A DNA stretch of 64,000 bases from Balneolaceae bacterium (GTDB lineage: Bacteria > Bacteroidota > Rhodothermia > Balneolales > Balneolaceae), in the NCBI GenBank assembly GCA_017643365.1, contig JAEPNO010000002.1:1-64000 (forward strand). Reading direction: 5' to 3'. Positions 1 through 64,000 of the stretch are shown in pieces. The notes under the pieces were generated by a model. That model worked only from the letters and a program-made list of their open reading frames with translations, made no database searches and was not told the DNA's origin. The position numbers were made by a program, and so were the translations under genes. Each line of letters starts with the position of its first letter. The first letter of the stretch is position 1.

Positions 1-111
1 GAAATAGAAAATAATATACCCTGCGGACTTAGAAATGCTATATTTAAAAGAAACTCAAAACGTTTAGGACACTATTGGTCAAGAACCTATAAATTTTTTG
101 ATGTCCAGTAG
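1..111 (+). CDS. possible 3' end of an unidentified protein (partial)
   Basis: The first 36 codons of the window stay open in frame 1 and end at TAG (109-111). The residues are basic and aromatic and end in TYKFFDVQ. The start lies outside the window and I do not recognise a family. About 107 bases without a gene follow before the acetyltransferase. It may be the tail of a real gene or a chance open frame; 36 codons are too few to decide. Confidence 0.3.
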   Translation, partial: EIENNIPCGLRNAIFKRNSKRLGHYWSRTYKFFDVQ

Positions 112-218
112 TTAGCTATTAAAAGTGTTGTGTCTACATCATATTTGGTTTAGATGTCTTATCTCAATTCAACGCTATTTTTGCTTTTATCTACCAAAGC
201 GGAAGCGTATTATCTGGA

Positions 219-683
219 ATGAATATATCCATACGCAGAGCAGAATTAGCAGATTTAGAAGCACTACAATCCCTTTTTGTAGATACCATAAAAAGCACAT
301 GTTCAGGTGATTACACCTCTACTCAAATTGAAGCATGGGTTTCTTCGGCCGATAATAAAGACCGATGGTTTCGATTAATTTTGAAACAATTTTCGATCGT
401 TGCTACCAACGAGGATGCCATTTTAGGATTTGCAGCTCTTGATGATGGTGACTATTTAGACTTTATGTACGTCCACAAAGACTATCTTAGAAATGGAATC
501 GCTAGCCAACTTATTGATGAATTAAAGCTGGAATCTCTACGTCAAGGATTTTATAAACTGCAATCGGATGTAAGTATTACGGCTCGCCCTTTTTTCGAGT
601 CAAAAGGATTTGAAGTCGCAAAGGAAAATAGAAAATCAATAAACGGTATTGAGCTGATAAACTATCGGATGCGAGAAGCCTGA
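219..683 (+). CDS. GNAT family N-acetyltransferase
   Basis: The 154-aa protein has the single-domain GNAT layout. Acetyl-CoA motif A is visible around residues 84-105, where LRNGIASQL gives the R-x-G-I-A pyrophosphate loop. The closing FFESKGFEV segment lies near residues 124-132. Members transfer an acetyl group from acetyl-CoA to an amine; the substrate cannot be read from sequence. The ATG at 219 is followed at once by the family-typical start NISIRRAE. The gene ends one base before the convergent dapA, so their transcripts meet tail to tail. Family is confident, function open. Confidence 0.85.
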   Translation: MNISIRRAELADLEALQSLFVDTIKSTCSGDYTSTQIEAWVSSADNKDRWFRLILKQFSIVATNEDAILGFAALDDGDYLDFMYVHKDYLRNGIASQLIDELKLESLRQGFYKLQSDVSITARPFFESKGFEVAKENRKSINGIELINYRMREA

Positions 684-684
684 C

Positions 685-1575
685 TTAGCTTAAGCTTTTA
701 AACCAAGCATTCAATTTCCGATCGGCCTCAATGAGCGCTTCTTCGGTTTCGGTGGATAAATCTTGCTTAACCAAAGGCAGACGAACTTGATCAGAATTAA
801 TCCATCCTTTGTGAAATAGTAAGGCTTTTACCGGAGTTGGACTCGGGGCATCGAAAAGTAAATCTACACAAGCAACCCAGTCTTCGAAAAGCTCTTCCGA
901 TTTATTCTCTAAAGCCAAATTGAGATATTTTTTGGTTTGAGAAGGCCACGCATTCGATGCCACAGAAACATGTCCTACAGCGCCCAAATCAACAAATTCT
1001 TTAATCAGATTGTCATCGCCGCAATACAATGGCGCATCGGGGGCTGCATCGCGAAAAGCTTTAAACTCTTCAATACTACCACTCGCTTCTTTTAGCCCCA
1101 TATAATTGCCGAAGTCGTTGAATAATCTTGAAGGTACTTCAGGATGCATCTTCACACCTGCACGTGAGGGCACGTTGTAAATCATACACGGCGTATCAGT
1201 TTCTACCATTAATGATTTAAACCAAGTGTATTGCCCCTCTTTACCGGGTTTTGCGTAAATCGGGTTTACAAGAAGCAACGCATCCACTTTTTGATCGTCG
1301 CAAAACTTAATGAATTCGATTTGAGCTTCGAGGTTAAATCCCCCGATTCCGGCCATGATAGGCACAACCAAATCAAGAGATTTCGCAAACTTTACGATTT
1401 CCCTTTTTTCTTCCGATGTTAGGTTTAACCCTTCGCCGGTGCTCCCCAAAATAAGCACACCATTTCCGGCCACTTCCTGCTCTTTCAGCACCGATTCCAA
1501 GCTCTCGAAATCGATTTCAGCATAGTCGTTCATTGGGGTTACGACGGCAGTCCAAAGTGGGAAATCTGTGGTCAT
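685..1575 (-). CDS. dapA: 4-hydroxy-tetrahydrodipicolinate synthase
   Basis: The protein (296 aa, normal length) is a cytosolic TIM-barrel aldolase. It condenses pyruvate with aspartate semialdehyde at the entry to diaminopimelate and lysine synthesis. The GSTGE motif at 44-48 binds the pyruvate carboxylate. Tyr133 (YNVPSR) and the Schiff-base lysine Lys162 (GLKEASGS) sit where the family has them. Its ATG overlaps the dapB stop as ATGA, so it is the second gene of a dapB-dapA operon and probably translationally coupled. Related pyruvate aldolases (NanA, KdgA-like) share the fold, but the dapB neighbour favours DapA. Confidence 0.95.
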   Translation of the reverse strand: MTTDFPLWTAVVTPMNDYAEIDFESLESVLKEQEVAGNGVLILGSTGEGLNLTSEEKREIVKFAKSLDLVVPIMAGIGGFNLEAQIEFIKFCDDQKVDALLLVNPIYAKPGKEGQYTWFKSLMVETDTPCMIYNVPSRAGVKMHPEVPSRLFNDFGNYMGLKEASGSIEEFKAFRDAAPDAPLYCGDDNLIKEFVDLGAVGHVSVASNAWPSQTKKYLNLALENKSEELFEDWVACVDLLFDAPSPTPVKALLFHKGWINSDQVRLPLVKQDLSTETEEALIEADRKLNAWFKSLS

Positions 1576-2249
1576 GATGTGGGTTTAGTTACAGAATCAA
1601 AGAGTTCGCCAAAGGTATGCACTCCTTCACTCAAATGCTGATTAGACACCAATTGTTCCGCCGCCCAAATGGCTCCCTCCGCAAAAATTGATCGGTCGAG
1701 CGCATCGTGCTTTAGCGTGATTTCTTCGGTTGCCGTTTTAATGATGAGTTCGTGGATTCCATTTACATCTCCAACGCGTTCCGAAGTAATCTCCGCCGGT
1801 TTGTTCAGCCATTCTTTCCATGAAATTGCCGTTCCACTTGGGGCATCTTGTTTGTGGATGTGATGAACTTCATGAATCGAAAATTCCGGTTGTTTTAATA
1901 CATCCGCCCCGGCACTCATGCTTTCAATGGCTTTACGGATCAGATTCATTCCCAGACTAAAATTGGTTGCCAACACCCAACGTGTTCGCATGGTCTGAAC
2001 TTTTCGGTTTAGATCAGCCGGCCAATCGAAACCTGTGCTTCCCCATGCAGCGGGAGTTCCGGAAGCCAACACCATTTCCAACAGTTTAGGTACTGCATCG
2101 CCCGGCACAAAAATGATTACTGCATCTGCTTTTTTGAGTTTCTCAACCGATGGTGGATTTGATTCATCGAAGGCATCTAGCAAACGATCGCCCAGCATTT
2201 CTACTACTCTACTGCCCGTTTTTCCTGTTCCGATTACTGAGATTTTCAT
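1572..2249 (-). CDS. dapB: 4-hydroxy-tetrahydrodipicolinate reductase
   Basis: NAD(P)H-dependent reductase that follows DapA in diaminopimelate/lysine synthesis. The Rossmann nucleotide loop GTGKTG is at residues 7-12. The catalytic block EVHHIHKQDAPSGTA carries the family's His/Lys active-site residues near 146-160. At 225 aa it is shorter than the roughly 270 aa of enterobacterial DapB, but this compact form occurs in Bacteroidetes-type bacteria. It is the promoter-proximal gene of dapB-dapA and overlaps dapA by four bases. A gap of about 170 bases separates it from the upstream lipoprotein gene. Confidence 0.95.
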   Translation of the reverse strand: MKISVIGTGKTGSRVVEMLGDRLLDAFDESNPPSVEKLKKADAVIIFVPGDAVPKLLEMVLASGTPAAWGSTGFDWPADLNRKVQTMRTRWVLATNFSLGMNLIRKAIESMSAGADVLKQPEFSIHEVHHIHKQDAPSGTAISWKEWLNKPAEITSERVGDVNGIHELIIKTATEEITLKHDALDRSIFAEGAIWAAEQLVSNQHLSEGVHTFGELFDSVTKPTS

Positions 2250-2418
2250 GGGTTAAATTAGTTTTGAGGAATGAGGTTTGAGGATAAGAGGTAACACTAT
2301 TTAATTCCGACAAACAGATTGCGCGATTTGATGCTACTATTATTGAATAAAAAAAATTAGCCTATTTTCGTGCAATCATTAAAGAAAAGTCTCACTCAAT
2401 GTGCCTAGGTTTTTGATT

Positions 2419-3045
2419 CTAATCAAAAGAAACTTGTTCAATTCGGTAACTCGTAGTACGCAAAATTCCAGAAGCTATAGCTTTATTTTCATAAAATTCA
2501 GAAGTCTCAAAGTTATATAAATCCATTGATATTCCTTTAAATGAGTATTCAATTTTATTTGAAGTCAATATGAATTCATTTGAATCCAAAATGCCCGAAT
2601 ACCATAAATCACCCATTTGATAATTAATTCCAATAAATTCTGATCTTTGCACAACAGAATCATAAAAGTGATTTATATACATGAACTCTTCAGGTAGTGT
2701 GTTACTATTACCAATTGTTACATTTTCTGAGTTATGTGCAAGAATTAAAATGGTAAAGTACTGTTCAGAATTTTCAGCTATTAAAAATACTTGAATACTC
2801 TGAAATTCTATATATCTATTATTGATAGATATATTAGCTTTATCAGTATTTGAAACTTCAGTGAATTGAGTAACTTCTCTAACTGAAAATTCATTAGTGT
2901 CAGAAAATAAGATTTCCCGAATATTTGAGAAATTGGTAAACGTAGCGCCTTCGCTGAATTGATTTATTGGAGAAGTAGTGACCCCAATATCACCACCACT
3001 ACAGCTAATCACGAAAAAAAGACTTATTAGTAAAAGATTTTTCAA
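2419..3045 (-). CDS. hypothetical lipoprotein with TTG start
   Basis: The 208-aa product begins with a lipoprotein signal peptide: basic start MKN, a hydrophobic run, then a lipobox ending VISC at residue 15, followed by SGGD. The mature part is rich in Asn, Ser and Ile and looks like a beta-strand protein, but I recognise no domain. The initiation codon is TTG and overlaps the TGA stop of the upstream beta-barrel gene as TTGA; the signal peptide starting right there supports this choice. The overlap implies one transcript with the barrel gene, so the pair may work together in the outer membrane. Confidence 0.7.
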   Translation of the reverse strand: MKNLLLISLFFVISCSGGDIGVTTSPINQFSEGATFTNFSNIREILFSDTNEFSVREVTQFTEVSNTDKANISINNRYIEFQSIQVFLIAENSEQYFTILILAHNSENVTIGNSNTLPEEFMYINHFYDSVVQRSEFIGINYQMGDLWYSGILDSNEFILTSNKIEYSFKGISMDLYNFETSEFYENKAIASGILRTTSYRIEQVSFD

Positions 3046-3689
3046 AACGTAAAACCAAGTCGAAACATATTATTATATGTAGTACCCAGTTGAAAACTGG
3101 AACCTCCTTTTTCTGGTTCACCTACTTCGTCCCCATCAACTTTAACCTTTATATCTGAGAAATGAGTGTAAATAAGACCATACCCAAGTTCTACGCCCAG
3201 GTATAAATTCTTTACTATGTAATAGTCCGCACCAATTAGAAAGTTACCGCCAATTTGGAGGTAGGCTCGTTCTGATCCAACATTATCGATTGCTCCTGAA
3301 ATTTGTAAATCTTGAGAATCTGATTTGTCTTTATACCATGAAAACTTAGCTCCAAAAAGCCCTTCAAATCCGGTATAAGCACTTAATCTATCAGTAATAT
3401 CTCTATGCTTTTCTGTGCCCGGCGCAAACTGTATTTCTACTACATTCTGAGTTACGTCTTCAGCTAGACTTAGAATCCTTGTATTTAAAGTAAATCCATA
3501 TCTGTTAACTCTATTACTTTCAATAAACGAGCGAATCTTTATCCGATCTACTCTTATTGGGCTAGATGAAAAAGGAGCTGTATTTATTTCTATCGCTTTT
3601 TCACCAAGTTTTGCCTTTATATCATTTTCTTGGGCTGAAGCTGATAATGTAATTCCAAGTACTAGGAACAAACTTAAAATTGATTTCAT
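3042..3689 (-). CDS. outer-membrane beta-barrel-like protein
   Basis: From the ATG at 3689 the 215-aa product opens with a clean signal peptide (MKSILSLFLVLGITLSASA then QEND). It continues with alternating polar/hydrophobic strands and ends in MFRLGFTF, whose aromatic last residue is typical of outer-membrane barrels. An upstream in-frame start at 3746 would add a 19-residue polar extension before the signal, so the inner ATG is preferred. The gene lies just downstream of lysC on the same strand and overlaps the following lipoprotein gene. Family unknown; a porin-like or OmpA/OmpW-like role is inference. Confidence 0.7.
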   Translation of the reverse strand: MKSILSLFLVLGITLSASAQENDIKAKLGEKAIEINTAPFSSSPIRVDRIKIRSFIESNRVNRYGFTLNTRILSLAEDVTQNVVEIQFAPGTEKHRDITDRLSAYTGFEGLFGAKFSWYKDKSDSQDLQISGAIDNVGSERAYLQIGGNFLIGADYYIVKNLYLGVELGYGLIYTHFSDIKVKVDGDEVGEPEKGGSSFQLGTTYNNMFRLGFTF

Positions 3690-3738
3690 ATTCAAACTCA
3701 TACATAAGGTTAGATGATTAATTTTCCTCAAATATATA

Positions 3739-5064
3739 TCATTCAATAAACTTTTTATGGATTAATTGAACAATTTCATCTCCTTTATCTTCATCCACCA
3801 AAAAACACAAATTATAGGCGGAAGCCCCATGGCAAACTAAGCGGATGTTATACTCCTTCAAAAGGTTGAAAAGCTGCCCGCTTATACCGGAAGTTACATT
3901 TAATCGATTTCCAATTAGTGCAATTAACGATAAGTTTTTCTCCACTTCCACATCGCAAAATTCATTGAGTTGACGATACACTTTCTCAGTAAGCTCTACT
4001 TTGTTGGATGCTTTCACCGCGGTATCTAAGGTGAGCGACACACTCACTTCCGAGGTAGTCACCAAATCCACAGATATTTTATTTTCCGCCAACACACTAA
4101 ATAATTTTGCTAAAAACCCGTGCTGATGAAGCATATCAAGGCTTTTTACGGTAAGCAGCGTTTGATCTTTCCGAAGTGATATTGCCCGAACTACCGGTTC
4201 TTTCTCTGTTTTAGTCACCACAAAAGTACCCGGAATTTCAGGACGTTTACTGTCGGCCACCCGAACTTTAATTCCAGATCGCATCGCCGGTTTTAGTGTT
4301 GCCGGATGAAGAACTTTCCCCCCAAACACCGAAAGCTCTGCGGCTTCATCGAAAGTGATTTCCGGAATTGGTTTTGCCTTGCTAACCAAACGTGGATCGG
4401 TGGTGTATACGCCGGCAACATCAGTCCAAATTTCCAGTTGATCGGCACCAACTGCTTCAGCAAATAGTGCGGCAGAGAAGTCGCTCCCGCCTCTCCCCAG
4501 TGTTGTGGTGCTGCCAAAAATATCTGAGCCGATAAATCCTTGTGTTAGGAACACGGCATCGCCGGTAATTAATTGATCTGCCTTTTTCTTAATCATCGCC
4601 AAATCGGGAGTGGCATTCCCGAAGGTTGAATCCGTTTTGATAATCTTCCTTGCATCCAACCATTCCGCATTTACGCCATGCTGCCTTAGTACTTCGGTAA
4701 AAATACGTGTGCTCATCAATTCGCCGAATGCATACAATTTATCTTTCCAGCGTTTATCTCGTCCAAATTGCTCTAGATGTGCTCTTAACTCGGATAGCTG
4801 CCGCTGAAGTGTGGATATCAGCACTTTTCGGTTTTCAAGATTCGAGATGATGGTCAGGTGTCGATTCTCGATATCATGAATCAACTGTTCACGCTCGGTT
4901 GAAGTAAGACTTGGACTTTCCAGTGCTACCAAATCGTTGGTAGTGCCCGACGTGGCACTGATTACAATCAGCTTACGATCGGGATTATCTGCAACAATAC
5001 TCGCACTGTGCACCATAGCATCGAAAGTTCCAACGCTGGTACCACCAAATTTTGAGACGATCAT
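3739..5064 (-). CDS. lysC: aspartate kinase
   Basis: Monofunctional aspartokinase (441 aa) that phosphorylates aspartate in the first step of lysine, threonine and methionine synthesis. The amino-acid-kinase fold begins with KFGGTSVG at residues 5-12, and TLGRGGSDFSA near residue 190 is the nucleotide/aspartate loop. The C-terminal third (about 300-441) has the paired ACT-domain look, the usual site of allosteric amino acid feedback. No homoserine dehydrogenase domain is fused. It heads a minus-strand cluster with dapB and dapA, consistent with a lysine role, and is divergent from the esterase gene. Confidence 0.93.
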   Translation of the reverse strand: MIVSKFGGTSVGTFDAMVHSASIVADNPDRKLIVISATSGTTNDLVALESPSLTSTEREQLIHDIENRHLTIISNLENRKVLISTLQRQLSELRAHLEQFGRDKRWKDKLYAFGELMSTRIFTEVLRQHGVNAEWLDARKIIKTDSTFGNATPDLAMIKKKADQLITGDAVFLTQGFIGSDIFGSTTTLGRGGSDFSAALFAEAVGADQLEIWTDVAGVYTTDPRLVSKAKPIPEITFDEAAELSVFGGKVLHPATLKPAMRSGIKVRVADSKRPEIPGTFVVTKTEKEPVVRAISLRKDQTLLTVKSLDMLHQHGFLAKLFSVLAENKISVDLVTTSEVSVSLTLDTAVKASNKVELTEKVYRQLNEFCDVEVEKNLSLIALIGNRLNVTSGISGQLFNLLKEYNIRLVCHGASAYNLCFLVDEDKGDEIVQLIHKKFIE

Positions 5065-5126
5065 AATGAATGAGTGAAATTGTGATGAATCCCCAAAATA
5101 ATGAGAGTTTAGATGAATCCATTATG

Positions 5127-5134
5127 TATTTTTG
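5127..5134 (+). promoter_or_regulatory. candidate -7 promoter element of the esterase gene
   Basis: The octamer TATTTTTG fits the Bacteroidetes -7 consensus TAnnTTTG. It lies 37 bases before the ATG at 5171, which gives a plausible short leader. An upstream TTG start (5132) would fall inside this element, so the promoter helps decide the start. No clear TTTG at -33 with the usual spacing was found. Confidence 0.4.
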
Positions 5135-5170
5135 AGATATAAAAAAATCAAAACTCAACTATTCAACAGC

Positions 5171-6373
5171 ATGCGCTTCATCAACTTATTGTTTCTTTCA
5201 GCTTTTCTTTTGCACTGTAGCGGTGCATCCATCAACAATGTGGATGAGGTAAATAAACGCCTTGATCAGATTGAACAAGCCGAAAATGCTGAAAATGCTC
5301 AACAGCTGGCCGACGAACTCTGGCAAGAACTAGCTGTGGCTGATCAGATACCATTCACCAGCGATTCGACCGTCATTTTTTTATATAAAGGAGATGCCGA
5401 ATCGGTGCGATGGAATGGAGATTTCAATAGTTGGGGCGGCAATAAATCGATTCAAATAATCGGGGAACGTGTGGGCGAATCCGATCTGTGGACAGCATCT
5501 ACCACCTTCCCGACCGATGCCCGTTTGGATTATAAAATTACGGTGAATGAAACCGATTGGATGCTTGATCCGGCGAATCCTAATCAGCAATGGAGCGGAT
5601 TTGGTCCAAATTCTGAGCTTCGGATGCCCGAATGGAAACCGGAGCCGTTAACCTATCGATCACCGGATACTGATAATGGACTACTTCGGGAATCGACGAT
5701 TATTGAGAGTTCGAATTTAGGGTATGAAGTGAGTTATCAAGTGTATCTTCCGGATGGATATGAAACTACGGAACAGCTGCCGGTGATTTACGTCACTGAT
5801 GGACAAGAATACAGCGATGACAATTTGGGTGCGATGGTTGTTGTGCTGGATAATTTAATCCATCAAAAGAAAATTGAACCTGTAATTACTGTATTTGTGA
5901 ACCCACTTGATCCTTCCGATCCCGATCTCAACCGCCGAATGGATGAAATGGGTAACAACGAAGACTACTTAAACTTCTTTGTTGATGAACTTATCCCAAC
6001 AATCGAAAATGAATACAAAGCCTCGCCAGTTAAAAGTGATCGCGCAATTTTAGGGACTTCTCTTGGCGGATTAAATGCCACTTATTTTGCTTTTTCACGC
6101 CCTGACCTTTTTGGTAATGCTGCCATTCAAGCGCCTGCGTTCTGGTATAGAGAAGAGATTTACGATCTGGTTAAAGAAATCGAAGTGGATGAGTTGAATA
6201 TCTACATTAGTGTAGGCACCATTGGCGATAACACCATCGATGCCCGAACCATGAAAACGATCTTCGAGGAAAAAGGACTCGATTTCACTTATTTAGAAGT
6301 TAACGAAGGCCACTCCTGGGGCGCCTGGCGAACCCAACTCGATGATATTCTACTCCAGTTTTTTGGGGATTAA
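5171..6373 (+). CDS. esterase-family lipoprotein with N-terminal carbohydrate-binding-like domain
   Basis: The 400-aa product from ATG 5171 carries a lipoprotein signal (MRFINLLFLSAFLLHCSG). Residues about 60-150 resemble the CBM48/E-set domain fused to many esterase-D proteins (RWNGDFNSWGG, then DYKITVNETDWMLDP). The remainder is an alpha/beta hydrolase of the enterochelin esterase/esterase D type. The nucleophile is in GTSLGG, the likely catalytic His in EGHSWGAWR, and VIYVTDGQEY precedes the oxyanion region. It probably hydrolyses a carboxylic ester in the periplasm; a ferric-siderophore or feruloyl substrate cannot be told apart. Confidence 0.82.
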   Translation: MRFINLLFLSAFLLHCSGASINNVDEVNKRLDQIEQAENAENAQQLADELWQELAVADQIPFTSDSTVIFLYKGDAESVRWNGDFNSWGGNKSIQIIGERVGESDLWTASTTFPTDARLDYKITVNETDWMLDPANPNQQWSGFGPNSELRMPEWKPEPLTYRSPDTDNGLLRESTIIESSNLGYEVSYQVYLPDGYETTEQLPVIYVTDGQEYSDDNLGAMVVVLDNLIHQKKIEPVITVFVNPLDPSDPDLNRRMDEMGNNEDYLNFFVDELIPTIENEYKASPVKSDRAILGTSLGGLNATYFAFSRPDLFGNAAIQAPAFWYREEIYDLVKEIEVDELNIYISVGTIGDNTIDARTMKTIFEEKGLDFTYLEVNEGHSWGAWRTQLDDILLQFFGD

Positions 6374-6698
6374 GAGAGTTCCAAAGTTACTCAGTGACAG
6401 AGTTACAAAGGGACTAAGGGACTAAGGGACTAAGGGACTAAGGGACTAAGATATTCATTGCTTGAATTCAATCCTTTGGGTGAGTCAACCGAACACTCGA
6501 ACATTTGAACACTCGAACATTTGAACATTTGAACATTTGAACATTTGAACATTTGAACACTCGAACACTCGAACACTTGAACATTTGAACACTTGAAAAT
6601 TGCTTGTTGAATATTGCATATTGAATCCCCTTTGCCTCTTTGTAACTTTGTAACTTTCATCTTATCCTCAACGGCAATTCATAATCTAACCGAACATC
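6374..6698. repeat. 325-base intergenic block of short tandem repeats with inverted ends
   Basis: No credible gene is present. Five perfect copies of the 8-mer GGGACTAA occupy 6410-6449. Thirteen copies of an 8-mer alternating GAACATTT, GAACACTC and GAACACTT occupy 6491-6594. The outer edges are related in inverse: AAAGTTAC...GTTACAAAG at about 6382-6410 against CTTTGTAACTTTGTAACTTT at about 6639-6658. On the minus strand the array stays open as a 76-codon frame that only spells CSNVQMFK-type repeats, so it is not called a gene. Confidence 0.85.
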
Positions 6699-7934
6699 AT
6701 GCCACTAATCACAAACGACGCTGTTGTATTTGGACTACTGATGGCCATTCTGGCTACCATTTTTGTTACCTCCCATAGTTCAAATCCCGGATGGAAAAAA
6801 TTCTACCGCTTTGTCCCTTCGTTGTTATTGTGCTATTTCGTGCCATCTGTGTTTACATCTTTGGGAGTGATTGATCCCAATGAATCGAGTTTGTACTACA
6901 TGGCATCGCGGTACTTACTGCCGGCTAGTTTGGTGTTACTCACTTTGAGTATCGATTTAAAAGCCGTGATGAACCTGGGTTGGAAAGCCGTAGCGATGTT
7001 CTTTGCAGGAACGACAGGTATTATAATTGGTGGTCCGATTGCGTTGATGATCGTGAGTGCTATCAACCCTGAAATTACGGCCGGTGCAGGTCCGGATGAG
7101 GTGTGGAGAGGATTGTCGACAGTAGCAGGAAGCTGGATTGGCGGTGGAGCCAATCAAACGGCTATGTACGAGATTTTTGAGCCCAGCGATACCCTTTTCA
7201 GTGCGATGATTACGGTTGATATCATCGTTGCTAATCTCTGGATGGCCTTTATTCTCTACGGTGCAGGTATGAGCGATACCATCGACAAATGGTTCAAAGC
7301 CGATTCATCTGCTATCGAAACTCTTAAGAAAAGCGTAGCCGATTATCAGGCAAGCATTGCTAAAGTACCAACGCTGGTAGATTTCGTTAAAATGGGTGCC
7401 ATAGCTTTTGGGATTACTGCGTTGGGACACGTAATCGGCGATTTCATCGCACCATGGGTAGATGCTAACTCGGAAACCTTGAGCCGATTGAGTTTTAACT
7501 CATCGTTTTTCTGGATTGTAGTTGTTGCCACGCTCGGTGGTTTCGCGATGAGTTTCACCAAACAACGCAAACTTGAAGGCGCCGGAGCCTCGAAAATGGG
7601 AACTTTGTTCCTCTACATTTTGGTGATGACCATCGGGATGAAAATGGATCTTGGGGCTTTTACCGAAGTACCAGGTTTCTTTGTTATAGGCTTAATATGG
7701 ATCATCATTCACGTGATTGTATTGCTCGGCGTTGGATATTTAATCAAAGCCCCGTTTTTCTTCACGGCAGTAGGTTCACAAGCAAATGTAGGTGGTGCTG
7801 CATCAGCTCCAATTGTAGCTTCAGCTTTCTCCCCGGCACTTGCTCCTGTAGGAGTGCTATTAGCTGTTTTAGGTTATGGTGTTGGAACATTTGGCGCATT
7901 GCTATGTGCTCAAATCATGCGCATTGTGTCATAA
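6699..7934 (+). CDS. DUF819 family integral membrane protein
   Basis: The 411-aa protein is almost wholly hydrophobic, with about ten or more membrane segments. It matches the DUF819 (YjcL-like) family in length and in conserved pieces such as GSWIGGGANQTAMYE and the C-terminal VGSQANVGGAASAP. The glycine-rich VGGAASAPI and GGGANQ motifs in the two halves suggest an internal repeat and a carrier fold. Members are predicted inner-membrane transporters of unproven substrate. The gene stands alone after the repeat block. Family assignment is strong; transport activity is inference. Confidence 0.85.
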   Translation: MPLITNDAVVFGLLMAILATIFVTSHSSNPGWKKFYRFVPSLLLCYFVPSVFTSLGVIDPNESSLYYMASRYLLPASLVLLTLSIDLKAVMNLGWKAVAMFFAGTTGIIIGGPIALMIVSAINPEITAGAGPDEVWRGLSTVAGSWIGGGANQTAMYEIFEPSDTLFSAMITVDIIVANLWMAFILYGAGMSDTIDKWFKADSSAIETLKKSVADYQASIAKVPTLVDFVKMGAIAFGITALGHVIGDFIAPWVDANSETLSRLSFNSSFFWIVVVATLGGFAMSFTKQRKLEGAGASKMGTLFLYILVMTIGMKMDLGAFTEVPGFFVIGLIWIIIHVIVLLGVGYLIKAPFFFTAVGSQANVGGAASAPIVASAFSPALAPVGVLLAVLGYGVGTFGALLCAQIMRIVS

Positions 7935-7975
7935 ATTAACTGAACCATTTACTCATAATGGTGGTTTTAATGTCG

Positions 7976-7983
7976 TATCTTTG
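7976..7983 (+). promoter_or_regulatory. candidate -7 promoter element upstream of the 8018 gene
   Basis: TATCTTTG is a perfect match to the Bacteroidetes -7 consensus TAnnTTTG. It is placed 34 bases before the TTG start codon at 8018. A -33 TTTG at the normal distance is not evident. Confidence 0.45.
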
Positions 7984-8017
7984 AACGCTGAACCGACAAA
8001 TATTAAAACCACTTTTT

Positions 8018-9217
8018 TTGAAGAGAGCACTCATATTTTTGGCTGTCTTTGTGGCTGTTGCAGTGGCCACTTATGCCTTGGTCATCATCCCAAATTATTC
8101 TGCATTTAAAACGCTGTATGCCAATAACGATGGAATGCGCGATGGCTACGAATACATTGAAAGCACCTATTCGCTAAAAACCCTCACCGAATTTATTGGC
8201 GAAAAGCCGGAATTTTTCTCAATCGTATCTTACAATGTTAACGACCCCGATTCGGGTATTTACTACAACCCGGACGAACTCAGCACTTTGGGGGCCATGG
8301 GCAATTTGTTTTTGCTTATCGAGTATGAACGTCAGGTTGCAGAAGGTTTACTTGATCCCAAAGCATTAGTTGATTTAGAAGAAATCGAAAAGTATCTGCT
8401 TCCTCAAATCAACCAGAATGCACATGAAGGCGCAATGGAGTTTCTCACTGCTGAGGACGTTCCCGTTACCAACGATAATGCGATGCGGGCGTTGCTTGAA
8501 TATAATTCGCTGCCACTTTCCGATTATTTCTGGTTTAAATTTGGCGAAGATAATCTCCGTGCATTAATGGATACTTTAAATCTCGAAAACACTGAAATGC
8601 CGGTTCCCTTTTCTGGATATTATTCAGTGATTGCACCACACATTTCACCCACCGTTAGTGCCGTTGCACGCGAAAATCTGGATTACTTTTCTGATATGAG
8701 TCGCGATAGCATGTTCGCCGAGATGATAGAAACTGCTGCTGAATTCATTGGTGATGAACAGCAAAATGCGATGCGTAAGCAATTTATTGAGGATGAGCGC
8801 TTGGCAATGTCATTTATTGAAGAACGGGATGCACTCGAATTGCTCCCTCATACAACTGCTCGTGAGATCACCGGTTTATTAGCCGGATTATTGAATAATG
8901 AAGTAATCAGCGAAGAAGTGAGTATTGCAGTAACGAATAAATTACGCTGGCCGATGGACTCAGAGCCGATTAAACGATCATTTTCTGATTACGGCGCTAT
9001 TTACGACAGCCGTATGGGCATGTTGAGCGGCATCGATTTTGGGACTTCCATTTACGATGGACACACTTCGGTGCAGGCTGTGTTTTTCGATGATCTGCCT
9101 GTGGCCTTTTTCATTCATTTGTCGGCAAACCACATGCAAGAAGATTATCAACAACGCTTGATTTGGGATCCTGCACTTTATGAAACCACCATCCAACAAA
9201 TCGAAAAGAACAAGTGA
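8018..9217 (+). CDS. membrane-anchored serine-hydrolase/beta-lactamase-fold protein lacking the catalytic motifs
   Basis: The 399-aa protein starts at TTG, which encodes an N-terminal membrane anchor (residues 4-24). The rest resembles class A beta-lactamase-type hydrolases in helix pattern. The segment AMGNLFLLIEYERQVAEG aligns with the STFK helix, so the SxxK serine and lysine become Ala93 and Asn96. NSL (163-165), followed ten residues later by FGEDN, aligns with the SDN loop, and no KTG is seen near GIDFGTSIYDG. It is therefore probably a non-catalytic binding or sensor protein. The alignment was made by eye, so remote homology is moderate confidence. Confidence 0.6.
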   Translation: MKRALIFLAVFVAVAVATYALVIIPNYSAFKTLYANNDGMRDGYEYIESTYSLKTLTEFIGEKPEFFSIVSYNVNDPDSGIYYNPDELSTLGAMGNLFLLIEYERQVAEGLLDPKALVDLEEIEKYLLPQINQNAHEGAMEFLTAEDVPVTNDNAMRALLEYNSLPLSDYFWFKFGEDNLRALMDTLNLENTEMPVPFSGYYSVIAPHISPTVSAVARENLDYFSDMSRDSMFAEMIETAAEFIGDEQQNAMRKQFIEDERLAMSFIEERDALELLPHTTAREITGLLAGLLNNEVISEEVSIAVTNKLRWPMDSEPIKRSFSDYGAIYDSRMGMLSGIDFGTSIYDGHTSVQAVFFDDLPVAFFIHLSANHMQEDYQQRLIWDPALYETTIQQIEKNK

Positions 9218-9223
9218 ACAGGT

Positions 9224-9281
9224 GAACTTTGAACTTTGAACTTTGAACTTTGATCAACTGCGCTCAAAGAGCTTCGTTGAT
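9224..9281. repeat. four 7-bp tandem repeats followed by an interrupted palindrome
   Basis: GAACTTT is repeated four times at 9224-9251. Next comes an inverted repeat with outer arms ATCAAC (9253-9258) and GTTGAT (9276-9281) and inner arms GCTC (9262-9265) and GAGC (9269-9272). It sits just after the stop at 9217. There is no U-tract, so a terminator role is not supported. Confidence 0.7.
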
Positions 9282-9358
9282 TAAAAACATATACATTGAA
9301 GATTGGTTCTTAACGATTGTTTGGACTTTGTGAATTGGAATCTGGACTTTAAAAAATT

Positions 9359-9841
9359 ATGAAATACCGCTTACTCTATCTCTTTTGGCTCTTCCCCTGC
9401 TATCTGGCTTTTATCTCCATTCAGCAGCTCAATGTGTATCGAGGAACCATTTACACCTATACCAATGGACAAAGCATTGCCGCTGATGTCACCGATTTCG
9501 ACATCAAACAAATTGCAGCCCAAAGTAACGGCTACGTGGACTTGAAATTCATTGATCCGGAGGGCGAAACCATCGAGCGTCGACTTTCTCTGTCAGTTCA
9601 AATGGCACATAAAATTATGGACACCGCTGTGATCCCAATCCGATACAAAGAAGGAGCTTATCAGGAAATTGTGATGATTCCGACGTATGAACTTCAACGC
9701 AGCACCTCATTTATGAACATGATCATTGCTTTAATCGGGCTAACTATTCTTTGTGTGGTGATGGTGTTTGCAACTAAATTCGCGAATAGACGCGCATCGG
9801 GGATTACTGATGAAATTTCAATTGAACGGGTAGATGTATGA
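9359..9841 (+). CDS. hypothetical membrane protein with two transmembrane segments
   Basis: The 160-aa product has a hydrophobic N-terminal segment (about residues 4-22) and a second near 118-140 (MNMIIALIGLTILCVVMVFA). Between them lies a roughly 90-residue extracytoplasmic beta-rich domain (YRGTIYTYTNGQSIAADV...). This layout resembles DUF3592-type proteins, but the match is not firm. Its stop overlaps the ATG of the downstream methyltransferase by four bases (ATGA), so the two are co-translated. Function unknown. Confidence 0.65.
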   Translation: MKYRLLYLFWLFPCYLAFISIQQLNVYRGTIYTYTNGQSIAADVTDFDIKQIAAQSNGYVDLKFIDPEGETIERRLSLSVQMAHKIMDTAVIPIRYKEGAYQEIVMIPTYELQRSTSFMNMIIALIGLTILCVVMVFATKFANRRASGITDEISIERVDV

Positions 9842-10554
9842 GCAATAAGGGCACACTTTATTTAATTCCAACCACACTTGGCAAGACGCCATCAAATAAC
9901 GCTTTACCCGAATACACATTAGAGATTGTTCGAAAACTGGATGCGTTGGCCGTCGAGAATATTCAATCTGCGGTGAAGTTTTTGCAATGGGTTGGAGACA
10001 CCATCCCTGAATACAAAATCGATTTTTATCAGCTTAACAAGAAAACACCCGATCACGAGATTTTTTCATTCTTAAAGCCACTAAAGGCCGGTCGTGATAT
10101 GGGAATCCTTTCAGAAGCGGGTGCTCCGGGTATTGCCGATCCGGGCGCAAAACTGGTGAAAATGGCACATCAAAACGGGATGCGCGTAGTTCCGTTAATT
10201 GGTCCATCCAGCATTCTTTTGGCGATGATGGCATCGGGTTTTAACGGTCAATCGTTTTCTTTCAATGGCTACCTCCCCATCGACCAAAAAGGGCGTAAGC
10301 AGATGTTGGTACAGTTGGAAGGTGAATCGCGCCGACATGATCGCACGCAGATTTTTATGGAAGCGCCCTATCGCAATACTGAAATGTTGAAAAGCATTCT
10401 AGAAACTTGCCGCCCCGAAACCCGACTGTGTATCGCGTGTGATATCACTTTGGAAACTGAATTCATCCAGTCTAAAGAAATTGGTGAATGGAAAGCAGGA
10501 AAACTCCCCGATCTAAATAAACGCCCTGCTATTTTTATTATCTACGGAAAATAA
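9838..10554 (+). CDS. SAM-dependent methyltransferase, RsmI-like (tetrapyrrole methylase fold)
   Basis: The 238-aa protein matches the RsmI branch of the tetrapyrrole methylase superfamily. Near residues 92-106 is MGILSEAGAPGIADPGA, the conserved SAM/substrate loop (SDAGxPxxxDPG in RsmI). PLIGPSSILLAMMASG follows at about 118-135, with the APYRN block at about 178-182. RsmI 2'-O-methylates C1402 of 16S rRNA. FCB genomes often carry this shorter variant, sometimes beside a true RsmI, so the exact rRNA target is not certain. Confidence 0.8.
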   Translation: MSNKGTLYLIPTTLGKTPSNNALPEYTLEIVRKLDALAVENIQSAVKFLQWVGDTIPEYKIDFYQLNKKTPDHEIFSFLKPLKAGRDMGILSEAGAPGIADPGAKLVKMAHQNGMRVVPLIGPSSILLAMMASGFNGQSFSFNGYLPIDQKGRKQMLVQLEGESRRHDRTQIFMEAPYRNTEMLKSILETCRPETRLCIACDITLETEFIQSKEIGEWKAGKLPDLNKRPAIFIIYGK

Positions 10555-10556
10555 AA

Positions 10557-10584
10557 AACCCTCAACATTAAGATGATGAGGGTT
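10557..10584 (-). terminator. intrinsic terminator of the ankyrin gene
   Basis: Perfect 8-bp arms AACCCTCA (10557-10564) and TGAGGGTT (10577-10584) enclose a 12-base loop. On the minus strand the hairpin is followed by a run of T, in the right place to end the ankyrin transcript. On the plus strand the trailing bases are GGTAAA, so termination of the methyltransferase transcript is less likely. Confidence 0.7.
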
Positions 10585-10611
10585 GGTAAAACTAGTTATT
10601 AGCTTAAATAA

Positions 10612-10992
10612 TTAATGTGCTCCGGCTTCCTGGAGCATACTGGCTACACTTTTGTGATTTTGTGCAACCGCTTGATCGAGTGCCGACCAGCCGCGATCGT
10701 CGTGTACGTCGACGTCGCTTTTATTATTTATCAATAATTCAACGATTTCTTTAAAGCCATTAGTGGATGCCCAATATAATGCGGTTGTTCCGCGATTATC
10801 CCTATGATCGATTTCCGCCCCAGCATTTATCAACGTCTCTACTATTTTTTTGTGACCGTGCTTGGCTGCTTTTAATAAAGCGGTTCGGTCGTGTTCGTCT
10901 TTCGTGTTAACATCAATTCCTTCGGCTAGGAATTTTGCTACTGTCTCGAGGTCGCCATTTTCAGCGGCGTCAAGAAATATTTCTTCATTCAT
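10612..10992 (-). CDS. small ankyrin-repeat protein
   Basis: The 126-aa protein consists of about four ankyrin repeats. Repeated units of roughly 33 residues have the D-x-x-G-x-TALxxAAxxGHxxIVxxLIxxGAxI pattern, for example DEHDRTALLKAAKHGHKKIV and DNRGTTALYWASTNGFKEIV. There is no signal peptide, so it is probably a cytosolic protein-binding scaffold; the partner is unknown. The start has a strong Shine-Dalgarno sequence (GGAGG at about 10999-11003, read on the minus strand), which is rare among the larger genes here. It has its own terminator. Confidence 0.85.
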   Translation of the reverse strand: MNEEIFLDAAENGDLETVAKFLAEGIDVNTKDEHDRTALLKAAKHGHKKIVETLINAGAEIDHRDNRGTTALYWASTNGFKEIVELLINNKSDVDVHDDRGWSALDQAVAQNHKSVASMLQEAGAH

Positions 10993-11141
10993 AATATTCC
11001 TCCTACAGTTTATTTATTTAATTACATAAATGAACAAGATTTGCCCGTGCATTGTAATTGCCTCAGAGCGAAATGTCAAGTAAAATATGAGCGCCTAACA
11101 TGAATAAATGATGAAGTTAGGCTAGTAGTTTTAAATGAAGC

Positions 11142-12056
11142 TTAACCGGTAGCTTGGGCGTGGTATGCTGGTATTAAATTACGAGCATTTAATTCGTTCA
11201 TTATCAATTCGGTAATGTCGCTTTTCAATAAAAACTCGTACCTGATGTCTAACACGTAAGCCTTTACCTTGCAGACCATTACATAGTTTTGCTCGTGCAC
11301 TTGGTTGGCGGTCATCACCACTATGGGCTTTTTTAAGTACACGTATCTGGAGGAAATAGCTGCCTTAAAGGCTATGTCTTTCACCTGATCGATATCTGTT
11401 TTCGCAGGCAGGAAAACTTCGATCACAACCTGGCAATCCAAAGCGCCTGAGTTGGTGTTCGAAACTGAATTACTCACAATATCTGCGTTGGGTATCGAAA
11501 CTACAGAGTCGTCGGGAGTTACGATGCGAGTAGATCGTAAACCAATCTCCATCACTTCGCCATAGTAGCTGTTTACTTCGATTTTATCTCCTACCTGAAA
11601 CGGACGATCCATGATGATGATGAATCCACCAAAAATGTTTTTCAAGATATCCTGCGAAGCAAAACCAACCGCAATACCAATTGATGCTCCTACCGCTACA
11701 ACGGTTTCCATCGGTGGTGAAATAATGCCGGCAATCACAATAAAAATGGCAAACGACCACACAAACACATTCAAGAACGGTACTAAGCGTTTGATCAACA
11801 ATCGGTAAGAAGACTGCCGCTCGGCTAGTGCACCAAGCAAGAATACCACAATTCTGTTAAACAGATAGGTTCCACCCAGCACTAATACCGAGTAAATTAT
11901 TTTCCCCACCGAAATGATGTCTTTAATCTGCCCGATTTGGGTTTCGGGCGGTGGAATCGCCGAACTGTCGGCTGCAGCCGTACTTTGTGCGAACGCCCAT
12001 CCGGCACCAACTATCATCGTAAAAATAAAAGAGAGTAGACGCTTCATATCAGGCAT
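11142..12056 (-). CDS. MscS-family mechanosensitive ion channel
   Basis: The 304-aa protein has a signal-like first segment ending AFAQS, then membrane helices near 45-70 and 85-140, and the MscS core. The pore-lining and beta-domain stretch is typical: ASIGIAVGFASQDILKN, then GGFIIIMDRPFQVGD, then VVSIPNADIVSN. Members gate under membrane tension to release solutes. The gene overlaps the upstream 974-aa ATPase gene by eight bases, so the two are co-expressed. A second in-frame ATG at 12047 (MKRLLSFIF) is also possible. A weak GC stem (11093-11099 with 11116-11122) follows the gene. Confidence 0.9.
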   Translation of the reverse strand: MPDMKRLLSFIFTMIVGAGWAFAQSTAAADSSAIPPPETQIGQIKDIISVGKIIYSVLVLGGTYLFNRIVVFLLGALAERQSSYRLLIKRLVPFLNVFVWSFAIFIVIAGIISPPMETVVAVGASIGIAVGFASQDILKNIFGGFIIIMDRPFQVGDKIEVNSYYGEVMEIGLRSTRIVTPDDSVVSIPNADIVSNSVSNTNSGALDCQVVIEVFLPAKTDIDQVKDIAFKAAISSRYVYLKKPIVVMTANQVHEQNYVMVCKVKAYVLDIRYEFLLKSDITELIMNELNARNLIPAYHAQATG

Positions 12057-14973
12057 TAATAAAGTTTCGGGATTTCAACAAACGTACTACCTGTCGGTAA
12101 ATCAGATCATTGAGACTGTATTTTTTCTCATTTCGAACCAACAATCCACGAGAGTACAGCCTAGAAATTATAGTCTCGGCCTCTACGGTTGTAATGTTCA
12201 TCACCTCTTTTAATTCGCTGGCGGTAAGTACATCGTGTTTTACAAATGCATTAATCACAAATAAGGTGTTCGAGTCCAGCTCAGATAAATATTGAATGCC
12301 TTCAAACTCTTTCGGCTGCATATAAATGAATGACCCTTCTATTTTCTGGATAGATCGAATCCAGTAAATCATAGCCACGGTAGCATTACCTTCAGCCATT
12401 TTAAACATTTCGTTGAAAAACTCATTGCTTAAATATTCTTGAGCTACCTCAGGATCATCGAGTAGTTTTTTGTAGGATCGGCTTTTGGCAGTGTTTGCAT
12501 CCGGCAGAAATTCCAGCTGATACCCACTCGCTTTTTGCCGTTTTAGAATAAGGTCTTTGATCTCCTGCTGATCGTACGAATCAACTGCAATAGTGTGTGA
12601 AAAGTAATCGCTTATTTTCACCGCTACATTCAAAAAATTCCAGGCATATCGCGAGCAACTACACACCCAAAGCACTTGCTCTTTGGTTTCGGCAACTAAA
12701 TATAACAACGAACCAATTGCCTGATAACCTTGAACCGTTCTAAGGAAACTGTTCTGCATATTTTCCAGCAAAATCACCGTTTTCTTACGTCGACGATTTA
12801 GCAGATTTATTATATCGTTGATGCTTTCTTTGGGCTGAATTTTCAGCTGCTTACAGAGAACCTCGAGCAATTCTTTTTCGGTTGAAATACTATAGTTTAT
12901 CGTAAGTAACTCGCAACGTTCATCAGAAAGGATTTCTTTTTCCAAGTAAGTAATTAACGAACTTCTGCCACTTCCTTTTTCACCTATAACTGCTACCGAC
13001 GAAGGAAAGCCTGTTTTCCACAATTCATAAGCTCGGGCTGTATGTTCGAAATGCTCACTCTTTCGGATAAAAAACGCTTCTTCCGGACATCGTTTATAAT
13101 CAAACAGCCTTCGATAAATGTATGGGAGTTGTCGATATTTCTGATCGGTTTCGTACAGTAAAGTGGCAATATTCGTTTTCTGCACGTTGATGTGCGCCAC
13201 TTCAACCAATCCAAAATAAGATCGAACTGTATTCGACAATTCGTTGAATTTACTCACACTAAAGCGTCGAATAATTTCCAGACGATCGGTAAACTTAGCC
13301 CAGTAAATGCTGATTTTTTCGGTGTAATCCGATGCCGACTCCTTTACCCGCATTTGGGCATCGGTCCACTTAATTTCGCTCGCATCCTGATTTAGCAGCA
13401 ATTTCTTAACACGCTCCATCAATTCGGCGTGATGCTTATTCAATTCAGCACCTAAGGCTTGCTCAATTCCAATCGCATCTTGCTTCAAATCTTCTAGTTT
13501 CACCAAAGCCAATTCAAGTCCTTTAGTTACAATCTCAAGCGGACCTTCTTCTTCGTCATTATCGGCTTCCGGAGCAATAGATAGGTTCGTTTTAATGATC
13601 TGAACCACTTCCGAAAACTCTTCAGCCAGCTCGGCAACATCCTGCTCGGGGTTTAATTGCTCGGGTAATAATTCGAGTAAATATTCATCCCCTAACAATC
13701 GTCTAAACAGCGATTGCCACTCAATTTCCTTGATCGAATATTCGGGATGATGTTCTCTAAAGCCAATATCTTCGATTAACGGGAGGCGCTGTTCAACCCG
13801 CGTAGCTAAAGTAGATATATCAGCCGCATAGGTTTCTAAGAAGGTGCTCAAAGTGCGTTCGTCTGTGGCTTTATCCAGAACCGGCACAATTTTCTTTTCG
13901 ATAATGGAAGCCGTTTTCGTTTGTATAGCTTCACATGCTTTACTCAGCGACTCATTCCCTTTTTTAGGCTTCTTAACCGATTCGAACTCAGATTCCAAAA
14001 ATTCAACCAACTCGGCTTGGTGTGGCAAAATGGCTTCGGTTATAATTTTTGAAAAATCATTTTTCAACCAGCCTTCTCGCTTAACTAATTCCTCTTCTAC
14101 CAACACCAACGATTGTGCCGCGGATAACTGCTTAGCATTAGCTTCAATTAACTTAGCCCAAGTGCTTTCTGTCTCTTTCCAATCAAGAATAAAACTCTGT
14201 TTTTTTCGATGAACTACCTCATCACTCAGTTTATTTTCAGATTGCTCAACCGTTCCGGCAATGCCTAATTTATTGATTATCTGCTCATTCAGATGTTGGA
14301 TCTCTTTTTCTGATGCATCCATCAACGACTTATAGAGCGCATCCAATACAGTTTCGCCCTGCACAAGTACACCTTGAATTCGCTCTACTTTCGATCCGGA
14401 TAAATTTGAAAGCAACTCATTCTTACAATCGATGAGCATATACGAAACGAGTGCGGCTTGCGATTTTTGCCACTTTTTAATTAAATAGGCCGATTCGATG
14501 CACTGCAACATCACCAAATTCTTGAACGCCACATTTCGGCTAAACTCTTTGGGTTGAATTGGCTCTTTCTTCGCTACTTTTAAAAACGCATTTCCAACAG
14601 CTGTATTGGTATTGCGAATACTGCGATGGATTCTTTTAAACGTCTTCACAAAACGAACCATCCCGGCATCATCATTGGATGAATTAAAATGATTTTCATC
14701 CTGTGGTAGCACAACATTTTCAGGGATTTGTGCGGCCAAAGCCTCGAGCTTATCAATCCACAATGGAGCTTCGGCTTTATTTAACGTTCGCCCAAAACTT
14801 TTCAACCGTGTAAGTGCGTCGTTTACTTGCCCATTTTGAAGGTCCGACTTACATTCACTTAGTACTTGTTTTACATTGTTATACTGTTCAGTATCCCATT
14901 CAACAAACCATTGTTCAACCTCTGGCTGAACTGATCCCCGGTATTCTTTTTCTGTACGTTCTAGTGTGTGCAC
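12049..14973 (-). CDS. large coiled-coil ATPase with C-terminal winged helix, paired with MscS
   Basis: The 974-aa protein has no signal peptide. Residues 1 to about 640 are helical, charged and coiled-coil-like. An AAA/STAND-type NTPase follows: Walker A GEKGSGRSS at 664-672 and Walker B TVILLEN at about 732-738, with a serine-rich strand (VLWVCSCSR) further on. Residues about 912-970 look like a winged helix (LTASELKEVMNITTVEAETIISRLYSRGLLVR). The domain order resembles Orc1/Cdc6 or STAND sensors. The eight-base overlap with the MscS gene suggests that NTP-driven signalling and the channel act together, which is inference. No named family recognised. Confidence 0.7.
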   Translation of the reverse strand: MHTLERTEKEYRGSVQPEVEQWFVEWDTEQYNNVKQVLSECKSDLQNGQVNDALTRLKSFGRTLNKAEAPLWIDKLEALAAQIPENVVLPQDENHFNSSNDDAGMVRFVKTFKRIHRSIRNTNTAVGNAFLKVAKKEPIQPKEFSRNVAFKNLVMLQCIESAYLIKKWQKSQAALVSYMLIDCKNELLSNLSGSKVERIQGVLVQGETVLDALYKSLMDASEKEIQHLNEQIINKLGIAGTVEQSENKLSDEVVHRKKQSFILDWKETESTWAKLIEANAKQLSAAQSLVLVEEELVKREGWLKNDFSKIITEAILPHQAELVEFLESEFESVKKPKKGNESLSKACEAIQTKTASIIEKKIVPVLDKATDERTLSTFLETYAADISTLATRVEQRLPLIEDIGFREHHPEYSIKEIEWQSLFRRLLGDEYLLELLPEQLNPEQDVAELAEEFSEVVQIIKTNLSIAPEADNDEEEGPLEIVTKGLELALVKLEDLKQDAIGIEQALGAELNKHHAELMERVKKLLLNQDASEIKWTDAQMRVKESASDYTEKISIYWAKFTDRLEIIRRFSVSKFNELSNTVRSYFGLVEVAHINVQKTNIATLLYETDQKYRQLPYIYRRLFDYKRCPEEAFFIRKSEHFEHTARAYELWKTGFPSSVAVIGEKGSGRSSLITYLEKEILSDERCELLTINYSISTEKELLEVLCKQLKIQPKESINDIINLLNRRRKKTVILLENMQNSFLRTVQGYQAIGSLLYLVAETKEQVLWVCSCSRYAWNFLNVAVKISDYFSHTIAVDSYDQQEIKDLILKRQKASGYQLEFLPDANTAKSRSYKKLLDDPEVAQEYLSNEFFNEMFKMAEGNATVAMIYWIRSIQKIEGSFIYMQPKEFEGIQYLSELDSNTLFVINAFVKHDVLTASELKEVMNITTVEAETIISRLYSRGLLVRNEKKYSLNDLIYRQVVRLLKSRNFINA

Positions 14974-15077
14974 GTTTTAGATGATAAGTAATATTCAATC
15001 AAACAAATGGTAGCAATAAATTTGATATAATCTAGGAGATTTGCCCCAAAACTAAAAAAATTGGCAACATTCGAAGC

Positions 15078-15108
15078 TTTCATAAGGTTAAATATTGCAT
15101 TATCTTCG
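15078..15108 (+). promoter_or_regulatory. candidate promoter of the amidase-udk operon
   Basis: TTTC (15078-15081), a 19-base spacer and TATCTTCG (15101-15108) approximate the Bacteroidetes -33/-7 pair TTTG / TAnnTTTG with one mismatch in each box. It lies 21 bases before the ATG at 15129. Confidence 0.35.
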
Positions 15109-15128
15109 ACTAATCATCTACAGAAAAA

Positions 15129-16406
15129 ATGGCCTTTAATTTTAAATCCATTTCCATAATGAATGGGTATGCATTCCTCCGTATTTGTGCGGTTCTGGTT
15201 ATTGTTTTCTCAATTCCACAAACTTCGATAGCCCAAATCCATCTTAATCGGGTTTCTAAAGCCGAACGTAGCGACGGAAAAGGCTACGTAGTTCGTTTTC
15301 ATTTCGATCAGCCCATCGACTCTTTCCAAGTAATACAGCCGGCTACCGATCTTATTCAAATGCAGCTGTTTGGCAAAGATATCGACACAACAGGTATTGA
15401 CCTGCCCGAAATAGGTGGTAAAATTCAGGAAGTTCGTCTTTATAAAATGGAAGACAGTTACGGGGTAGATATTTATCTCGATCAAAATGTGTATGTAATG
15501 GCGAGTGCCTATCCCGATAAATACAGCGATGATTTATTGCTAGCGCTTACCAAAGCCACCGCCTACGAAGTTGAAGTATTTACACAACAGTTTTTAGCTA
15601 AAAACTGGTATTTGAATGTTAATCCTGAAGATGCACTTGAAATCACCATGGTTCCGGCTGCCGAACCTGATGATAAGTTTAACGATTTGGCCGACAAACT
15701 GAAGTTTGATACCATTGTTATTGATGCCGGGCATGGTGGGAAAGATCCGGGGAATGTGGGCTATAAAAACACTCGTGAAAAAGACATTGTCTTGGCCATC
15801 TCTAAAAAACTGGGCGAATATATCGAGGAATATCTTCCGGATGTGAAGGTGATTTACACCCGTGAAGACGACACTTTTATAGATCTCTACGATCGTGGAA
15901 GCATAGCTAACAAGCACCAGGGCGATTTATTTGTCTCGATTCATGCAAATGCGTGGCATAATCCTTCGGTTCGTGGTACCGAGGTATTTTTTCTAGGACT
16001 TCATCGCAGTGAGAGCTCCCTCGAAATCATGAAAAAAGAGAATATGATTTTTAATGATGGTGAACGCGAGGTTCGTGAGCTTACCGAAGAAGAGCTATTA
16101 ATTTACGAACTTGCCCACAGTGGTTACATTGCAAATAGCGAACGCATTGCTTCGATGATGGATCATCAGTTTTCGAAGCGGGCAAATCGCAAATCTCGCG
16201 GGGTTAAACAAGCAGGATTTGTGGTACTTTATGAGGCTTCGATGCCGGCTTTGCTTGTAGAAGTTGGCTTTCTAACCAACCCTAGCGAACAACGCTTTTT
16301 AGCCAGCGAATATGGGCAATCAATTATGGCATCCGCAATTTTCAGGTCGATAAGAGATTACAAAGAAGAATACGAGCGAAGCCAAGAAATCACATCGTCG
16401 AATTAA
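15129..16406 (+). CDS. N-acetylmuramoyl-L-alanine amidase (Amidase_3), AmiC-like
   Basis: Exported zinc amidase (425 aa) that cuts the bond between N-acetylmuramic acid and the peptide stem of peptidoglycan. A signal sequence covers about residues 10-35. Residues about 36-140 form an AMIN-like beta domain. The catalytic domain starts at IVIDAGHGGKDPG, where the His is a zinc ligand. The further ligands are Glu of TREKDIV and His of SIHANAW, and the catalytic Glu is in LLVEVGFLTNPSEQ. Loss of family function seems unlikely as all ligands are present. Uridine kinase follows after two bases, so the two share a transcript. Confidence 0.92.
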   Translation: MAFNFKSISIMNGYAFLRICAVLVIVFSIPQTSIAQIHLNRVSKAERSDGKGYVVRFHFDQPIDSFQVIQPATDLIQMQLFGKDIDTTGIDLPEIGGKIQEVRLYKMEDSYGVDIYLDQNVYVMASAYPDKYSDDLLLALTKATAYEVEVFTQQFLAKNWYLNVNPEDALEITMVPAAEPDDKFNDLADKLKFDTIVIDAGHGGKDPGNVGYKNTREKDIVLAISKKLGEYIEEYLPDVKVIYTREDDTFIDLYDRGSIANKHQGDLFVSIHANAWHNPSVRGTEVFFLGLHRSESSLEIMKKENMIFNDGEREVRELTEEELLIYELAHSGYIANSERIASMMDHQFSKRANRKSRGVKQAGFVVLYEASMPALLVEVGFLTNPSEQRFLASEYGQSIMASAIFRSIRDYKEEYERSQEITSSN

Positions 16407-16408
16407 CA

Positions 16409-17032
16409 ATGTCGGAAAAGAAACCACTAATTATTGGTGTAGCAGGTGGCTCAGGATCAGGTAAAACCACGGTTGTAGATTACATTTGTGAGCACTTTAG
16501 CAAACAAAACATCCTTCGGCTCGAACACGATTCCTACTATCGTGATTTGAAGCACATGCCCCTCGAAGAACGAGTTAAGCAGAATTTTGATCATCCTGCA
16601 TCACTGGAAACAGAATTGCTAATTCGACACATTGAGGCGTTATCCGAAGGATATCCGGTAGAAGTTCCTGTGTATGATTTCGCTGCACATACTCGAAAGG
16701 ATGAAACCATTACCGCTACGCCTACTAAAGTTATTCTCATCGATGGTATTTTGATCTTCAGCGAGCCACAGCTTATCAATTTAATGGACATCAAGATTTT
16801 TGTGGATACCGATGATGACATTAGACTTCTGCGCCGGCTAAAGCGCGATATCAACAAAAGAGGAAGAACGGTAGAGAGCGTGTTTGAACAGTATGAGCAA
16901 TTCGTACGCCCGATGCACCTCAAGTTTGTGGAACCAAGCAAACGTTACGCTGACATTATAATCCCGCGTGGAGGGAAGAATCAGGTAGCCCGCGAAATGG
17001 TGATTTCATTGATAGAACGAAAACTAGCGTAA
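16409..17032 (+). CDS. udk: uridine kinase
   Basis: P-loop kinase of pyrimidine salvage that phosphorylates uridine and cytidine, 207 aa as in other bacteria. Walker A GGSGSGKTT is at residues 14-22. LEHDSYYRD carries the substrate-binding Asp/Tyr, and DHPASLETELL and VPVYDFAAHTR are diagnostic of Udk. It lies two bases behind the amidase gene and meets coaX tail to tail within four bases. Cytosolic; assignment firm. Confidence 0.95.
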   Translation: MSEKKPLIIGVAGGSGSGKTTVVDYICEHFSKQNILRLEHDSYYRDLKHMPLEERVKQNFDHPASLETELLIRHIEALSEGYPVEVPVYDFAAHTRKDETITATPTKVILIDGILIFSEPQLINLMDIKIFVDTDDDIRLLRRLKRDINKRGRTVESVFEQYEQFVRPMHLKFVEPSKRYADIIIPRGGKNQVAREMVISLIERKLA

Positions 17033-17035
17033 TAG

Positions 17036-17764
17036 TTATTCTTCCATCAAAGCTTCCATCCCCGAAAAGATAAGATCGGGTCGAACTATATGGGCTTCAT
17101 CAATAAAAGTTGAAACTAATTCGGCATCTCCACCGGTCACATAAATCTCAAAATCGGAAAATTCTTTTCGATAGCGTTCGATGTTGGCTTTTAGTCCATC
17201 CACAAACAATTGTGACAATCCCCACTGTAGCGACTCATTACTACTTTTCCCGGGAAATGAATTCGGAATCTGAAATGGGAAATCGGGTAAATTCGGCGCC
17301 GATTGATGAAAAACCTTGAGTAGGCTCTGAACTCCGGGCATAATCACTCCTCCTTTAAAAACACCGTTTTCATCCATAAAATCGATGGTGCACGCACTGC
17401 CTGCATCAATAACCACAACGGTTTTTTTTGCAAGTTGATATGCTCCTAAACAGGCAAAAAACCGATCAAGCCCTAATGTTTCCGGGGTTGAATAATCTAA
17501 TAATTCGTTTGGAATGTCGTCAACTTCGAGCAAGGCCACATGCGTACATTCAACCAATTGTTCGAGCCAGGAATTATCCGGCTTTACACTAATTGCAATC
17601 ACATAATTGATGTCTTTTGCTTTAATAAACTCGATCAGCTTTTCTGTTTCTTTAAAACCGACGATTTCCCATCGCTCTTCAAGTCGGATTCCTAGTTTAA
17701 ACGAACTGTTTCCGGCGTCAAGAAATGCGATTTTATCAATTTGTATGGAATCGAAATTGCTCAT
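17036..17764 (-). CDS. coaX: type III pantothenate kinase
   Basis: First enzyme of coenzyme A synthesis from pantothenate (242 aa). It shows the ASKHA fold motifs of CoaX: DAGNSSFKLGI at about 16-26 (phosphate loop), a central DRFFACLGAY, and VVVIDAGSACTIDF. GGVIMPGVQSL completes the pattern. Type III enzymes need a monovalent cation and are not inhibited by CoA (family knowledge). The gene is divergent from the SDR gene with about 50 bases between the starts. Confidence 0.93.
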   Translation of the reverse strand: MSNFDSIQIDKIAFLDAGNSSFKLGIRLEERWEIVGFKETEKLIEFIKAKDINYVIAISVKPDNSWLEQLVECTHVALLEVDDIPNELLDYSTPETLGLDRFFACLGAYQLAKKTVVVIDAGSACTIDFMDENGVFKGGVIMPGVQSLLKVFHQSAPNLPDFPFQIPNSFPGKSSNESLQWGLSQLFVDGLKANIERYRKEFSDFEIYVTGGDAELVSTFIDEAHIVRPDLIFSGMEALMEE

Positions 17765-17815
17765 GAATTTGTATTACCTTTAGAATCGAAAGTTAACATA
17801 TAATCATCCATAATT

Positions 17816-18532
17816 ATGAATTTACAGTCGAAAATTGCCATTGTAACCGGAGCAAGTAGCGGAATCGGTACCGAATTTGCTAAGATTTTAGTTGCAGCCG
17901 GTAGTACCGTTTATGGCTTAGCTCGCAGCACCGACAAACTTACAAAAATACAGGAGCAACTTGGCGATTCATTTATCCCTGTAACTATGGATGTTACCAA
18001 CTACGACGATGTGGAAGAATGGGTGCTTTCCACTTTCGATGACCAACAACCGGACATACTGGTTAATAATGCCGGTCTCGGTATTTTTGGCGATGTGGAT
18101 GAATTAAGTGTTAAAGATTGGAACACCATGATGGATGTGAATCTGTCGGGCGTATTTTATCTAACACATCTAGTAGTGCCTAAGATGAAGCAGAATCCCA
18201 ATGTATGCCACATTGTAAATATTGCCTCGGTGGCAGGATTAATGGGCAACCCCAAAATATCAGCGTACAATGCTACTAAATTTGGATTACGGGGATTTAG
18301 TGAGGCGCTGTTTAAAGAACTCCGTTATGATGGAATTAAGGTATCCTGTTTTTTCCCCGGTTCAATCTCTACCGCATTTTTCGATAAAGTTGAGGCCATC
18401 GAATTGCACGACAATATGATGCACTCTATCGATATTGCTAAAACGTTGAAATACGTTCTGGAAACACCGGACAATTTCTTGATCAACGAAATCACGATGC
18501 GTCCTTTGAACCCAAAACCACCTGAAAAGTAA
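17816..18532 (+). CDS. short-chain dehydrogenase/reductase
   Basis: Classical SDR (238 aa) using NAD(P)H. The cofactor loop TGASSGIG is at residues 11-18, the structural NNAG at about 83-86, and the catalytic Ser plus YxxxK in SAYNATKFGLRG at about 150-160. The GLARSTDKL segment with Arg after the second strand hints at NADP preference. The DUF4296 gene follows after three bases, so they are co-transcribed. Substrate unknown. A TACCTTTA box at 17775-17782 could be its -7 element. Confidence 0.88.
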   Translation: MNLQSKIAIVTGASSGIGTEFAKILVAAGSTVYGLARSTDKLTKIQEQLGDSFIPVTMDVTNYDDVEEWVLSTFDDQQPDILVNNAGLGIFGDVDELSVKDWNTMMDVNLSGVFYLTHLVVPKMKQNPNVCHIVNIASVAGLMGNPKISAYNATKFGLRGFSEALFKELRYDGIKVSCFFPGSISTAFFDKVEAIELHDNMMHSIDIAKTLKYVLETPDNFLINEITMRPLNPKPPEK

Positions 18533-18535
18533 TTC

Positions 18536-18913
18536 ATGCGTTGGTTTATTTTAAGTGTATCAATTATTCTAAGTGTAGGTTGCGAAGAGGAACCTATACT
18601 GCTTCCTCCTACAAATTTGTTGGCAGAAAACGTGTACCTAGAGGTTCTTACGGAGGTGCATTTGTATAACGCCTTAGTTCAATCGGCTGATAGTGTAGCC
18701 AATCAGGACAGTCTGCGATTAGCATTGTACGATCATTATCAGGTTAGTGAAGATCAGTTTTTGGAAAGTCATACGTATTATCAAAGTCAGGTAATGCTTC
18801 AAAAAGTGCGCTTGGATTCTGTTTCAAGTAGACTCAAACGATCGTTGGAAGCTTTGAACGAAGCTCACTCGGCAACTAATTCTTCTGGCGGTAGCGCCCG
18901 GGTATTTCAATAA
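18536..18913 (+). CDS. DUF4296-type lipoprotein
   Basis: The 125-aa product begins with a short lipoprotein signal whose lipobox is SVGC (Cys16). It then has the helical domain of DUF4296 proteins (YLEVLTEVHLYNALVQ..., DHYQVSEDQFLESHTYYQ). These occur in FCB bacteria as small envelope lipoproteins of unknown role. Its last 38 bases overlap the end of recQ on the opposite strand. Family assignment is moderate. Confidence 0.75.
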   Translation: MRWFILSVSIILSVGCEEEPILLPPTNLLAENVYLEVLTEVHLYNALVQSADSVANQDSLRLALYDHYQVSEDQFLESHTYYQSQVMLQKVRLDSVSSRLKRSLEALNEAHSATNSSGGSARVFQ

Positions 18914-20816
18914 TTGGCTCTATTATATCTTCTCGGATTAAATAAGCTAATACCATATGAATGTGCTCAAATTTCCAATCCAATTGGCTTCGAGCTTCCG
19001 AAAGAGTGCGTTCAGATTTTGTAAGAAGATCAAAAAGGGCTCTCAAATCTTCCCTTTCCGGATCGGGCATTAATTGATCACTTCGCTTACAATTATCACA
19101 CTTTCTACATGGGGTGGCTGTCACATCTCCAAAATAATTAAGCAAGTACACTTCTCGACAAACCTTTGTTACTGCATACCCATGCATGTATTCTAACTTG
19201 GCAAGCAAGTTATTCCTGTAGTTTTCGACTTGTGGTTTGGGGATGGGAAGCTGTTGCATGCGTGGACCAATTAATCGAATCAGGCTGTTGTCGTCCAGCA
19301 TCGAAAACATGAGTACACGATCGTGTTGCATCAACACATTTAGAGCTTTAATCAAGCTATTTCTGTTGATTTTTAAGCGCTCTAGCAAGAACTCGGTTTC
19401 CAGCTCTACCATGTTCGAAAAGGCAAAATGCCCGAATAATCGAACCAGTTTATCCAAAAACTCTGCTTTTTCCGGGTTTTCGCATCGCTCTTTAAACTTG
19501 CCGATCATCTCCATACTTAACACAAATTGGAGCTGAACCCGAGGCTTTACTTCTTGCTGCATTACCAAAACATCAAATTGTGCAAGCAGCTTTAATCCTG
19601 ATCGAATAATCGAAACCGGGATTCCTGAACGAGTTTTGATGCGTTCCAAATTGAGGGAGGTAAGTTCCAGCAACTCAGAACCGATTGCCAGCCCCAGATC
19701 ATCGCACAAGGCGTTGTAAATCTTTGAAAGCTCGTCCCAGGTCGGGTAATTATCTTGAATTCGTTTTCGGGCTTTAACAAAATCTGATTCTCTGAAATAC
19801 AAAATGGGATAGCTCTCTGCCCCATCACGTCCGGCTCGCCCCGCCTCCTGATAATACGCTTCGATGGAGTACGGCATTTCTTCGTGAATTACATATCGGC
19901 AATCCGGTTTATCGATGCCCATCCCAAAAGCATTGGTCGCTACCACCAAAGGTGTTTCGCCTCCAATCCAGCGCTGTTGAATTTGCTTTCTTTTTTCGGA
20001 TTCAAAACCGGCATGATAAGCTTCGGTTGGGATCCCCACTCGAGTAAAGCGATCGGCCCAATATTCGCAATTTTTCCGGGTGCCGCCGTACATCAATCCA
20101 TCGCCCTTTTCCGATGCTTTTAACACAGATCGTTCGATTGCAGGCTTTTTGTTTTCTGATTGCATCACCCACCAGATCAAATTCGGGCGGGCAAAGCCTT
20201 GCGAAATAATATTAGGCTCAGAAAACTTCAGATTTTCCAGAATATCTTTTCGAACCTCAGGCGTTGCGGTAGCGGTAAGAGCCAGCCATCGCGTAGAATC
20301 GGGTAGCACGCTCAAGGCTTCACGAATCGTACGATAAGATGGTCGGAAATCATGTCCCCATTCCGAAATACAATGCGATTCATCCACAGCCACTAATTCT
20401 ACATTCATCTTTTGAATTTCAGCAAGAAACAACGGACTATGAAGCCTTTCAGGAGCGCAATACAACAATTTATACATGCCATTTCGTGCGTTTACCAGGC
20501 GTTGCTCAACTTCGTAAAAAGGCAATGTACTGTTGATGAAAGTTGCAGCAATACCCCGATCTTTCAACTGTTGAACCTGATCTTGCATCAAAGCTACCAA
20601 CGGTGAAATCACAATTGTAATTCCTTCAAAAACAGTTGCCGGTACTTGATAGCATAGCGATTTCCCACCACCGGTTGGAAAGAGTACCAGCGTATCTTTA
20701 TTGGCAAAAACAGAACGAACTACATCGGCCTGACCATCACGAAACCCCGGGTATCCCCAGTATTGTGATAAATTGGATACTGCCTGATCAAAAGAAGAAG
20801 TAGAAGGTTCGCTCAC
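18876..20816 (-). CDS. recQ: ATP-dependent DNA helicase RecQ
   Basis: 3'-5' helicase of recombination and replication-fork repair (646 aa). Walker A TGGGKS is at residues 48-53, the Walker B box reads DESH (145-148) within AVDESHCISEWGHDFRPSY, and the arginine-finger motif QEAGRAGRDG is present. The RQC zinc site appears as C...CRKCDNCKR. The protein stops after the winged-helix part with no HRDC domain, a common shorter RecQ form. It lies nine bases ahead of the trehalase gene's stop on the same strand. Its 3' end overlaps the DUF4296 gene. Confidence 0.95.
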   Translation of the reverse strand: MSEPSTSSFDQAVSNLSQYWGYPGFRDGQADVVRSVFANKDTLVLFPTGGGKSLCYQVPATVFEGITIVISPLVALMQDQVQQLKDRGIAATFINSTLPFYEVEQRLVNARNGMYKLLYCAPERLHSPLFLAEIQKMNVELVAVDESHCISEWGHDFRPSYRTIREALSVLPDSTRWLALTATATPEVRKDILENLKFSEPNIISQGFARPNLIWWVMQSENKKPAIERSVLKASEKGDGLMYGGTRKNCEYWADRFTRVGIPTEAYHAGFESEKRKQIQQRWIGGETPLVVATNAFGMGIDKPDCRYVIHEEMPYSIEAYYQEAGRAGRDGAESYPILYFRESDFVKARKRIQDNYPTWDELSKIYNALCDDLGLAIGSELLELTSLNLERIKTRSGIPVSIIRSGLKLLAQFDVLVMQQEVKPRVQLQFVLSMEMIGKFKERCENPEKAEFLDKLVRLFGHFAFSNMVELETEFLLERLKINRNSLIKALNVLMQHDRVLMFSMLDDNSLIRLIGPRMQQLPIPKPQVENYRNNLLAKLEYMHGYAVTKVCREVYLLNYFGDVTATPCRKCDNCKRSDQLMPDPEREDLRALFDLLTKSERTLSEARSQLDWKFEHIHMVLAYLIREDIIEPIIEIPGRYRQKN

Positions 20817-20824
20817 CCGATTCC

Positions 20825-22414
20825 TTAGTATTTTGCGATGTCTGCATCTAAGGCCAGAGCAATACCATTGGTCCAGCCAAAGCCGTCTTGGGTTGGGTAT
20901 TCTCCCCCGCCTGCCAACAATGTGGTATCAGCAACATTGTACTTTTCCATCATTTTGCCGGTAGCGCCATACACTTTTCTATTTACCGAAAGCCAGTCTT
21001 TAGCAATTTCATCGGCTTCATTTTCAAAACCATAATGTTCTAACCCTTTGTATGCAATCCATTGTAACGGCGCCCACCCATTCGGCTGATCCCACTGCTG
21101 TCCGGATTTATAGATTGAAGTAAGCATCCCACCATCTTTACGAAGTTCGTTCATAAGTCCGGGAACTTGCGCTTTGCCATGATCCTCATCGGCAGCTCTA
21201 AAATACAGGGGGTAGAAACTAGCCGCAGTGATTCTGCCTGTAAAACTGCCATCCGCCCAAAGTACATCCATAAATATCGATGAATCTTCGTTCCAGAAAA
21301 GAGAGTTTATCGCATTCGCTCTTTGCTCAGCTAAAAGACTAAATTCAGCTGCTCGGGCTTCATTTCCGGTAGCTTCGTACAAACTTGATAACACATTTTC
21401 GGTGTGGTAAAGAATCGAATTCAGATCAATGGGGGCAATTTCACTGGTTCGGATCGTGGTAAAGTCGTTGCCATCTTCAAACCAACGCGCACTAAAATCC
21501 CAACCCGATTCGCAAGCAGCTCTTAAATCTAAAAACAGTTTGTTGGCGCGTTCCTCGCTCATACCATGTGCGAGTTCAACATCTTCGCGGTACGACTCCG
21601 GTCGTGGTTCCAATAAATCATCGTGATATCGATTGATCACATAATCGCCCATTTTAACTACACGTCGATATACCGGATTTGCATCGCTGAGTTGGTTTTT
21701 GCCATCCATCCAAAAGTCGTATTCTGCTTGCAATGCCGGTAAATATTTTGCGGCTTCTTCAGGTGAAGTATACTGCGCATACAAATTAACCATCGCACCA
21801 AAAAATGGAGGCTGACTTCTCCCCAAAAAGTAAGTGCGATTTCCATTTGGGATGTAGCCGATCGTCTCGATCTGATATTTGAAATTCTCCAGCATCGATT
21901 CGATTAAATCTACCCGTCCGGAAACGCCTAATCCTATCATGGTGAAGTAAGAATCCCAATAATAAATCTCGCGAAATCGCCCACCCGGAACCACATATTC
22001 GCTTGGGAGTGGAATCAATGTACTGAAATCGCCGGCATCTTCACTGCTTCGGGTTAAGCTCGACCAAAACGTATCCAAGTGTTCGATCATGGGTTTCGAT
22101 GCGTCGATCTCTATGGCTTGTGGCTGGAAAGGCGGGTTGAAGTTTTCATCTACAAATGCGGCTAAGGAAAACCCTTCTTCATCTTTTGCTGATTGATATT
22201 CGGCTAAAATATCGCCCGGTGCTCGTTTTGGAGTGTAATCCACAAAAGTTTTAGAATCTGGAAAAATGCCTTCCATTTGTACATCATGGAATAGCTCGCC
22301 TAGTGCTTCCCAGGGTTTGTAATAGTCGGTTTCAGTGCGTTCCTCGCTTTGAGAACATCCCGAAATCCCAACGATTAATAATAATAGTAGAACCTTTGAA
22401 CACAGTAACTTCAT
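20825..22414 (-). CDS. treA: periplasmic alpha,alpha-trehalase (GH37), lipoprotein
   Basis: Hydrolyses trehalose to two glucose molecules. The 529-aa protein carries both GH37 signatures: PGGRFREIYYWDSYF near residue 135 and QQWDQPNGWAPLQW near 440. The catalytic Asp is probably in SGWDFSARWF and the Glu in GGGEYPTQDGFGWTNG. Unlike E. coli TreA it begins with a lipoprotein signal (LLLIVGISGCSQ, lipobox Cys20), so it is likely membrane-attached outside the cytoplasm. It is followed at nine bases by recQ. No transporter or regulator for trehalose is nearby. Confidence 0.93.
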   Translation of the reverse strand: MKLLCSKVLLLLLIVGISGCSQSEERTETDYYKPWEALGELFHDVQMEGIFPDSKTFVDYTPKRAPGDILAEYQSAKDEEGFSLAAFVDENFNPPFQPQAIEIDASKPMIEHLDTFWSSLTRSSEDAGDFSTLIPLPSEYVVPGGRFREIYYWDSYFTMIGLGVSGRVDLIESMLENFKYQIETIGYIPNGNRTYFLGRSQPPFFGAMVNLYAQYTSPEEAAKYLPALQAEYDFWMDGKNQLSDANPVYRRVVKMGDYVINRYHDDLLEPRPESYREDVELAHGMSEERANKLFLDLRAACESGWDFSARWFEDGNDFTTIRTSEIAPIDLNSILYHTENVLSSLYEATGNEARAAEFSLLAEQRANAINSLFWNEDSSIFMDVLWADGSFTGRITAASFYPLYFRAADEDHGKAQVPGLMNELRKDGGMLTSIYKSGQQWDQPNGWAPLQWIAYKGLEHYGFENEADEIAKDWLSVNRKVYGATGKMMEKYNVADTTLLAGGGEYPTQDGFGWTNGIALALDADIAKY

Positions 22415-22495
22415 AGCCGGATGGTGAATTAGAATTCGATTTCGGCTGAATGTAGTCAGATTTTATCAAAAGTGAGATGGTATTCGACCGCTAGT

Positions 22496-22957
22496 TTATT
22501 TCCAGCGTTCTTGTTCCAGATTTTGAATGGCAGCCATCACATCGCGCTGGCTAATCTGACCAACTAACTTTCCGTTATCTAATACCGGAAAACGACGGAT
22601 TCTTAATTCGAGAAATTTCTTAGCCACTTCCATAATGTTTTCTTCAGGTCCAACACAAGTGGGCTCTGGTGTCATGTAATTTACCACCGAGCCAATTAAC
22701 TCAGGGGTATTCAAATACTTTCCTCTCACAACTTGCTTCAGGCAATCCCCTTCAGAAACTACACCAATCAGTTTACCTTCGTCATCTACTACAGGAGCAC
22801 CGGAAATTCCTTTTTTCACCAGCGTTTCGATTACAGTATGCATCGACTCATCTGGCTGAAAGGTAATGAGCTTGGTGGTCATAAAATCTTTAACCTGAAT
22901 AGCCTGCTCTTTAAACTTTGGCTCTTTTCGTTGTGCGGCTTTATAACTGATAACCAT
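22496..22957 (-). CDS. CBS-domain pair protein
   Basis: The 153-aa cytosolic protein is made of two CBS motifs (about 20-80 and 90-148) and little else. Typical pieces are DFMTTKLITFQPDESMHTVIE, GAPVVDDEGKLIGVVSEGDCL and FPVLDNGKLVGQISQRDVM. Such modules bind adenine nucleotides and act as energy or redox sensors; the partner is unknown. It sits about 70 bases downstream of leuB on the same strand, which may be read-through from the leu operon. Confidence 0.88.
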   Translation of the reverse strand: MVISYKAAQRKEPKFKEQAIQVKDFMTTKLITFQPDESMHTVIETLVKKGISGAPVVDDEGKLIGVVSEGDCLKQVVRGKYLNTPELIGSVVNYMTPEPTCVGPEENIMEVAKKFLELRIRRFPVLDNGKLVGQISQRDVMAAIQNLEQERWK

Positions 22958-23027
22958 AGTAATTCCCTGATTTGTTGAAGTTCTTTAGCTAATAATAACG
23001 AAGGAGACGAGATTTGCAAATACTTTG

Positions 23028-24143
23028 CTAAATCAAAGGCAGATTTCCTTCAAAAAGATTATCGAAGGCATTTTCATCTTCAAGATCTGATTCGATAAGT
23101 AAACTAATTACATCCCCAACTTTCGAACAAGCAATAAAACTTTCGGGATTCAAATCTGGGGTTACAAGCCCTTTGTCGATTACTTTTTTTACGGTAGTTC
23201 GAATGAGCTTGGCTTCTTCGTGCATTTCGAAGTGATCGAGCATCATTGCAGCAGATAGGATTGTGGCAACCGGATTAGCGATGTCTTTTCCGGCTCCTTC
23301 GGGATAACTGCCATGGATGGGCTCGAACAAGGCAGTGTTGGCTCCAACCGATGCCGAAGGCAGTAAACCAATCGAACCGGTGATCACGCTGGTTTCGTCG
23401 CTGATGATATCCCCAAACATATTTTCGGTAAGAATAACGTCAAACTCATTTGGGCGTTGGATAAGCTGCATTGCTGCGTTATCAACAAACAAATACTCCA
23501 CTTCAACCAGTGGGTAATTTTGGGCTAATTTCTGCACGGTTTCGCGCCATAGCCGAGAAGTCTCTAACACATTCGCTTTATCAACAAGCGTGAGTTTTTT
23601 ACGGCGAAGTAAAGCCGCTTCAAAAGCCAGATGGGCAACTCGGGTAATTTCTTCGGTACTATATTCACAGTGGTCATAAGCTGTATTTCCATTGTTCATG
23701 CGCCCTTTTTCCCCAAAGTAGATTCCTCCGGTAAGCTCACGATATACCACTAAATCGGTACCAATAATTCGATCTTCTTTAAGAGGAGATCGCTCAATTA
23801 ACGAGTAATACAAATGAACAGGACGAATGTTTGCAAACAATCCGAGGCTCTTTCGGAGCTTCAACAATCCCTGTTCAGGACGAACTTTAGCCGATGGATC
23901 GTTATCATATTTTGGATCGCCAATTGCCCCGAAGAGCACTCCATCCGATAATTTACACGCTTCGATGGTTTCATCGGGAAGGGGATTCCCGGTCTCATCG
24001 ATGGCAGCTGCACCAACAAGTGCAACATCGTAGGTAAAGTTATGCGAAAAACGATGCCCAATAGCATCGAGTACTTTAATGGCTTGTTTAACTACTTCGG
24101 GACCAATTCCATCGCCGGCTAATACTGCAATCCGTTTATCCAT
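23028..24143 (-). CDS. leuB: 3-isopropylmalate dehydrogenase
   Basis: NAD-dependent oxidative decarboxylase, third step of leucine synthesis (371 aa). The N-terminus reads VLAGDGIGPEV. The substrate-binding pieces ELTGGIYFGEKG and LVDKANVLETSRLWRE carry the conserved Tyr/Lys residues. The metal-binding Asp cluster is in NMFGDIISDE, and the NAD site is in EPIHGSYPEGAGKDIANP. It ends the leuACDB operon, with four bases between leuD and leuB. Confidence 0.95.
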   Translation of the reverse strand: MDKRIAVLAGDGIGPEVVKQAIKVLDAIGHRFSHNFTYDVALVGAAAIDETGNPLPDETIEACKLSDGVLFGAIGDPKYDNDPSAKVRPEQGLLKLRKSLGLFANIRPVHLYYSLIERSPLKEDRIIGTDLVVYRELTGGIYFGEKGRMNNGNTAYDHCEYSTEEITRVAHLAFEAALLRRKKLTLVDKANVLETSRLWRETVQKLAQNYPLVEVEYLFVDNAAMQLIQRPNEFDVILTENMFGDIISDETSVITGSIGLLPSASVGANTALFEPIHGSYPEGAGKDIANPVATILSAAMMLDHFEMHEEAKLIRTTVKKVIDKGLVTPDLNPESFIACSKVGDVISLLIESDLEDENAFDNLFEGNLPLI

Positions 24144-24147
24144 GCTC

Positions 24148-24741
24148 CTAAAATTCTATATGCTCTTTCTCGAATGCCTCAATATCGGCCTTTTTACTCA
24201 ATAAAAAATCAATATCGTCGTATCCATTCAACATGCACATCTTTTTATAGGGATTGATATCAAACTCTTCAGAAATTTCTTTTCCTGAAATGCTGATCAC
24301 CTGATTTTGCAAATCGATTAAGAGATATTGATTTGGATTTTCTTTGATCTGATTGAAGATAATTTCTAAAAATTCTTGACTAACCTGAACAGGAAGCAAT
24401 CCGTTATTAAGTGCATTCCCTTTAAAAATATCGGCAAAATAACTGGAGACAACGGCTTTAAAGCCATAATCAACCAAAGCCCAAGCTGCATGTTCGCGAC
24501 TTGATCCGCAACCGAAATTTTCATCCGCAACCAAAATGGAACCGCTGTAACGATCAGAATTTAGTATAAAATCGGGTTTAGGATTTCCTTCTTCATCATA
24601 TCGCCAGTCACGAAATAAGTTTTCACCAAAACCTTCGCGAGACGTGGCTTTTAAAAACCGGGCAGGAATAATCTGATCGGTGTCAATGTCTTTTACTTTA
24701 AGTGGAACTACTCTTGATTCCAAAATTCCGAATTTTTCCAT
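24148..24741 (-). CDS. leuD: 3-isopropylmalate dehydratase small subunit
   Basis: Swivel-domain subunit of isopropylmalate isomerase (197 aa). The diagnostic loop [13 protein letters not shown] lies near residues 77-89, and [12 protein letters not shown] near 20-31. It pairs with LeuC to isomerise 2- to 3-isopropylmalate. Its ATG shares one base with the leuC stop (TAATG), a sign of translational coupling and equal subunit synthesis. Confidence 0.96.
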
Positions 24742-26150
24742 TACGCAGGTACCTCCTCACCAATGTAATTTCTGGCATCTACAATTTTACCTTCTACAGC
24801 AATTACTGCAGCTGTTAACGGGCTCACCAACATGGTTCGGGCACCAGGACCTTGCCGGCCTTCAAAATTTCGATTGGATGTGGAAACACAATACTCGCCT
24901 TTTGGAATTTTATCGTCGTTCATCCCCAAACAGGCTGAACATCCGGGTTCTCGTAGCTCAAAACCCGCTTCACTTAGCACGTCGTGGAGACCTTCTTTCC
25001 GTGCTTGTTCTTCCACTTGTTTCGAGCCGGGCACGATCATCGCCGTGACATTTTCAGCTTTCTTTTTTCCTTTTACAAACTCTGCAACGATCCGTAAATC
25101 TTCGATGCGACTATTGGTACAACTTCCGATAAACACATGATCGATCGGTTTCCCGATGAGCGATTCACCTTCATCCAATCCCATATAATCCAGCGATTTT
25201 TTTAAAGAATCAGGGCTATCTACTTCAGCCGAAGTTGGAACGCGTTGAGTAACTCCAATTCCCATGCCCGGGTTGGTTCCATAGGTAATCATCGGTTCGA
25301 TGTCAGCAGCATCAAACTCAAACTCGGCATCGAAAGTGGCGTTTTCATCCGAATACAAACTGCTCCAATACTCTACGGCTTTGGTCCATTCCTCTCCTTT
25401 CGGCGCATACTTTCTATCTTTGATGTATTCGAAAGTGGTTTCGTCAGGAGCGATCATTCCTCCGCGTGCGCCCATTTCTATACTCATATTGCAGATCGTC
25501 ATTCGGGCTTCCATCGAAAGTGAACGAATTGCTGAACCCGCGTATTCAACAAAATATCCGGTTCCACCGGCCGTGCCTAATTTCGAAATGATATAGAGAA
25601 TCAAATCCTTCGAAAATACTCCGTCCTGCAATTTTCCATCAATCGTGATGCGCATCGTTTTCGGGCGTTGAAGCAATAAACATTGGGTGGCCATTACTTG
25701 TTCAACCTGCGAAGTCCCGATTCCGAAAGCGATCGTCCCAAATGCTCCATGCGTTGAAGTGTGACTATCGCCACAAACGATAGTCATGCCCGGTTTAGTG
25801 ATGCCCAACTCCGGGCCAATCACATGCACAATTCCTTGATAAGGATGTCCCAGACCGTATAAATCGATCCCAAAATCTTCGCAATTTTTAGTAAGCGTAT
25901 CAACCTGATGTTTGCTTAGAAAATCTCTGATTGGTAGATGCTGATCTTTGGTAGGAACGTTGTGATCTGCCGTGGCAACAATGCGATCTTTGCGAAATAA
26001 ACCAATGCCGCGATTGCGAATACCATCAAAAGCTTGAGGGCTGGTTACTTCGTGTATAAAATGTCGATCGATGTAGATAATTTCCTGGCCGCCATCAACT
26101 TTGGAAACAACGTGGCGGTCCCAGACTTTCTCGAAAAGTGTTTTTGCCAT
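24741..26150 (-). CDS. leuC: 3-isopropylmalate dehydratase large subunit
   Basis: Catalytic 4Fe-4S subunit of isopropylmalate isomerase (469 aa, the normal bacterial length). The cluster cysteines are visible in [13 protein letters not shown] and [35 protein letters not shown] is the aconitase-type substrate region. It lies between leuA (three bases) and leuD (one-base overlap). No fusion or frameshift seen. Confidence 0.96.
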
Positions 26151-26153
26151 AGT

Positions 26154-27317
26154 TTAAGCCGACTTTACCTCTGTTTGTGAAAATAGTGAGATCAGATCTT
26201 CGTCTTGCACTACCTTTTTCTCGTCGGCGATGTGTAGAAATTCCTGATAATAGCCTTCCATGTCTTCGCGGGTGACATTAAACCCAAGTTTTTTTGCTCT
26301 GTAATTCAATGCTGCACGCCCACTACGAGCGGTAAGTACTATTGAAGATTCATTTACTCCAACTTCATTCGGATCGATGATCTCGTACGTTTCTCGTTTT
26401 TTAATAACTCCATCCTGATGAATACCCGAGGAATGAGCAAACGCATTTGAACCGACAATTGCTTTATTGGGTTGAACCGGCATCCGCATTTTGCTTGACA
26501 CCAATTCACTGGTTGCTTTGAGGCAACGCGTGTTAATTCGGGTATCGTGCATCATCTCTTTGTGCTGACGCATAATCATCACTACTTCTTCTAGCGAGGC
26601 ATTTCCTGCGCGTTCGCCAATACCATTTATGGTACACTCTATTTGACCAGCCCCATTCACTACTCCGGCAATAGAATTGGCCGTAGCCAAGCCTAAATCG
26701 TTATGGCAATGTGTCGAAATCGTAGCATTCTCGATTCCTTTTACATTTTCCTTTAGAAACTTAATTTTCTCGCCGTATTGCCAAGGTAAACAATAACCTG
26801 TGGTATCCGGAATATTTACCACGGTAGCTCCGGCGGCAATTGCTGCCTCGATAACTTTTGCTAAAAATTCATTATCGGTACGTCCGGCATCCTCGGCATA
26901 AAACTCCACATCTTCTACAAAGCTTTTGGCATACTTAACCGCAGCCACGCCTCGCTCTATAACCTTTTCGCGGGTGCTTTTTAGTTTGTCGTAAATGTGG
27001 CTATCGGAGGTTCCAATACCTGTATGAATGCGGGGTCGAGCCGCCCCTTTTAATGCTTGAGCTGCTACTTCGATGTCTTTCGGTACAGCACGCGAAAGAG
27101 CACAAACGGTTGTGTTTTTAATAATCTGAGCGATTTTATTCACCGAGTGAAAATCTCCCGGGCTCGAAATCGGGAAACCAACTTCCATCACATCCACACC
27201 CAGAGCTTCCAATGCCAGCGCTACTTCGATCTTTTCGTCCGTATTGAGCTGACAGCCCGGGACTTGTTCTCCGTCGCGTAGTGTGGTGTCGAATATTTGA
27301 ATGTGATTGTTTGGCAT
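26154..27317 (-). CDS. leuA: 2-isopropylmalate synthase, short form
   Basis: Condenses acetyl-CoA with 2-oxoisovalerate, the committed step to leucine. The TIM-barrel domain begins [14 protein letters not shown] at residues 9-22. The metal-binding HCHNDLGLA and the [10 protein letters not shown] loop are intact. At 387 aa it lacks the roughly 130-residue C-terminal LeuA allosteric domain of enterobacterial enzymes (about 520 aa). It should therefore not show the classical leucine feedback mediated by that domain (inference). Homocitrate or citramalate synthases are similar in length, but the leuCDB genes behind it settle the call. Confidence 0.9.
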
Positions 27318-27521
27318 TTGTCTGTTGATTGCTGATTTTAAAACATCTACTTACCGTTTGAGGTGTAAGTGATTGTCGCAGAAATTATAGTCACTCTTAA
27401 GTTTTCTGAAACCGCAATCCACTTATATTACAACACCCAAACATAAGTACGGCTTGCGCTTTTTTTGTTAACTCACTCATTTTATTTTGGATGCAGATAA
27501 TATCACATCCGATTTCTTACA

Positions 27522-29060
27522 ATGGCCAACCAACCAAACGATCATCTTTATCAATTAATAAAATCACTTACGAAGGCAGAAAAACGGTCGTTTAAGATTT
27601 ATGCCACGCGCACAAGTTCTTCGGATGCAAAGTTCATTCAACTTTTCGATGCAGTTGATAAGGCCAAAGAATATGACGAAGATATAATCTGCTCCAAAAT
27701 CAGCGATCTGAAAAAAGCACAGTTTTCGAATCTGAAAGCTCATCTTTATAAACAGATTCTCACCAGTCTTCGATTGAACTATGCTAATCACAACATCGAT
27801 ATTCAGCTTCGCGAGCAGATCGATTATGCCCGAATTTTATACGATAAAGGGCTCTACAAACAGAGCCTCAAAATTCTGGATAAAGCCAAATTGCTTTCGG
27901 CTCAAAACCATCGAATAACCCTAACTACCGAAATTCTGGGTTTTGAAAAACTCATCGAGTCGCAGTACATCACGCGTAGTTTGCGAAATCGAGCTGACGA
28001 ACTTATCGAACAAACCGAAGAATCAGTGAAATCGGTGGAGCGCTATCATGCTCTTTCGAATCTTTCGCTGCGTTTGTATGGCATCTACATTAAAGCGGGA
28101 CACGTGCGGAACGAGCGAGACTACGACATCACCAAAAAGTTCTTCGATAATGCGCTGAAGCAAATCGACCTAAACGACACCGATTTTTTTGATGAGTTGT
28201 ACTACAATGTATCTCATGCCTGGTACAGCCTGATTGTTCAGGACTTTTTGATGCAATATCGATATGCCCAGAAATGGGTAGAATTGTTTCATAATAACCG
28301 CGGAATGCTGGAATTGGAGCCCATCTGGTATTTGAAAGGCATGCACGTACTCCTTGAAGCGTTGTTTATTCTTGGTCATCCACAAAAGCATGATGAAGTA
28401 ATGCATCAGCTTGAGAAATTTGTAGAAAACCCACCTGTTCGAACCAACGAAAACCTAGAAACACTGGGATTTCAATATTACTATACCAGTAAAATTAACA
28501 GCTACTTCATGAATGGGCGATTCACCGATGGCCTTTCAATAGTTGCACAACTTGAAAAGAAGATCGAGAAATTTCAGCATAAAATTGATTCGCACCGCAT
28601 TCTCGTTTTCTACTATAAAATTGCCTGCTTGTTTTTTGGTGCCGGTAAATTTAAAACCTGCATCACTTACCTAAATAAAATCATCAATTATCCTGACCCG
28701 AGGCTTCGCGAAGACATACACTGCTTTGCCCGAATCTTAAGCCTGATTGCCCACTTTGAGCTTGGTAATCAAATCTTGGTAGAGTATCAGGTTCGAAGCA
28801 CCTATCGCTTTATCCGAAAAATGAACGACTTAAATTCGGTGCAGGAAGAAATTCTTAAGTTCTTACGTAATCTGAGTTCCGTTCAGCCCAATTATCTCAA
28901 AAAAGAATTCATAAAACTACGGGATCGCCTCCAACAAATTCAGGATCAGCCCTATCAGCGCAGAGCATTTTTATACTTGGACATCATAGGATGGCTGGAA
29001 TCTAAAATCGATGAAAAACCTATTCAAGACATCATAAAACAACGATTTCATCGCCGTTAG
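27522..29060 (+). CDS. conserved hypothetical helical-repeat (TPR-like) protein
   Basis: The 512-aa protein has no signal or membrane segment and is helical throughout. It begins LYQLIKSLTKAEKRSFKIYA, a start I associate with a conserved FCB family of unknown function. Paired helices such as ARILYDKGLYKQSLKILDKAKLL and ACLFFGAGKFKTCITYLNKI look like degenerate TPR units. It stands between leuA (divergent) and the ilv leader, with about 200 bases to leuA. Function unknown; a cytosolic scaffold is the most that can be said. Confidence 0.75.
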   Translation: MANQPNDHLYQLIKSLTKAEKRSFKIYATRTSSSDAKFIQLFDAVDKAKEYDEDIICSKISDLKKAQFSNLKAHLYKQILTSLRLNYANHNIDIQLREQIDYARILYDKGLYKQSLKILDKAKLLSAQNHRITLTTEILGFEKLIESQYITRSLRNRADELIEQTEESVKSVERYHALSNLSLRLYGIYIKAGHVRNERDYDITKKFFDNALKQIDLNDTDFFDELYYNVSHAWYSLIVQDFLMQYRYAQKWVELFHNNRGMLELEPIWYLKGMHVLLEALFILGHPQKHDEVMHQLEKFVENPPVRTNENLETLGFQYYYTSKINSYFMNGRFTDGLSIVAQLEKKIEKFQHKIDSHRILVFYYKIACLFFGAGKFKTCITYLNKIINYPDPRLREDIHCFARILSLIAHFELGNQILVEYQVRSTYRFIRKMNDLNSVQEEILKFLRNLSSVQPNYLKKEFIKLRDRLQQIQDQPYQRRAFLYLDIIGWLESKIDEKPIQDIIKQRFHRR

Positions 29061-29170
29061 CGAGTCTCTTTATCGTTTGGGCATCCCATTTTTTGGCAGA
29101 TTTACACGTCTTTTACGTTGCGATTTCGCGCGAATAGCTATTTCTTTGGCATCACATTAATCATCGAATC

Positions 29171-29248
29171 ATGAAAAACTCTGTCATTCCTGTGGTCATT
29201 ATTAACGTTATTGGTTACAAACACCGATCCGGGAATGCTATTTGTTAA
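29171..29248 (+). CDS. ilv leader peptide, Val/Ile-rich (attenuator control peptide)
   Basis: A 25-codon reading frame begins MKNSVIPVVIINVIG and ends in TAA (29246-29248), 66 bases before ilvD. Eight of the ten residues 5-14 are Val or Ile. The ilvD, ilvB, ilvN and ilvC products make exactly those amino acids, and a terminator stands between this frame and ilvD. The layout is that of leader peptides such as IlvL. Scarce charged Val/Ile tRNA would stall a ribosome at 29183-29212. No clear Shine-Dalgarno is seen. The call rests on composition and position; no expression evidence exists here. Confidence 0.8.
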   Translation: MKNSVIPVVIINVIGYKHRSGNAIC

Positions 29249-29278
29249 TGTTACGATTACTACAAAATGAGCCTTCCC
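29231..29278 (+). promoter_or_regulatory. candidate antiterminator stem of the ilv attenuator
   Basis: GGGAATGC (29231-29238) can pair with GCCTTCCC (29271-29278) with one mismatch. The second arm uses the 5' half of the terminator hairpin, so the two structures exclude each other. The first arm lies within the last codons of the leader peptide. A ribosome reaching the stop would mask it and allow termination; one stalled at the Val/Ile codons would leave it free. Confidence 0.6.
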
Positions 29279-29299
29279 TGAACGGAAGGCTTTTTTTTT
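29270..29299 (+). terminator. intrinsic terminator of the ilv attenuator
   Basis: Arms AGCCTTCC (29270-29277) and GGAAGGCT (29284-29291) are perfectly complementary around a six-base loop, followed by an unbroken T-run to 29299. It ends 15 bases before the ilvD ATG. It cannot be the simple end of the preceding gene, which stopped at 29060, because the leader frame lies between them. Confidence 0.85.
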
Positions 29300-29314
29300 G
29301 AACATGCATCATCT

Positions 29315-30994
29315 ATGGCGGAATTAAATAAGTACAGCAAACAAATTACTCAAGACGGCTCTCAACCGGCCGCACAGGCAATGCTTCATGCATTGGGTTT
29401 AAGTGATGAAGACCTGAATAAACCGTTGGTTGGCATTGCCAGTACAGGCTACGAAGGCAACCCATGTAACATGCACCTGAATGATTTAGCCGTGCATGTA
29501 AAACGTGGAGTTAACGCCGCTGATCAAACCGGGCTGATCTTTAACACCATTGGCATTAGTGATGGTATTTCGATGGGAACACCGGGGATGCGTTACTCCC
29601 TTCCATCGCGTGATATTATAGCCGATTCGATGGAATCGGTGGTAGAAGGAATGAGCTACGATGCAATGGTTGCCATTGTGGGTTGCGATAAAAATATGCC
29701 GGGTGCGTTGATGGCGATGCTTCGCGTAAACCGTCCAGCTATTTTAGTGTACGGCGGAACCATTGCTCCGGGTTATCACAATGGAGAAAAACTGGATGTT
29801 GTTTCGGCCTTTGAGGCTTGGGGACAAAAAGTTTCCGGCTCCATTAATGATCAAGAGTTCAAGGATATCGTGATGAATGCGTGTCCGGGTCCGGGCGCAT
29901 GTGGTGGAATGTACACCGCCAACACGATGGCTTCTGCTATCGAAGCGATGGGAATGACGCTCCCGTACAATGCTTCCAATCCTGCAAATGCATCAGAAAA
30001 AGTAATCGAATGTGAAGCGGTTGGAGCACACATGCTAACTTTGCTGGAAAAAGATCTCAAACCCAAAGACATCCTCACCAAAAAATCGCTGGAGAATGCT
30101 TTTCGATTAATTACGGTACTTGGTGGATCAACCAATGCGGTGCTTCATCTGCTGGCGATCGCAAAAACCGCGGGCATCGAATTTACGCTGAAGGACTTCC
30201 AAAAAATCAGCGACGAAACTCCCTTTTTAGGTGATTTAAAACCGAGTGGACGCTACGTAATGGAAGATTTACATAAAGTAGGTGGCATCCCTGCGGTAAT
30301 GAAATTTATGCTCGATAATGATATGCTACACGGTGATTGCATGTCGGTTACCGGAATGGCTATTGCCGAAAACCTGGAAAATGTTGACGCCTTACAGGTG
30401 GGACAAGATGTAATTCGGCCAACCGAGAATCCAATCAAAGAAAACGGGCATATTCAGATTCTGTACGGAAATCTAGCAAGCGAAGGCGCAGTGGCAAAAA
30501 TCACAGGAAAAGAAGGCGTTCGATTTAGTGGTCCGGCTCGAGTTTTTAACAGCGAAGAAGAAGCCAACGAAGGCATCCAAAACGGAAAAGTTCGTAAAGG
30601 CGAGGTAATAATTATCCGCTATGTAGGGCCAAAAGGTGGTCCGGGAATGCCCGAAATGCTGAAACCAACCTCCGCAATCATGGGTGCCGGACTTGGCAAG
30701 GAAGTTGCATTGATAACCGACGGTCGGTTCTCGGGCGGATCGCATGGCTTTGTAGTTGGTCATGTAACGCCCGAAGCTCAGGTTGGTGGAAACATTGCGC
30801 TGGTGCAAGATGGTGATCCTATCCGAATTGATGCCGAATCGAACGAAATTGAAATTGAAATTAGTGAAACAGAACTCGCAAAAAGGAAAGCAAACTGGAC
30901 AGCCCCGCCGCTTAAAGCAAAAAGTGGAACGTTGTACAAATACGCCAAAACCGTGAGTTCTGCCTCAGAAGGCTGCGTAACCGATGAGTTTTAA
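29315..30994 (+). CDS. ilvD: dihydroxy-acid dehydratase
   Basis: Iron-sulfur dehydratase shared by valine and isoleucine synthesis (559 aa). Conserved pieces include [13 protein letters not shown] and [13 protein letters not shown], whose cysteines ligate the cluster. [12 protein letters not shown] and the C-terminal [20 protein letters not shown] complete the family pattern. It is the first structural gene behind the attenuator and is followed by ilvB after 17 bases. Gene order ilvD-B-N-C. Confidence 0.96.
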
Positions 30995-31011
30995 ATAAAC
31001 GGCTAATTATT

Positions 31012-32751
31012 ATGAGTACTATCGAAGCCCCAACAAAAACTGAAATGAATTCTACAACTGTTACCGAACGAGTTACCGGTGCAAATGCCGTCGTGCGAAT
31101 TTTGCTGGAAGAAGGTGTGGATCTCGTTTTTGGGTATCCGGGCGGGGCGATTATGCCGGTGTATGATTCTTTGTATGATTATCAGCAGCAAATTCATCAC
31201 GTGCTTGCTCGCCACGAACAAGGTGCTACCCATGCCGCCCAGGGATATGCCCGAGCTTCCGGAAAAGTGGGTGTTTGTCTGGCGACTTCCGGTCCGGGAG
31301 CCACGAATTTAATAACAGGTTTGGCCGATGCCCAAATCGACTCGACTCCTATGGTTTGCATCACCGGACAAGTTCCTTCCGGTTTACTCGGTTCAGATGC
31401 TTTCCAAGAAACGGACGTGATTGGTATTTCGATGCCGGTTACCAAATGGAATACGCAAGTAACTCGTGCCGAAGAAATCCCCGAAGCACTTGCTAAAGCA
31501 TTTTATATCGCGAAATCAGGTCGCCCCGGTCCTGTTTTAGTCGATATCACCAAAGATGCACAGTTTCAGGAATTTGATTTTAGCTACACAAAATGCACCG
31601 GGCTTCGGAGCTATGTGCCTGTGCCAAAGTTAGATCCGACAAAGGTGGAACAAGCCGCTGAGTTGATCAATAATGCGGAACGACCCTTTATTCTCTTTGG
31701 GCAAGGCGTGATTTTAGGAAATGCCGAGGCTGAGTTTAAAACCTTCATCGAAAAAACAGGAATTCCTTCTGCCTGGACTATTATGGGACTTTCAGCCTTG
31801 GAAACAGATCATCCATTGAATGTGGGTATGCTGGGGATGCATGGCAATTACGGTCCGAATTTGTTAACCAACGAATGCGATGTCTTGATTGCCATCGGGA
31901 TGCGCTTCGATGATCGGGTGACTGGAAATCTTTCGAAATATGCAAAGCAGGCCAAAGTAATTCATCTTGAAATCGACCCGGCTGAAATCGACAAAAACGT
32001 GAAAACCGACGTTGCTGTTTTGGGCGATTGCAAAGAATCGCTAACGGCGTTAATCGAAAAAGTGAAACCAAACTCGCACAAAGAGTGGCTGCAGCGATTT
32101 AGAGATTGCGACGCCATGGAACACGAGAAAGTCATTCAGGGTGAGCTGCATCCAACCGATGAGAAACTATCGATGGGCGAAGTGATTCGTATCATCAACG
32201 AGAAAACCAACGGCGATGCAATTTTGGTTACCGATGTGGGTCAACACCAGATGGTGGCTTGCCGATACACCAAATTCAACCAATCGAAAAGCAATATCAC
32301 CAGTGGAGGATTAGGAACCATGGGCTTTGGATTACCGGCCGGTTTAGGTGCCGCACTTGGTGCACCAGACCGAACAGTAGTTGCGGTAATTGGTGATGGC
32401 GGACTTCAGATGACGATTCAGGAATTTGCCACCATTTATCAAACCCGAGCAAACGTAAAAGTGCTACTTCTTAATAATGAGTTTTTGGGGATGGTGCGCC
32501 AGTGGCAACAGCTGTTTTTCGACAAACGATACAGCGCAACCGAGATGATCAATCCCGATTTCCAGACCATCGCAAAAGGCTATTACATCCCCACCAATAA
32601 AGTAACCGAACGCGAAAAATTAGACGATGCCATTACAGAGTTCATCAACCATGATGGCGCTTACTTTTTGGAAGTGATGGTAGGCAAAGAAAACAACGTA
32701 TTTCCGATGGTGCCCAGCGGTTGCGGAGTTGCAGAAATCAGACTGGAGTGA
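31012..32751 (+). CDS. ilvB: acetolactate synthase large subunit
   Basis: Thiamine-diphosphate enzyme that forms acetolactate or acetohydroxybutyrate from pyruvate (579 aa). VDLVFGYPGGAIMPVYD holds the N-terminal substrate channel, and the catalytic Glu is in LARHEQGATHAAQGYARA. The ThDP/Mg motif is GDGGLQMTIQEFATIYQTRANVKVLLLNN, quoted here only by its ends GDGGLQ and LLLNN. The first 24 residues are a polar extension before the domain. It is followed by a 153-base spacer with a repeat before ilvN. Confidence 0.95.
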   Translation: MSTIEAPTKTEMNSTTVTERVTGANAVVRILLEEGVDLVFGYPGGAIMPVYDSLYDYQQQIHHVLARHEQGATHAAQGYARASGKVGVCLATSGPGATNLITGLADAQIDSTPMVCITGQVPSGLLGSDAFQETDVIGISMPVTKWNTQVTRAEEIPEALAKAFYIAKSGRPGPVLVDITKDAQFQEFDFSYTKCTGLRSYVPVPKLDPTKVEQAAELINNAERPFILFGQGVILGNAEAEFKTFIEKTGIPSAWTIMGLSALETDHPLNVGMLGMHGNYGPNLLTNECDVLIAIGMRFDDRVTGNLSKYAKQAKVIHLEIDPAEIDKNVKTDVAVLGDCKESLTALIEKVKPNSHKEWLQRFRDCDAMEHEKVIQGELHPTDEKLSMGEVIRIINEKTNGDAILVTDVGQHQMVACRYTKFNQSKSNITSGGLGTMGFGLPAGLGAALGAPDRTVVAVIGDGGLQMTIQEFATIYQTRANVKVLLLNNEFLGMVRQWQQLFFDKRYSATEMINPDFQTIAKGYYIPTNKVTEREKLDDAITEFINHDGAYFLEVMVGKENNVFPMVPSGCGVAEIRLE

Positions 32752-32753
32752 AA

Positions 32754-32894
32754 ATGACCAATAATAATAGTACAGTTTCGATCTCCTCCTTTGAAAAAGA
32801 GATTCCACTTCGAAATAGATCAAATTCAACCCAACAAGCTCCCCTCTCCTATTTAGGAGAGGGGCCGGGGGGTGAGGTCAAAAAAAGTGAATAA
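32754..32894 (+). CDS. small open frame between ilvB and ilvN, half repeat-encoded
   Basis: An ATG three bases after the ilvB stop opens a 46-codon frame that fills almost the whole ilvB-ilvN spacer. It ends in TAA ten bases before the ilvN ATG. The second half is spelled by the palindromic repeat at 32837-32879, read as QAPLSYLGEGPGGEV. It is not a recognised protein. It may only keep ribosomes moving between ilvB and ilvN, or be a chance frame. Confidence 0.3.
   Translation: MTNNNSTVSISSFEKEIPLRNRSNSTQQAPLSYLGEGPGGEVKKSE
32837..32879. repeat. palindromic intergenic repeat in the ilvB-ilvN spacer
   Basis: CCCCTCTCCT (32841-32850) and AGGAGAGGGG (32855-32864) form a perfect ten-base stem with a four-base loop. 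A G-rich tail GCCGGGGGGTGAGG follows. The form is that of dispersed palindromic elements common in FCB genomes; only one clear copy is in this window. It lies inside an operon without an obvious U-tract, so it need not terminate transcription. Confidence 0.75.
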
Positions 32895-32904
32895 TTAAAA
32901 CATC

Positions 32905-33453
32905 ATGGAAAAACGAGAATTTACCATCACCGCTTACACCGAAAACACGGTTGGCTTACTGCATCGAATTACGATTATTTTCACCAAGCGGAAAATCAAT
33001 ATCGAAAGCATCACAGCATCCGAAAGTGAAATGGAAAACATTTACCGTTTCACCATTGCGGTTACCGAAACCGAAGAATTGGTGGGCAAAGTGGTGAAGC
33101 AGATCGAGAAATTAGTGGAGGTGCACAAAGCGGCTTACTTCAAAAAAGATGAAGTGGTACAGCAAGAATTGGCACTGTACAAACTAGCTACCGAATCGCT
33201 CACTAATGGGCTGAAAGTAGAGCGGATCGTCAGAGAACATTCAGCTCGGTTTTTAACCATCGAAAAGAATTTTGTGGTGATCGAAAAAGCCGGATATCGC
33301 CGGGAAGCCTTCGCTCTTTTTGAAGAACTGAAGCCTTTTGGAATCAAAGAATTTGTGTTATCCGGACGTGTAGCCGTATCCCGTGCAGAACGTGGAATCG
33401 GCGCTGAAGTCCGTGAATTACTACAATCCGAAACTATGGAACACACCCCTTAA
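32905..33453 (+). CDS. ilvN: acetolactate synthase small (regulatory) subunit
   Basis: Regulatory partner of IlvB (182 aa). An ACT domain fills about residues 4-78: FTITAYTENTVGLLHRITIIFTKR is its start, quoted by ends FTITAYTEN and IIFTKR. The C-terminal ALS small-subunit domain follows. Such subunits confer valine feedback and raise activity (family knowledge). The last residues MEHTP run directly into another palindrome at 33454-33471. Confidence 0.93.
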   Translation: MEKREFTITAYTENTVGLLHRITIIFTKRKINIESITASESEMENIYRFTIAVTETEELVGKVVKQIEKLVEVHKAAYFKKDEVVQQELALYKLATESLTNGLKVERIVREHSARFLTIEKNFVVIEKAGYRREAFALFEELKPFGIKEFVLSGRVAVSRAERGIGAEVRELLQSETMEHTP

Positions 33454-33471
33454 TCCCCTCTCAAGAGGGGA
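33454..33471. repeat. perfect short palindrome after ilvN
   Basis: TCCCCTCT (33454-33461), CA, AGAGGGGA (33464-33471) form an eight-base stem touching the ilvN stop codon. The bases that follow (CTTATTCTTG) are a poor U-tract, so this is at most a weak or leaky terminator. It may instead stabilise the upstream mRNA. Confidence 0.6.
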
Positions 33472-33572
33472 CTTATTCTTGATGAAAAGTTAATTTTTTC
33501 ATCGATTTAGGATCAGTGTTTAAAAGAATAATTCGATATTAATTTTAAAACAAACCAAAACAACTATCTAAC

Positions 33573-34619
33573 ATGGCAATTTTAAACTTTGGCGGGGTCG
33601 AAGAAGTAGTCGTAACCCGTGAGGAATTCCCACTAAAACGAGCACAAAAAACCCTGGCGGAGGAAACCATCGCAGTGATTGGTTACGGAGTTCAAGGACC
33701 CGGACAGGCATTAAACCTTCGCGATAACGGCTTTAACGTAATTGTGGGACAGCGCAAAGAATCAAAAACCTGGGATAAAGCTGTGGCCGATGGCTGGGTG
33801 CCCGGCGAAACGTTGTTCGAAATCGAAGAAGCGTGCGAGCGTGGAACCATTATTCAGTATTTGCTTTCCGATGCGGGTCAAATCACCCTTTGGCCAACGG
33901 TTAAAAAACACCTAACCGCAGGCAAAGCACTCTACTTTTCGCACGGATTCGGCATCACTTACAAAGACCGAACAGGGATTATCCCTCCCGATGATGTAGA
34001 TGTAATTCTAGTAGCTCCAAAAGGCTCAGGAACTTCCCTCCGGCGTATGTTTTTGGAAGGTCGCGGTTTGAATTCAAGCTTTGCTATTTTCCAGGATGCC
34101 ACCGGAAACGCACTAGATCGTGTGGTTGCTTTAGGGATTGGAGTTGGTTCAGGATACTTGTTTGAAACTGATTTCAGACGTGAAGTGTACTCCGATTTAA
34201 CCGGCGAGCGAGGCACGTTGATGGGTGCCATCCAAGGTATTTTTGCAGCACAATACGAAGTGCTTCGTGCTAACGGACATACTCCATCCGAAGCCTTTAA
34301 CGAAACCGTGGAAGAACTCACACAATCGTTGATGCCACTTGTTGCCGAAAACGGTATGGATTGGATGTACGCCAATTGCTCAACTACTGCACAACGTGGT
34401 GCCTTGGATTGGTGGAAGAAATTTCGCGATGCCAGCAAGCCGGTATTCGAAGAATTATACAGCGAAGTAGCTGCCGGAAACGAAGCCCAGCGTTCTATCG
34501 ATTCCAATTCTCAAGACGATTACCGCGAAAAGCTAGAGAAAGAACTCGAGGAATTACGCGAATCTGAGATGTGGCAAGCCGGACAAACAGTACGCACGCT
34601 GCGACCGGAGAACGGTTGA
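33573..34619 (+). CDS. ilvC: ketol-acid reductoisomerase
   Basis: NADPH-dependent isomeroreductase, second common step of valine and isoleucine synthesis (348 aa). The Rossmann loop GYGVQGPGQALNLRDNG is close to residues 37-53. The C-terminal knotted domain has metal and substrate residues in DLTGERGTLMGAIQG and ETVEELTQSLMP. Length and the GPGQ loop match the Bacteroidetes form rather than the 330-aa or 490-aa classes. It ends the ilv operon; palindromic repeats begin directly behind it. Confidence 0.95.
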   Translation: MAILNFGGVEEVVVTREEFPLKRAQKTLAEETIAVIGYGVQGPGQALNLRDNGFNVIVGQRKESKTWDKAVADGWVPGETLFEIEEACERGTIIQYLLSDAGQITLWPTVKKHLTAGKALYFSHGFGITYKDRTGIIPPDDVDVILVAPKGSGTSLRRMFLEGRGLNSSFAIFQDATGNALDRVVALGIGVGSGYLFETDFRREVYSDLTGERGTLMGAIQGIFAAQYEVLRANGHTPSEAFNETVEELTQSLMPLVAENGMDWMYANCSTTAQRGALDWWKKFRDASKPVFEELYSEVAAGNEAQRSIDSNSQDDYREKLEKELEELRESEMWQAGQTVRTLRPENG

Positions 34620-34863
34620 TTAACTAATTCAGTCATCCCGGACGTGATCCAGAATATCGATAATAATATTTAACTTCGTCATCCCTGCGAAGGCAGGGAT
34701 CTCGATATTGATAAAGGCTTGATATTTTTGAAAGATCTAGATTCCCGCCTACGCGGGAATGACTATGCTTAGTTACTTAAACAAGATTAGGCAATGGCCG
34801 ATCAATACATCTTAGGTCATCCCTGCGAAGGCAGGGATCTGGATTTTGATATAGGCTTCAGTT
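34620..34863. repeat. cluster of REP-like palindromes downstream of ilvC
   Basis: Three clear stem-loops are present. ATCCCTGC-gaag-GCAGGGAT occurs at 34681-34700 and again at 34819-34838. ATTCCCGC-ctac-GCGGGAAT is at 34741-34760. A partial GTCATCCCGGACGTGATCC copy begins near 34631. Each is flanked by GTCAT or ATGAC, the usual border of this dispersed family. No gene is visible here. Confidence 0.85.
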
Positions 34864-35868
34864 TTATAAGAACCCCCAAAACTTAGCGCAAGCGTCCGCT
34901 TGTGCCACCTTTTTTTGTCCAAGCGGACGCTTGAACAAGAGTAGAGCATTTGCTGATGTACCTGAAAAATCATTGCTATAATTTGTATTGCCAACTGGTG
35001 GATTTAAGTGTTCAAATTTACCCCAACAGTCAGTGGTATTAACATTTAGATTACCAGGGTTATAACCACTTTGACCAGAAAGATCCAGTGTCCAAATGTC
35101 TCCTCGCATTTTCAATCCTTGTAAACCCGCGTTAACGCTATTTACCCCATCATAACAAGGATGATCTTCAAGAATATTTTCTCCAATTTCACCATTTGGA
35201 CCTACAATTCTTAGTTTAGAACCAAAATTGCTATAATGCCATCGATTTAAAGATTGATCAACTGCACCCACAGCGTACATAGCTGGAAAACTTGCCGGTT
35301 GCGTTACTTCTTTATTCTTATTCCCTGCTGCAGCAATATGTATAATATCTGAATATTCAACTTGGTTGAGAAAACTATTCTGATATTGCGTAAGACTTCC
35401 ATCATTTGTCCAACTATGATTAAATAGTATACTTCCATCTTCTGCAGCATCAATTGATAAATTTTTTAATGTCGCATCATTTGTTGGTCCAAATATACTC
35501 CAAGTCGCAATTCCTACTATACTTACGTTAGGTGCTATACCAGCAATTCCTTTATTATTATGATCAGCAAACATTATTCCGCCCACTGCCATACCATGAG
35601 CTCTATTATCAAAAGCTGAGCCTCCATAAGTTTGAACAATTTTGGAACTACTTATATCTTCGTGATTAGTTTCAATTGGTTCATCAGTTATTGTAACTAT
35701 TACACTAGGATCTCCTTTTGTTATTTCCCACGCATCGATTACATTAATCATCTCAAGATAATATTGGTTTGTAAAATATGGATCTTGAACAACTTGAGCG
35801 CTTATACCAGTACTTATTGTTGAAGCGAGGCTAAAAATTAATCCTGCGACTATTGTTTTTTTATTCAT
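34864..35868 (-). CDS. subtilisin-like (S8) serine protease with repeat-encoded C-terminus
   Basis: The 334-aa exported protein (signal peptide to about residue 25, ISA-Q) has the subtilase core. The catalytic Asp is in VTITDEPIE, His in RAHGMAVGG, the oxyanion Asn in AAAGNKNKE, and Ser in FSGTSANA near 302. A normal S8 domain continues well beyond the GTS motif. Here the reading after SANA enters a palindromic repeat (34885-34945) and spells LLLFKRPLGQKK... to the stop. The enzyme is probably truncated or inactive. It overlaps the propeller lipoprotein gene by four bases (ATGA). Confidence 0.8.
   Translation of the reverse strand: MNKKTIVAGLIFSLASTISTGISAQVVQDPYFTNQYYLEMINVIDAWEITKGDPSVIVTITDEPIETNHEDISSSKIVQTYGGSAFDNRAHGMAVGGIMFADHNNKGIAGIAPNVSIVGIATWSIFGPTNDATLKNLSIDAAEDGSILFNHSWTNDGSLTQYQNSFLNQVEYSDIIHIAAAGNKNKEVTQPASFPAMYAVGAVDQSLNRWHYSNFGSKLRIVGPNGEIGENILEDHPCYDGVNSVNAGLQGLKMRGDIWTLDLSGQSGYNPGNLNVNTTDCWGKFEHLNPPVGNTNYSNDFSGTSANALLLFKRPLGQKKVAQADACAKFWGFL
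34885..34945. repeat. double-palindrome repeat (CAAGCG family), copy inside the subtilase gene
   Basis: Two palindromes, CAAGCG-tc-CGCTTG (34889-34902) and CAAGCG-ga-CGCTTG (34920-34933), are separated by TGCCACCTTTTTTTGTC. A second full copy lies at about 37284-37346. Single-palindrome copies lie at 37141-37180 and 39024-39063. The family has the look of a non-autonomous hairpin element. Confidence 0.85.
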
Positions 35869-36962
35869 TTTTCCCCTTGTTTAGTTGATATATAAATTCT
35901 ATCAATGTTTGTTAGTGTAAATTCATTTGTAAAGTCGTATTGAGCTTCAATTTTTCTCTCCTTTAGATCAATTATTACTAACTCAATGTCTCTTTTATTC
36001 AGAACAGCATATCTTTCTTTAGGTGTCAGAAAAATACTTCCAGTAATACCCCCCACATTTATTGTATCTATAATACTATCGCTTTGTAAAGAGTATATAT
36101 TTACGTTTTGAATTTCAGGGCGATTATAGATTCCTAAATCACCATTATCTGTGATATAAACCTCTTTATTATCACTTCTTACAGCTGCATGTCCCCATTT
36201 AAAGACTTTGGTATCACCAACAATTTCTTCTCTCACTGTATCATAAACAGGCCCTCCAACAAAAAACATATACCTACCATTAGGTGATAGAGTAAAATTT
36301 GGATGATTAGATACACTCTTTCCACCTATTAAGGCCCTACTTTGTTGTGATTCAAAATTATACTCAATTAATTGAATTTCATTACTAATGAGATATGCTA
36401 TTGGCAGATTTGGATGAATTTGAATTGCTTTATAGTCATGAAAATTTGCGGCTGCCATTTTTATAGATCCAAGTTCTGAAACCTTACCATCTTCAACATT
36501 GATTTTCCCTAAAATTCTTTCCGGTAAAAAATCAGCAAATCTTCCGGTATCTAATTTTGCTTTAGTTACAAAATAAATATCCTTTCTACTTGAGTGAATA
36601 AACTCAACCGGACGATCGTATATAACAGTACTTTCCCAATTATTCGTATTTACTTCATAAATATTACCATTCTCAACAGTAAGATTTTCGTCACCTGTTG
36701 AGACATACAATATCGATCCATTGGCATTTGATGTTATTGAATAAATTGATTCAAAATCATTTTTAATTTCATATTCGCCATGCGAAGGATCTATAATGTA
36801 TAAGTAATCAGATACATAGCTGTGTGCATAGATTACATAATCATTAATGTCCTCCTCTTCCCACACAATGGGTTTTTCTTTGTCATCGCCCCCCAAAATT
36901 CCGCAGTTTCCCAATCCAATTATTACAAATACTGGTAAGCAGTAAAGTAGAACCCTGATCAT
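35865..36962 (-). CDS. beta-propeller-like lipoprotein, copy A
   Basis: The 365-aa product starts with a lipoprotein signal whose likely lipobox is GLGNC (Cys20), followed by GILGGDDKEKP. The mature part has repeated strand blocks with YLYIIDP, ILYVSTG, YMFFVGG, EVYITDNGDLGIY and LTPKERYAVLN, the pattern of YVTN-type propellers. It is paralogous to the gene at 37711-38844. The first 38 or so residues are nearly identical between the two, while the rest is only distantly alike. It is the first gene of a pair with the subtilase. Role unknown; surface binding is a guess. Confidence 0.75.
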   Translation of the reverse strand: MIRVLLYCLPVFVIIGLGNCGILGGDDKEKPIVWEEEDINDYVIYAHSYVSDYLYIIDPSHGEYEIKNDFESIYSITSNANGSILYVSTGDENLTVENGNIYEVNTNNWESTVIYDRPVEFIHSSRKDIYFVTKAKLDTGRFADFLPERILGKINVEDGKVSELGSIKMAAANFHDYKAIQIHPNLPIAYLISNEIQLIEYNFESQQSRALIGGKSVSNHPNFTLSPNGRYMFFVGGPVYDTVREEIVGDTKVFKWGHAAVRSDNKEVYITDNGDLGIYNRPEIQNVNIYSLQSDSIIDTINVGGITGSIFLTPKERYAVLNKRDIELVIIDLKERKIEAQYDFTNEFTLTNIDRIYISTKQGEK

Positions 36963-37379
36963 TTATTTAACCCAATTAATTATTAAAAGATTAAATACTC
37001 ATTTTTTTTTTTAGGCGCAAGTCTAGATTGTGAGTTATTTAAAGGTAAGATACTGAGTCATTTTTTCGTCAATAAATCTTACTCTAAAACAGGCTTCTAA
37101 TCGATTGGACGTTTCACTTACAAAGCATAAGCATCAGCTGGCGTCTTCTTTTTTGTCCAAGCGAACGCTTGAACAAGATTAGGAATGACTTTACTTAATT
37201 ACTTGAACAAGATGAGGTAATGGCCGATCCTATATATCAGTCATCCCGGACCTGATCCGGAACTTCAATAATCATAAAACCCTAGCGCAAGCGTCCGCTT
37301 GTGCCATCTTCTTTTTGTCCAAGCGAACGCTTGAACAAGAGTAGATGAGAATGACTTTACTTAGTTATATGAACAAAAA
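36963..37379. repeat. duplicated upstream block with hairpin repeats (copy A)
   Basis: From about 36861 to 37240 this stretch, with the 5' end of the lipoprotein gene, is repeated almost base for base at about 38743-39123, offset 1,882-1,883. It includes the T-rich run near 37001-37012, GGCGCAAGTCTAGATTGTGA and a CAAGCG palindrome. Beyond it come a GTCATCCCGGACCTGATCCGG repeat near 37240 and a full double-palindrome element at 37284-37346. No gene is seen. The promoter for copy A must lie in the block. Confidence 0.8.
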
Positions 37380-37401
37380 AAGCCTCCAATTTTGGAGGCT
37401 T
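37380..37401. terminator. bidirectional intrinsic terminator
   Basis: AAGCCTCCAA and TTGGAGGCTT form a ten-base stem with A-tracts on one side and T-tracts on the other, so it can work in both directions. It stands between the repeat block and the small plus-strand gene at 37465. It could stop minus-strand read-through from copy B. Confidence 0.75.
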
Positions 37402-37464
37402 TTTTGTAACAAATTTCTGTTAATACAGTATCTATACTTTAAAGTATTATTAACAGGAGGTAGT

Positions 37465-37710
37465 ATGAGTTTCGTATCGTCGCAGGAAAGAACCAATCGT
37501 GCAAATTTAAGCTTACTTCGTGGAAATACCTTCTTCCGTGAAATTTCAAATCCACGTGCAAAACGAATTGCTTCAAAACTAGATGGAGTTAACCTAAAGA
37601 GAAAAGCAATTATCCTTGCACGAAGAAAGTTAAATCCTCGCCTTCGTTTGGCGTTTGTGTTGAGTTTGATTTACCTAATCTTTGCCCTTGCATTCGCGAT
37701 CCTAGTTTAA
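37465..37710 (+). CDS. small membrane protein, 81 aa
   Basis: The ATG at 37465 follows an excellent Shine-Dalgarno sequence (AGGAGG, 37455-37460), so the longer frame starting at 37345 is rejected. The product is basic (about residues 10-60: RTNRANLSLLRG, AKRIASKL, ILARRKLNPRLR). It ends in one membrane helix of about 20 residues (LAFVLSLIYLIFALAFAILV) at the extreme C-terminus, a tail-anchor layout. No family recognised. It ends at the base before the convergent lipoprotein copy B stop. Confidence 0.7.
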   Translation: MSFVSSQERTNRANLSLLRGNTFFREISNPRAKRIASKLDGVNLKRKAIILARRKLNPRLRLAFVLSLIYLIFALAFAILV

Positions 37711-38844
37711 TTATTGAGATGACTCTAAATAAATGTCTTCATTATCATCCCCTTTTGTGATTGGTTGTTTAAACAGATAGAATTTTTCAAAATTTGATAC
37801 CTCCTTACTTAGCTCAATCGTCTTCACTAACTCTCTGGTTTTCAAATCTACTATAAAGATATTTCTACGATTATGAGTTATTAGATATCTCTCCTTTGGC
37901 GTTAAATACATTCTAAAATTCACTGACCCAACGTCAATCGAGTCTATTATTGAATTTTCTTTTAGATTGAATACCGTCATTTTAGGTTGAATATCAGCAG
38001 CCCCTGTATATGTGGGTGGATCCGAAATGTATATTTCTCTTTTATCTTTTCTTGCAATCAAGTGACTAGGTCGTTCAGAGGTTATAGAACCAATTTGTTT
38101 GCTGCTAGTTAAGTCTAAAACAGGTCCTTTGGCAAAAAATAACGTATTTCCATCTTTTGATAATTCGAATCCACCATGATCCCAGTAATTAAACTGCTGA
38201 AAAATTAATTCTGACTGCTCAGTATTAATTCTATATCTAAACAATCTAAAATCTGCATCATACCCAAATAATTCTTGTTTCAAATCATTTACCTCAAAGG
38301 CCGAATCGTCACTCATTCCAAATACAAAAATATCAATATCATCGATAATCTTTACATCACCAGTTGATGGTTCTATTCGCCCGAATGTTCTGGTATGAGA
38401 TACTTCATTATTATTACCGGAATCATCATACCCTAAATGGTTGTGTTTGGTGATAAAATAGATTTGTTCATCTGAAGTTTCTAATTCTACCGATCGATCA
38501 TATATTTTTTCACTACTCCAGTTTTCCGTATCAATCTTTGTTATATACCCAGGATCTCCCCCATATTTTCCATTTCCAGTTGATATATATAGATATTTAC
38601 CATCAGTTGATGCTGCAATAGATTGAATTCGATCTAATCCACGAATATTAGTAACACTACTATTTCCTAAGTTTACAATGTGTGCTATCGTATCACTTGC
38701 GGTAAACCCATAAACAACCAGCCCCTCCAAACTCTCCTCTTCCCACACAATGGGTTTTTCTTTGTCATCTCCCCCTAAAATTCTGCAGTTAACGAACCCA
38801 ATTATTACAAATAACGCTAAGCAGTATAGTAGAACCCTGATCAT
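37711..38844 (-). CDS. beta-propeller-like lipoprotein, copy B
   Basis: Paralogue of the gene at 35865-36962 (377 aa). The lipoprotein signal and first residues (MIRVLLYCLALFVII, GGDDKEKPIVWEEE) match copy A nearly perfectly. The propeller body has diverged and shares only pieces such as IYDRSVEL and LTPKERYLITHNRR. No protease gene follows this copy; the downstream neighbour is a convergent small membrane gene. Exported lipoprotein of unknown function. Confidence 0.75.
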   Translation of the reverse strand: MIRVLLYCLALFVIIGFVNCRILGGDDKEKPIVWEEESLEGLVVYGFTASDTIAHIVNLGNSSVTNIRGLDRIQSIAASTDGKYLYISTGNGKYGGDPGYITKIDTENWSSEKIYDRSVELETSDEQIYFITKHNHLGYDDSGNNNEVSHTRTFGRIEPSTGDVKIIDDIDIFVFGMSDDSAFEVNDLKQELFGYDADFRLFRYRINTEQSELIFQQFNYWDHGGFELSKDGNTLFFAKGPVLDLTSSKQIGSITSERPSHLIARKDKREIYISDPPTYTGAADIQPKMTVFNLKENSIIDSIDVGSVNFRMYLTPKERYLITHNRRNIFIVDLKTRELVKTIELSKEVSNFEKFYLFKQPITKGDDNEDIYLESSQ

Positions 38845-39321
38845 TTATTTAACCCATTTAATTATTAAAAGATTAAATACTCATTTTTTCTTTTAGGCGC
38901 AAGTCTAGATTGTGATTTATTTAAAGGTAAGATTTCTGAGTCATTTTTTCGTCAATATATCTAACTCTAATTCAGGCTTCAGATCGATTGGCTGATTTAC
39001 TTACAAAGCATAGGCATCAGCTGGCGTCTTCTTTTTTGTCCAAGCGAACGCTTGAACAAGATTAGGAATGACTTTACTTAATTACTTGAACAAGATGAGG
39101 TAATGGCCGATCCTATATATCAGTCATCTAGACTTGATCCGGGATCTGAATATTGATAAAGGCTTGAGATTTTTAATAACCCTAGATTCCCGCTAAACCT
39201 ACGCTAAATAGCTTCTGTTCACATGCTACGCGGGAATGACTTTACTTAATTACTTGAACAAGATTAGGAATGACTTCACTTAATTACTTGAACTAGTTTA
39301 GAAGAGAATGACTTTACAAAA
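38845..39321. repeat. duplicated upstream block with hairpin repeats (copy B)
   Basis: About 38845-39123 repeats the 36963-37240 block. After that it diverges: a CTTGATCCGGGATCT fragment (39129-39150) and an ATTCCCGC / GCGGGAAT palindrome (39185-39192 and 39230-39237) whose loop is 37 bases instead of 4. Three further GAATGACTTTACTTAATTAC-type units follow to about 39315. No gene is present. Confidence 0.8.
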
Positions 39322-39495
39322 TTACTCGGGTTGATCGTTATCTGGAGCGACTCTTGATTTTGCAGCATTCGCTTCAATACCTGCTCCCAGTGCAACACCT
39401 AAGGCGAGCCAAAGTCCCATGTTGCCGGTAATCGCCCCGATTAACGTTCCGATGATGATTCCGTAAGCTACGCCACTTCCTTTTTTGTCTAACAT
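39322..39495 (-). CDS. small glycine-zipper membrane protein, 57 aa
   Basis: The frame begins MLDKKGSGVAYGIIIG and ends with an acidic tail (APDNDQPE). The middle has spaced glycines (GIIIGTLIGAITG, LALGVALGAG) that fit one or two glycine-zipper membrane helices. A paralogue of exactly the same length lies at 41825-41998. Such tiny proteins are common and uncharacterised in FCB genomes. The paired occurrence makes a real gene likely. Confidence 0.7.
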   Translation of the reverse strand: MLDKKGSGVAYGIIIGTLIGAITGNMGLWLALGVALGAGIEANAAKSRVAPDNDQPE

Positions 39496-39571
39496 TTTAA
39501 GCCCTTTTTTATCTAGGATTTATTCAACATGCAACACTACGCAAGCTTTCAAAAACTGTTACTCACAACCT

Positions 39572-40303
39572 TTATTCAATGGGCACATCAAAATAAGTAT
39601 TCAGGAATTCTTCGGGCTTAAAGGTAAAATGCCACCATTCTTGCGAATAGTTTACAAAGCCCTCGGCCTCCATCGCTTCAAGTAATATCATTCGATTTGA
39701 AAGGATGCTATCTGGTAACAAGTTCGATCTAGTATGGGATCGAACATCAAAACAATCGTATGCTGTGCCCATATTGAGTTCGCTTCCACGATACTTGTAC
39801 CCATCTTCATCCAAACAATTGTATTCAAATTCTGATGGCGGTTGATAAGGTAATTGAACAATGGCTAAGTCGACCGTTGAGCCACGGCTATGGCCAGAGC
39901 GTTTAGCGATGTAACCAAGTTCAAACAAACTATCTGCCGGAATATTTGGGAAATATATGGCCTTGGTTTGATCCGGTTCGTTGCCCGAAGCCCATCGAAC
40001 AAAATGATCTACTGCTTGTTGAGGCCGGTAGCAATCAAACACTTTAAGTGATAAGGATTGTTTAAGTAACGAAGCTTGTACCCGGGCCAAAGCATTTGCT
40101 GCAGATTCTGTTAAGTAACATTTTGGTGCATTATAACCATCAACTTGTTGCCCTACGAAATTGTGATTGGCTTCGTATCGAATTTCTTTAATAACACTAG
40201 GTGAAACCTCATTGATATCAACCAGTGGGAACTCAGAATTTTCCGAAAATATGCCTATCCCTAGAATAAAGACTAGTATTAAAATTAAGCTCTTTTTGTT
40301 CAT
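39572..40303 (-). CDS. D-alanyl-D-alanine dipeptidase (VanX/DdpX-like, M15D)
   Basis: The 243-aa protein has an N-terminal membrane/signal segment and a zinc peptidase domain. The ligands lie in SGHSRGSTVDLAI (H-x6-D) and EWWHFTF (Glu and His), and KVFDCYRPQQAVDHF is the conserved pre-zinc region. Family members cleave D-Ala-D-Ala dipeptide. The exported form suggests recycling of cell-wall dipeptide rather than vancomycin resistance, and no vanH or vanA neighbour is present. Confidence 0.9.
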   Translation of the reverse strand: MNKKSLILILVFILGIGIFSENSEFPLVDINEVSPSVIKEIRYEANHNFVGQQVDGYNAPKCYLTESAANALARVQASLLKQSLSLKVFDCYRPQQAVDHFVRWASGNEPDQTKAIYFPNIPADSLFELGYIAKRSGHSRGSTVDLAIVQLPYQPPSEFEYNCLDEDGYKYRGSELNMGTAYDCFDVRSHTRSNLLPDSILSNRMILLEAMEAEGFVNYSQEWWHFTFKPEEFLNTYFDVPIE

Positions 40304-40474
40304 TTTAATTTAAATGATGACCACTCATTTGGAGATTTGAGAAAGTGCGAAAATAATTAATCATATCTAACGAACTAAACGGCATAGGTTTATGTAAGTA
40401 GGTTGGAGTTTCTTAACTATACAATGCGTTTGGTAGTTAATTAGTATTTTATAGATTATATAAGGCAGATTAAG

Positions 40475-41752
40475 GTGGTAACAGAATTGAAGACTAGAAC
40501 AAAACAATTGATTAGCAATAGAAAAGACCTCTTCGCTAATAATACCGATCCCGGTGATAATTTCGAATTGTTATTCGAACATGCTCCTATTTCAATATGG
40601 GAAGAAGATTTTTCGGAAGTAAAAGAGTTTCTGGATGACTTAAAGGATCAAGGAGTCACTGATTTCAGAGCACATTTCGAAAAGCATGAAAATGATCTTT
40701 TTATAGTTTCAGGATTAATTAAGGTGCTAAATATTAATCAGGAAACACTGAAAATGTTCGGGGTTAAAACGAAAGAAGAAATCCCTAAGAACTTACCACG
40801 TTATTTTACTGCCGAATCGTTGCCTACTTTTAGAGAAGAAGTTCTTGCTTTCGTTGAAGGTAAAACTGTTTATGAGAGTTCAATTCCAATTCGATCGTTA
40901 GAAGGATTGCCCATGATCCTCGACATTAAGGCAAAAATACTTCCGGGTTACGAGGATACTTGGAAAAAGGTGTTAGTGTCGTTCATCGATATCACAAAGC
41001 GCACTGAAATTGAGAAGGCTTTAAAAGAGAGTGAATTAAATCTTAAAAAGAGTAACTCTGCCAAAGATAAATTTTTCAATATTATCGCCCATGATTTGAA
41101 AGGCCCAATGAATGCTATTTTAGGGTTTAGTAAATTATTAAGCGATGAAGATTCAGATCTCGAGCACTCGAAAAAGCAACGAATGCTCGGATATATTTAT
41201 CAAAGCGCTAAAAAATCGTACGAGCTTTTCGAGAATCTACTAACATGGTCGAGATCTCAGAATGGAACGATAAAATATAATCCTGAAATCACTAATCTTT
41301 ATGTGCTTATAAAGAACACTATCGAGATTTATGATCAGACATTGCAAGAGAAAAGTCTCCAAATTGTGAACGATGTTTCGGTACACACCACAGCTATGGC
41401 TGATAAAAACATGGTGTATACGCTATTTCGCAATATTATCTATAACGCCATAAAATTTACTCCCCGATTAGGTAGCATTTCTATCAAAACTGATCAGGTT
41501 TTGGGCGAAGATGGTTCAAAATTTGTTCAGGTTTCTGTTAGCGATACCGGAGTTGGAATGACTGAATTTCAACTAGAACGAGTTTTTAAAATTTCTGAAA
41601 ACACATCAACGAAAGGTACCGATAAAGAACTTGGTACAGGATTAGGCCTAATTATTTGCAAGGAATTTGTAGAAAAACATAATGGCAAAATGTGGATTGA
41701 CAGTGAAATCGGACATGGAACTACTGTTCATTTTACGGTTCCGATGGCCTAA
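40475..41752 (+). CDS. PAS-domain sensor histidine kinase
   Basis: The 425-aa protein starts at GTG, with no in-frame ATG for about 90 codons. A PAS-like domain covers about residues 30-175 (FEHAPISIWEEDFSEV, then WKKVLVSFIDITKRTE). The HisKA helix has the phospho-acceptor His in FFNIIAHDLKGPMNAILGFSK near 205; the ATPase boxes are DTGVGM and GTGLGLIICKEF. No membrane segment is seen, so it senses inside the cell. No response regulator is adjacent. A bidirectional terminator follows. Confidence 0.92.
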   Translation: MVTELKTRTKQLISNRKDLFANNTDPGDNFELLFEHAPISIWEEDFSEVKEFLDDLKDQGVTDFRAHFEKHENDLFIVSGLIKVLNINQETLKMFGVKTKEEIPKNLPRYFTAESLPTFREEVLAFVEGKTVYESSIPIRSLEGLPMILDIKAKILPGYEDTWKKVLVSFIDITKRTEIEKALKESELNLKKSNSAKDKFFNIIAHDLKGPMNAILGFSKLLSDEDSDLEHSKKQRMLGYIYQSAKKSYELFENLLTWSRSQNGTIKYNPEITNLYVLIKNTIEIYDQTLQEKSLQIVNDVSVHTTAMADKNMVYTLFRNIIYNAIKFTPRLGSISIKTDQVLGEDGSKFVQVSVSDTGVGMTEFQLERVFKISENTSTKGTDKELGTGLGLIICKEFVEKHNGKMWIDSEIGHGTTVHFTVPMA

Positions 41753-41779
41753 GGTCTTCTCAATTTATCGACATGAAAA

Positions 41780-41799
41780 AAGCCTCAACATTGAGGCTT
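41780..41799. terminator. bidirectional intrinsic terminator
   Basis: AAGCCTCAA (41780-41788) and TTGAGGCTT (41791-41799) form a nine-base stem with an A-tract before and TTTATTTTTTT after. It can end both the histidine kinase transcript and that of the convergent small gene at 41825. Confidence 0.85.
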
Positions 41800-41824
41800 T
41801 TATTTTTTTGTGAAATGACGATTT

Positions 41825-41998
41825 TCAATCTTTTGATCCACATCCCCAGGAATCAAAATCTAAATGGTCTAACTCTCCATTCTCGATTAATACACCTAAC
41901 ACTACTCCCAAAGCGATCCAAATTGCCAGCCCACCGAAAGTAATCCCCATCAATACACCCATTCCAATTCCAATAGCTATGCCGGTTCCTTTTTCCAT
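41825..41998 (-). CDS. small glycine-zipper membrane protein, 57 aa (paralogue)
   Basis: The frame begins MEKGTGIAIGIGMGVLMG, continues through IWIALGVVLGVLIE, and ends in an acidic tail with SWGCGSKD. Length and core (GI..G, W-x-ALG-x-x-LG) match the protein at 39322-39495. A good Shine-Dalgarno sequence (AGGAGA read on the minus strand, about 42005-42010) precedes the ATG. Likely a single-span or hairpin membrane peptide; function unknown. Confidence 0.75.
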   Translation of the reverse strand: MEKGTGIAIGIGMGVLMGITFGGLAIWIALGVVLGVLIENGELDHLDFDSWGCGSKD

Positions 41999-42133
41999 GT
42001 TGTTCTCCTTTGAATCATATTTAAGTATGTGGTGCCCTACGGTTGATTAGCTTAAAAAGTTTCTGAGATTTAAAGTAATTATTGATAAGATGAGTCCATC
42101 TTTCGTAATTCAGCTAAAATCAAATACGCTTCT

Positions 42134-42676
42134 ATGGATCAACAATTACAAACAATGATTAATAACATGCCGGAGAAAACGGGTAAATCTCTGGATGAAT
42201 GGAAATCGATTTTAAAAGTAAAAAACTTTGCGAAGCATTCTGAAGCCGTCAATTTCCTGAAAAAAGATCATGGGGTTTCTAATGGTTTCGCCAATACCAT
42301 AGTTCACTTATCAAAGGAAGATCAAACAGGAGAAGTGGATTTGGTTGATGCTCAGTTTATAGGGAAAGAATCTCTGCGACCTATTTATGAGCGATTTAAG
42401 GCTGAAGTGCTAAAGCTTGGCGATGATATTCAAGTAGTTCCTAAAAAGACGACGGTCAGTTTTGTTCGCAAAAAACAATTCGCCTTATTCAAGCCGGCCA
42501 CCAAATCGCGGGGGGATTTAGGTTTGAAACTTAAAGACCATGAAATCACAGATCGCCTTGAAAACTCCGGACCTTTTGGAACCATGTGCACTCATCGCGT
42601 TCGTATTTCAAGTGAAGAAGAAGTTGATGTTGAACTCATGGCTTGGGTTCAGCAGGCTTATGAAGCTGCCGGTTAG
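42134..42676 (+). CDS. DUF4287/DUF5655 domain protein
   Basis: The 180-aa cytosolic protein has two small domains. Residues about 5-62 match DUF4287 (MINNMPEKTGKSLDEWKSIL, HGVSNGFANTIV). Residues about 75-178 match DUF5655 (LRPIYERFKAEVLKLGDDI, KKQFALFKPATKSRGDLGLKL). The combination is widespread but uncharacterised. It precedes the DUF2306 gene by about 70 bases on the same strand. Domain calls are by eye. Confidence 0.82.
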   Translation: MDQQLQTMINNMPEKTGKSLDEWKSILKVKNFAKHSEAVNFLKKDHGVSNGFANTIVHLSKEDQTGEVDLVDAQFIGKESLRPIYERFKAEVLKLGDDIQVVPKKTTVSFVRKKQFALFKPATKSRGDLGLKLKDHEITDRLENSGPFGTMCTHRVRISSEEEVDVELMAWVQQAYEAAG

Positions 42677-42748
42677 TGTCACTAAAAATAGTACTGCGGG
42701 AACAAAAAGTTGTTTTGTACGTCTATCTGCAGAAATTAATCTGCTTTT

Positions 42749-43378
42749 ATGAAAAAAGTCTTTTTCGGTGTTTTTGCGTTACTCGCGGTCTTTATCAGCT
42801 TCTACCCCATTAGTTACCTCTTTATTGATTCGAATACCGGTTTTTTGAGTGGCAAATCAGGTGAGCTACTTTCAAGTACCCTTTGGTGGATAGGGTTTTA
42901 TCTGCATATTTCTTTTGGTGGCATTGCTCTGTTTGTAGGATGGTCGCAGTTTATTAGTAGAGTGAGGCAAAAGTATCCGAAAATACACCGAATCATTGGT
43001 AAGATTTATGTTATATCGGTAATAATAAGCTCCATAGCAGGGATAGGGATTGGTTTTTTTGCAACAGGTGGAGTGATTTCAGCAACCGGTTTTGTGTTAC
43101 TTGGCGTTGTGTGGTTTAGTTTTACCGTTGATGCCGTGCGTTTTATTAAAGCCGGTGATGTAATTAATCACCAAAAGGCCATGATAATCAGCTATGCTGT
43201 TTGTTTTGCGGCAGTCACTTTGAGAATTTATCTGGGACCGTTAATTATGTTTTTTGACGATTTTGTTATAGCATACCGCATTGTTGCATGGTTGTGTTGG
43301 GTTCCGAATATTGCAGTGGCTCTTATGATTGTTCGAACACATCCATCACCGGAAATCACATTGTCTAGAACAATTTAA
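42749..43378 (+). CDS. DUF2306 family membrane protein
   Basis: The 209-aa protein has six predicted membrane helices and the typical loop GWSQFISRVRQKYPKIHRIIGKIYV between helices two and three, quoted by its ends GWSQFI and GKIYV. INHQKAMIISYAVCFAAVTLRIYLG is the second conserved part, quoted by ends INHQKAM and LRIYLG. Its histidines could bind a metal or haem, but this is not established. The DUF1801 gene follows eight bases later. Confidence 0.82.
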   Translation: MKKVFFGVFALLAVFISFYPISYLFIDSNTGFLSGKSGELLSSTLWWIGFYLHISFGGIALFVGWSQFISRVRQKYPKIHRIIGKIYVISVIISSIAGIGIGFFATGGVISATGFVLLGVVWFSFTVDAVRFIKAGDVINHQKAMIISYAVCFAAVTLRIYLGPLIMFFDDFVIAYRIVAWLCWVPNIAVALMIVRTHPSPEITLSRTI

Positions 43379-43385
43379 ACATCAA

Positions 43386-43805
43386 ATGAAGATTGTAGAA
43401 AAATCAGATATCAAGCCTATTATTGAACGATATCCTGATAATGTTAAAACCAGATTTATTGAGTTTAAAGAGCTGCTACTCAACACTGCGTCTGCATTGG
43501 AAGATGTAACTAAAATTGATGAGGATATAAAATGGGGTGAACCAAGTTATATGTCGAATATTGGTAGTCCGGTTCGTTTTGGATGGAGTGAAAAACGCTC
43601 CGATCAATTTAGGATACATTTTATCTGTTCAACCAATCTAGTAGAAACTTTTCACCGAGTGTACCCTGATTTATTCTTATTCGATGGAAATCGTGGTCTT
43701 ATTTTCGATCCTGATAAATCACTCGAATCTGAGCCTTTAAATAATTGCCTAAAAATGGCCTTACGCTATAAAAAAGTAAGAAACTTACCCGACTTAGGTG
43801 CTTAA
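43386..43805 (+). CDS. DUF1801 domain protein
   Basis: From the ATG at 43386 the protein has 139 residues. An upstream start at 43329 would overlap the DUF2306 gene and is not favoured. The core DEDIKWGEPSYMSNIGSPVRFGW is the signature of DUF1801 (YdhG-like, frataxin-like fold), quoted by ends IKWGEPSYM and FGW. These small cytosolic proteins are common and uncharacterised. Probably co-transcribed with the DUF2306 gene. Confidence 0.82.
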   Translation: MKIVEKSDIKPIIERYPDNVKTRFIEFKELLLNTASALEDVTKIDEDIKWGEPSYMSNIGSPVRFGWSEKRSDQFRIHFICSTNLVETFHRVYPDLFLFDGNRGLIFDPDKSLESEPLNNCLKMALRYKKVRNLPDLGA

Positions 43806-43933
43806 CTGTTCGAAACGGAAAGCTGTTTTGATACCAAGTTTTTGTTTAAAATTTATTTAAAAACATAGTTTGGTCGATAAATTTATTATCCTTTCAGGAA
43901 TTAATTAATCGGGTACAAAAAATTGAGAAGCTT

Positions 43934-44170
43934 ATGAAAACAATGACCTGTAAACAACTTGGCGGTGCATGCGATCTGGAATTCAGTGCCGAAACCTTCG
44001 AAGAAATTGCAGAATTAAGTAAACGGCATGGCATCGAAATGTTTGAACAGAAAGATGTTGCTCACCTTCGAATGATGGCTAAAATGAAGCAAATGGCTGA
44101 AAAACCCGGTGCTTTCGAAGAGTGGATGGAAGAGAAACAATCTCTCTTTAATAATTTGCCCGAAGCTTAA
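43934..44170 (+). CDS. DUF1059 family small protein
   Basis: The 78-aa protein starts MKTMTCKQLGGACDLEFSAE, the N-terminal hallmark of DUF1059 with two conserved cysteines (Cys6, Cys13). It continues with an amphipathic helix that includes HLRMMAKMKQMAEKPG. It may bind a metal, but that is not shown. It stands 17 bases before a RibD-like reductase gene on the same strand. Confidence 0.8.
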   Translation: MKTMTCKQLGGACDLEFSAETFEEIAELSKRHGIEMFEQKDVAHLRMMAKMKQMAEKPGAFEEWMEEKQSLFNNLPEA

Positions 44171-44187
44171 CTTCACCCAAAAACCCA

Positions 44188-44739
44188 TTGTCTAACTCAT
44201 CTTCACGAAAACTCATTGTGTACATTTCAATGAGTGTTGATGGCTTTATTGCCACAAACAACGACCGACTCGATTTTCTTGATGCATTTTCTGACACCGG
44301 AGAAGACTACGGTTACACAGAATTCACTTCCCAAGTAGATACTTATATTGTTGGTCGCAAGACCTACGATGTAGTTTGTGGATTAACCGGCGGCTCCTTC
44401 CCTCCTGCCAATCAATTTAAGTGCTACGTACTTTCAAAAACCCGTAGTGGAGAAGAAAACGGAATCACCTATTATTCCGGAGATATTGAGGAACTTGTAG
44501 AAAGCATTAAGTCGAAACCCGGCAAGCATATTTACTGCGATGGTGGTGGCGAGATTGTTCGATTACTGCTTGAAAAAAACCTGATTGATGAACTGATTAT
44601 TTCAGTGCTACCCATTTTACTTGGCGATGGTAAGCGACTTTTTCCGGGTGCAGATTTAGATCTTAAACAGTTAACTGCTGCAGAGCCTGTTAGATATAAG
44701 AGCGGAATTGTTCAGCTAAAATATTCTATAGACAATTAA
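44188..44739 (+). CDS. dihydrofolate reductase-like (RibD C-terminal) protein
   Basis: The 183-aa protein matches the RibD_C/YyaP-type reductases: RKLIVYISMSVDGFIA at the start, VGRKTYDVV near residue 50, YCDGGGEIVRLLLEKNLIDELIISVLP near 115-140 (quoted by ends YCDGGGE and ISVLP), and LGDGKRLFP. They use NADPH; the substrate is unknown. The initiation codon is TTG, chosen because the family start would otherwise be cut off (next Met is within the first strand). Confidence 0.82.
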   Translation: MSNSSSRKLIVYISMSVDGFIATNNDRLDFLDAFSDTGEDYGYTEFTSQVDTYIVGRKTYDVVCGLTGGSFPPANQFKCYVLSKTRSGEENGITYYSGDIEELVESIKSKPGKHIYCDGGGEIVRLLLEKNLIDELIISVLPILLGDGKRLFPGADLDLKQLTAAEPVRYKSGIVQLKYSIDN

Positions 44740-44775
44740 ATTCTTCGATTGACAAACGTTTCTATTTCTAAGCTA

Positions 44776-46179
44776 TTAATTATTAATCTCGGCATCCATC
44801 CATTCAATTCTATCTTTAATCCAATCCTTCATATAGTTGATTTCGTCTTCATAGGTTTCGCCTACATAAGAGTTGAAAATCACTTCTTCCCCCATAATAT
44901 CCCAGCGTTCAAAATTTCTATCGATGGCATTGGCTTGCTCAAGTTCGTTGGCGTAAGCATCTATTTTTGCGTGGATGGAGGCCATGCTCAAGGTTGAATT
45001 TTTCAGTTCATTCCACCGGGTTTTCAATGCGTTCTTAAATGTAGGATCTTGATAGAGTTTCTCCCAATAAAAGGGTACCAGCCATAAATCATCGGGATAA
45101 TTCACGTTGTAGTTCATAATCCAACCACTTGTTGAACTTCTGCCGTCGTTCCCAAATGCAATGTTGTAATCCCACAACGGCCCCATGTTCAACTTCTCGT
45201 TTTTATCTTTATGCAAATACGTACTTAGCCGATAGGCATCAGGATTGGCACTCAACTCACTCAAAATAAAGTGATCTACAAAACTGTTTATGTTGATGTA
45301 ATTATCGTAGGCAAGTTGAAACTGATCGTTAAAAATAGCGGTTTCGAACTCATCTATATACGCTTGAATGTAGGCTTTTTGCTCTGTTGTGATGTCCTCT
45401 GCTTCGGGATCTTCATACAAGTAATAAGTTTCTTCGCCTTGTTTTGGTCCATAGGGTGCATAGGATAATTCATTCCAAAATGATCCATAATCTGATCGAA
45501 AACTGATTTCTTCGGTATAATCCGAATCGCCCGACCAATCCTCGTCATCCGAATCACCGGCAGTTTTGTCGATTTTTAAGATGTAACCACCGGTAAGATC
45601 CTCGCCCGAATTTTCAGACGGGCGCAGATTCGAAAGCGCTAATCGGTTATCATCACGTTTGATCTTTTCCAGTAATAAATACACTCCTTCATACGATCCG
45701 TTTACTTCCAATTCAGTAAAAAATCCACGGCTGGCATAGCCACCAATATCTCTTGCCAAGTCGTACATCAACATATTTCGCATCAGGGTTTTATCGCTGT
45801 AAGGCCCGTAAAGCACCCAATCTTCTTCTTCCGGGAGGGTATGAATGGGGACATCAATATCGTTTCCGTCAGCATTCCAAGTTTCAAAAGCAAAGGATTT
45901 CTTATCAAACAAACGACGCGAAGTCGAACCTCTCAACTCTATGCCAATCTTACCATTAAACACGGTTTCGCTATTGGCTCTCACCTTCATATCAGCCATT
46001 ACCTTTGGCTCATCAACAATTTCGTTACCGTTGGTTTCAACAGTAATGAATGGAATGAGAACCCCAAATTCGGGATCAATTTCCGGTTCTGGTCCGGTTG
46101 TATCTTTCTTACAGGCTGAGAATACCGTTAATAGCAGTATGGTAGCTATAAAAAATGTTGTTGGTGTGTGCTTGATCAT
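44776..46179 (-). CDS. CotH kinase family lipoprotein
   Basis: The 467-aa exported protein has a lipoprotein signal (LLTVFSACKKD, Cys22) and a CotH domain. GIELRGSTSRRLFDKKSFAFET and WVLYGPYSDKTLMRNMLMYDLAR are quoted in part (GIELRGSTSRR, WVLYGPYSDK), as is LNMGPLWDYNIAFGND. CotH proteins are atypical protein kinases first known from spore coats, and many occur as surface lipoproteins. Its ATG shares one base with the upstream GNAT stop (TAATG), so the two are coupled. Target unknown. Confidence 0.9.
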   Translation of the reverse strand: MIKHTPTTFFIATILLLTVFSACKKDTTGPEPEIDPEFGVLIPFITVETNGNEIVDEPKVMADMKVRANSETVFNGKIGIELRGSTSRRLFDKKSFAFETWNADGNDIDVPIHTLPEEEDWVLYGPYSDKTLMRNMLMYDLARDIGGYASRGFFTELEVNGSYEGVYLLLEKIKRDDNRLALSNLRPSENSGEDLTGGYILKIDKTAGDSDDEDWSGDSDYTEEISFRSDYGSFWNELSYAPYGPKQGEETYYLYEDPEAEDITTEQKAYIQAYIDEFETAIFNDQFQLAYDNYININSFVDHFILSELSANPDAYRLSTYLHKDKNEKLNMGPLWDYNIAFGNDGRSSTSGWIMNYNVNYPDDLWLVPFYWEKLYQDPTFKNALKTRWNELKNSTLSMASIHAKIDAYANELEQANAIDRNFERWDIMGEEVIFNSYVGETYEDEINYMKDWIKDRIEWMDAEINN

Positions 46180-46664
46180 TATTTTGTACTTAATTCCTTA
46201 ACCATTAGGCTTACCGTCTTTTTCCCGCCTTCGGAAAGTTGTTGCCCTACTTCTTTAAAGCCCAGCTTTGTGTGAAATATTGTAGAGCCCGGATTTGGTG
46301 GATCAATGTTTACTTCGCAAGTAATTCGTTGTTCCTTTGAGTGCTCCACTAAGTAAGCATACAATTTACTACCGATCTTTTTCCCATGATATTCAGGTGA
46401 AACAACAATCCGATCAACATAATCAAAGCTTGGGTAATGCTCAGAAAAATAACGGTAGTTTTCTGAATCATAGCTCTGTCCCGGTCCTAGAACAATTAAA
46501 TAAGCCACCACTTTTTGTTCAATCTCAACCACCAAAAAGAATGAGCTCATCTCCATAAATTCCTCAAAATCACTAATAGGAATACTATTCACATGTGGAA
46601 CTGCTTGCTCATTTAGTTGGCGGATGGTTGATAAATCGTTGTGCTGAACAGGGCGAATTAACAT
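46179..46664 (-). CDS. GNAT family N-acetyltransferase
   Basis: The 161-aa protein shows GNAT motif A as VDRIVVSPEYHGKKIGSKLYAYL near residues 78-98 (quoted by ends VDRIVVSPEY and KLYAYL). Motif B is near 125-140 (STIFHTKLGFKEVGQQ). It is the first gene of a two-gene unit with CotH, so its substrate may be related to that surface protein, though that is only context. Acceptor unknown. Confidence 0.88.
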   Translation of the reverse strand: MLIRPVQHNDLSTIRQLNEQAVPHVNSIPISDFEEFMEMSSFFLVVEIEQKVVAYLIVLGPGQSYDSENYRYFSEHYPSFDYVDRIVVSPEYHGKKIGSKLYAYLVEHSKEQRITCEVNIDPPNPGSTIFHTKLGFKEVGQQLSEGGKKTVSLMVKELSTK

Positions 46665-46846
46665 GTTCGCTAAACCTTTTCTTATTGGGATGTTTCTAAC
46701 TAAATGTAGGGTGAGAAATCAAATCAACAAACAGAAATCGGTAACATTTAGTAAAATTGGTCGGGCTTGTTAATTGTACACACTTATAGTTATCCAATGT
46801 AATCCGAATCTGCTATATTCAGCCTCTCACTCATTTTACTATAAAT

Positions 46847-48112
46847 ATGTCAGATTCTATCGAATCAAAACTCATTTCTATCCGCGAAATTGACGAAGCA
46901 GCAGAAACGCTTCGAGGTATTGCAACCCATACCCCATTGCAAGAAAACCCATTGCTTTCGGAGGAAATAGGAGCGGATATTTGGCTTAAACGCGAAGACT
47001 TACAGGTTGTTCGCAGTTATAAAATCCGTGGCGCTTATAATAAAATTCAAAGTCTTTCTGAAAAGGAATTAGCCAATGGTGTAGTATGTGCAAGTGCGGG
47101 AAATCATGCACAAGGTGTAGCTTTCGCTTGTTATAAAAAGAAAATCCATGGCACTATTTTTATGCCTATTACCACGCCTGCCCAAAAAGTGAAGCAGGTT
47201 AAAATGTTTGGTAAGGAGTTTGTGGAAGTTGTGTTAGAAGGCGATACTTTCGACGATTCATTTGCGAAAGCATCTGCTTTTTGTGAAGATAAAGGTGCCG
47301 CGTTTATCCCTCCGTTTAACGATCCTAAAATTATTGCAGGACAAGGAACCGTTGGTAAAGAGATTCTACAGGATATCGACACCAACATCGACTACCTGCT
47401 TGTTCCGGTTGGCGGTGGCGGGCTTTCGGCCGGAGTTGGCTCCTATTTCAAAGTACATTCGCCGGAAACCGTCATCATTGGAATTGAACCTGCAGGTGCA
47501 CCTGCAATGAAACAGTCGATGGAGTTGGGCGAGGTAATCACGTTGCCAAATATTGATAAATTTGTGGATGGTGCAGCGGTACAACGAGTGGGTGATATCA
47601 CTTTCGAGATTTGCAGGGAAGTATTAGATCGGGTAATTACTGTTCCCGAGGGCATGATTTGTGGTACCATACTTAAAATGTACAACGAGCAAGCAATTGT
47701 TGTTGAGCCCGCCGGTGCATTGGCGTTAAGTGCTCTTGAACTCCTGAAAGATGAACTGAAAGGAAAAACTGTTGTAAGCGTTGTTTCGGGCAGTAATAAC
47801 GATATTACCCGAACTGCAGAAATTAAAGAGCGTTGGTTGATGTATCAGGGCCTGAAGCACTTCTTTATTGTAGATTTTCCTCAACGTGCTGGAGCATTAA
47901 TGGAGTTTTTAAGTGAAGTACTTGGCCCCGATGACGATATTACCTATTTCGAATACTCAAAGAAAACGAACCGAGAACTCGGTCCTGCTTTAATCGGACT
48001 TGAGTTGCAGAATAAGCATGATCTAGAACCGCTTATCGATCGAATGAAAGCCAAAAAATTCAGTTTCGAATATGTAAACGATCAGCCACGTTTATTTAGG
48101 TTTTTAACGTGA
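46847..48112 (+). CDS. ilvA: threonine ammonia-lyase
   Basis: PLP enzyme that deaminates threonine to 2-oxobutyrate, the entry to isoleucine (421 aa). The PLP lysine is Lys59 in VVRSYKIRGAYNK, and the phosphate-binding glycine loop is VGGGGLSAG. The C-terminal 75 residues form one ACT-like regulatory domain (HFFIVDFPQRAGALMEFL). A role in isoleucine synthesis is favoured over catabolic TdcB because of this domain. It is unlinked to the ilvDBNC operon and shares one base with the next gene. Confidence 0.92.
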   Translation: MSDSIESKLISIREIDEAAETLRGIATHTPLQENPLLSEEIGADIWLKREDLQVVRSYKIRGAYNKIQSLSEKELANGVVCASAGNHAQGVAFACYKKKIHGTIFMPITTPAQKVKQVKMFGKEFVEVVLEGDTFDDSFAKASAFCEDKGAAFIPPFNDPKIIAGQGTVGKEILQDIDTNIDYLLVPVGGGGLSAGVGSYFKVHSPETVIIGIEPAGAPAMKQSMELGEVITLPNIDKFVDGAAVQRVGDITFEICREVLDRVITVPEGMICGTILKMYNEQAIVVEPAGALALSALELLKDELKGKTVVSVVSGSNNDITRTAEIKERWLMYQGLKHFFIVDFPQRAGALMEFLSEVLGPDDDITYFEYSKKTNRELGPALIGLELQNKHDLEPLIDRMKAKKFSFEYVNDQPRLFRFLT

Positions 48113-49263
48113 TGAATTCCCAAAAACACCTCTTTTCCCTAGATCCGGATGTAACGTATTTAAACTGTGCGTATATGTCGCCTTTGATGAAGTCTGTGGA
48201 AGAAGCAGGCATCCAAGGCATAAGAAGCAAGCTACAGCCCAATCATGTTTCAGGCGAAGATTTTTTTCGTAATAATGAGAAGCTTCGACAAGAGTATGGA
48301 AGACTAATCAATTGCAGTGATGTTAATCGATTGGTTGTAGTTCCAAGTGTATCCTATGGGATGGCGAATGTGGCAAATAACTTATCACTGTCGAAAGGGG
48401 ACGAAATACTCATCATAGACGAGCAGTTTCCGAGTAATGTATATCCGTGGATGAGAATTGCAGAGGCTTCAGGAGCACAAATAAAAACTGTTTCAGCTCC
48501 GGAAAGTTTAAATCAACGTGGACTTACTTGGAATCAACGAGTTCTTGAAGCTATTAATCCCAAAACCCGACTTGTGGCATGCGGGCACATCCACTGGGCT
48601 GATGGCACTTTATTCGATTTGGTATCCATCCGCAAAAGAACAAACGAAGTTGGTGCATTGCTGGTGATAGACGGCACGCAGAGCATAGGTGCTCTACCTT
48701 TTGACGTAGCTGAAATCCAGCCCGATGCGTTAATCGCTGCCGGTTATAAATCGATGATGGGACCATATAGTATTGGAATGGCGTATTATGGAGAGGCATT
48801 TGATAATGGCATTCCCATCGAAGAGAATTGGATCAATCGCTTTGAAAGCAAGGATTTTGCGAATTTGGTGAACTACAACGATCGGTACCAGCCCGGTGCT
48901 TTGCGATATGAGGTGGGCGAGCGTAGTAATTTTATTCTAGTTCCGATGTTGCTTGAAGCGATAAAAACACTGAATGAATGGCAGCCTCGAAATGTCCAGG
49001 AATATTGCCAATCAATCACAACTGATGCAGTTCAAGAATTAATCGAACATGGTTATTGGGTAGAGGACGAGTTACATCGAGCTTCAAATCTTTTTGGGAT
49101 TCGCTTACCCGATCATATCACCATGGAAGCAGTCAAACGTAAATTAGACACTGCCGGTATTTTCGTGTCTTATCGTGGTGATTGCATCCGCGTTTCGCCA
49201 AACGTGTACAACCAAACGTCGGATTTACTCGAACTAGCTAACGCTCTGACAGAAATAGCCTAG
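48112..49263 (+). CDS. class V aminotransferase (cysteine desulfurase/kynureninase-like fold)
   Basis: PLP-dependent enzyme of fold type I (383 aa). It starts with YLNCAYMSPL. The segment LLVIDGTQSIGALPFDVAEIQPDALIAAGYKSMMGP contains the PLP Asp and the Schiff-base Lys (AAGYKSMMG). ALRYEVGERSN follows. No conserved cysteine loop for sulfur transfer is evident, so a desulfurase role is not supported. The ATG at 48112 is used; GTG at 48109 is the alternative. The start overlaps the ilvA stop (TGATG). Substrate unknown. Confidence 0.85.
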   Translation: MNSQKHLFSLDPDVTYLNCAYMSPLMKSVEEAGIQGIRSKLQPNHVSGEDFFRNNEKLRQEYGRLINCSDVNRLVVVPSVSYGMANVANNLSLSKGDEILIIDEQFPSNVYPWMRIAEASGAQIKTVSAPESLNQRGLTWNQRVLEAINPKTRLVACGHIHWADGTLFDLVSIRKRTNEVGALLVIDGTQSIGALPFDVAEIQPDALIAAGYKSMMGPYSIGMAYYGEAFDNGIPIEENWINRFESKDFANLVNYNDRYQPGALRYEVGERSNFILVPMLLEAIKTLNEWQPRNVQEYCQSITTDAVQELIEHGYWVEDELHRASNLFGIRLPDHITMEAVKRKLDTAGIFVSYRGDCIRVSPNVYNQTSDLLELANALTEIA

Positions 49264-49268
49264 CTCTT

Positions 49269-50027
49269 TTAATTATCGTCCTCATTATCCTTATAGAGCT
49301 CCGGCTTCTCAAACTCCGATTTGTCTTTAGATTCTTCAGCTTCTTTAGTGTATTCGTTGATTAACCCTTTTAAACTCGTATCGGTTTTATCTTCAACCTC
49401 TAGGTTAGTAATGGGGATCACAAGTTGAGTTTGTTCCCATTCAAAAAATAAATCTAGGGTATTTTCACCTAATTTTGGCACCTCAGTACGTATGGTTAAT
49501 AACTCGACGGGTTGTTGCAGAAAATTTGGTTTTATTTTAAAACTACCCACTTCCTTACTGCGAACTTCTGCATTAATATCATTTCCCCAATGTGTAATCG
49601 ATCTAGAAACAAATATTTCCCAGTCAAATCGCCCGGGAATGGCATACATACTGTATCTGCCTTTAGGTAAAACCAATCCACCCATTTCAATATCGGCAGT
49701 TGTGTAAAAACGAGTAGGCTCATTGGCACCCATGCGCCATAGTTGATTATATGGCACTTTATCACCAATAATTTTACGTCCTCTTAGCGCCGGTTGCCCA
49801 TAGCATACTAACATTTCCCAGCCTCTGATTTTAAAACTATGACTTTCCAATGGACTCAGTCTGTCATCATATGTAGGCATGGCAGTATAATCCATGCGAC
49901 ATTCCCCAATGGTAAGTTGTACCGGGATATAGTTGTAACGAGTGAAAAAGATAAAACCGAAAATAGCCGGCAGAACCACCGCACAAAGAAATATTAAACC
50001 CACTTTCTTAGGATTGATCGTAATCAT
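49269..50027 (-). CDS. DUF2911 protein with N-terminal membrane anchor
   Basis: The 252-aa protein has one hydrophobic segment near residues 10-28 and then the DUF2911 domain: GQPALRGRKIIGD, LWRMGANEPTRFYTTADIEMGG and LPKGRYSMYAIPG are its diagnostic parts. The C-terminus is a charged tail rich in Glu and Lys. Probably an extracytoplasmic protein of unknown function, widespread in FCB bacteria. It is tail to tail with the aminotransferase gene. Confidence 0.85.
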   Translation of the reverse strand: MITINPKKVGLIFLCAVVLPAIFGFIFFTRYNYIPVQLTIGECRMDYTAMPTYDDRLSPLESHSFKIRGWEMLVCYGQPALRGRKIIGDKVPYNQLWRMGANEPTRFYTTADIEMGGLVLPKGRYSMYAIPGRFDWEIFVSRSITHWGNDINAEVRSKEVGSFKIKPNFLQQPVELLTIRTEVPKLGENTLDLFFEWEQTQLVIPITNLEVEDKTDTSLKGLINEYTKEAEESKDKSEFEKPELYKDNEDDN

Positions 50028-50089
50028 GATTTTCGTATGTAGATGATGATAATTGCTCTAAATGTATCGCTTGCAAACGTTAAATAAAA

Positions 50090-50117
50090 AACCACATCGA
50101 AATTAATCAATGTGGTT
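50090..50117 (-). terminator. terminator of the YqiJ-flotillin operon
   Basis: AACCACAT (50090-50097) and ATGTGGTT (50110-50117) form an eight-base stem; on the minus strand it is followed by TTTTTATTTA. It lies 33 bases behind the flotillin stop at 50150. Confidence 0.75.
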
Positions 50118-50149
50118 TTAAATATTTTATAAGCGATTTATCGAAAAAA

Positions 50150-51973
50150 CTATTTTTGTTCGCTTGATTTCTTCACTTTTGCAGGATCCTCAACTTTAGC
50201 TTGAACTTCTGCATTTGCACCATCTCCGTTAACTTTCGATGTCTCGCTTTCCTCAACTTCTGTTTCAACCTTTACATTTGGCTCAGCAGGTGCTTTTGAC
50301 TTTTTATCAAGCACTTTGGTAAGACCCTGAATGGAACCCGGCTCTAAACCAACCTCAGTCAGGATGTTATCCACCACCGGAGCAAGTCCGCGATATTTCA
50401 GTAAGCTGTTAACTAGCTGATCGGCCATATTTCCATTTCCGCCACCGTTCGAAGGCACTGATCCACCACCTCCGTTTCCACCAACAAAATCATTCAATCC
50501 ACCAACATTAATCACTTTCATGTCAGAGATTGCTTCGATTGGTTTAACAGAAGCTTCGATAATTGATGCAGCTTGTTTAATGGTTTCAAGCTGAATTCTC
50601 ATTCTGATAATGTCTTCAGATAGCACATTTTCGGCGGCATTCAACTTCTCGTTACCTTCGGCTTCAACTGCATATCGTTCTTCGTCGGCTTTTGCTTTTA
50701 TCTTAATCGCTTCCGACTCAGCCATAGCCGTAGTTTTGATGGCTTCGGCTTTATCAATTGCAGCAGATTTTTCAGCCTGTGCAGCTACTTTAACCGTAAC
50801 AGCTTCTTGTTCTGCTTTTTCAGTCGCTTTGATAACTGCAATCTCTTTGTTCCTGTTAGCGATTTCTTTTTCTTTGGCGGTCGCAACTTTCTCGTTGGCA
50901 GCAACTGCTTCAGCTTCTGCTAAACGTGCTTCTTTCTCCGCTTTCGAGCGTTCTTTTGATTTGTTGGCCACTGCGATATCTCGAGACTGATCGGTGATTT
51001 CTACCGTCTTTTCTCGTTCGATATCTTTCTCTTTAATGGCTTGCTCATTTAAGATGCGTTCTTCTTCAACGGCTCTGTTTGCCTTTATTCGGGCAGTCTC
51101 AACTTCTTGCTCAGCAATGATAGTAGCTTCCTCAGCTAACCTATCGTTCTCGGCTTTTTCTTTGGCGATGGAACTCGCTTCAATGGCAGCCTGGTTTGCA
51201 ATGGCACGTTGTTGAGCAGCTCTAGCAAATTCTTCTTCCCGTTCGAGTTCTAACCGTTCTTTTTCCGCTTCAAGATTCTTTTTCTTGATAGCAACCGAGG
51301 TATTTTGCTCAATGTCGTTTCGAACCTTTTTCTTTTCTTCAATCGTCTCGGTTAATTTGGTTAAACCGGTAGCATCAAATGCATTGTTAGCATTAAAGTA
51401 TTGCTTATCGGTTTGATCTAGACCGGTTAACGATACCGTTTCAAGTTCCAATCCGTTTTTTTCGAGATCAGCTTTTACCGCATTCTGCACTTTCTGCACA
51501 AAATCGGTTCGTTTTTCGTGAAGTTCTTCCATTCCCATTTCGGCAGCTACGGCTCGAAGCGCATCCACAAACTTACCTTCCATCAACTCTTTTAGCTGAT
51601 CGGGAGAAATTGTGCGTTGACCCAAGGTTTGGGCCGCATAAGCAATGGCATCCACTTCCGGCTTTACTCTAAGGTAAAATTCAGCAGTGGCGTCCACACG
51701 CATTCGATCTTTGGTAATTAATGCTTGTTCATTCTTTCTAGACACCACTAATCGTAGGGTGTTCATGTTAACCGTAATTACTTCATGGAGTACAGGAAAG
51801 ACCAAAGCTCCCCCGTTCATCACTACTTTCTGGCCTCCAAATCCCGTTCGTACAAAAGAAAGTTCTTTCGAAGCTCTCTTAAACAATCGAGCAAATACCA
51901 GCCCGATTACGACGAGGCTGATAAACACAGTTACTGAAATAAATATGATGTCGTTTGATGTTATAAATTCCAT
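50150..51973 (-). CDS. flotillin-family (YqiK/FloT-like) membrane scaffold protein
   Basis: The 607-aa protein has an N-terminal membrane segment (about 8-30). A SPFH/band-7 domain follows at about 30-210 (VPVLHEV-type core: GGALVFPVLHEVITVN, DATAEFYLRVKPEVDAIAYAAQTLG, quoted by ends). A long Ala/Glu/Lys coiled coil covers about 220-470 with many EAEA-type units. The tail has a Gly-rich linker (FVGGNGGGG) and an acidic end. Flotillins organise membrane microdomains. It follows the OB-fold partner gene by ten bases, as YqiJ-YqiK do in E. coli. Confidence 0.92.
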   Translation of the reverse strand: MEFITSNDIIFISVTVFISLVVIGLVFARLFKRASKELSFVRTGFGGQKVVMNGGALVFPVLHEVITVNMNTLRLVVSRKNEQALITKDRMRVDATAEFYLRVKPEVDAIAYAAQTLGQRTISPDQLKELMEGKFVDALRAVAAEMGMEELHEKRTDFVQKVQNAVKADLEKNGLELETVSLTGLDQTDKQYFNANNAFDATGLTKLTETIEEKKKVRNDIEQNTSVAIKKKNLEAEKERLELEREEEFARAAQQRAIANQAAIEASSIAKEKAENDRLAEEATIIAEQEVETARIKANRAVEEERILNEQAIKEKDIEREKTVEITDQSRDIAVANKSKERSKAEKEARLAEAEAVAANEKVATAKEKEIANRNKEIAVIKATEKAEQEAVTVKVAAQAEKSAAIDKAEAIKTTAMAESEAIKIKAKADEERYAVEAEGNEKLNAAENVLSEDIIRMRIQLETIKQAASIIEASVKPIEAISDMKVINVGGLNDFVGGNGGGGSVPSNGGGNGNMADQLVNSLLKYRGLAPVVDNILTEVGLEPGSIQGLTKVLDKKSKAPAEPNVKVETEVEESETSKVNGDGANAEVQAKVEDPAKVKKSSEQK

Positions 51974-51983
51974 AGGATATAGT

Positions 51984-52643
51984 TTAATCTACTTTTATTG
52001 CTTTAAATATGGATTGCTCGTACCCGGTTAATTGTACTTTCGTACCCTGTTCAAGCTGTTCTTCTTCGTTTTCCGGCTCAACCATGAAGTAATGTAATTG
52101 ACCGAATTGATCTTTGTATTTCCCCTCGGCCGGAAGTCCTTTTTTGGCAGTACCCGTGTTTATTTCTACAATTTGGCCTACAAAAGTTTTTTCTGATAAA
52201 GCCGTAGTTTCTTCTTTAAACACTTTGCTTCCAAGAAATTCTGAAATCACTTTATAAATCGGAATCGCCCCTAAAGCGGCTACTATCCCGGCAATCCAAG
52301 TGGGCGCCGGATTTTCAGTAATTCGTACTAACATGCTTTGCCCTACATATCCAATTATCGAAAATGAAGCGGCGTAAACTACGGCCAAAATTAAAAGCGG
52401 CACGTTTTCAACTTTAATCCATGCTATGTATTTCGAAATAAAATTATCATTCATTTCAATATCAGCGTCGGCATCTGCATCCAAACCAATGCCCACATCG
52501 GTAGCATCAAATAAATTGTCGATAATCTGCGAGAGACCGGCACCAATCAACAACGAGCCTATCTCAAGCACCATCATTACGGCTACAAAGCTAAAGGCTA
52601 TGAGGAAAGGGGTGTTATAATCAGCGAATAGATATTCTATCAT
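51984..52643 (-). CDS. YqiJ/NfeD-like membrane protein with OB-fold domain
   Basis: The 219-aa protein has three or so membrane helices (about 10-35, 70-95 and 105-130). A C-terminal OB-fold follows (VGQIVEINTGTAKKGLPAEGKYKDQFG, quoted by ends VGQIVEINTG and DQFG). A short Asp-rich stretch (DADADADIEMND) lies in the first loop. NfeD-type proteins accompany flotillins and are thought to help place them in the membrane. It is the promoter-proximal gene of the pair. Confidence 0.85.
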   Translation of the reverse strand: MIEYLFADYNTPFLIAFSFVAVMMVLEIGSLLIGAGLSQIIDNLFDATDVGIGLDADADADIEMNDNFISKYIAWIKVENVPLLILAVVYAASFSIIGYVGQSMLVRITENPAPTWIAGIVAALGAIPIYKVISEFLGSKVFKEETTALSEKTFVGQIVEINTGTAKKGLPAEGKYKDQFGQLHYFMVEPENEEEQLEQGTKVQLTGYEQSIFKAIKVD

Positions 52644-52702
52644 GTGTCCCGAATAGTTTAACTGTAAATAATGGTTTTCTCACTTAGTTACCACTATAAA
52701 AT

Positions 52703-52734
52703 AAAAAAGCCACTCCGAATTTAATCAGAGCGGC
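52703..52734 (-). terminator. terminator of the sdh operon
   Basis: On the minus strand GCCGCTC...GAGTGGC (52728-52734 and 52709-52715) form a seven-base stem with one G-U pair, followed by six T. It lies about 27 bases behind the sdhB stop. Confidence 0.8.
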
Positions 52735-52760
52735 TTTTTAAGTGATTGCTCACTTGGATG

Positions 52761-53513
52761 TTAGCTAAACATAGCCTTTACGTAATCTTTTCTCATTTCA
52801 GCAATTGCTGATATTGAAATCTCTTTTGGACAAACAGCTTCGCATTCGCCGTAGTTTGAGCAATCGCCAAAACCTTCGGCACTCATCTGATCAACCATAG
52901 CAACCACACGATTACTTTGCTCAACCTGACCTTGTGGTAGCAAGCCGAGATGAGCAATTTTCGCACCTGTAAATAACGAAGCAGATGCATTCGGGCACGC
53001 CGCAACACAAGCTCCACAACCGATACAAGTTGCGTAATCAAATGCGATATCGGAAGTTTCTTTCTCAATCGGACGAGCATTCGCCTCTTGAGCGGAACCC
53101 GTTTTAACAGATACATAGCCACCGGCCTCGATAATTCGATCGAAAGCAGAACGGTCTACTACCAAATCTTTGATAACAGGAAATGCTGCTGCACGTGGCG
53201 GTTCAATAGTGATTTTATCGCCATGTTTATAGTTACGCATGTGTAACTGGCAACATGCCGTTCCTTTTTTAGGACCATGTGCCTGCCCGTTGATCACAAG
53301 ATTACAGGAACCGCAAATTCCTTCACGGCAATCATAATCAAATTCAACCGGGTCTTTCCCTTCAAGCTGAAGCTCTTCGTTCAGAACGTCCAACATTTCC
53401 AGAAAAGACATGTGTTCGTTAACAGTATCTAGTGTTCGTTCTTCGAAATACCCTTTAGCCGTTGGGCCGTCTTGTCTCCAGTATTTCAGATGTACGGTAA
53501 AATTTTTACTCAT
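52761..53513 (-). CDS. sdhB: succinate dehydrogenase/fumarate reductase iron-sulfur subunit
   Basis: Electron-transfer subunit between SdhA and the membrane cytochrome (250 aa from ATG 53513; a longer frame from 53549 is not favoured because [16 protein letters not shown] is the family start). The 2Fe-2S ligands are Cys62, Cys67, Cys70 and one of Cys87/88 in [10 protein letters not shown]...TACC. The two further clusters use [12 protein letters not shown] and [12 protein letters not shown]. Third structural gene of the operon. Confidence 0.95.
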
Positions 53514-53588
53514 AACTTTTTCATTTGCCACAAAAACACGGAAACACATAGTGAGAGATCTTCTCGTGCTTTTGCGATTTTATGGCTT

Positions 53589-55511
53589 TTATTTATACGA
53601 TCTTTGTTTTAATTCAACAAACTCGAACTCTAGTGGTTCTTTGTGCAACTCGGTATCGAGCTTTCCGTTCACACCTTTATACTCCCACGCCGACACATAC
53701 GAGAAGTCTTCGTCGTTACGGAGTGCTTCACCATCTTCGGTCTGGAATTCTTCGCGCAGATGGCATCCACAAGATTCCTCACGATCGAGGGCATCTTTAG
53801 CCATTAACTCTGCAAGTTCAAAGAAATCAGCAACCCGGAAAGCAAATTCAAGGTATTTGTTGTAATTGTTTTTATCACCCGGCACATACACGTCTTTCCA
53901 AAACTCTTCGCGCAGTGCCTGAATTTCTTTAATAGCCGACTCCAAGCCTTCTTTCGAACGCTGAATGCCGATTTTATCCCAAACAATCTTACCAAGCGAG
54001 CGATGGAAATCGATAATTGTACGTTTCCCTTTAATGCTTAGCAGTTTGTCGATGTCATCCTGCGCTTTTTTGGCAGCTTCATCAAAAGCTTCGTGATCGG
54101 TACCATATCGAGTACCCGGTTTCACATCGGCTAGGTAATTACCTATGGTTGCCGGCAATACGAAATAGCCATCAGATAGTCCTTGCATAAGTGCACTTGC
54201 ACCAAGTCGGTTTGCACCGTGATCAGAGAAGTTTGCTTCACCAGCGGCAAATAAGCCAGGGATGTTGGTCATTAAGTTGTAATCAACCCAAAGGCCACCC
54301 ATCGTGTAATGAACAGCCGGGAAAATGCGCATTGGTTGTTTGTAAGGATTTTCACCTGCGATATTTTCATACATATCGAACAAGTTTCCATACTTAGCAC
54401 GAACCGTATCTTCGCCGTCACGTTTAATGGCATCACGGAAATCTAGATATACAGCTAAGCCGGTTTCTCCCACGCCTAAACCGTCGTCGCATACAATTTT
54501 TGCATTTCTAGAAGCAACATCGCGAGGAACGAGGTTCCCGAAACTTGGATAGCGTTCTTCCAGATAGTAGTAGCGTTCTGCATCCGGTATATCGTTTGGA
54601 TGACGATCGTCGCCTTTCTTTCTTGGAACCCAAACTCGACCATCATTTCGTAAACTCTCACTCATCAATGTGAGTTTAGATTGATAATCGCCGGATACCG
54701 GAATACATGTTGGGTGAACTTGCACAAAACAAGGATTCGCAAAAAGCGCACCTTTTTTGTGGGCTCTCCAAGCGGCTGTAACGTTACTGTTTTTTGCGTT
54801 GGTAGACAGGTAAAACACGTTACCATATCCGCCTGTTGCAAGAACTACAGCATCGGCTTCATGACGGGTGATTTCACCGGTAACTAAGTCACGAGTGATA
54901 ATACCACGAGCTACACCATCAATAATAACAACATCAAGCATCTCATGGCGAGTGTAATAATCGATATTACCCTCCTGTACTTGACGCATCATACTTTGGT
55001 AAGCACCAATCAATAACTGCTGTCCGGTTTGTCCACGAGCATAAAAAGTTCGGGAAACCTGAGCTCCACCAAATGATCGGTTAGCTAATAGTCCGGAATA
55101 CTCGCGAGCAAAAGGAACACCCTGCGCAACTGCTTGATCAATGATATTATTTGCTACTTCAGCAAGGCGATACACATTGGCTTCGCGTGATCTATAATCG
55201 CCACCTTTAATGGTATCGTAAAATAATCGGTAAATGCTGTCGCCATCGTTCGGATAGTTTTTCGCAGCATTAATTCCACCCTGAGCAGCAATAGAGTGTG
55301 CACGTCGGGCTGAATCCTGAATACAAAATGCTTTCACTTTATAGCCCATTTCGGCTAAACTTGCTGCACCGGCTCCACCGGCTAATCCTGTTCCAACAAA
55401 AATCACTTCGTACTTACGGCGATTGTTTGGAGCCACAAGTTTCATCGTTTTTTTATGTTGCGACCACTTTTGTTCCAGTGGGCCTTCAGGTACTTTCGAA
55501 TCTAATTTCAT
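53589..55511 (-). CDS. sdhA: succinate dehydrogenase/fumarate reductase flavoprotein subunit
   Basis: FAD-containing catalytic subunit of complex II (640 aa from ATG 55511; a GTG at 55526 is possible). [18 protein letters not shown] is the FAD loop, and the flavin-linking His lies in [15 protein letters not shown]. The active-site [11 protein letters not shown] and [14 protein letters not shown] follow. It oxidises succinate to fumarate; the direction in vivo cannot be read. Between it and sdhC lies an unrelated GxxExxY gene. Confidence 0.95.
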
Positions 55512-55545
55512 AAGCTTTGTCGACACAAAAACACTAAAACACGAA

Positions 55546-55965
55546 TTAGTTTACAATTCGTGAGGTTCCGCGTCCTATGTTTTTAACGTTAAAGTTAATC
55601 AAATACCCAAGTCTTCTATTGGTCAATTTTAAATGACTCAAAACTTGGGCTTTCCAAACAGGGTTAACGACGTCAACTGCTTTTAACTCGCAAATAACCT
55701 TGTTTTCGACTAGTAAATCCAGGCGTAAACCTTCTTCAAATACTATTCCATCGTAATTAATTGGCAAACTAACTTGCCTTTCAACATTCATTCCTTGCTT
55801 TGTAATCTCATGGGCAAGGCAAACTTCGTACACTTTTTCCAATAACCCGGGCCCTAATGCTTTGTGAACTTTAAAAGCACTGTCTACAATAACTTTACCG
55901 ATTTGATTTAAATCAGCAGGAATTGCTTCATAACTTTTAGTGCTTTCGTGCATTAGTGGCTGCAT
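55546..55965 (-). CDS. GxxExxY protein inserted in the sdh operon
   Basis: The 139-aa protein belongs to the GxxExxY family: [17 protein letters not shown] holds the naming motif, and [23 protein letters not shown] is the nuclease-like core (quoted by ends [11 protein letters not shown] and CELKAVD). [27 protein letters not shown] closes it, and the family resembles PD-(D/E)XK nucleases. Such genes often appear at odd sites, including rRNA intervening sequences. Here it sits one base after sdhC and 34 bases before sdhA, in the same direction, so the operon may remain intact. The start could also be 55953. Confidence 0.9.
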
Positions 55966-55966
55966 T

Positions 55967-56671
55967 TTAATTTGCTATTAATGAACCTTGGCCGCCTGTG
56001 AAGTAGATATATAATGGGATGAATATGAAGCCTGCCATAATGATGATGGCAAATGCATAGGCTATTGTTTGAATCTTTTTTGAGGTATCGCCGTGCTTCA
56101 TTCCAAGCGAAGTAAAAGCACTCCAAAAGCCGTGAGACAGATGCAGGATAGCTAATCCAAGTACTGCAACATAACCGATCACAATCCATGTTTTTTGGAA
56201 TTCTTCGATCACTAAGCGACGTAAGTCACGAACTTCTTTACCACTGGCTTCTAACACGGTTGAATAATCTGCACCAAATTTGAAGTGAATAATGTGAAGC
56301 ACCAGGAATATCAAAATAATAGATCCGGTATAAATCATGCTTCGGGATGCAAGACTTTGATGACTTGCCCCACCTCGGCTTTTGTATTCTGTATATCCTT
56401 CTGGACGAGCTTTTCTTTTATTCATCCAAATGGAAACGCCCAAAATGGTGTGATATAAGAAAAAGAATGCGAGACCGGCTTCAATTACATAAAGCAACGG
56501 CCCGAGGCTCATTAATTTATCCGTATAAATGTTGAAGGCTTCAGCACTACCAAAAATGGAAAGGTTTCCGCCCAAATGCCCGATGAGAAACAACATCAAA
56601 CCAATGCCGGTAATCCCGGTCATAAATTTGCGTCCAACTTGCGAATTAATCGCTTTTTTAAAAGATGGCAT
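55967..56671 (-). CDS. sdhC: succinate dehydrogenase cytochrome b subunit
   Basis: Integral membrane haem protein of complex II (234 aa, five to six helices), of the single-subunit b558 type seen in Bacteroidetes and Bacillus. The segments KFMTGITGIGLMLFLIGHLGGNL and ILIFLVLHIIHFKFG hold conserved His residues that probably ligate the two haems, as do LFFLYHTILG and ILHLSHGFWSAF. It is the first gene of the operon. Reduces menaquinone (family knowledge). No SdhD is needed in this type. Confidence 0.92.
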   Translation of the reverse strand: MPSFKKAINSQVGRKFMTGITGIGLMLFLIGHLGGNLSIFGSAEAFNIYTDKLMSLGPLLYVIEAGLAFFFLYHTILGVSIWMNKRKARPEGYTEYKSRGGASHQSLASRSMIYTGSIILIFLVLHIIHFKFGADYSTVLEASGKEVRDLRRLVIEEFQKTWIVIGYVAVLGLAILHLSHGFWSAFTSLGMKHGDTSKKIQTIAYAFAIIIMAGFIFIPLYIYFTGGQGSLIAN

Positions 56672-56874
56672 AGATGTTTAAAATGTTTTATTAAGGTGCG
56701 TATCGGTTATTTTCACTATGTTTCAATAATAATTGAAACAAAAGCGTTCCGATTAAATTTTGATTGAAAATCGTTCTTTTATGCTCTAATTACAAGATAG
56801 AATGAGACTAAATAAGTGCGGTTTTATCACAACTTTTGGGAATATCTTCACTCCTTTTTCGCCCACTGTTTTTT

Positions 56875-57489
56875 ATGAATTCGATTAAAAAAAGTACTGA
56901 ATCTTCGATTAGAGAAAGGGGCTCAAAATTTTATGGCTTTTTGTTTCCCTGTAACTCTGTTGATGAGTTCGATTCTACCCTCGATAAACTTAAAAATCGT
57001 TACCCGGATGCAACCCACCACTGTTGTGCATATCGGATTTTGAATGAGCAGCTTTCTGAGTTTTCATCCGATGACGGTGAGCCTTCAGGATCTGCCGGCT
57101 TACCCATTTTGAATACCTTAAAATCGTTCGAATTAGTAAATATTGGCTCAGTTGTAGTTCGTTATTACGGCGGATCAAAATTAGGAAAAGCGGGTTTGAT
57201 CGAAGCTTACAGCTCATCCACAAAAGAATGCATCGATATAGCCGATATCGGAACGCTCGAAAAAGTGTTTCGCTTGAAAGTGATTTATGAATACCCACAG
57301 GAATCCCAAATTCAGCAAATCATCCACAATTTTGATTTAAAAGAAATTGATCAACAATTCACAGAACAGGTTATGAAAATCGTACAAGGCCCCATCCAAA
57401 AAGAAAACGGATGCGTACAATCGTTTGAGGCGATGGAGTACCAAGGAATAACAATCGAGCTGTTAGGTCACACTTTTGTGATGAATTGA
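56875..57489 (+). CDS. YigZ/IMPACT family protein
   Basis: The 204-aa protein (ATG 56875; an upstream TTG at 56836 is rejected) starts SIRERGSKFYGFLFPC. It contains the family block HHCCAYRI...SDDGEPSGSAGLPIL and VVRYYGGSKLGKAGLIEAYSSS, parted here as VVRYYGGSKLGKAGL. IMPACT domains bind ribosome-linked factors; the bacterial function is not settled. It lies divergent from the sdh operon and ahead of the arsM gene. Confidence 0.88.
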   Translation: MNSIKKSTESSIRERGSKFYGFLFPCNSVDEFDSTLDKLKNRYPDATHHCCAYRILNEQLSEFSSDDGEPSGSAGLPILNTLKSFELVNIGSVVVRYYGGSKLGKAGLIEAYSSSTKECIDIADIGTLEKVFRLKVIYEYPQESQIQQIIHNFDLKEIDQQFTEQVMKIVQGPIQKENGCVQSFEAMEYQGITIELLGHTFVMN

Positions 57490-57544
57490 ACCCTCGTATT
57501 CATTATCCTCAGCAAAAAATTAATAGGGCGCTTAACTATTATCT

Positions 57545-58600
57545 ATGAAAAACAATCTACACGATCAGGTTGCCGCATATTACGGACAAACTATTACCAC
57601 CTCCGACGACCTGAAAACTTCTGCCTGCTGTACAAACGTTGAGTATCCGGCATATATCAAACAAATACTTTCTGATCTGCACGACGAAACCATGGCAAAA
57701 TATTATGGTTGTGGGCTAACCATTCCATCACAACTTGATGGCTTAGATGTACTCGATTTAGGATCCGGTTCCGGGCGAGATTGTTTTGTGCTTAGCAAAC
57801 TAATTGGCGAAATTGGCTCTGTTATTGGTGTGGATATGACCAATGAACAACTTGACGTTGCCAATGCCCAAAAAGCCTATCATGCTGAAAAGTTTGGGTT
57901 CTCAAATGTTGAGTTTTTAAAAGGTCACATCGAACAACTCGACGAATTAGGTCTCTCGAAGTCTTCCTTAGATTTAATTGTCTCGAATTGTGTCGTGAAC
58001 CTCGCATCCGACAAAAAAGCGGTGCTGCAAGGCGCTTTTGATTTATTGAAAGAAGGTGGCGAAATGTATTTTAGCGATGTGTACGCTGATCGTCGAGTTC
58101 CAAAAAAGGTAGCAGCTGACCCTGAAGTTTATGGTGAATGTCTTGGCGGAGCATTGTACTGGAACGACTTCCTGAACATTGCCAAAGATGTAGGTTTTAC
58201 CGATCCCCGCGCGGTTAGTACCGATAAAATTGTTATTGAGGATGAGCGAATCGCTAAAGTAGTTGGGAACATCAATTTTTATTCGGTGACCTATCGCTTA
58301 ATGAAACTGCCCAAGCTCGAAAGTGATTGCGAAGATTATGGTCAAGCAGTTCGCTATAAAGGCACCATCGAACATGAAAAAGAGAAATTTGTACTCGACG
58401 ACCATCACATTTTTGAAAGTGGCCGAATTTACACAGTGTGCGGTAACACTTATATGATGCTGCACGATACTCGTTTTAAAGAGCATTTCGATTTTTGGGG
58501 CGATTTCTCAACCCATTACGGAATCTTTGAAGGATGCGGCGGAGCTGCCCCTTTCTCGACCGAAGACTCAAAAGCTGAGGGAGTTGCATCATGCTGCTAA
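57545..58600 (+). CDS. arsM: arsenite S-adenosylmethionine methyltransferase
   Basis: The 351-aa protein matches the long algal/cyanobacterial form of ArsM. The SAM motif DLGSGSGRD is at 71-79. Cys28, Cys56 (YGCG), Cys149 (SNCVVNL) and Cys199 (ECLGGALY) sit at the relative places of the As(III)-binding cysteines of that group. The C-terminal domain holds LDDHHIFESGRIYTVCGNTYMML, quoted as LDDHHIFESG and VCGNT, and the protein ends in ASCC. ArsM methylates arsenite to methylated arsenicals. No arsR is nearby. The stop overlaps the next gene by ten bases. Confidence 0.88.
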   Translation: MKNNLHDQVAAYYGQTITTSDDLKTSACCTNVEYPAYIKQILSDLHDETMAKYYGCGLTIPSQLDGLDVLDLGSGSGRDCFVLSKLIGEIGSVIGVDMTNEQLDVANAQKAYHAEKFGFSNVEFLKGHIEQLDELGLSKSSLDLIVSNCVVNLASDKKAVLQGAFDLLKEGGEMYFSDVYADRRVPKKVAADPEVYGECLGGALYWNDFLNIAKDVGFTDPRAVSTDKIVIEDERIAKVVGNINFYSVTYRLMKLPKLESDCEDYGQAVRYKGTIEHEKEKFVLDDHHIFESGRIYTVCGNTYMMLHDTRFKEHFDFWGDFSTHYGIFEGCGGAAPFSTEDSKAEGVASCC

Positions 58601-59550
58601 AAGAAAAAGAAATTGCTGAAAACTTTGCTTCAAGAGGCAAGTTCGTTGATGATAAAATCACCGGAAAAGGTGAGGACCGTGCCTTCGTAGATTTGGTAAA
58701 ACTCGAAACTTTGTGGATTAACACCGGCACACGATGCAATTTACAATGCCGTAATTGTTACATCGAATCATCCCCAACCAACGATGAACTACTCTTCATC
58801 ACCAAGCAGGAAGTAGATTTATATCTCGATGAAATTGCAGATTTAGAACTTGGAACATCCACAATCTCATTTACCGGTGGCGAGCCTTTTTTAAATAAGG
58901 ACATGCTTCATATTTTGGAAGAATGCTTAACCCGCGGCTTCGAGGTGTTAGTACTAACCAATGCCTACCGCGCCATCGACAAGCATTTTGATGCGTTGAA
59001 ACGTTTAAATAGCGCTCATCCCAACAAACTGCACCTTCGGGTTTCACTGGATCATTACTCCGCTGATATTCACGAAAAAGAACGCGGCCCAAAAACATTT
59101 GATCGAACTTTGAACACCATCAAAAAACTAAGCGATTGGGGTTTTGATGTGAGCATCGCGGGAAGGTCGCTAGCCAACGAATCACGATCAGATGCGCTGC
59201 TTGGATACCATTGCATTCTCAGTCAATATGAAATCAACCTTCGGGTGGTTGATGGCAACAACATTGTGATTTTCCCCGAAATGTCGACTTCCAAAGATGT
59301 ACCGGAAATCACGACAGCTTGTTGGGATATTTTGGGTGTTCATCCCCACCAACAAATGTGCGCCACCGAACGCATGGTGGTTAAACGCAAAGGAACCGAC
59401 CATCCGGTTGTGCTGCCCTGTACTTTAATTGCCTACGACGAAGCCTTCGAAATGGGCACAACATTGAAAGAATCGTTCGAACGAGTGTATTTGAATCATC
59501 CGTATTGCGCTCAATTTTGCGTGCTCGGCGGGGCAAGTTGTTCGGGTTGA
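58591..59550 (+). CDS. radical SAM protein coupled to arsM
   Basis: The 319-aa protein has the radical SAM cysteine triad Cys49-x3-Cys53-x2-Cys56 (RCNLQCRNCY) and a GGE motif (FTGGEPFLNK). A C-terminal cysteine group (C306, C310, C317, in YCAQFCVLGGASCSG) may hold a second cluster. The tail vaguely recalls ArsS, the radical SAM enzyme of arsenosugar synthesis, but the N-terminal half does not clearly match it. The ten-base overlap with arsM makes a shared pathway likely. A CX3CX2C motif rules against ArsL (arsinothricin). Confidence 0.75.
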   Translation: MLLKEKEIAENFASRGKFVDDKITGKGEDRAFVDLVKLETLWINTGTRCNLQCRNCYIESSPTNDELLFITKQEVDLYLDEIADLELGTSTISFTGGEPFLNKDMLHILEECLTRGFEVLVLTNAYRAIDKHFDALKRLNSAHPNKLHLRVSLDHYSADIHEKERGPKTFDRTLNTIKKLSDWGFDVSIAGRSLANESRSDALLGYHCILSQYEINLRVVDGNNIVIFPEMSTSKDVPEITTACWDILGVHPHQQMCATERMVVKRKGTDHPVVLPCTLIAYDEAFEMGTTLKESFERVYLNHPYCAQFCVLGGASCSG

Positions 59551-59563
59551 TCGTATTTTCTTC

Positions 59564-59593
59564 TTTGGAACGCTTCAACATTAATTATCTTTA
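59564..59593 (+). promoter_or_regulatory. candidate promoter of the cobalamin adenosyltransferase gene
   Basis: TTTG (59564-59567), an 18-base spacer and TATCTTTA (59586-59593) fit the Bacteroidetes -33/-7 pair with one mismatch in the -7 box. It lies 39 bases before the ATG. Confidence 0.5.
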
Positions 59594-59632
59594 CCCCTGC
59601 CTAACCAACGGCAATCTGAAGCAAAACAACTC

Positions 59633-60175
59633 ATGAAGATATACACAAAAAAAGGCGATCAAGGTCAAACCTCGTTATTTGGTGGACAAAAAGTAGCAAA
59701 ACACGAGCATCGAATTGATGCTTACGGCACCGTTGACGAACTCAATTCTGTTATTGGGGTGGTTCGATCACATAAAATAGATGCTCAAATTGATGGATGG
59801 CTGCAAACAGTTCAGCATCAGTTGTTTGTATTGGGATCAGATTTAGCCACTCCTCAAAGTCGCGAAGTTCGCATCGACCGCATTTCTGAAAAGGAAATCA
59901 CCTTTTTGGAAGAGCGCATTGATGAAATGGACGAGCAACTCCCGGCTTTAAAGAATTTCATTCTACCCGGTGGCACGAAAGGGGCTTCTTTCCTTCACCT
60001 GGCACGTACCGTTTGCCGACGAGCTGAGCGCATTACCGTTGCTTGTGCCGAACACGATATCATCAGTGAATGGACCATCAAATATTTGAACCGATTATCG
60101 GATTTCCTGTTTATGTTGGGCCGATTCGAAAACTTCAAATCCGGTAAAGAAGACATCCCTTGGATAGCTGAATAA
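59633..60175 (+). CDS. cob(I)yrinic acid a,c-diamide adenosyltransferase (PduO-type)
   Basis: Transfers adenosyl from ATP to cob(I)alamin (180 aa). The ATP loop is KIYTKKGDQGQTSLFGG at residues 2-18, the GTVDELNS motif near 40, and RRAER plus YLNRLSDFLFMLGRF near the C-terminus. No cobalamin-dependent enzyme is adjacent, so it may serve salvage. The SGNH-TPR gene begins three bases after its stop. Confidence 0.93.
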   Translation: MKIYTKKGDQGQTSLFGGQKVAKHEHRIDAYGTVDELNSVIGVVRSHKIDAQIDGWLQTVQHQLFVLGSDLATPQSREVRIDRISEKEITFLEERIDEMDEQLPALKNFILPGGTKGASFLHLARTVCRRAERITVACAEHDIISEWTIKYLNRLSDFLFMLGRFENFKSGKEDIPWIAE

Positions 60176-60178
60176 TTT

Positions 60179-62080
60179 ATGGCATCAAAAAAGACAACCA
60201 ATTCCAGTTCAACTTCCAATTTATCCACTCGGAAAAAGACCCTTTTTTACCTGATAACTTTTTCCATCCCTGTTCTTTTCTTTTTGATTCTAGAGGTCTC
60301 ACTACGCATCGCTGACTACAAAGGAAATAACGATCTTTTTATCGATCCTGAAGTCCCGAATGTCGAATTTTTGTATCCTAACCCGAACTTTGCTTCCCGT
60401 TATTTTTTTTACACAAACACTACGCCCAGTCCTTCTACCGACATGTTTCTGGCCGATAAACCGGACGATGGTTTTCGGGTTTTTGCGATGGGAGGATCTT
60501 CCGCAGCGGGATATCCCTATGGATTTAACGGCACCTATTCGCGAGTTGTAAACGACGTTTTGCAGGATGCCCTTCCCGATCGAACTGTAGAAGTTGTTAA
60601 CGTGGGAGTATCCGCCATCAGCACGTATACCTTATTCGATCAAGTGGATGAAATTATCGAGCAAGAACCGGATGCAGTGCTTATTTACGCCGGACATAAC
60701 GAGTTTTATGGAGCACTCGGAGTTGGCTCGAACGAAAACCTGGGAGGCTTTCCCGGTTTTGTACGTTTTTACTTAAAAATGCAGCGATTAAAAACGTTCA
60801 TGCTGCTTCGAACCATGATCGTGGACACCGGAAAGTGGTTCGCTGAAACTTTTGGGGATTCGGAATATGATGCATCAGCAACCCTAATGGAACGCATTGT
60901 CGATTCAAGATCAATTGAGTTAGGCAGCCCAAAATATGAACTTGCAATGATTCAATTTCAAAGCAATCTGGATGCCATCGTTTCAAAATATCAGCAAGCG
61001 GGAATTCCGGTTTTTATAGGCAGTGTTGCAAGTAATTTGAAAGATCATCCACCCTTTGTGGATATTCAGGATGGCGAGCAGCCATCGGCTCAAGAAACCT
61101 TCGATGCAGCCAATCAAGCGTATGATGATCGCGAATATGAAACTGCCCTCGAGCTTTTTACCTCAGCAAAAGACTTGGATGGATTGAAGTTCAGAGCTCC
61201 ATCGCAAATCAATGAAATTATTCAAAAAACAACAGAAGCCAACGACCTAGTTTATTACGTTCCAAGTGAAGAAGAGCTAACTCGCTTCACTTATGATGGA
61301 ATCATTGGTTTCGACTTAATGCTCGAGCATCTTCACCCAAATCAGCGTGGATATTTTATCATCGGAAAGACCTTCGCTGCAACCTTGCTCGATTATCTTG
61401 AAATTTCGCAAAGTGATCTCCCCCAGCGCTTGAACGATTACTTCGATGACATGCAATTCTCTGATTTTGATCATCGGGTGGCTCATCACCGAGTAGAGAC
61501 TTTAAAGCAAGGATTTCCCTTTGTGATGGGTGAAAAACCAACGCCGTATCAAATTGATTATGATCCGATTTCTCTTGTTGATAGTCTTGCTTTCAGAACC
61601 GTTCACTTTAATTTGAGTTGGGATAAAGCAAAGGTTCATCTGGCAGATATTTATGAGCAAACAGGGCAAAAAGAAAAAGCAGTTCAGGAGTATTTGGGTT
61701 TGATTCGAAATCAGCCTTGGAATGAATCTCCCTACATTTTTGCATCGCGAATTTATCTGGATATGAATGATTTCAATTCGGCGGAACCCTTGCTCAGAAA
61801 AGCATATGAAATTAATCCAAGGGATGCCTTTATCACCAAAATGCTGGGCGCTTTAGAAGTGCAAAAAGGCAATGCTACTGATGGAATCCGATTTCTGGAG
61901 GAATCACGTCGTTTAAATCCGAATGATCCTCAAATGTTGTACAATCTATCAGGGGCGTATGGCATCGATAAACAGTTTAATAAAGCGCTGGAAATTGCAT
62001 TACAAGTGCAACAAATTAATCCACGCTTTCCGGGTAATTCAGCCTGGATTCAACAATTACAAACACTTACAAATCAGTAA
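60179..62080 (+). CDS. SGNH hydrolase-like protein with membrane anchor and TPR tail
   Basis: The 633-aa protein has a membrane segment (about 20-42), then an SGNH/GDSL-type domain: GGSSAAGYPYG holds the nucleophile Ser near 103, AGHNEFYG the block III Asn, and LHPNQRGY the His of block V. Residues about 480-630 contain TPR units (PYIFASRIYLDMNDFNSAEPLLRKAYEI, quoted by ends PYIFASRIYLD and LRKAYEI). Similar proteins are thought to act on esterified envelope polysaccharides. Transcribed with the adenosyltransferase and glmM, with only three and two bases between genes. Confidence 0.85.
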   Translation: MASKKTTNSSSTSNLSTRKKTLFYLITFSIPVLFFLILEVSLRIADYKGNNDLFIDPEVPNVEFLYPNPNFASRYFFYTNTTPSPSTDMFLADKPDDGFRVFAMGGSSAAGYPYGFNGTYSRVVNDVLQDALPDRTVEVVNVGVSAISTYTLFDQVDEIIEQEPDAVLIYAGHNEFYGALGVGSNENLGGFPGFVRFYLKMQRLKTFMLLRTMIVDTGKWFAETFGDSEYDASATLMERIVDSRSIELGSPKYELAMIQFQSNLDAIVSKYQQAGIPVFIGSVASNLKDHPPFVDIQDGEQPSAQETFDAANQAYDDREYETALELFTSAKDLDGLKFRAPSQINEIIQKTTEANDLVYYVPSEEELTRFTYDGIIGFDLMLEHLHPNQRGYFIIGKTFAATLLDYLEISQSDLPQRLNDYFDDMQFSDFDHRVAHHRVETLKQGFPFVMGEKPTPYQIDYDPISLVDSLAFRTVHFNLSWDKAKVHLADIYEQTGQKEKAVQEYLGLIRNQPWNESPYIFASRIYLDMNDFNSAEPLLRKAYEINPRDAFITKMLGALEVQKGNATDGIRFLEESRRLNPNDPQMLYNLSGAYGIDKQFNKALEIALQVQQINPRFPGNSAWIQQLQTLTNQ

Positions 62081-62082
62081 TT

Positions 62083-63429
62083 ATGGCTTTAATGGTATCA
62101 GTTTCGGGAATCAGAGGGATTTTCGGCACAGATTTAACACCCGAAAATTTAGCACGATTCACCGCCGCTTACGGCACATGGACTGGCGGAGGTACCGTAG
62201 TTTTAGGTCGCGATAGCCGAGTAACCGGTAAACTTTGCGAAGATATTGTTGCTGCTACATTAAAAAGTGTGGGCTGCGATATTGTACGCGTTGGCATTGT
62301 ACCAACTCCAACCGTTGCGATGGGAGTTTTGAAATATAAAGCAGCCGGGGGAATCATTATTTCAGCAAGCCATAATCCCGCTGAATGGAATGCTCTTAAA
62401 CTATTGAACGGAACTAGTGAATTTATGGATGCCGAACAAGGATCGGAGATGATCAGCATCAACGATTCGGGCAAATTCAATTATCAACAATTCGATATGA
62501 TTGGCGTTGAATGCGAAGATGAAACCCTGATCGATTATCACATCGAGGAAATTCTCAAACTACCATTTATCAATGCTGATACCATTCGCAATGCGAAGCT
62601 TTCAGTGGCAGTTGATGCCGTTAATGGCGCTGGTTCAATTTCGGTTCCAATGCTTCTTGAAGCTCTCGGTGTAGAAACTGTACACAAAATTCATTGTACG
62701 CCCAACGGGTTGTTTCCGCATAATCCGGAGCCGCTTCCTGAACATCTCACCGAAATCTGCGATCTTGTGAAGCAAACCGGTGCCGACATTGGCGTGGTTA
62801 CCGATCCCGATGCAGATCGACTTGCCTTGGTTGACGAACAAGGCAACTTATTTGGTGAAGAATACACTCAAGCCACCGTTTTTGATTTTATCCTATCCAA
62901 AAAAGCAGGTGCAACCACAACGAATTTGTCGTCTTCTCGAGTGGCTGATGATATCTCCAAAAAATACGGGCAGACTTGCCATCGTTCGAAAGTTGGAGAA
63001 ATCAATGTGGTGAAGAAAATGCAGGAAGTGGACGCTGTTGTGGGCGGCGAAGGCAGCGGTGGAATAATCGTTCCGGATTTACATTACGGTCGTGATGCCT
63101 TGGTTGGAATCGCCTGTGTGCTGCAACATTTGGCCGAGCAAAAAGTTAAAGCTTCAGAGCTTCGCGCCGGTTACACCAACTATTTTATGAGCAAGAATAA
63201 GATTCAGCTCGACGAACTCGGTAAAGACGCCGATGATGTTCTGGAAACAGTTAAAGAGCATTTTTCGAGCTTAAACCCGATCACAATCGACGGCGTAAAA
63301 GTTGATTTTGAGGAAGGTTGGGTTCATCTTAGAAAATCCAATACCGAGCCGATTATCCGGGTTTACTCGGAAGGGAAATCGGCAGAAGCGGCAAATGCTT
63401 TTGCAGCCAAAGTAACTTCTATAATATGA
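62083..63429 (+). CDS. glmM: phosphoglucosamine mutase
   Basis: Converts glucosamine-6-phosphate to glucosamine-1-phosphate for UDP-GlcNAc and the cell wall (448 aa). The catalytic phosphoserine is in SASHNPAEWNALK near residues 95-107, the metal loop is TDPDADRLAL near 244-253, and the phosphate-binding tail is RKSNTEPIIRVYSE. The SVSGIRGIFG start is typical of the phosphohexomutase family; a phosphomannomutase is the alternative. The next gene starts five bases after the stop. Confidence 0.88.
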   Translation: MALMVSVSGIRGIFGTDLTPENLARFTAAYGTWTGGGTVVLGRDSRVTGKLCEDIVAATLKSVGCDIVRVGIVPTPTVAMGVLKYKAAGGIIISASHNPAEWNALKLLNGTSEFMDAEQGSEMISINDSGKFNYQQFDMIGVECEDETLIDYHIEEILKLPFINADTIRNAKLSVAVDAVNGAGSISVPMLLEALGVETVHKIHCTPNGLFPHNPEPLPEHLTEICDLVKQTGADIGVVTDPDADRLALVDEQGNLFGEEYTQATVFDFILSKKAGATTTNLSSSRVADDISKKYGQTCHRSKVGEINVVKKMQEVDAVVGGEGSGGIIVPDLHYGRDALVGIACVLQHLAEQKVKASELRAGYTNYFMSKNKIQLDELGKDADDVLETVKEHFSSLNPITIDGVKVDFEEGWVHLRKSNTEPIIRVYSEGKSAEAANAFAAKVTSII

Positions 63430-63433
63430 TGCT

Positions 63434-64000
63434 ATGAAAAGATTCAGTCTCTATTTCTTTGTTTTGATGTTGATTTCTTTCAGCGCTTGTGCTCAGACTC
63501 AAAAAGAGAGTAACGACGCTTCGCCTGAACTATCTGAAATCACTTATACCGAACAGGATGCAGCCATTTTCGCTGATATTTTGGAGAAGTACAAAGATGA
63601 AGCAGATCAACCCATTGCCACGTTAATTCCTGAAATCGGGAAGTATTTCATTGGCAATGAATATGTGGCTCACACACTTGAAGTAAACGAAGAAGAAAAG
63701 CTGATTGTAAACTTGAGGGAGCTGGATTGCACCACATACGCCGAGAATTTATTAGCGCTGGCACGAACGTTGAAATCGGAAAATCAAACCTTCGAGCAGT
63801 TTGCTGAAGAGATTAAAAAGATTCGATATCGCGATGGGGAATTGAATGAATATCCATCACGCCTACACTATTTCAGTGATTGGATTTACAACAATCAGGC
63901 AAACAACTTGGTAAGCACTCCTGCTGATAGTTTTGGGGCTCCATTTCCAAATAAGGTGAGCTTCATGAGCTCTAATCCGGATAGCTACAAACATCTGAAG
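63434..64000 (+). CDS. DUF1460 (amidase-like) lipoprotein, 5' part
   Basis: The gene starts at ATG 63434 and runs off the window end with 189 codons open. The signal peptide has a lipobox (LMLISFSACAQ, Cys18), so the mature form is a lipoprotein. VAHTLEVNEEEKLIVNLRELDCTTYAENLLAL is the core of DUF1460, quoted as LIVNLRELDCTTYAEN. That family is NlpC/P60-like and acts on peptidoglycan fragments; the Cys of DCTT is the likely nucleophile. It follows glmM, another cell-wall gene. Confidence 0.85.
   Translation, partial: MKRFSLYFFVLMLISFSACAQTQKESNDASPELSEITYTEQDAAIFADILEKYKDEADQPIATLIPEIGKYFIGNEYVAHTLEVNEEEKLIVNLRELDCTTYAENLLALARTLKSENQTFEQFAEEIKKIRYRDGELNEYPSRLHYFSDWIYNNQANNLVSTPADSFGAPFPNKVSFMSSNPDSYKHLK

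Follow-up and report, generated by a model that had tools for sequence, protein, structure and literature searches.

A Val/Ile-rich leader frame and four RNA segments predict ribosome-mediated attenuation of ilvDBNC in Balneolaceae

Introduction

Branched-chain amino acid synthesis in Escherichia coli and Salmonella is controlled by the leaders ilvL (before ilvGMEDA) and ivbL (before ilvBN). Each encodes a peptide rich in the end products of its operon, and the leader RNA forms 1:2, 2:3 and 3:4 helices, with a terminator before the branched-chain genes. Attenuation of this type requires a ribosome close behind RNA polymerase. Lopatovskaya et al. reportedly surveyed attenuation comparatively in 2010, and their survey might already list ilv cases from Bacteroidetes.

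The ilvBNC operon of Corynebacterium glutamicum has a leader-peptide attenuator that is backed by mutational analysis (PMC11857589). According to a survey published in 2010, Proteobacteria and Actinobacteria were at that time the only groups with known leader-peptide systems, to which the survey added Firmicutes (PMC2965389). Tandem attenuators are found in Salmonella mgtCBR, where two leader frames sense ATP and proline (PMC3641672). Bacteroid-trp RNA (RF01692) is a separate Rfam family which its authors judged to be cis-regulatory (PMC2864571). An earlier note on the locus studied here considered such attenuators to be less described in the FCB group. Little has indeed been described, but the field is not blank: a 2021 transcriptome study of Flavobacterium psychrophilum reported strong signs that leader peptides attenuate amino-acid operons there, and the elements that its available part names as conserved are those of pheA and hisG, not ilv (PMC9723704). 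Our literature search, which left most subscription journals outside, gave no direct match for ilvD attenuation in Bacteroidetes, and neither ilv attenuators of Balneolota nor serial Val/Ile units were the subject of any paper that it covered.

Anatomy of the ilvDBNC leader

The stretch of Balneolaceae DNA that was analysed, here called the window, is 64,000 nucleotides long. The features of the leader and its operon, with the evidence for each in brackets, are as follows.

29118–29148, plus strand: putative Bacteroidota-type promoter, TTG (29118–29120), 20 nt spacer, TTTCTTTG (29141–29148) (conserved position in relatives)
29171–29248, plus strand: leader peptide gene encoding MKNSVIPVVIINVIGYKHRSGNAIC, with control codons 5–14 (frame scan, conservation, synonymous excess)
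29185–29197, plus strand: segment 1, CATTCCTG-U-GGTC, within control codons 5–9, pairing with segment 2 (RNAalifold consensus, synonymous null, folds)
29226–29239, plus strand: segment 2, GATCCGGGAATGCT, in leader codons 19–23, pairing with segment 1 (off) or segment 3 (on) (shuffle and synonymous nulls, folds)
29270–29278, plus strand: segment 3, AGCCTTCCC (nearly invariant across 27 relatives)
29284–29299, plus strand: segment 4, GGAAGGCT and T-run, forming an intrinsic terminator with segment 3 (folds, stem ranking)
29315–30994, plus strand: ilvD, dihydroxy-acid dehydratase (Pfam ILVD_EDD_N and C)
31012–32751, plus strand: ilvB, acetolactate synthase large subunit (Pfam TPP enzyme domains, position in the operon)
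32905–33453, plus strand: ilvN, acetolactate synthase small subunit (Pfam ALS_ss_C, ACT)
33573–34619, plus strand: ilvC, ketol-acid reductoisomerase (Pfam KARI_N, KARI_C)

The leader frame runs from an ATG at 29171 to a TAA at 29246–29248 and has 25 codons. Codons 5–14 read V I P V V I I N V I, so that eight of ten are Val or Ile (four of each). Markov shuffles of the region produce a frame with eight of ten at a rate of about 5e-5. On both strands of the 64 kb window there is no second frame of 10–45 codons with at least seven Val/Ile in ten. A window scan for other amino-acid-rich leaders before strong terminators found none besides the ilvD leader and a trivial frame with two Trp codons near 41800–41934, and no Leu-rich leader is visible before the divergent leuA operon (27318–27521, minus strand).

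The promoter-like TTG-N20-TTTCTTTG sits 22 nt 5' of the leader ATG and resembles the Bacteroides/Flavobacterium consensus. From its position, transcription is expected to start near 29153, and the leader RNA is therefore predicted to be about 145 nt long. An element like TTTCTTTG lies 18–23 nt 5' of the leader start in most of the 27 relatives described below, in many of them with TTG about 20 nt further upstream.

Segment 1 pairs with 29226–29237 through 12 bp with one bulge, which gives a protector hairpin reaching into the control codons. The antiterminator is formed by 29231–29239 with 29270–29278; within it GGGAATGC (29231–29238) pairs with GCCTTCCC (29271–29278) with one U x C mismatch. 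The 5' arm of the antiterminator is at the end of the leader, and its pairing is exclusive with that of the terminator. The latter (29270–29299) consists of AGCCTTCC (29270–29277) paired with GGAAGGCT (29284–29291) and a T-run at 29291–29299, and lies between the leader and the first structural gene. The 3:4 hairpin has a free energy of about -14.5 kcal/mol and ranks first among the stems in 24–40 kb of the window. A search of the organism's own genome with the terminator pattern returned the ilvD leader site only.

These results confirm the 25-codon frame, its eight Val/Ile codons within ten and the mutually exclusive stems directly before ilvD, all at the positions given by the earlier note. 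Its model of an antiterminator set against a terminator was correct for both stems and incomplete in that it missed segment 1. The note was also right to place the locus in an FCB bacterium. The evidence supports a complete four-segment attenuator, in which 1:2 and 3:4 would make up the off state and 2:3 the on state.

Elsewhere in the window, the neighbouring minus-strand genes at 35865–36962 and 37711–38844 (MIRVLLYCLPVFVIIGLGNC... and MIRVLLYCLALFVIIGFVNC...) are similar and are apparently a duplication of a lipoprotein-like gene. An identical intergenic hairpin, GCGCAAGCGTCCGCTTGTGC, occurs at 34886–34905 and 37285–37304 and is possibly a dispersed repeat.

Folds in fixed ribosome states

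Equilibrium folds were calculated for truncated RNA with an assumed ribosome edge, and these folds describe states, not kinetics. With no ribosome the fold is 1:2 plus 3:4 (-33.8 kcal/mol). With the ribosome held in codons 5–14 and the polymerase before segment 4, the fold is 2:3. When segment 4 is added, a ribosome stalled at codon 9, 11 or 14 still leaves 2:3 as the minimum free energy structure. With the stall at codon 5 or 8 the equilibrium fold then favours 3:4, so switching at these codons would depend on the order of folding. With the ribosome at the stop codon only 3:4 remains, which agrees with the proposal that a ribosome there masks the antiterminator arm in the last leader codons.

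Conservation among close relatives

The close-relative set comprises the 27 Balneolaceae whose IlvD shares at least 76% identity with that of the window (genera g1, g4, g5, g6, g13, g17 and g18). The Val/Ile frame, the antiterminator arm and the terminator are kept in all 27, so there is no case in this set of a terminator conserved without its leader frame. Example leaders are MLSTVISLVIIRVIGITYRPGKALC and MITPIIITVIIQVIGVQYRPGK, and one genus uses a TTG start, giving (M)IQQRDIIVIIIEVIVQKR. In some relatives (L096, L100) the best ten leader codons contain just six Val/Ile. Indels in the leader body are multiples of three, and the sole 1-nt gap falls in the last codons, where it shifts the stop. 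Counted over pairs of relatives, which are not independent, 50% of the single-base codon differences in codons 5–15 are synonymous, where 27% would be expected.

This pattern bears on whether the leader, instead of being translated, might bind a protein or act as a riboswitch for a metabolite or a tRNA (a T-box, for example). In favour of this, the leader is structured, with alternative stems before an amino-acid operon. The conserved part here is nevertheless a reading frame with a synonymous excess and indels of three, and an Rfam search of the window gave no family at gathering score, including Leu_leader (RF00512), Thr_leader (RF00506), Phe_leader (RF01859) and Bacteroid-trp (RF01692). Because there is no Rfam match and the conserved part is coding, we regard a riboswitch or protein-binding leader as extremely improbable. 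In ten loci a permissive Rfam search gave only sub-threshold matches in relatives, to Thr_leader, Phe_leader and Leu_leader.

Pairing was compared with two kinds of null. The antiterminator is stronger than in dinucleotide shuffles (p<=0.05) in 37 of 56 units, with p 0.007 in the window. When leaders were recoded with synonymous codons, the 1:2 stem stood out at p<=0.05 in 22 of the 27 Balneolaceae (window p 0.033) and the 2:3 stem in 13 of 27 (window p 0.047). Synonymous codon choice thus favours the 1:2 stem in 22 of these 27 genomes. In the TTG-start genus and most other families the antiterminator arm is mainly 3' of the stop, and the synonymous null therefore says little there.

From the alignment alone RNAalifold proposes the 1:2 stem and the terminator, and L088 carries a compensatory C-G to U-A change between segments 3 and 4 in the terminator stem. 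The alignment of relatives suggested by the earlier note thus bore out the conserved Val/Ile codons and one compensatory change; covariation was weak overall, that of the 1:2 hairpin included. Column shuffles of the close relatives match the observed covariation score in 22 and 29 of 500 cases. Covariation is modest because three overlapping helices and the reading frame constrain the same bases and there is little variation, and for lack of variation we dropped it as the main proof.

A covariance model built from 20 relatives was run on 77 genomes of the family. It gave 27 strong matches (E<1e-4), all of them immediately 5' of ilvD; the others had E values of about 1e-3 to 1e-2 and were weak. 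No strong match came from near-complete genomes of the same genera that lack ilvD. One of the weak matches, a second one in the window (37373–37473, minus strand), was rejected as a chance match to the attenuator model; it is an ordinary strong terminator, AAAAAGCCTCCAAAATTGGAGGCTTTTTTT.

Position relative to neighbouring genes

The gene at 27522–29060 encodes a 512-aa protein without a Pfam match, and a homologue with 46–49% identity is also found upstream of ilvD in three Lutibacter genomes. The gene lies on the same strand as the hairpin, 210 nt away, and directly upstream of the ilv leader in 27/27 close Balneolaceae. For this reason the best rival explanation is that the hairpin terminates this upstream gene, the short frame being incidental and the ilvD promoter lying after the terminator. 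Several relatives would have room for such a promoter, with over 100 nt between the T-run and ilvD, compared with 15 nt in the window. This explanation leaves the conserved Val/Ile frame, the antiterminator arm and the synonymous-site 1:2 pairing unaccounted for, and a promoter-like element already precedes the leader. The upstream gene is moreover absent from most loci of other families with the unit, being present in four of 26 (L034, L035, L040 and L020, the last on the opposite strand). We therefore consider a terminator of the upstream gene very unlikely.

The same distance bears on a further alternative, that the leader acts on translation or on Rho termination, with stalling exposing or hiding the ilvD start or a rut site and the hairpin being secondary. 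The short gap in the window and the mostly SD-independent translation of Bacteroidota would be in its favour. Every relative, however, retains the long T-run and strong stem, and the target of the antiterminator arm is the terminator and not the ilvD start. The terminator is conserved over T-run to ilvD distances that range between about 15 and well over 100 nt, which leaves no fixed geometry for such variants, and we attach very little probability to them.

Proposed mechanism

We conclude that the ilvDBNC leader is, with high probability, a ribosome-mediated transcription attenuator. The earlier note had reached the same reading, which now has behind it conservation in 27/27 relatives, the shuffle and synonymous nulls and the fixed-ribosome folds. 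Transcription would begin at the predicted start near 29153. If no ribosome is loaded, 1:2 and 3:4 would pair and RNA polymerase would halt at the T-run near 29299. When charged Val-tRNA and Ile-tRNA are plentiful, a ribosome translating the leader would reach the stop at 29246 and cover segment 2, so that 3:4 would terminate transcription. When charged Val- or Ile-tRNA is scarce, the ribosome would stall in codons 5–14 and cover segment 1. Segment 4 would not yet have been transcribed at that point, so that the freed segment 2 could pair with segment 3 (GGGAA.GCU with AGC.UUCCC); with 2:3 formed the polymerase would read on into ilvDBNC. Very probably, then, transcription of ilvDBNC continues only when charged Val or Ile tRNA is scarce, a starvation response that we infer from this arrangement.

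Wider distribution and history of IlvD

Many Flavobacteriaceae and some Saprospiraceae share this layout before ilvD, often with stems unrelated in sequence, as do an Elizabethkingia and an Ignavibacteria MAG. Over all loci, which are not independent, the unit is present in 65 of 177 and on the reverse strand in 0 of 177. A phylum-wide sample of 60 more loci contained it in 10 of the 22 that belong to family f27, with none of the 60 positive on the reverse strand. The f27 leaders match those of named Flavobacterium and other Flavobacteriaceae. Four loci (L022, L023, L030, L035) have two complete Val/Ile leader and terminator units serially before one ilvD, and in L023, L030 and L035 a second start codon is closely 3' of the first T-run.

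Balneolaceae with a distant IlvD (about 62–65% identity) lack the leader unit in the regions examined. Five such loci (L104, L106, L109, L115, L117) share a palindrome-like AAAGCGCTTCCA before ilvD, which is possibly a repressor site. Presence or absence of the unit follows the IlvD tree. IlvD trees split the Balneolaceae into two groups, and the AU test does not reject a single clade (p 0.09). With this p value we do not claim ilv gene transfer between the clade of the window and Flavobacteriaceae; transfer between phyla may have taken place.

Val/Ile leader attenuators are probably a widespread and fast-evolving form of ilv control across Bacteroidota, Balneolota and Ignavibacteria, kept by design and not by sequence, with two units for the same amino acids placed serially in some genomes. 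Attenuators kept in this way would be invisible to Rfam.

Comparison with known systems

This work provides comparative-genomic evidence and a full four-segment model for ribosome-coupled attenuation of branched-chain synthesis in Balneolaceae and many Flavobacteriaceae, and adds annotation for a class of small genes and leader RNAs absent from current libraries. Since the ribosome must follow closely behind the polymerase, these leaders offer a direct test of transcription-translation coupling in a phylum whose promoters are unusual and which rarely uses Shine-Dalgarno sequences.

The earlier note had likened the locus to the logic of ilvL and ivbL. By mechanism the attenuator of the window is of the same kind, and every defining feature that could be tested was found. 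The E. coli and Salmonella leaders and that of the window have in common an end-product-rich leader, predicted here from a frame whose Val/Ile codons are kept in 27/27 relatives, three helices and a terminator before branched-chain amino-acid genes. The leader of the window differs in having no Leu codons and no Rfam match to the enterobacterial leader families. It also has a very short 5' UTR and a putative Bacteroidota-type promoter element, its antiterminator arm is in the last leader codons, and the operon that it would control is ilvDBNC.

The C. glutamicum attenuator is likewise placed before ilv genes, in another phylum and with another operon start. The F. psychrophilum candidates and Bacteroid-trp belong to the same phylum in the wide sense and are short-peptide or structured leaders before amino-acid operons; Bacteroid-trp is a family apart from the attenuator of the window. 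The tandem of mgtCBR and the paired units before ilvD are both serial, but the mgtCBR units sense different signals whereas both ilvD units are Val/Ile-rich, and the window itself has one unit. The mechanism is thus a known one; less expected are how widely it is distributed and that units occur in series.
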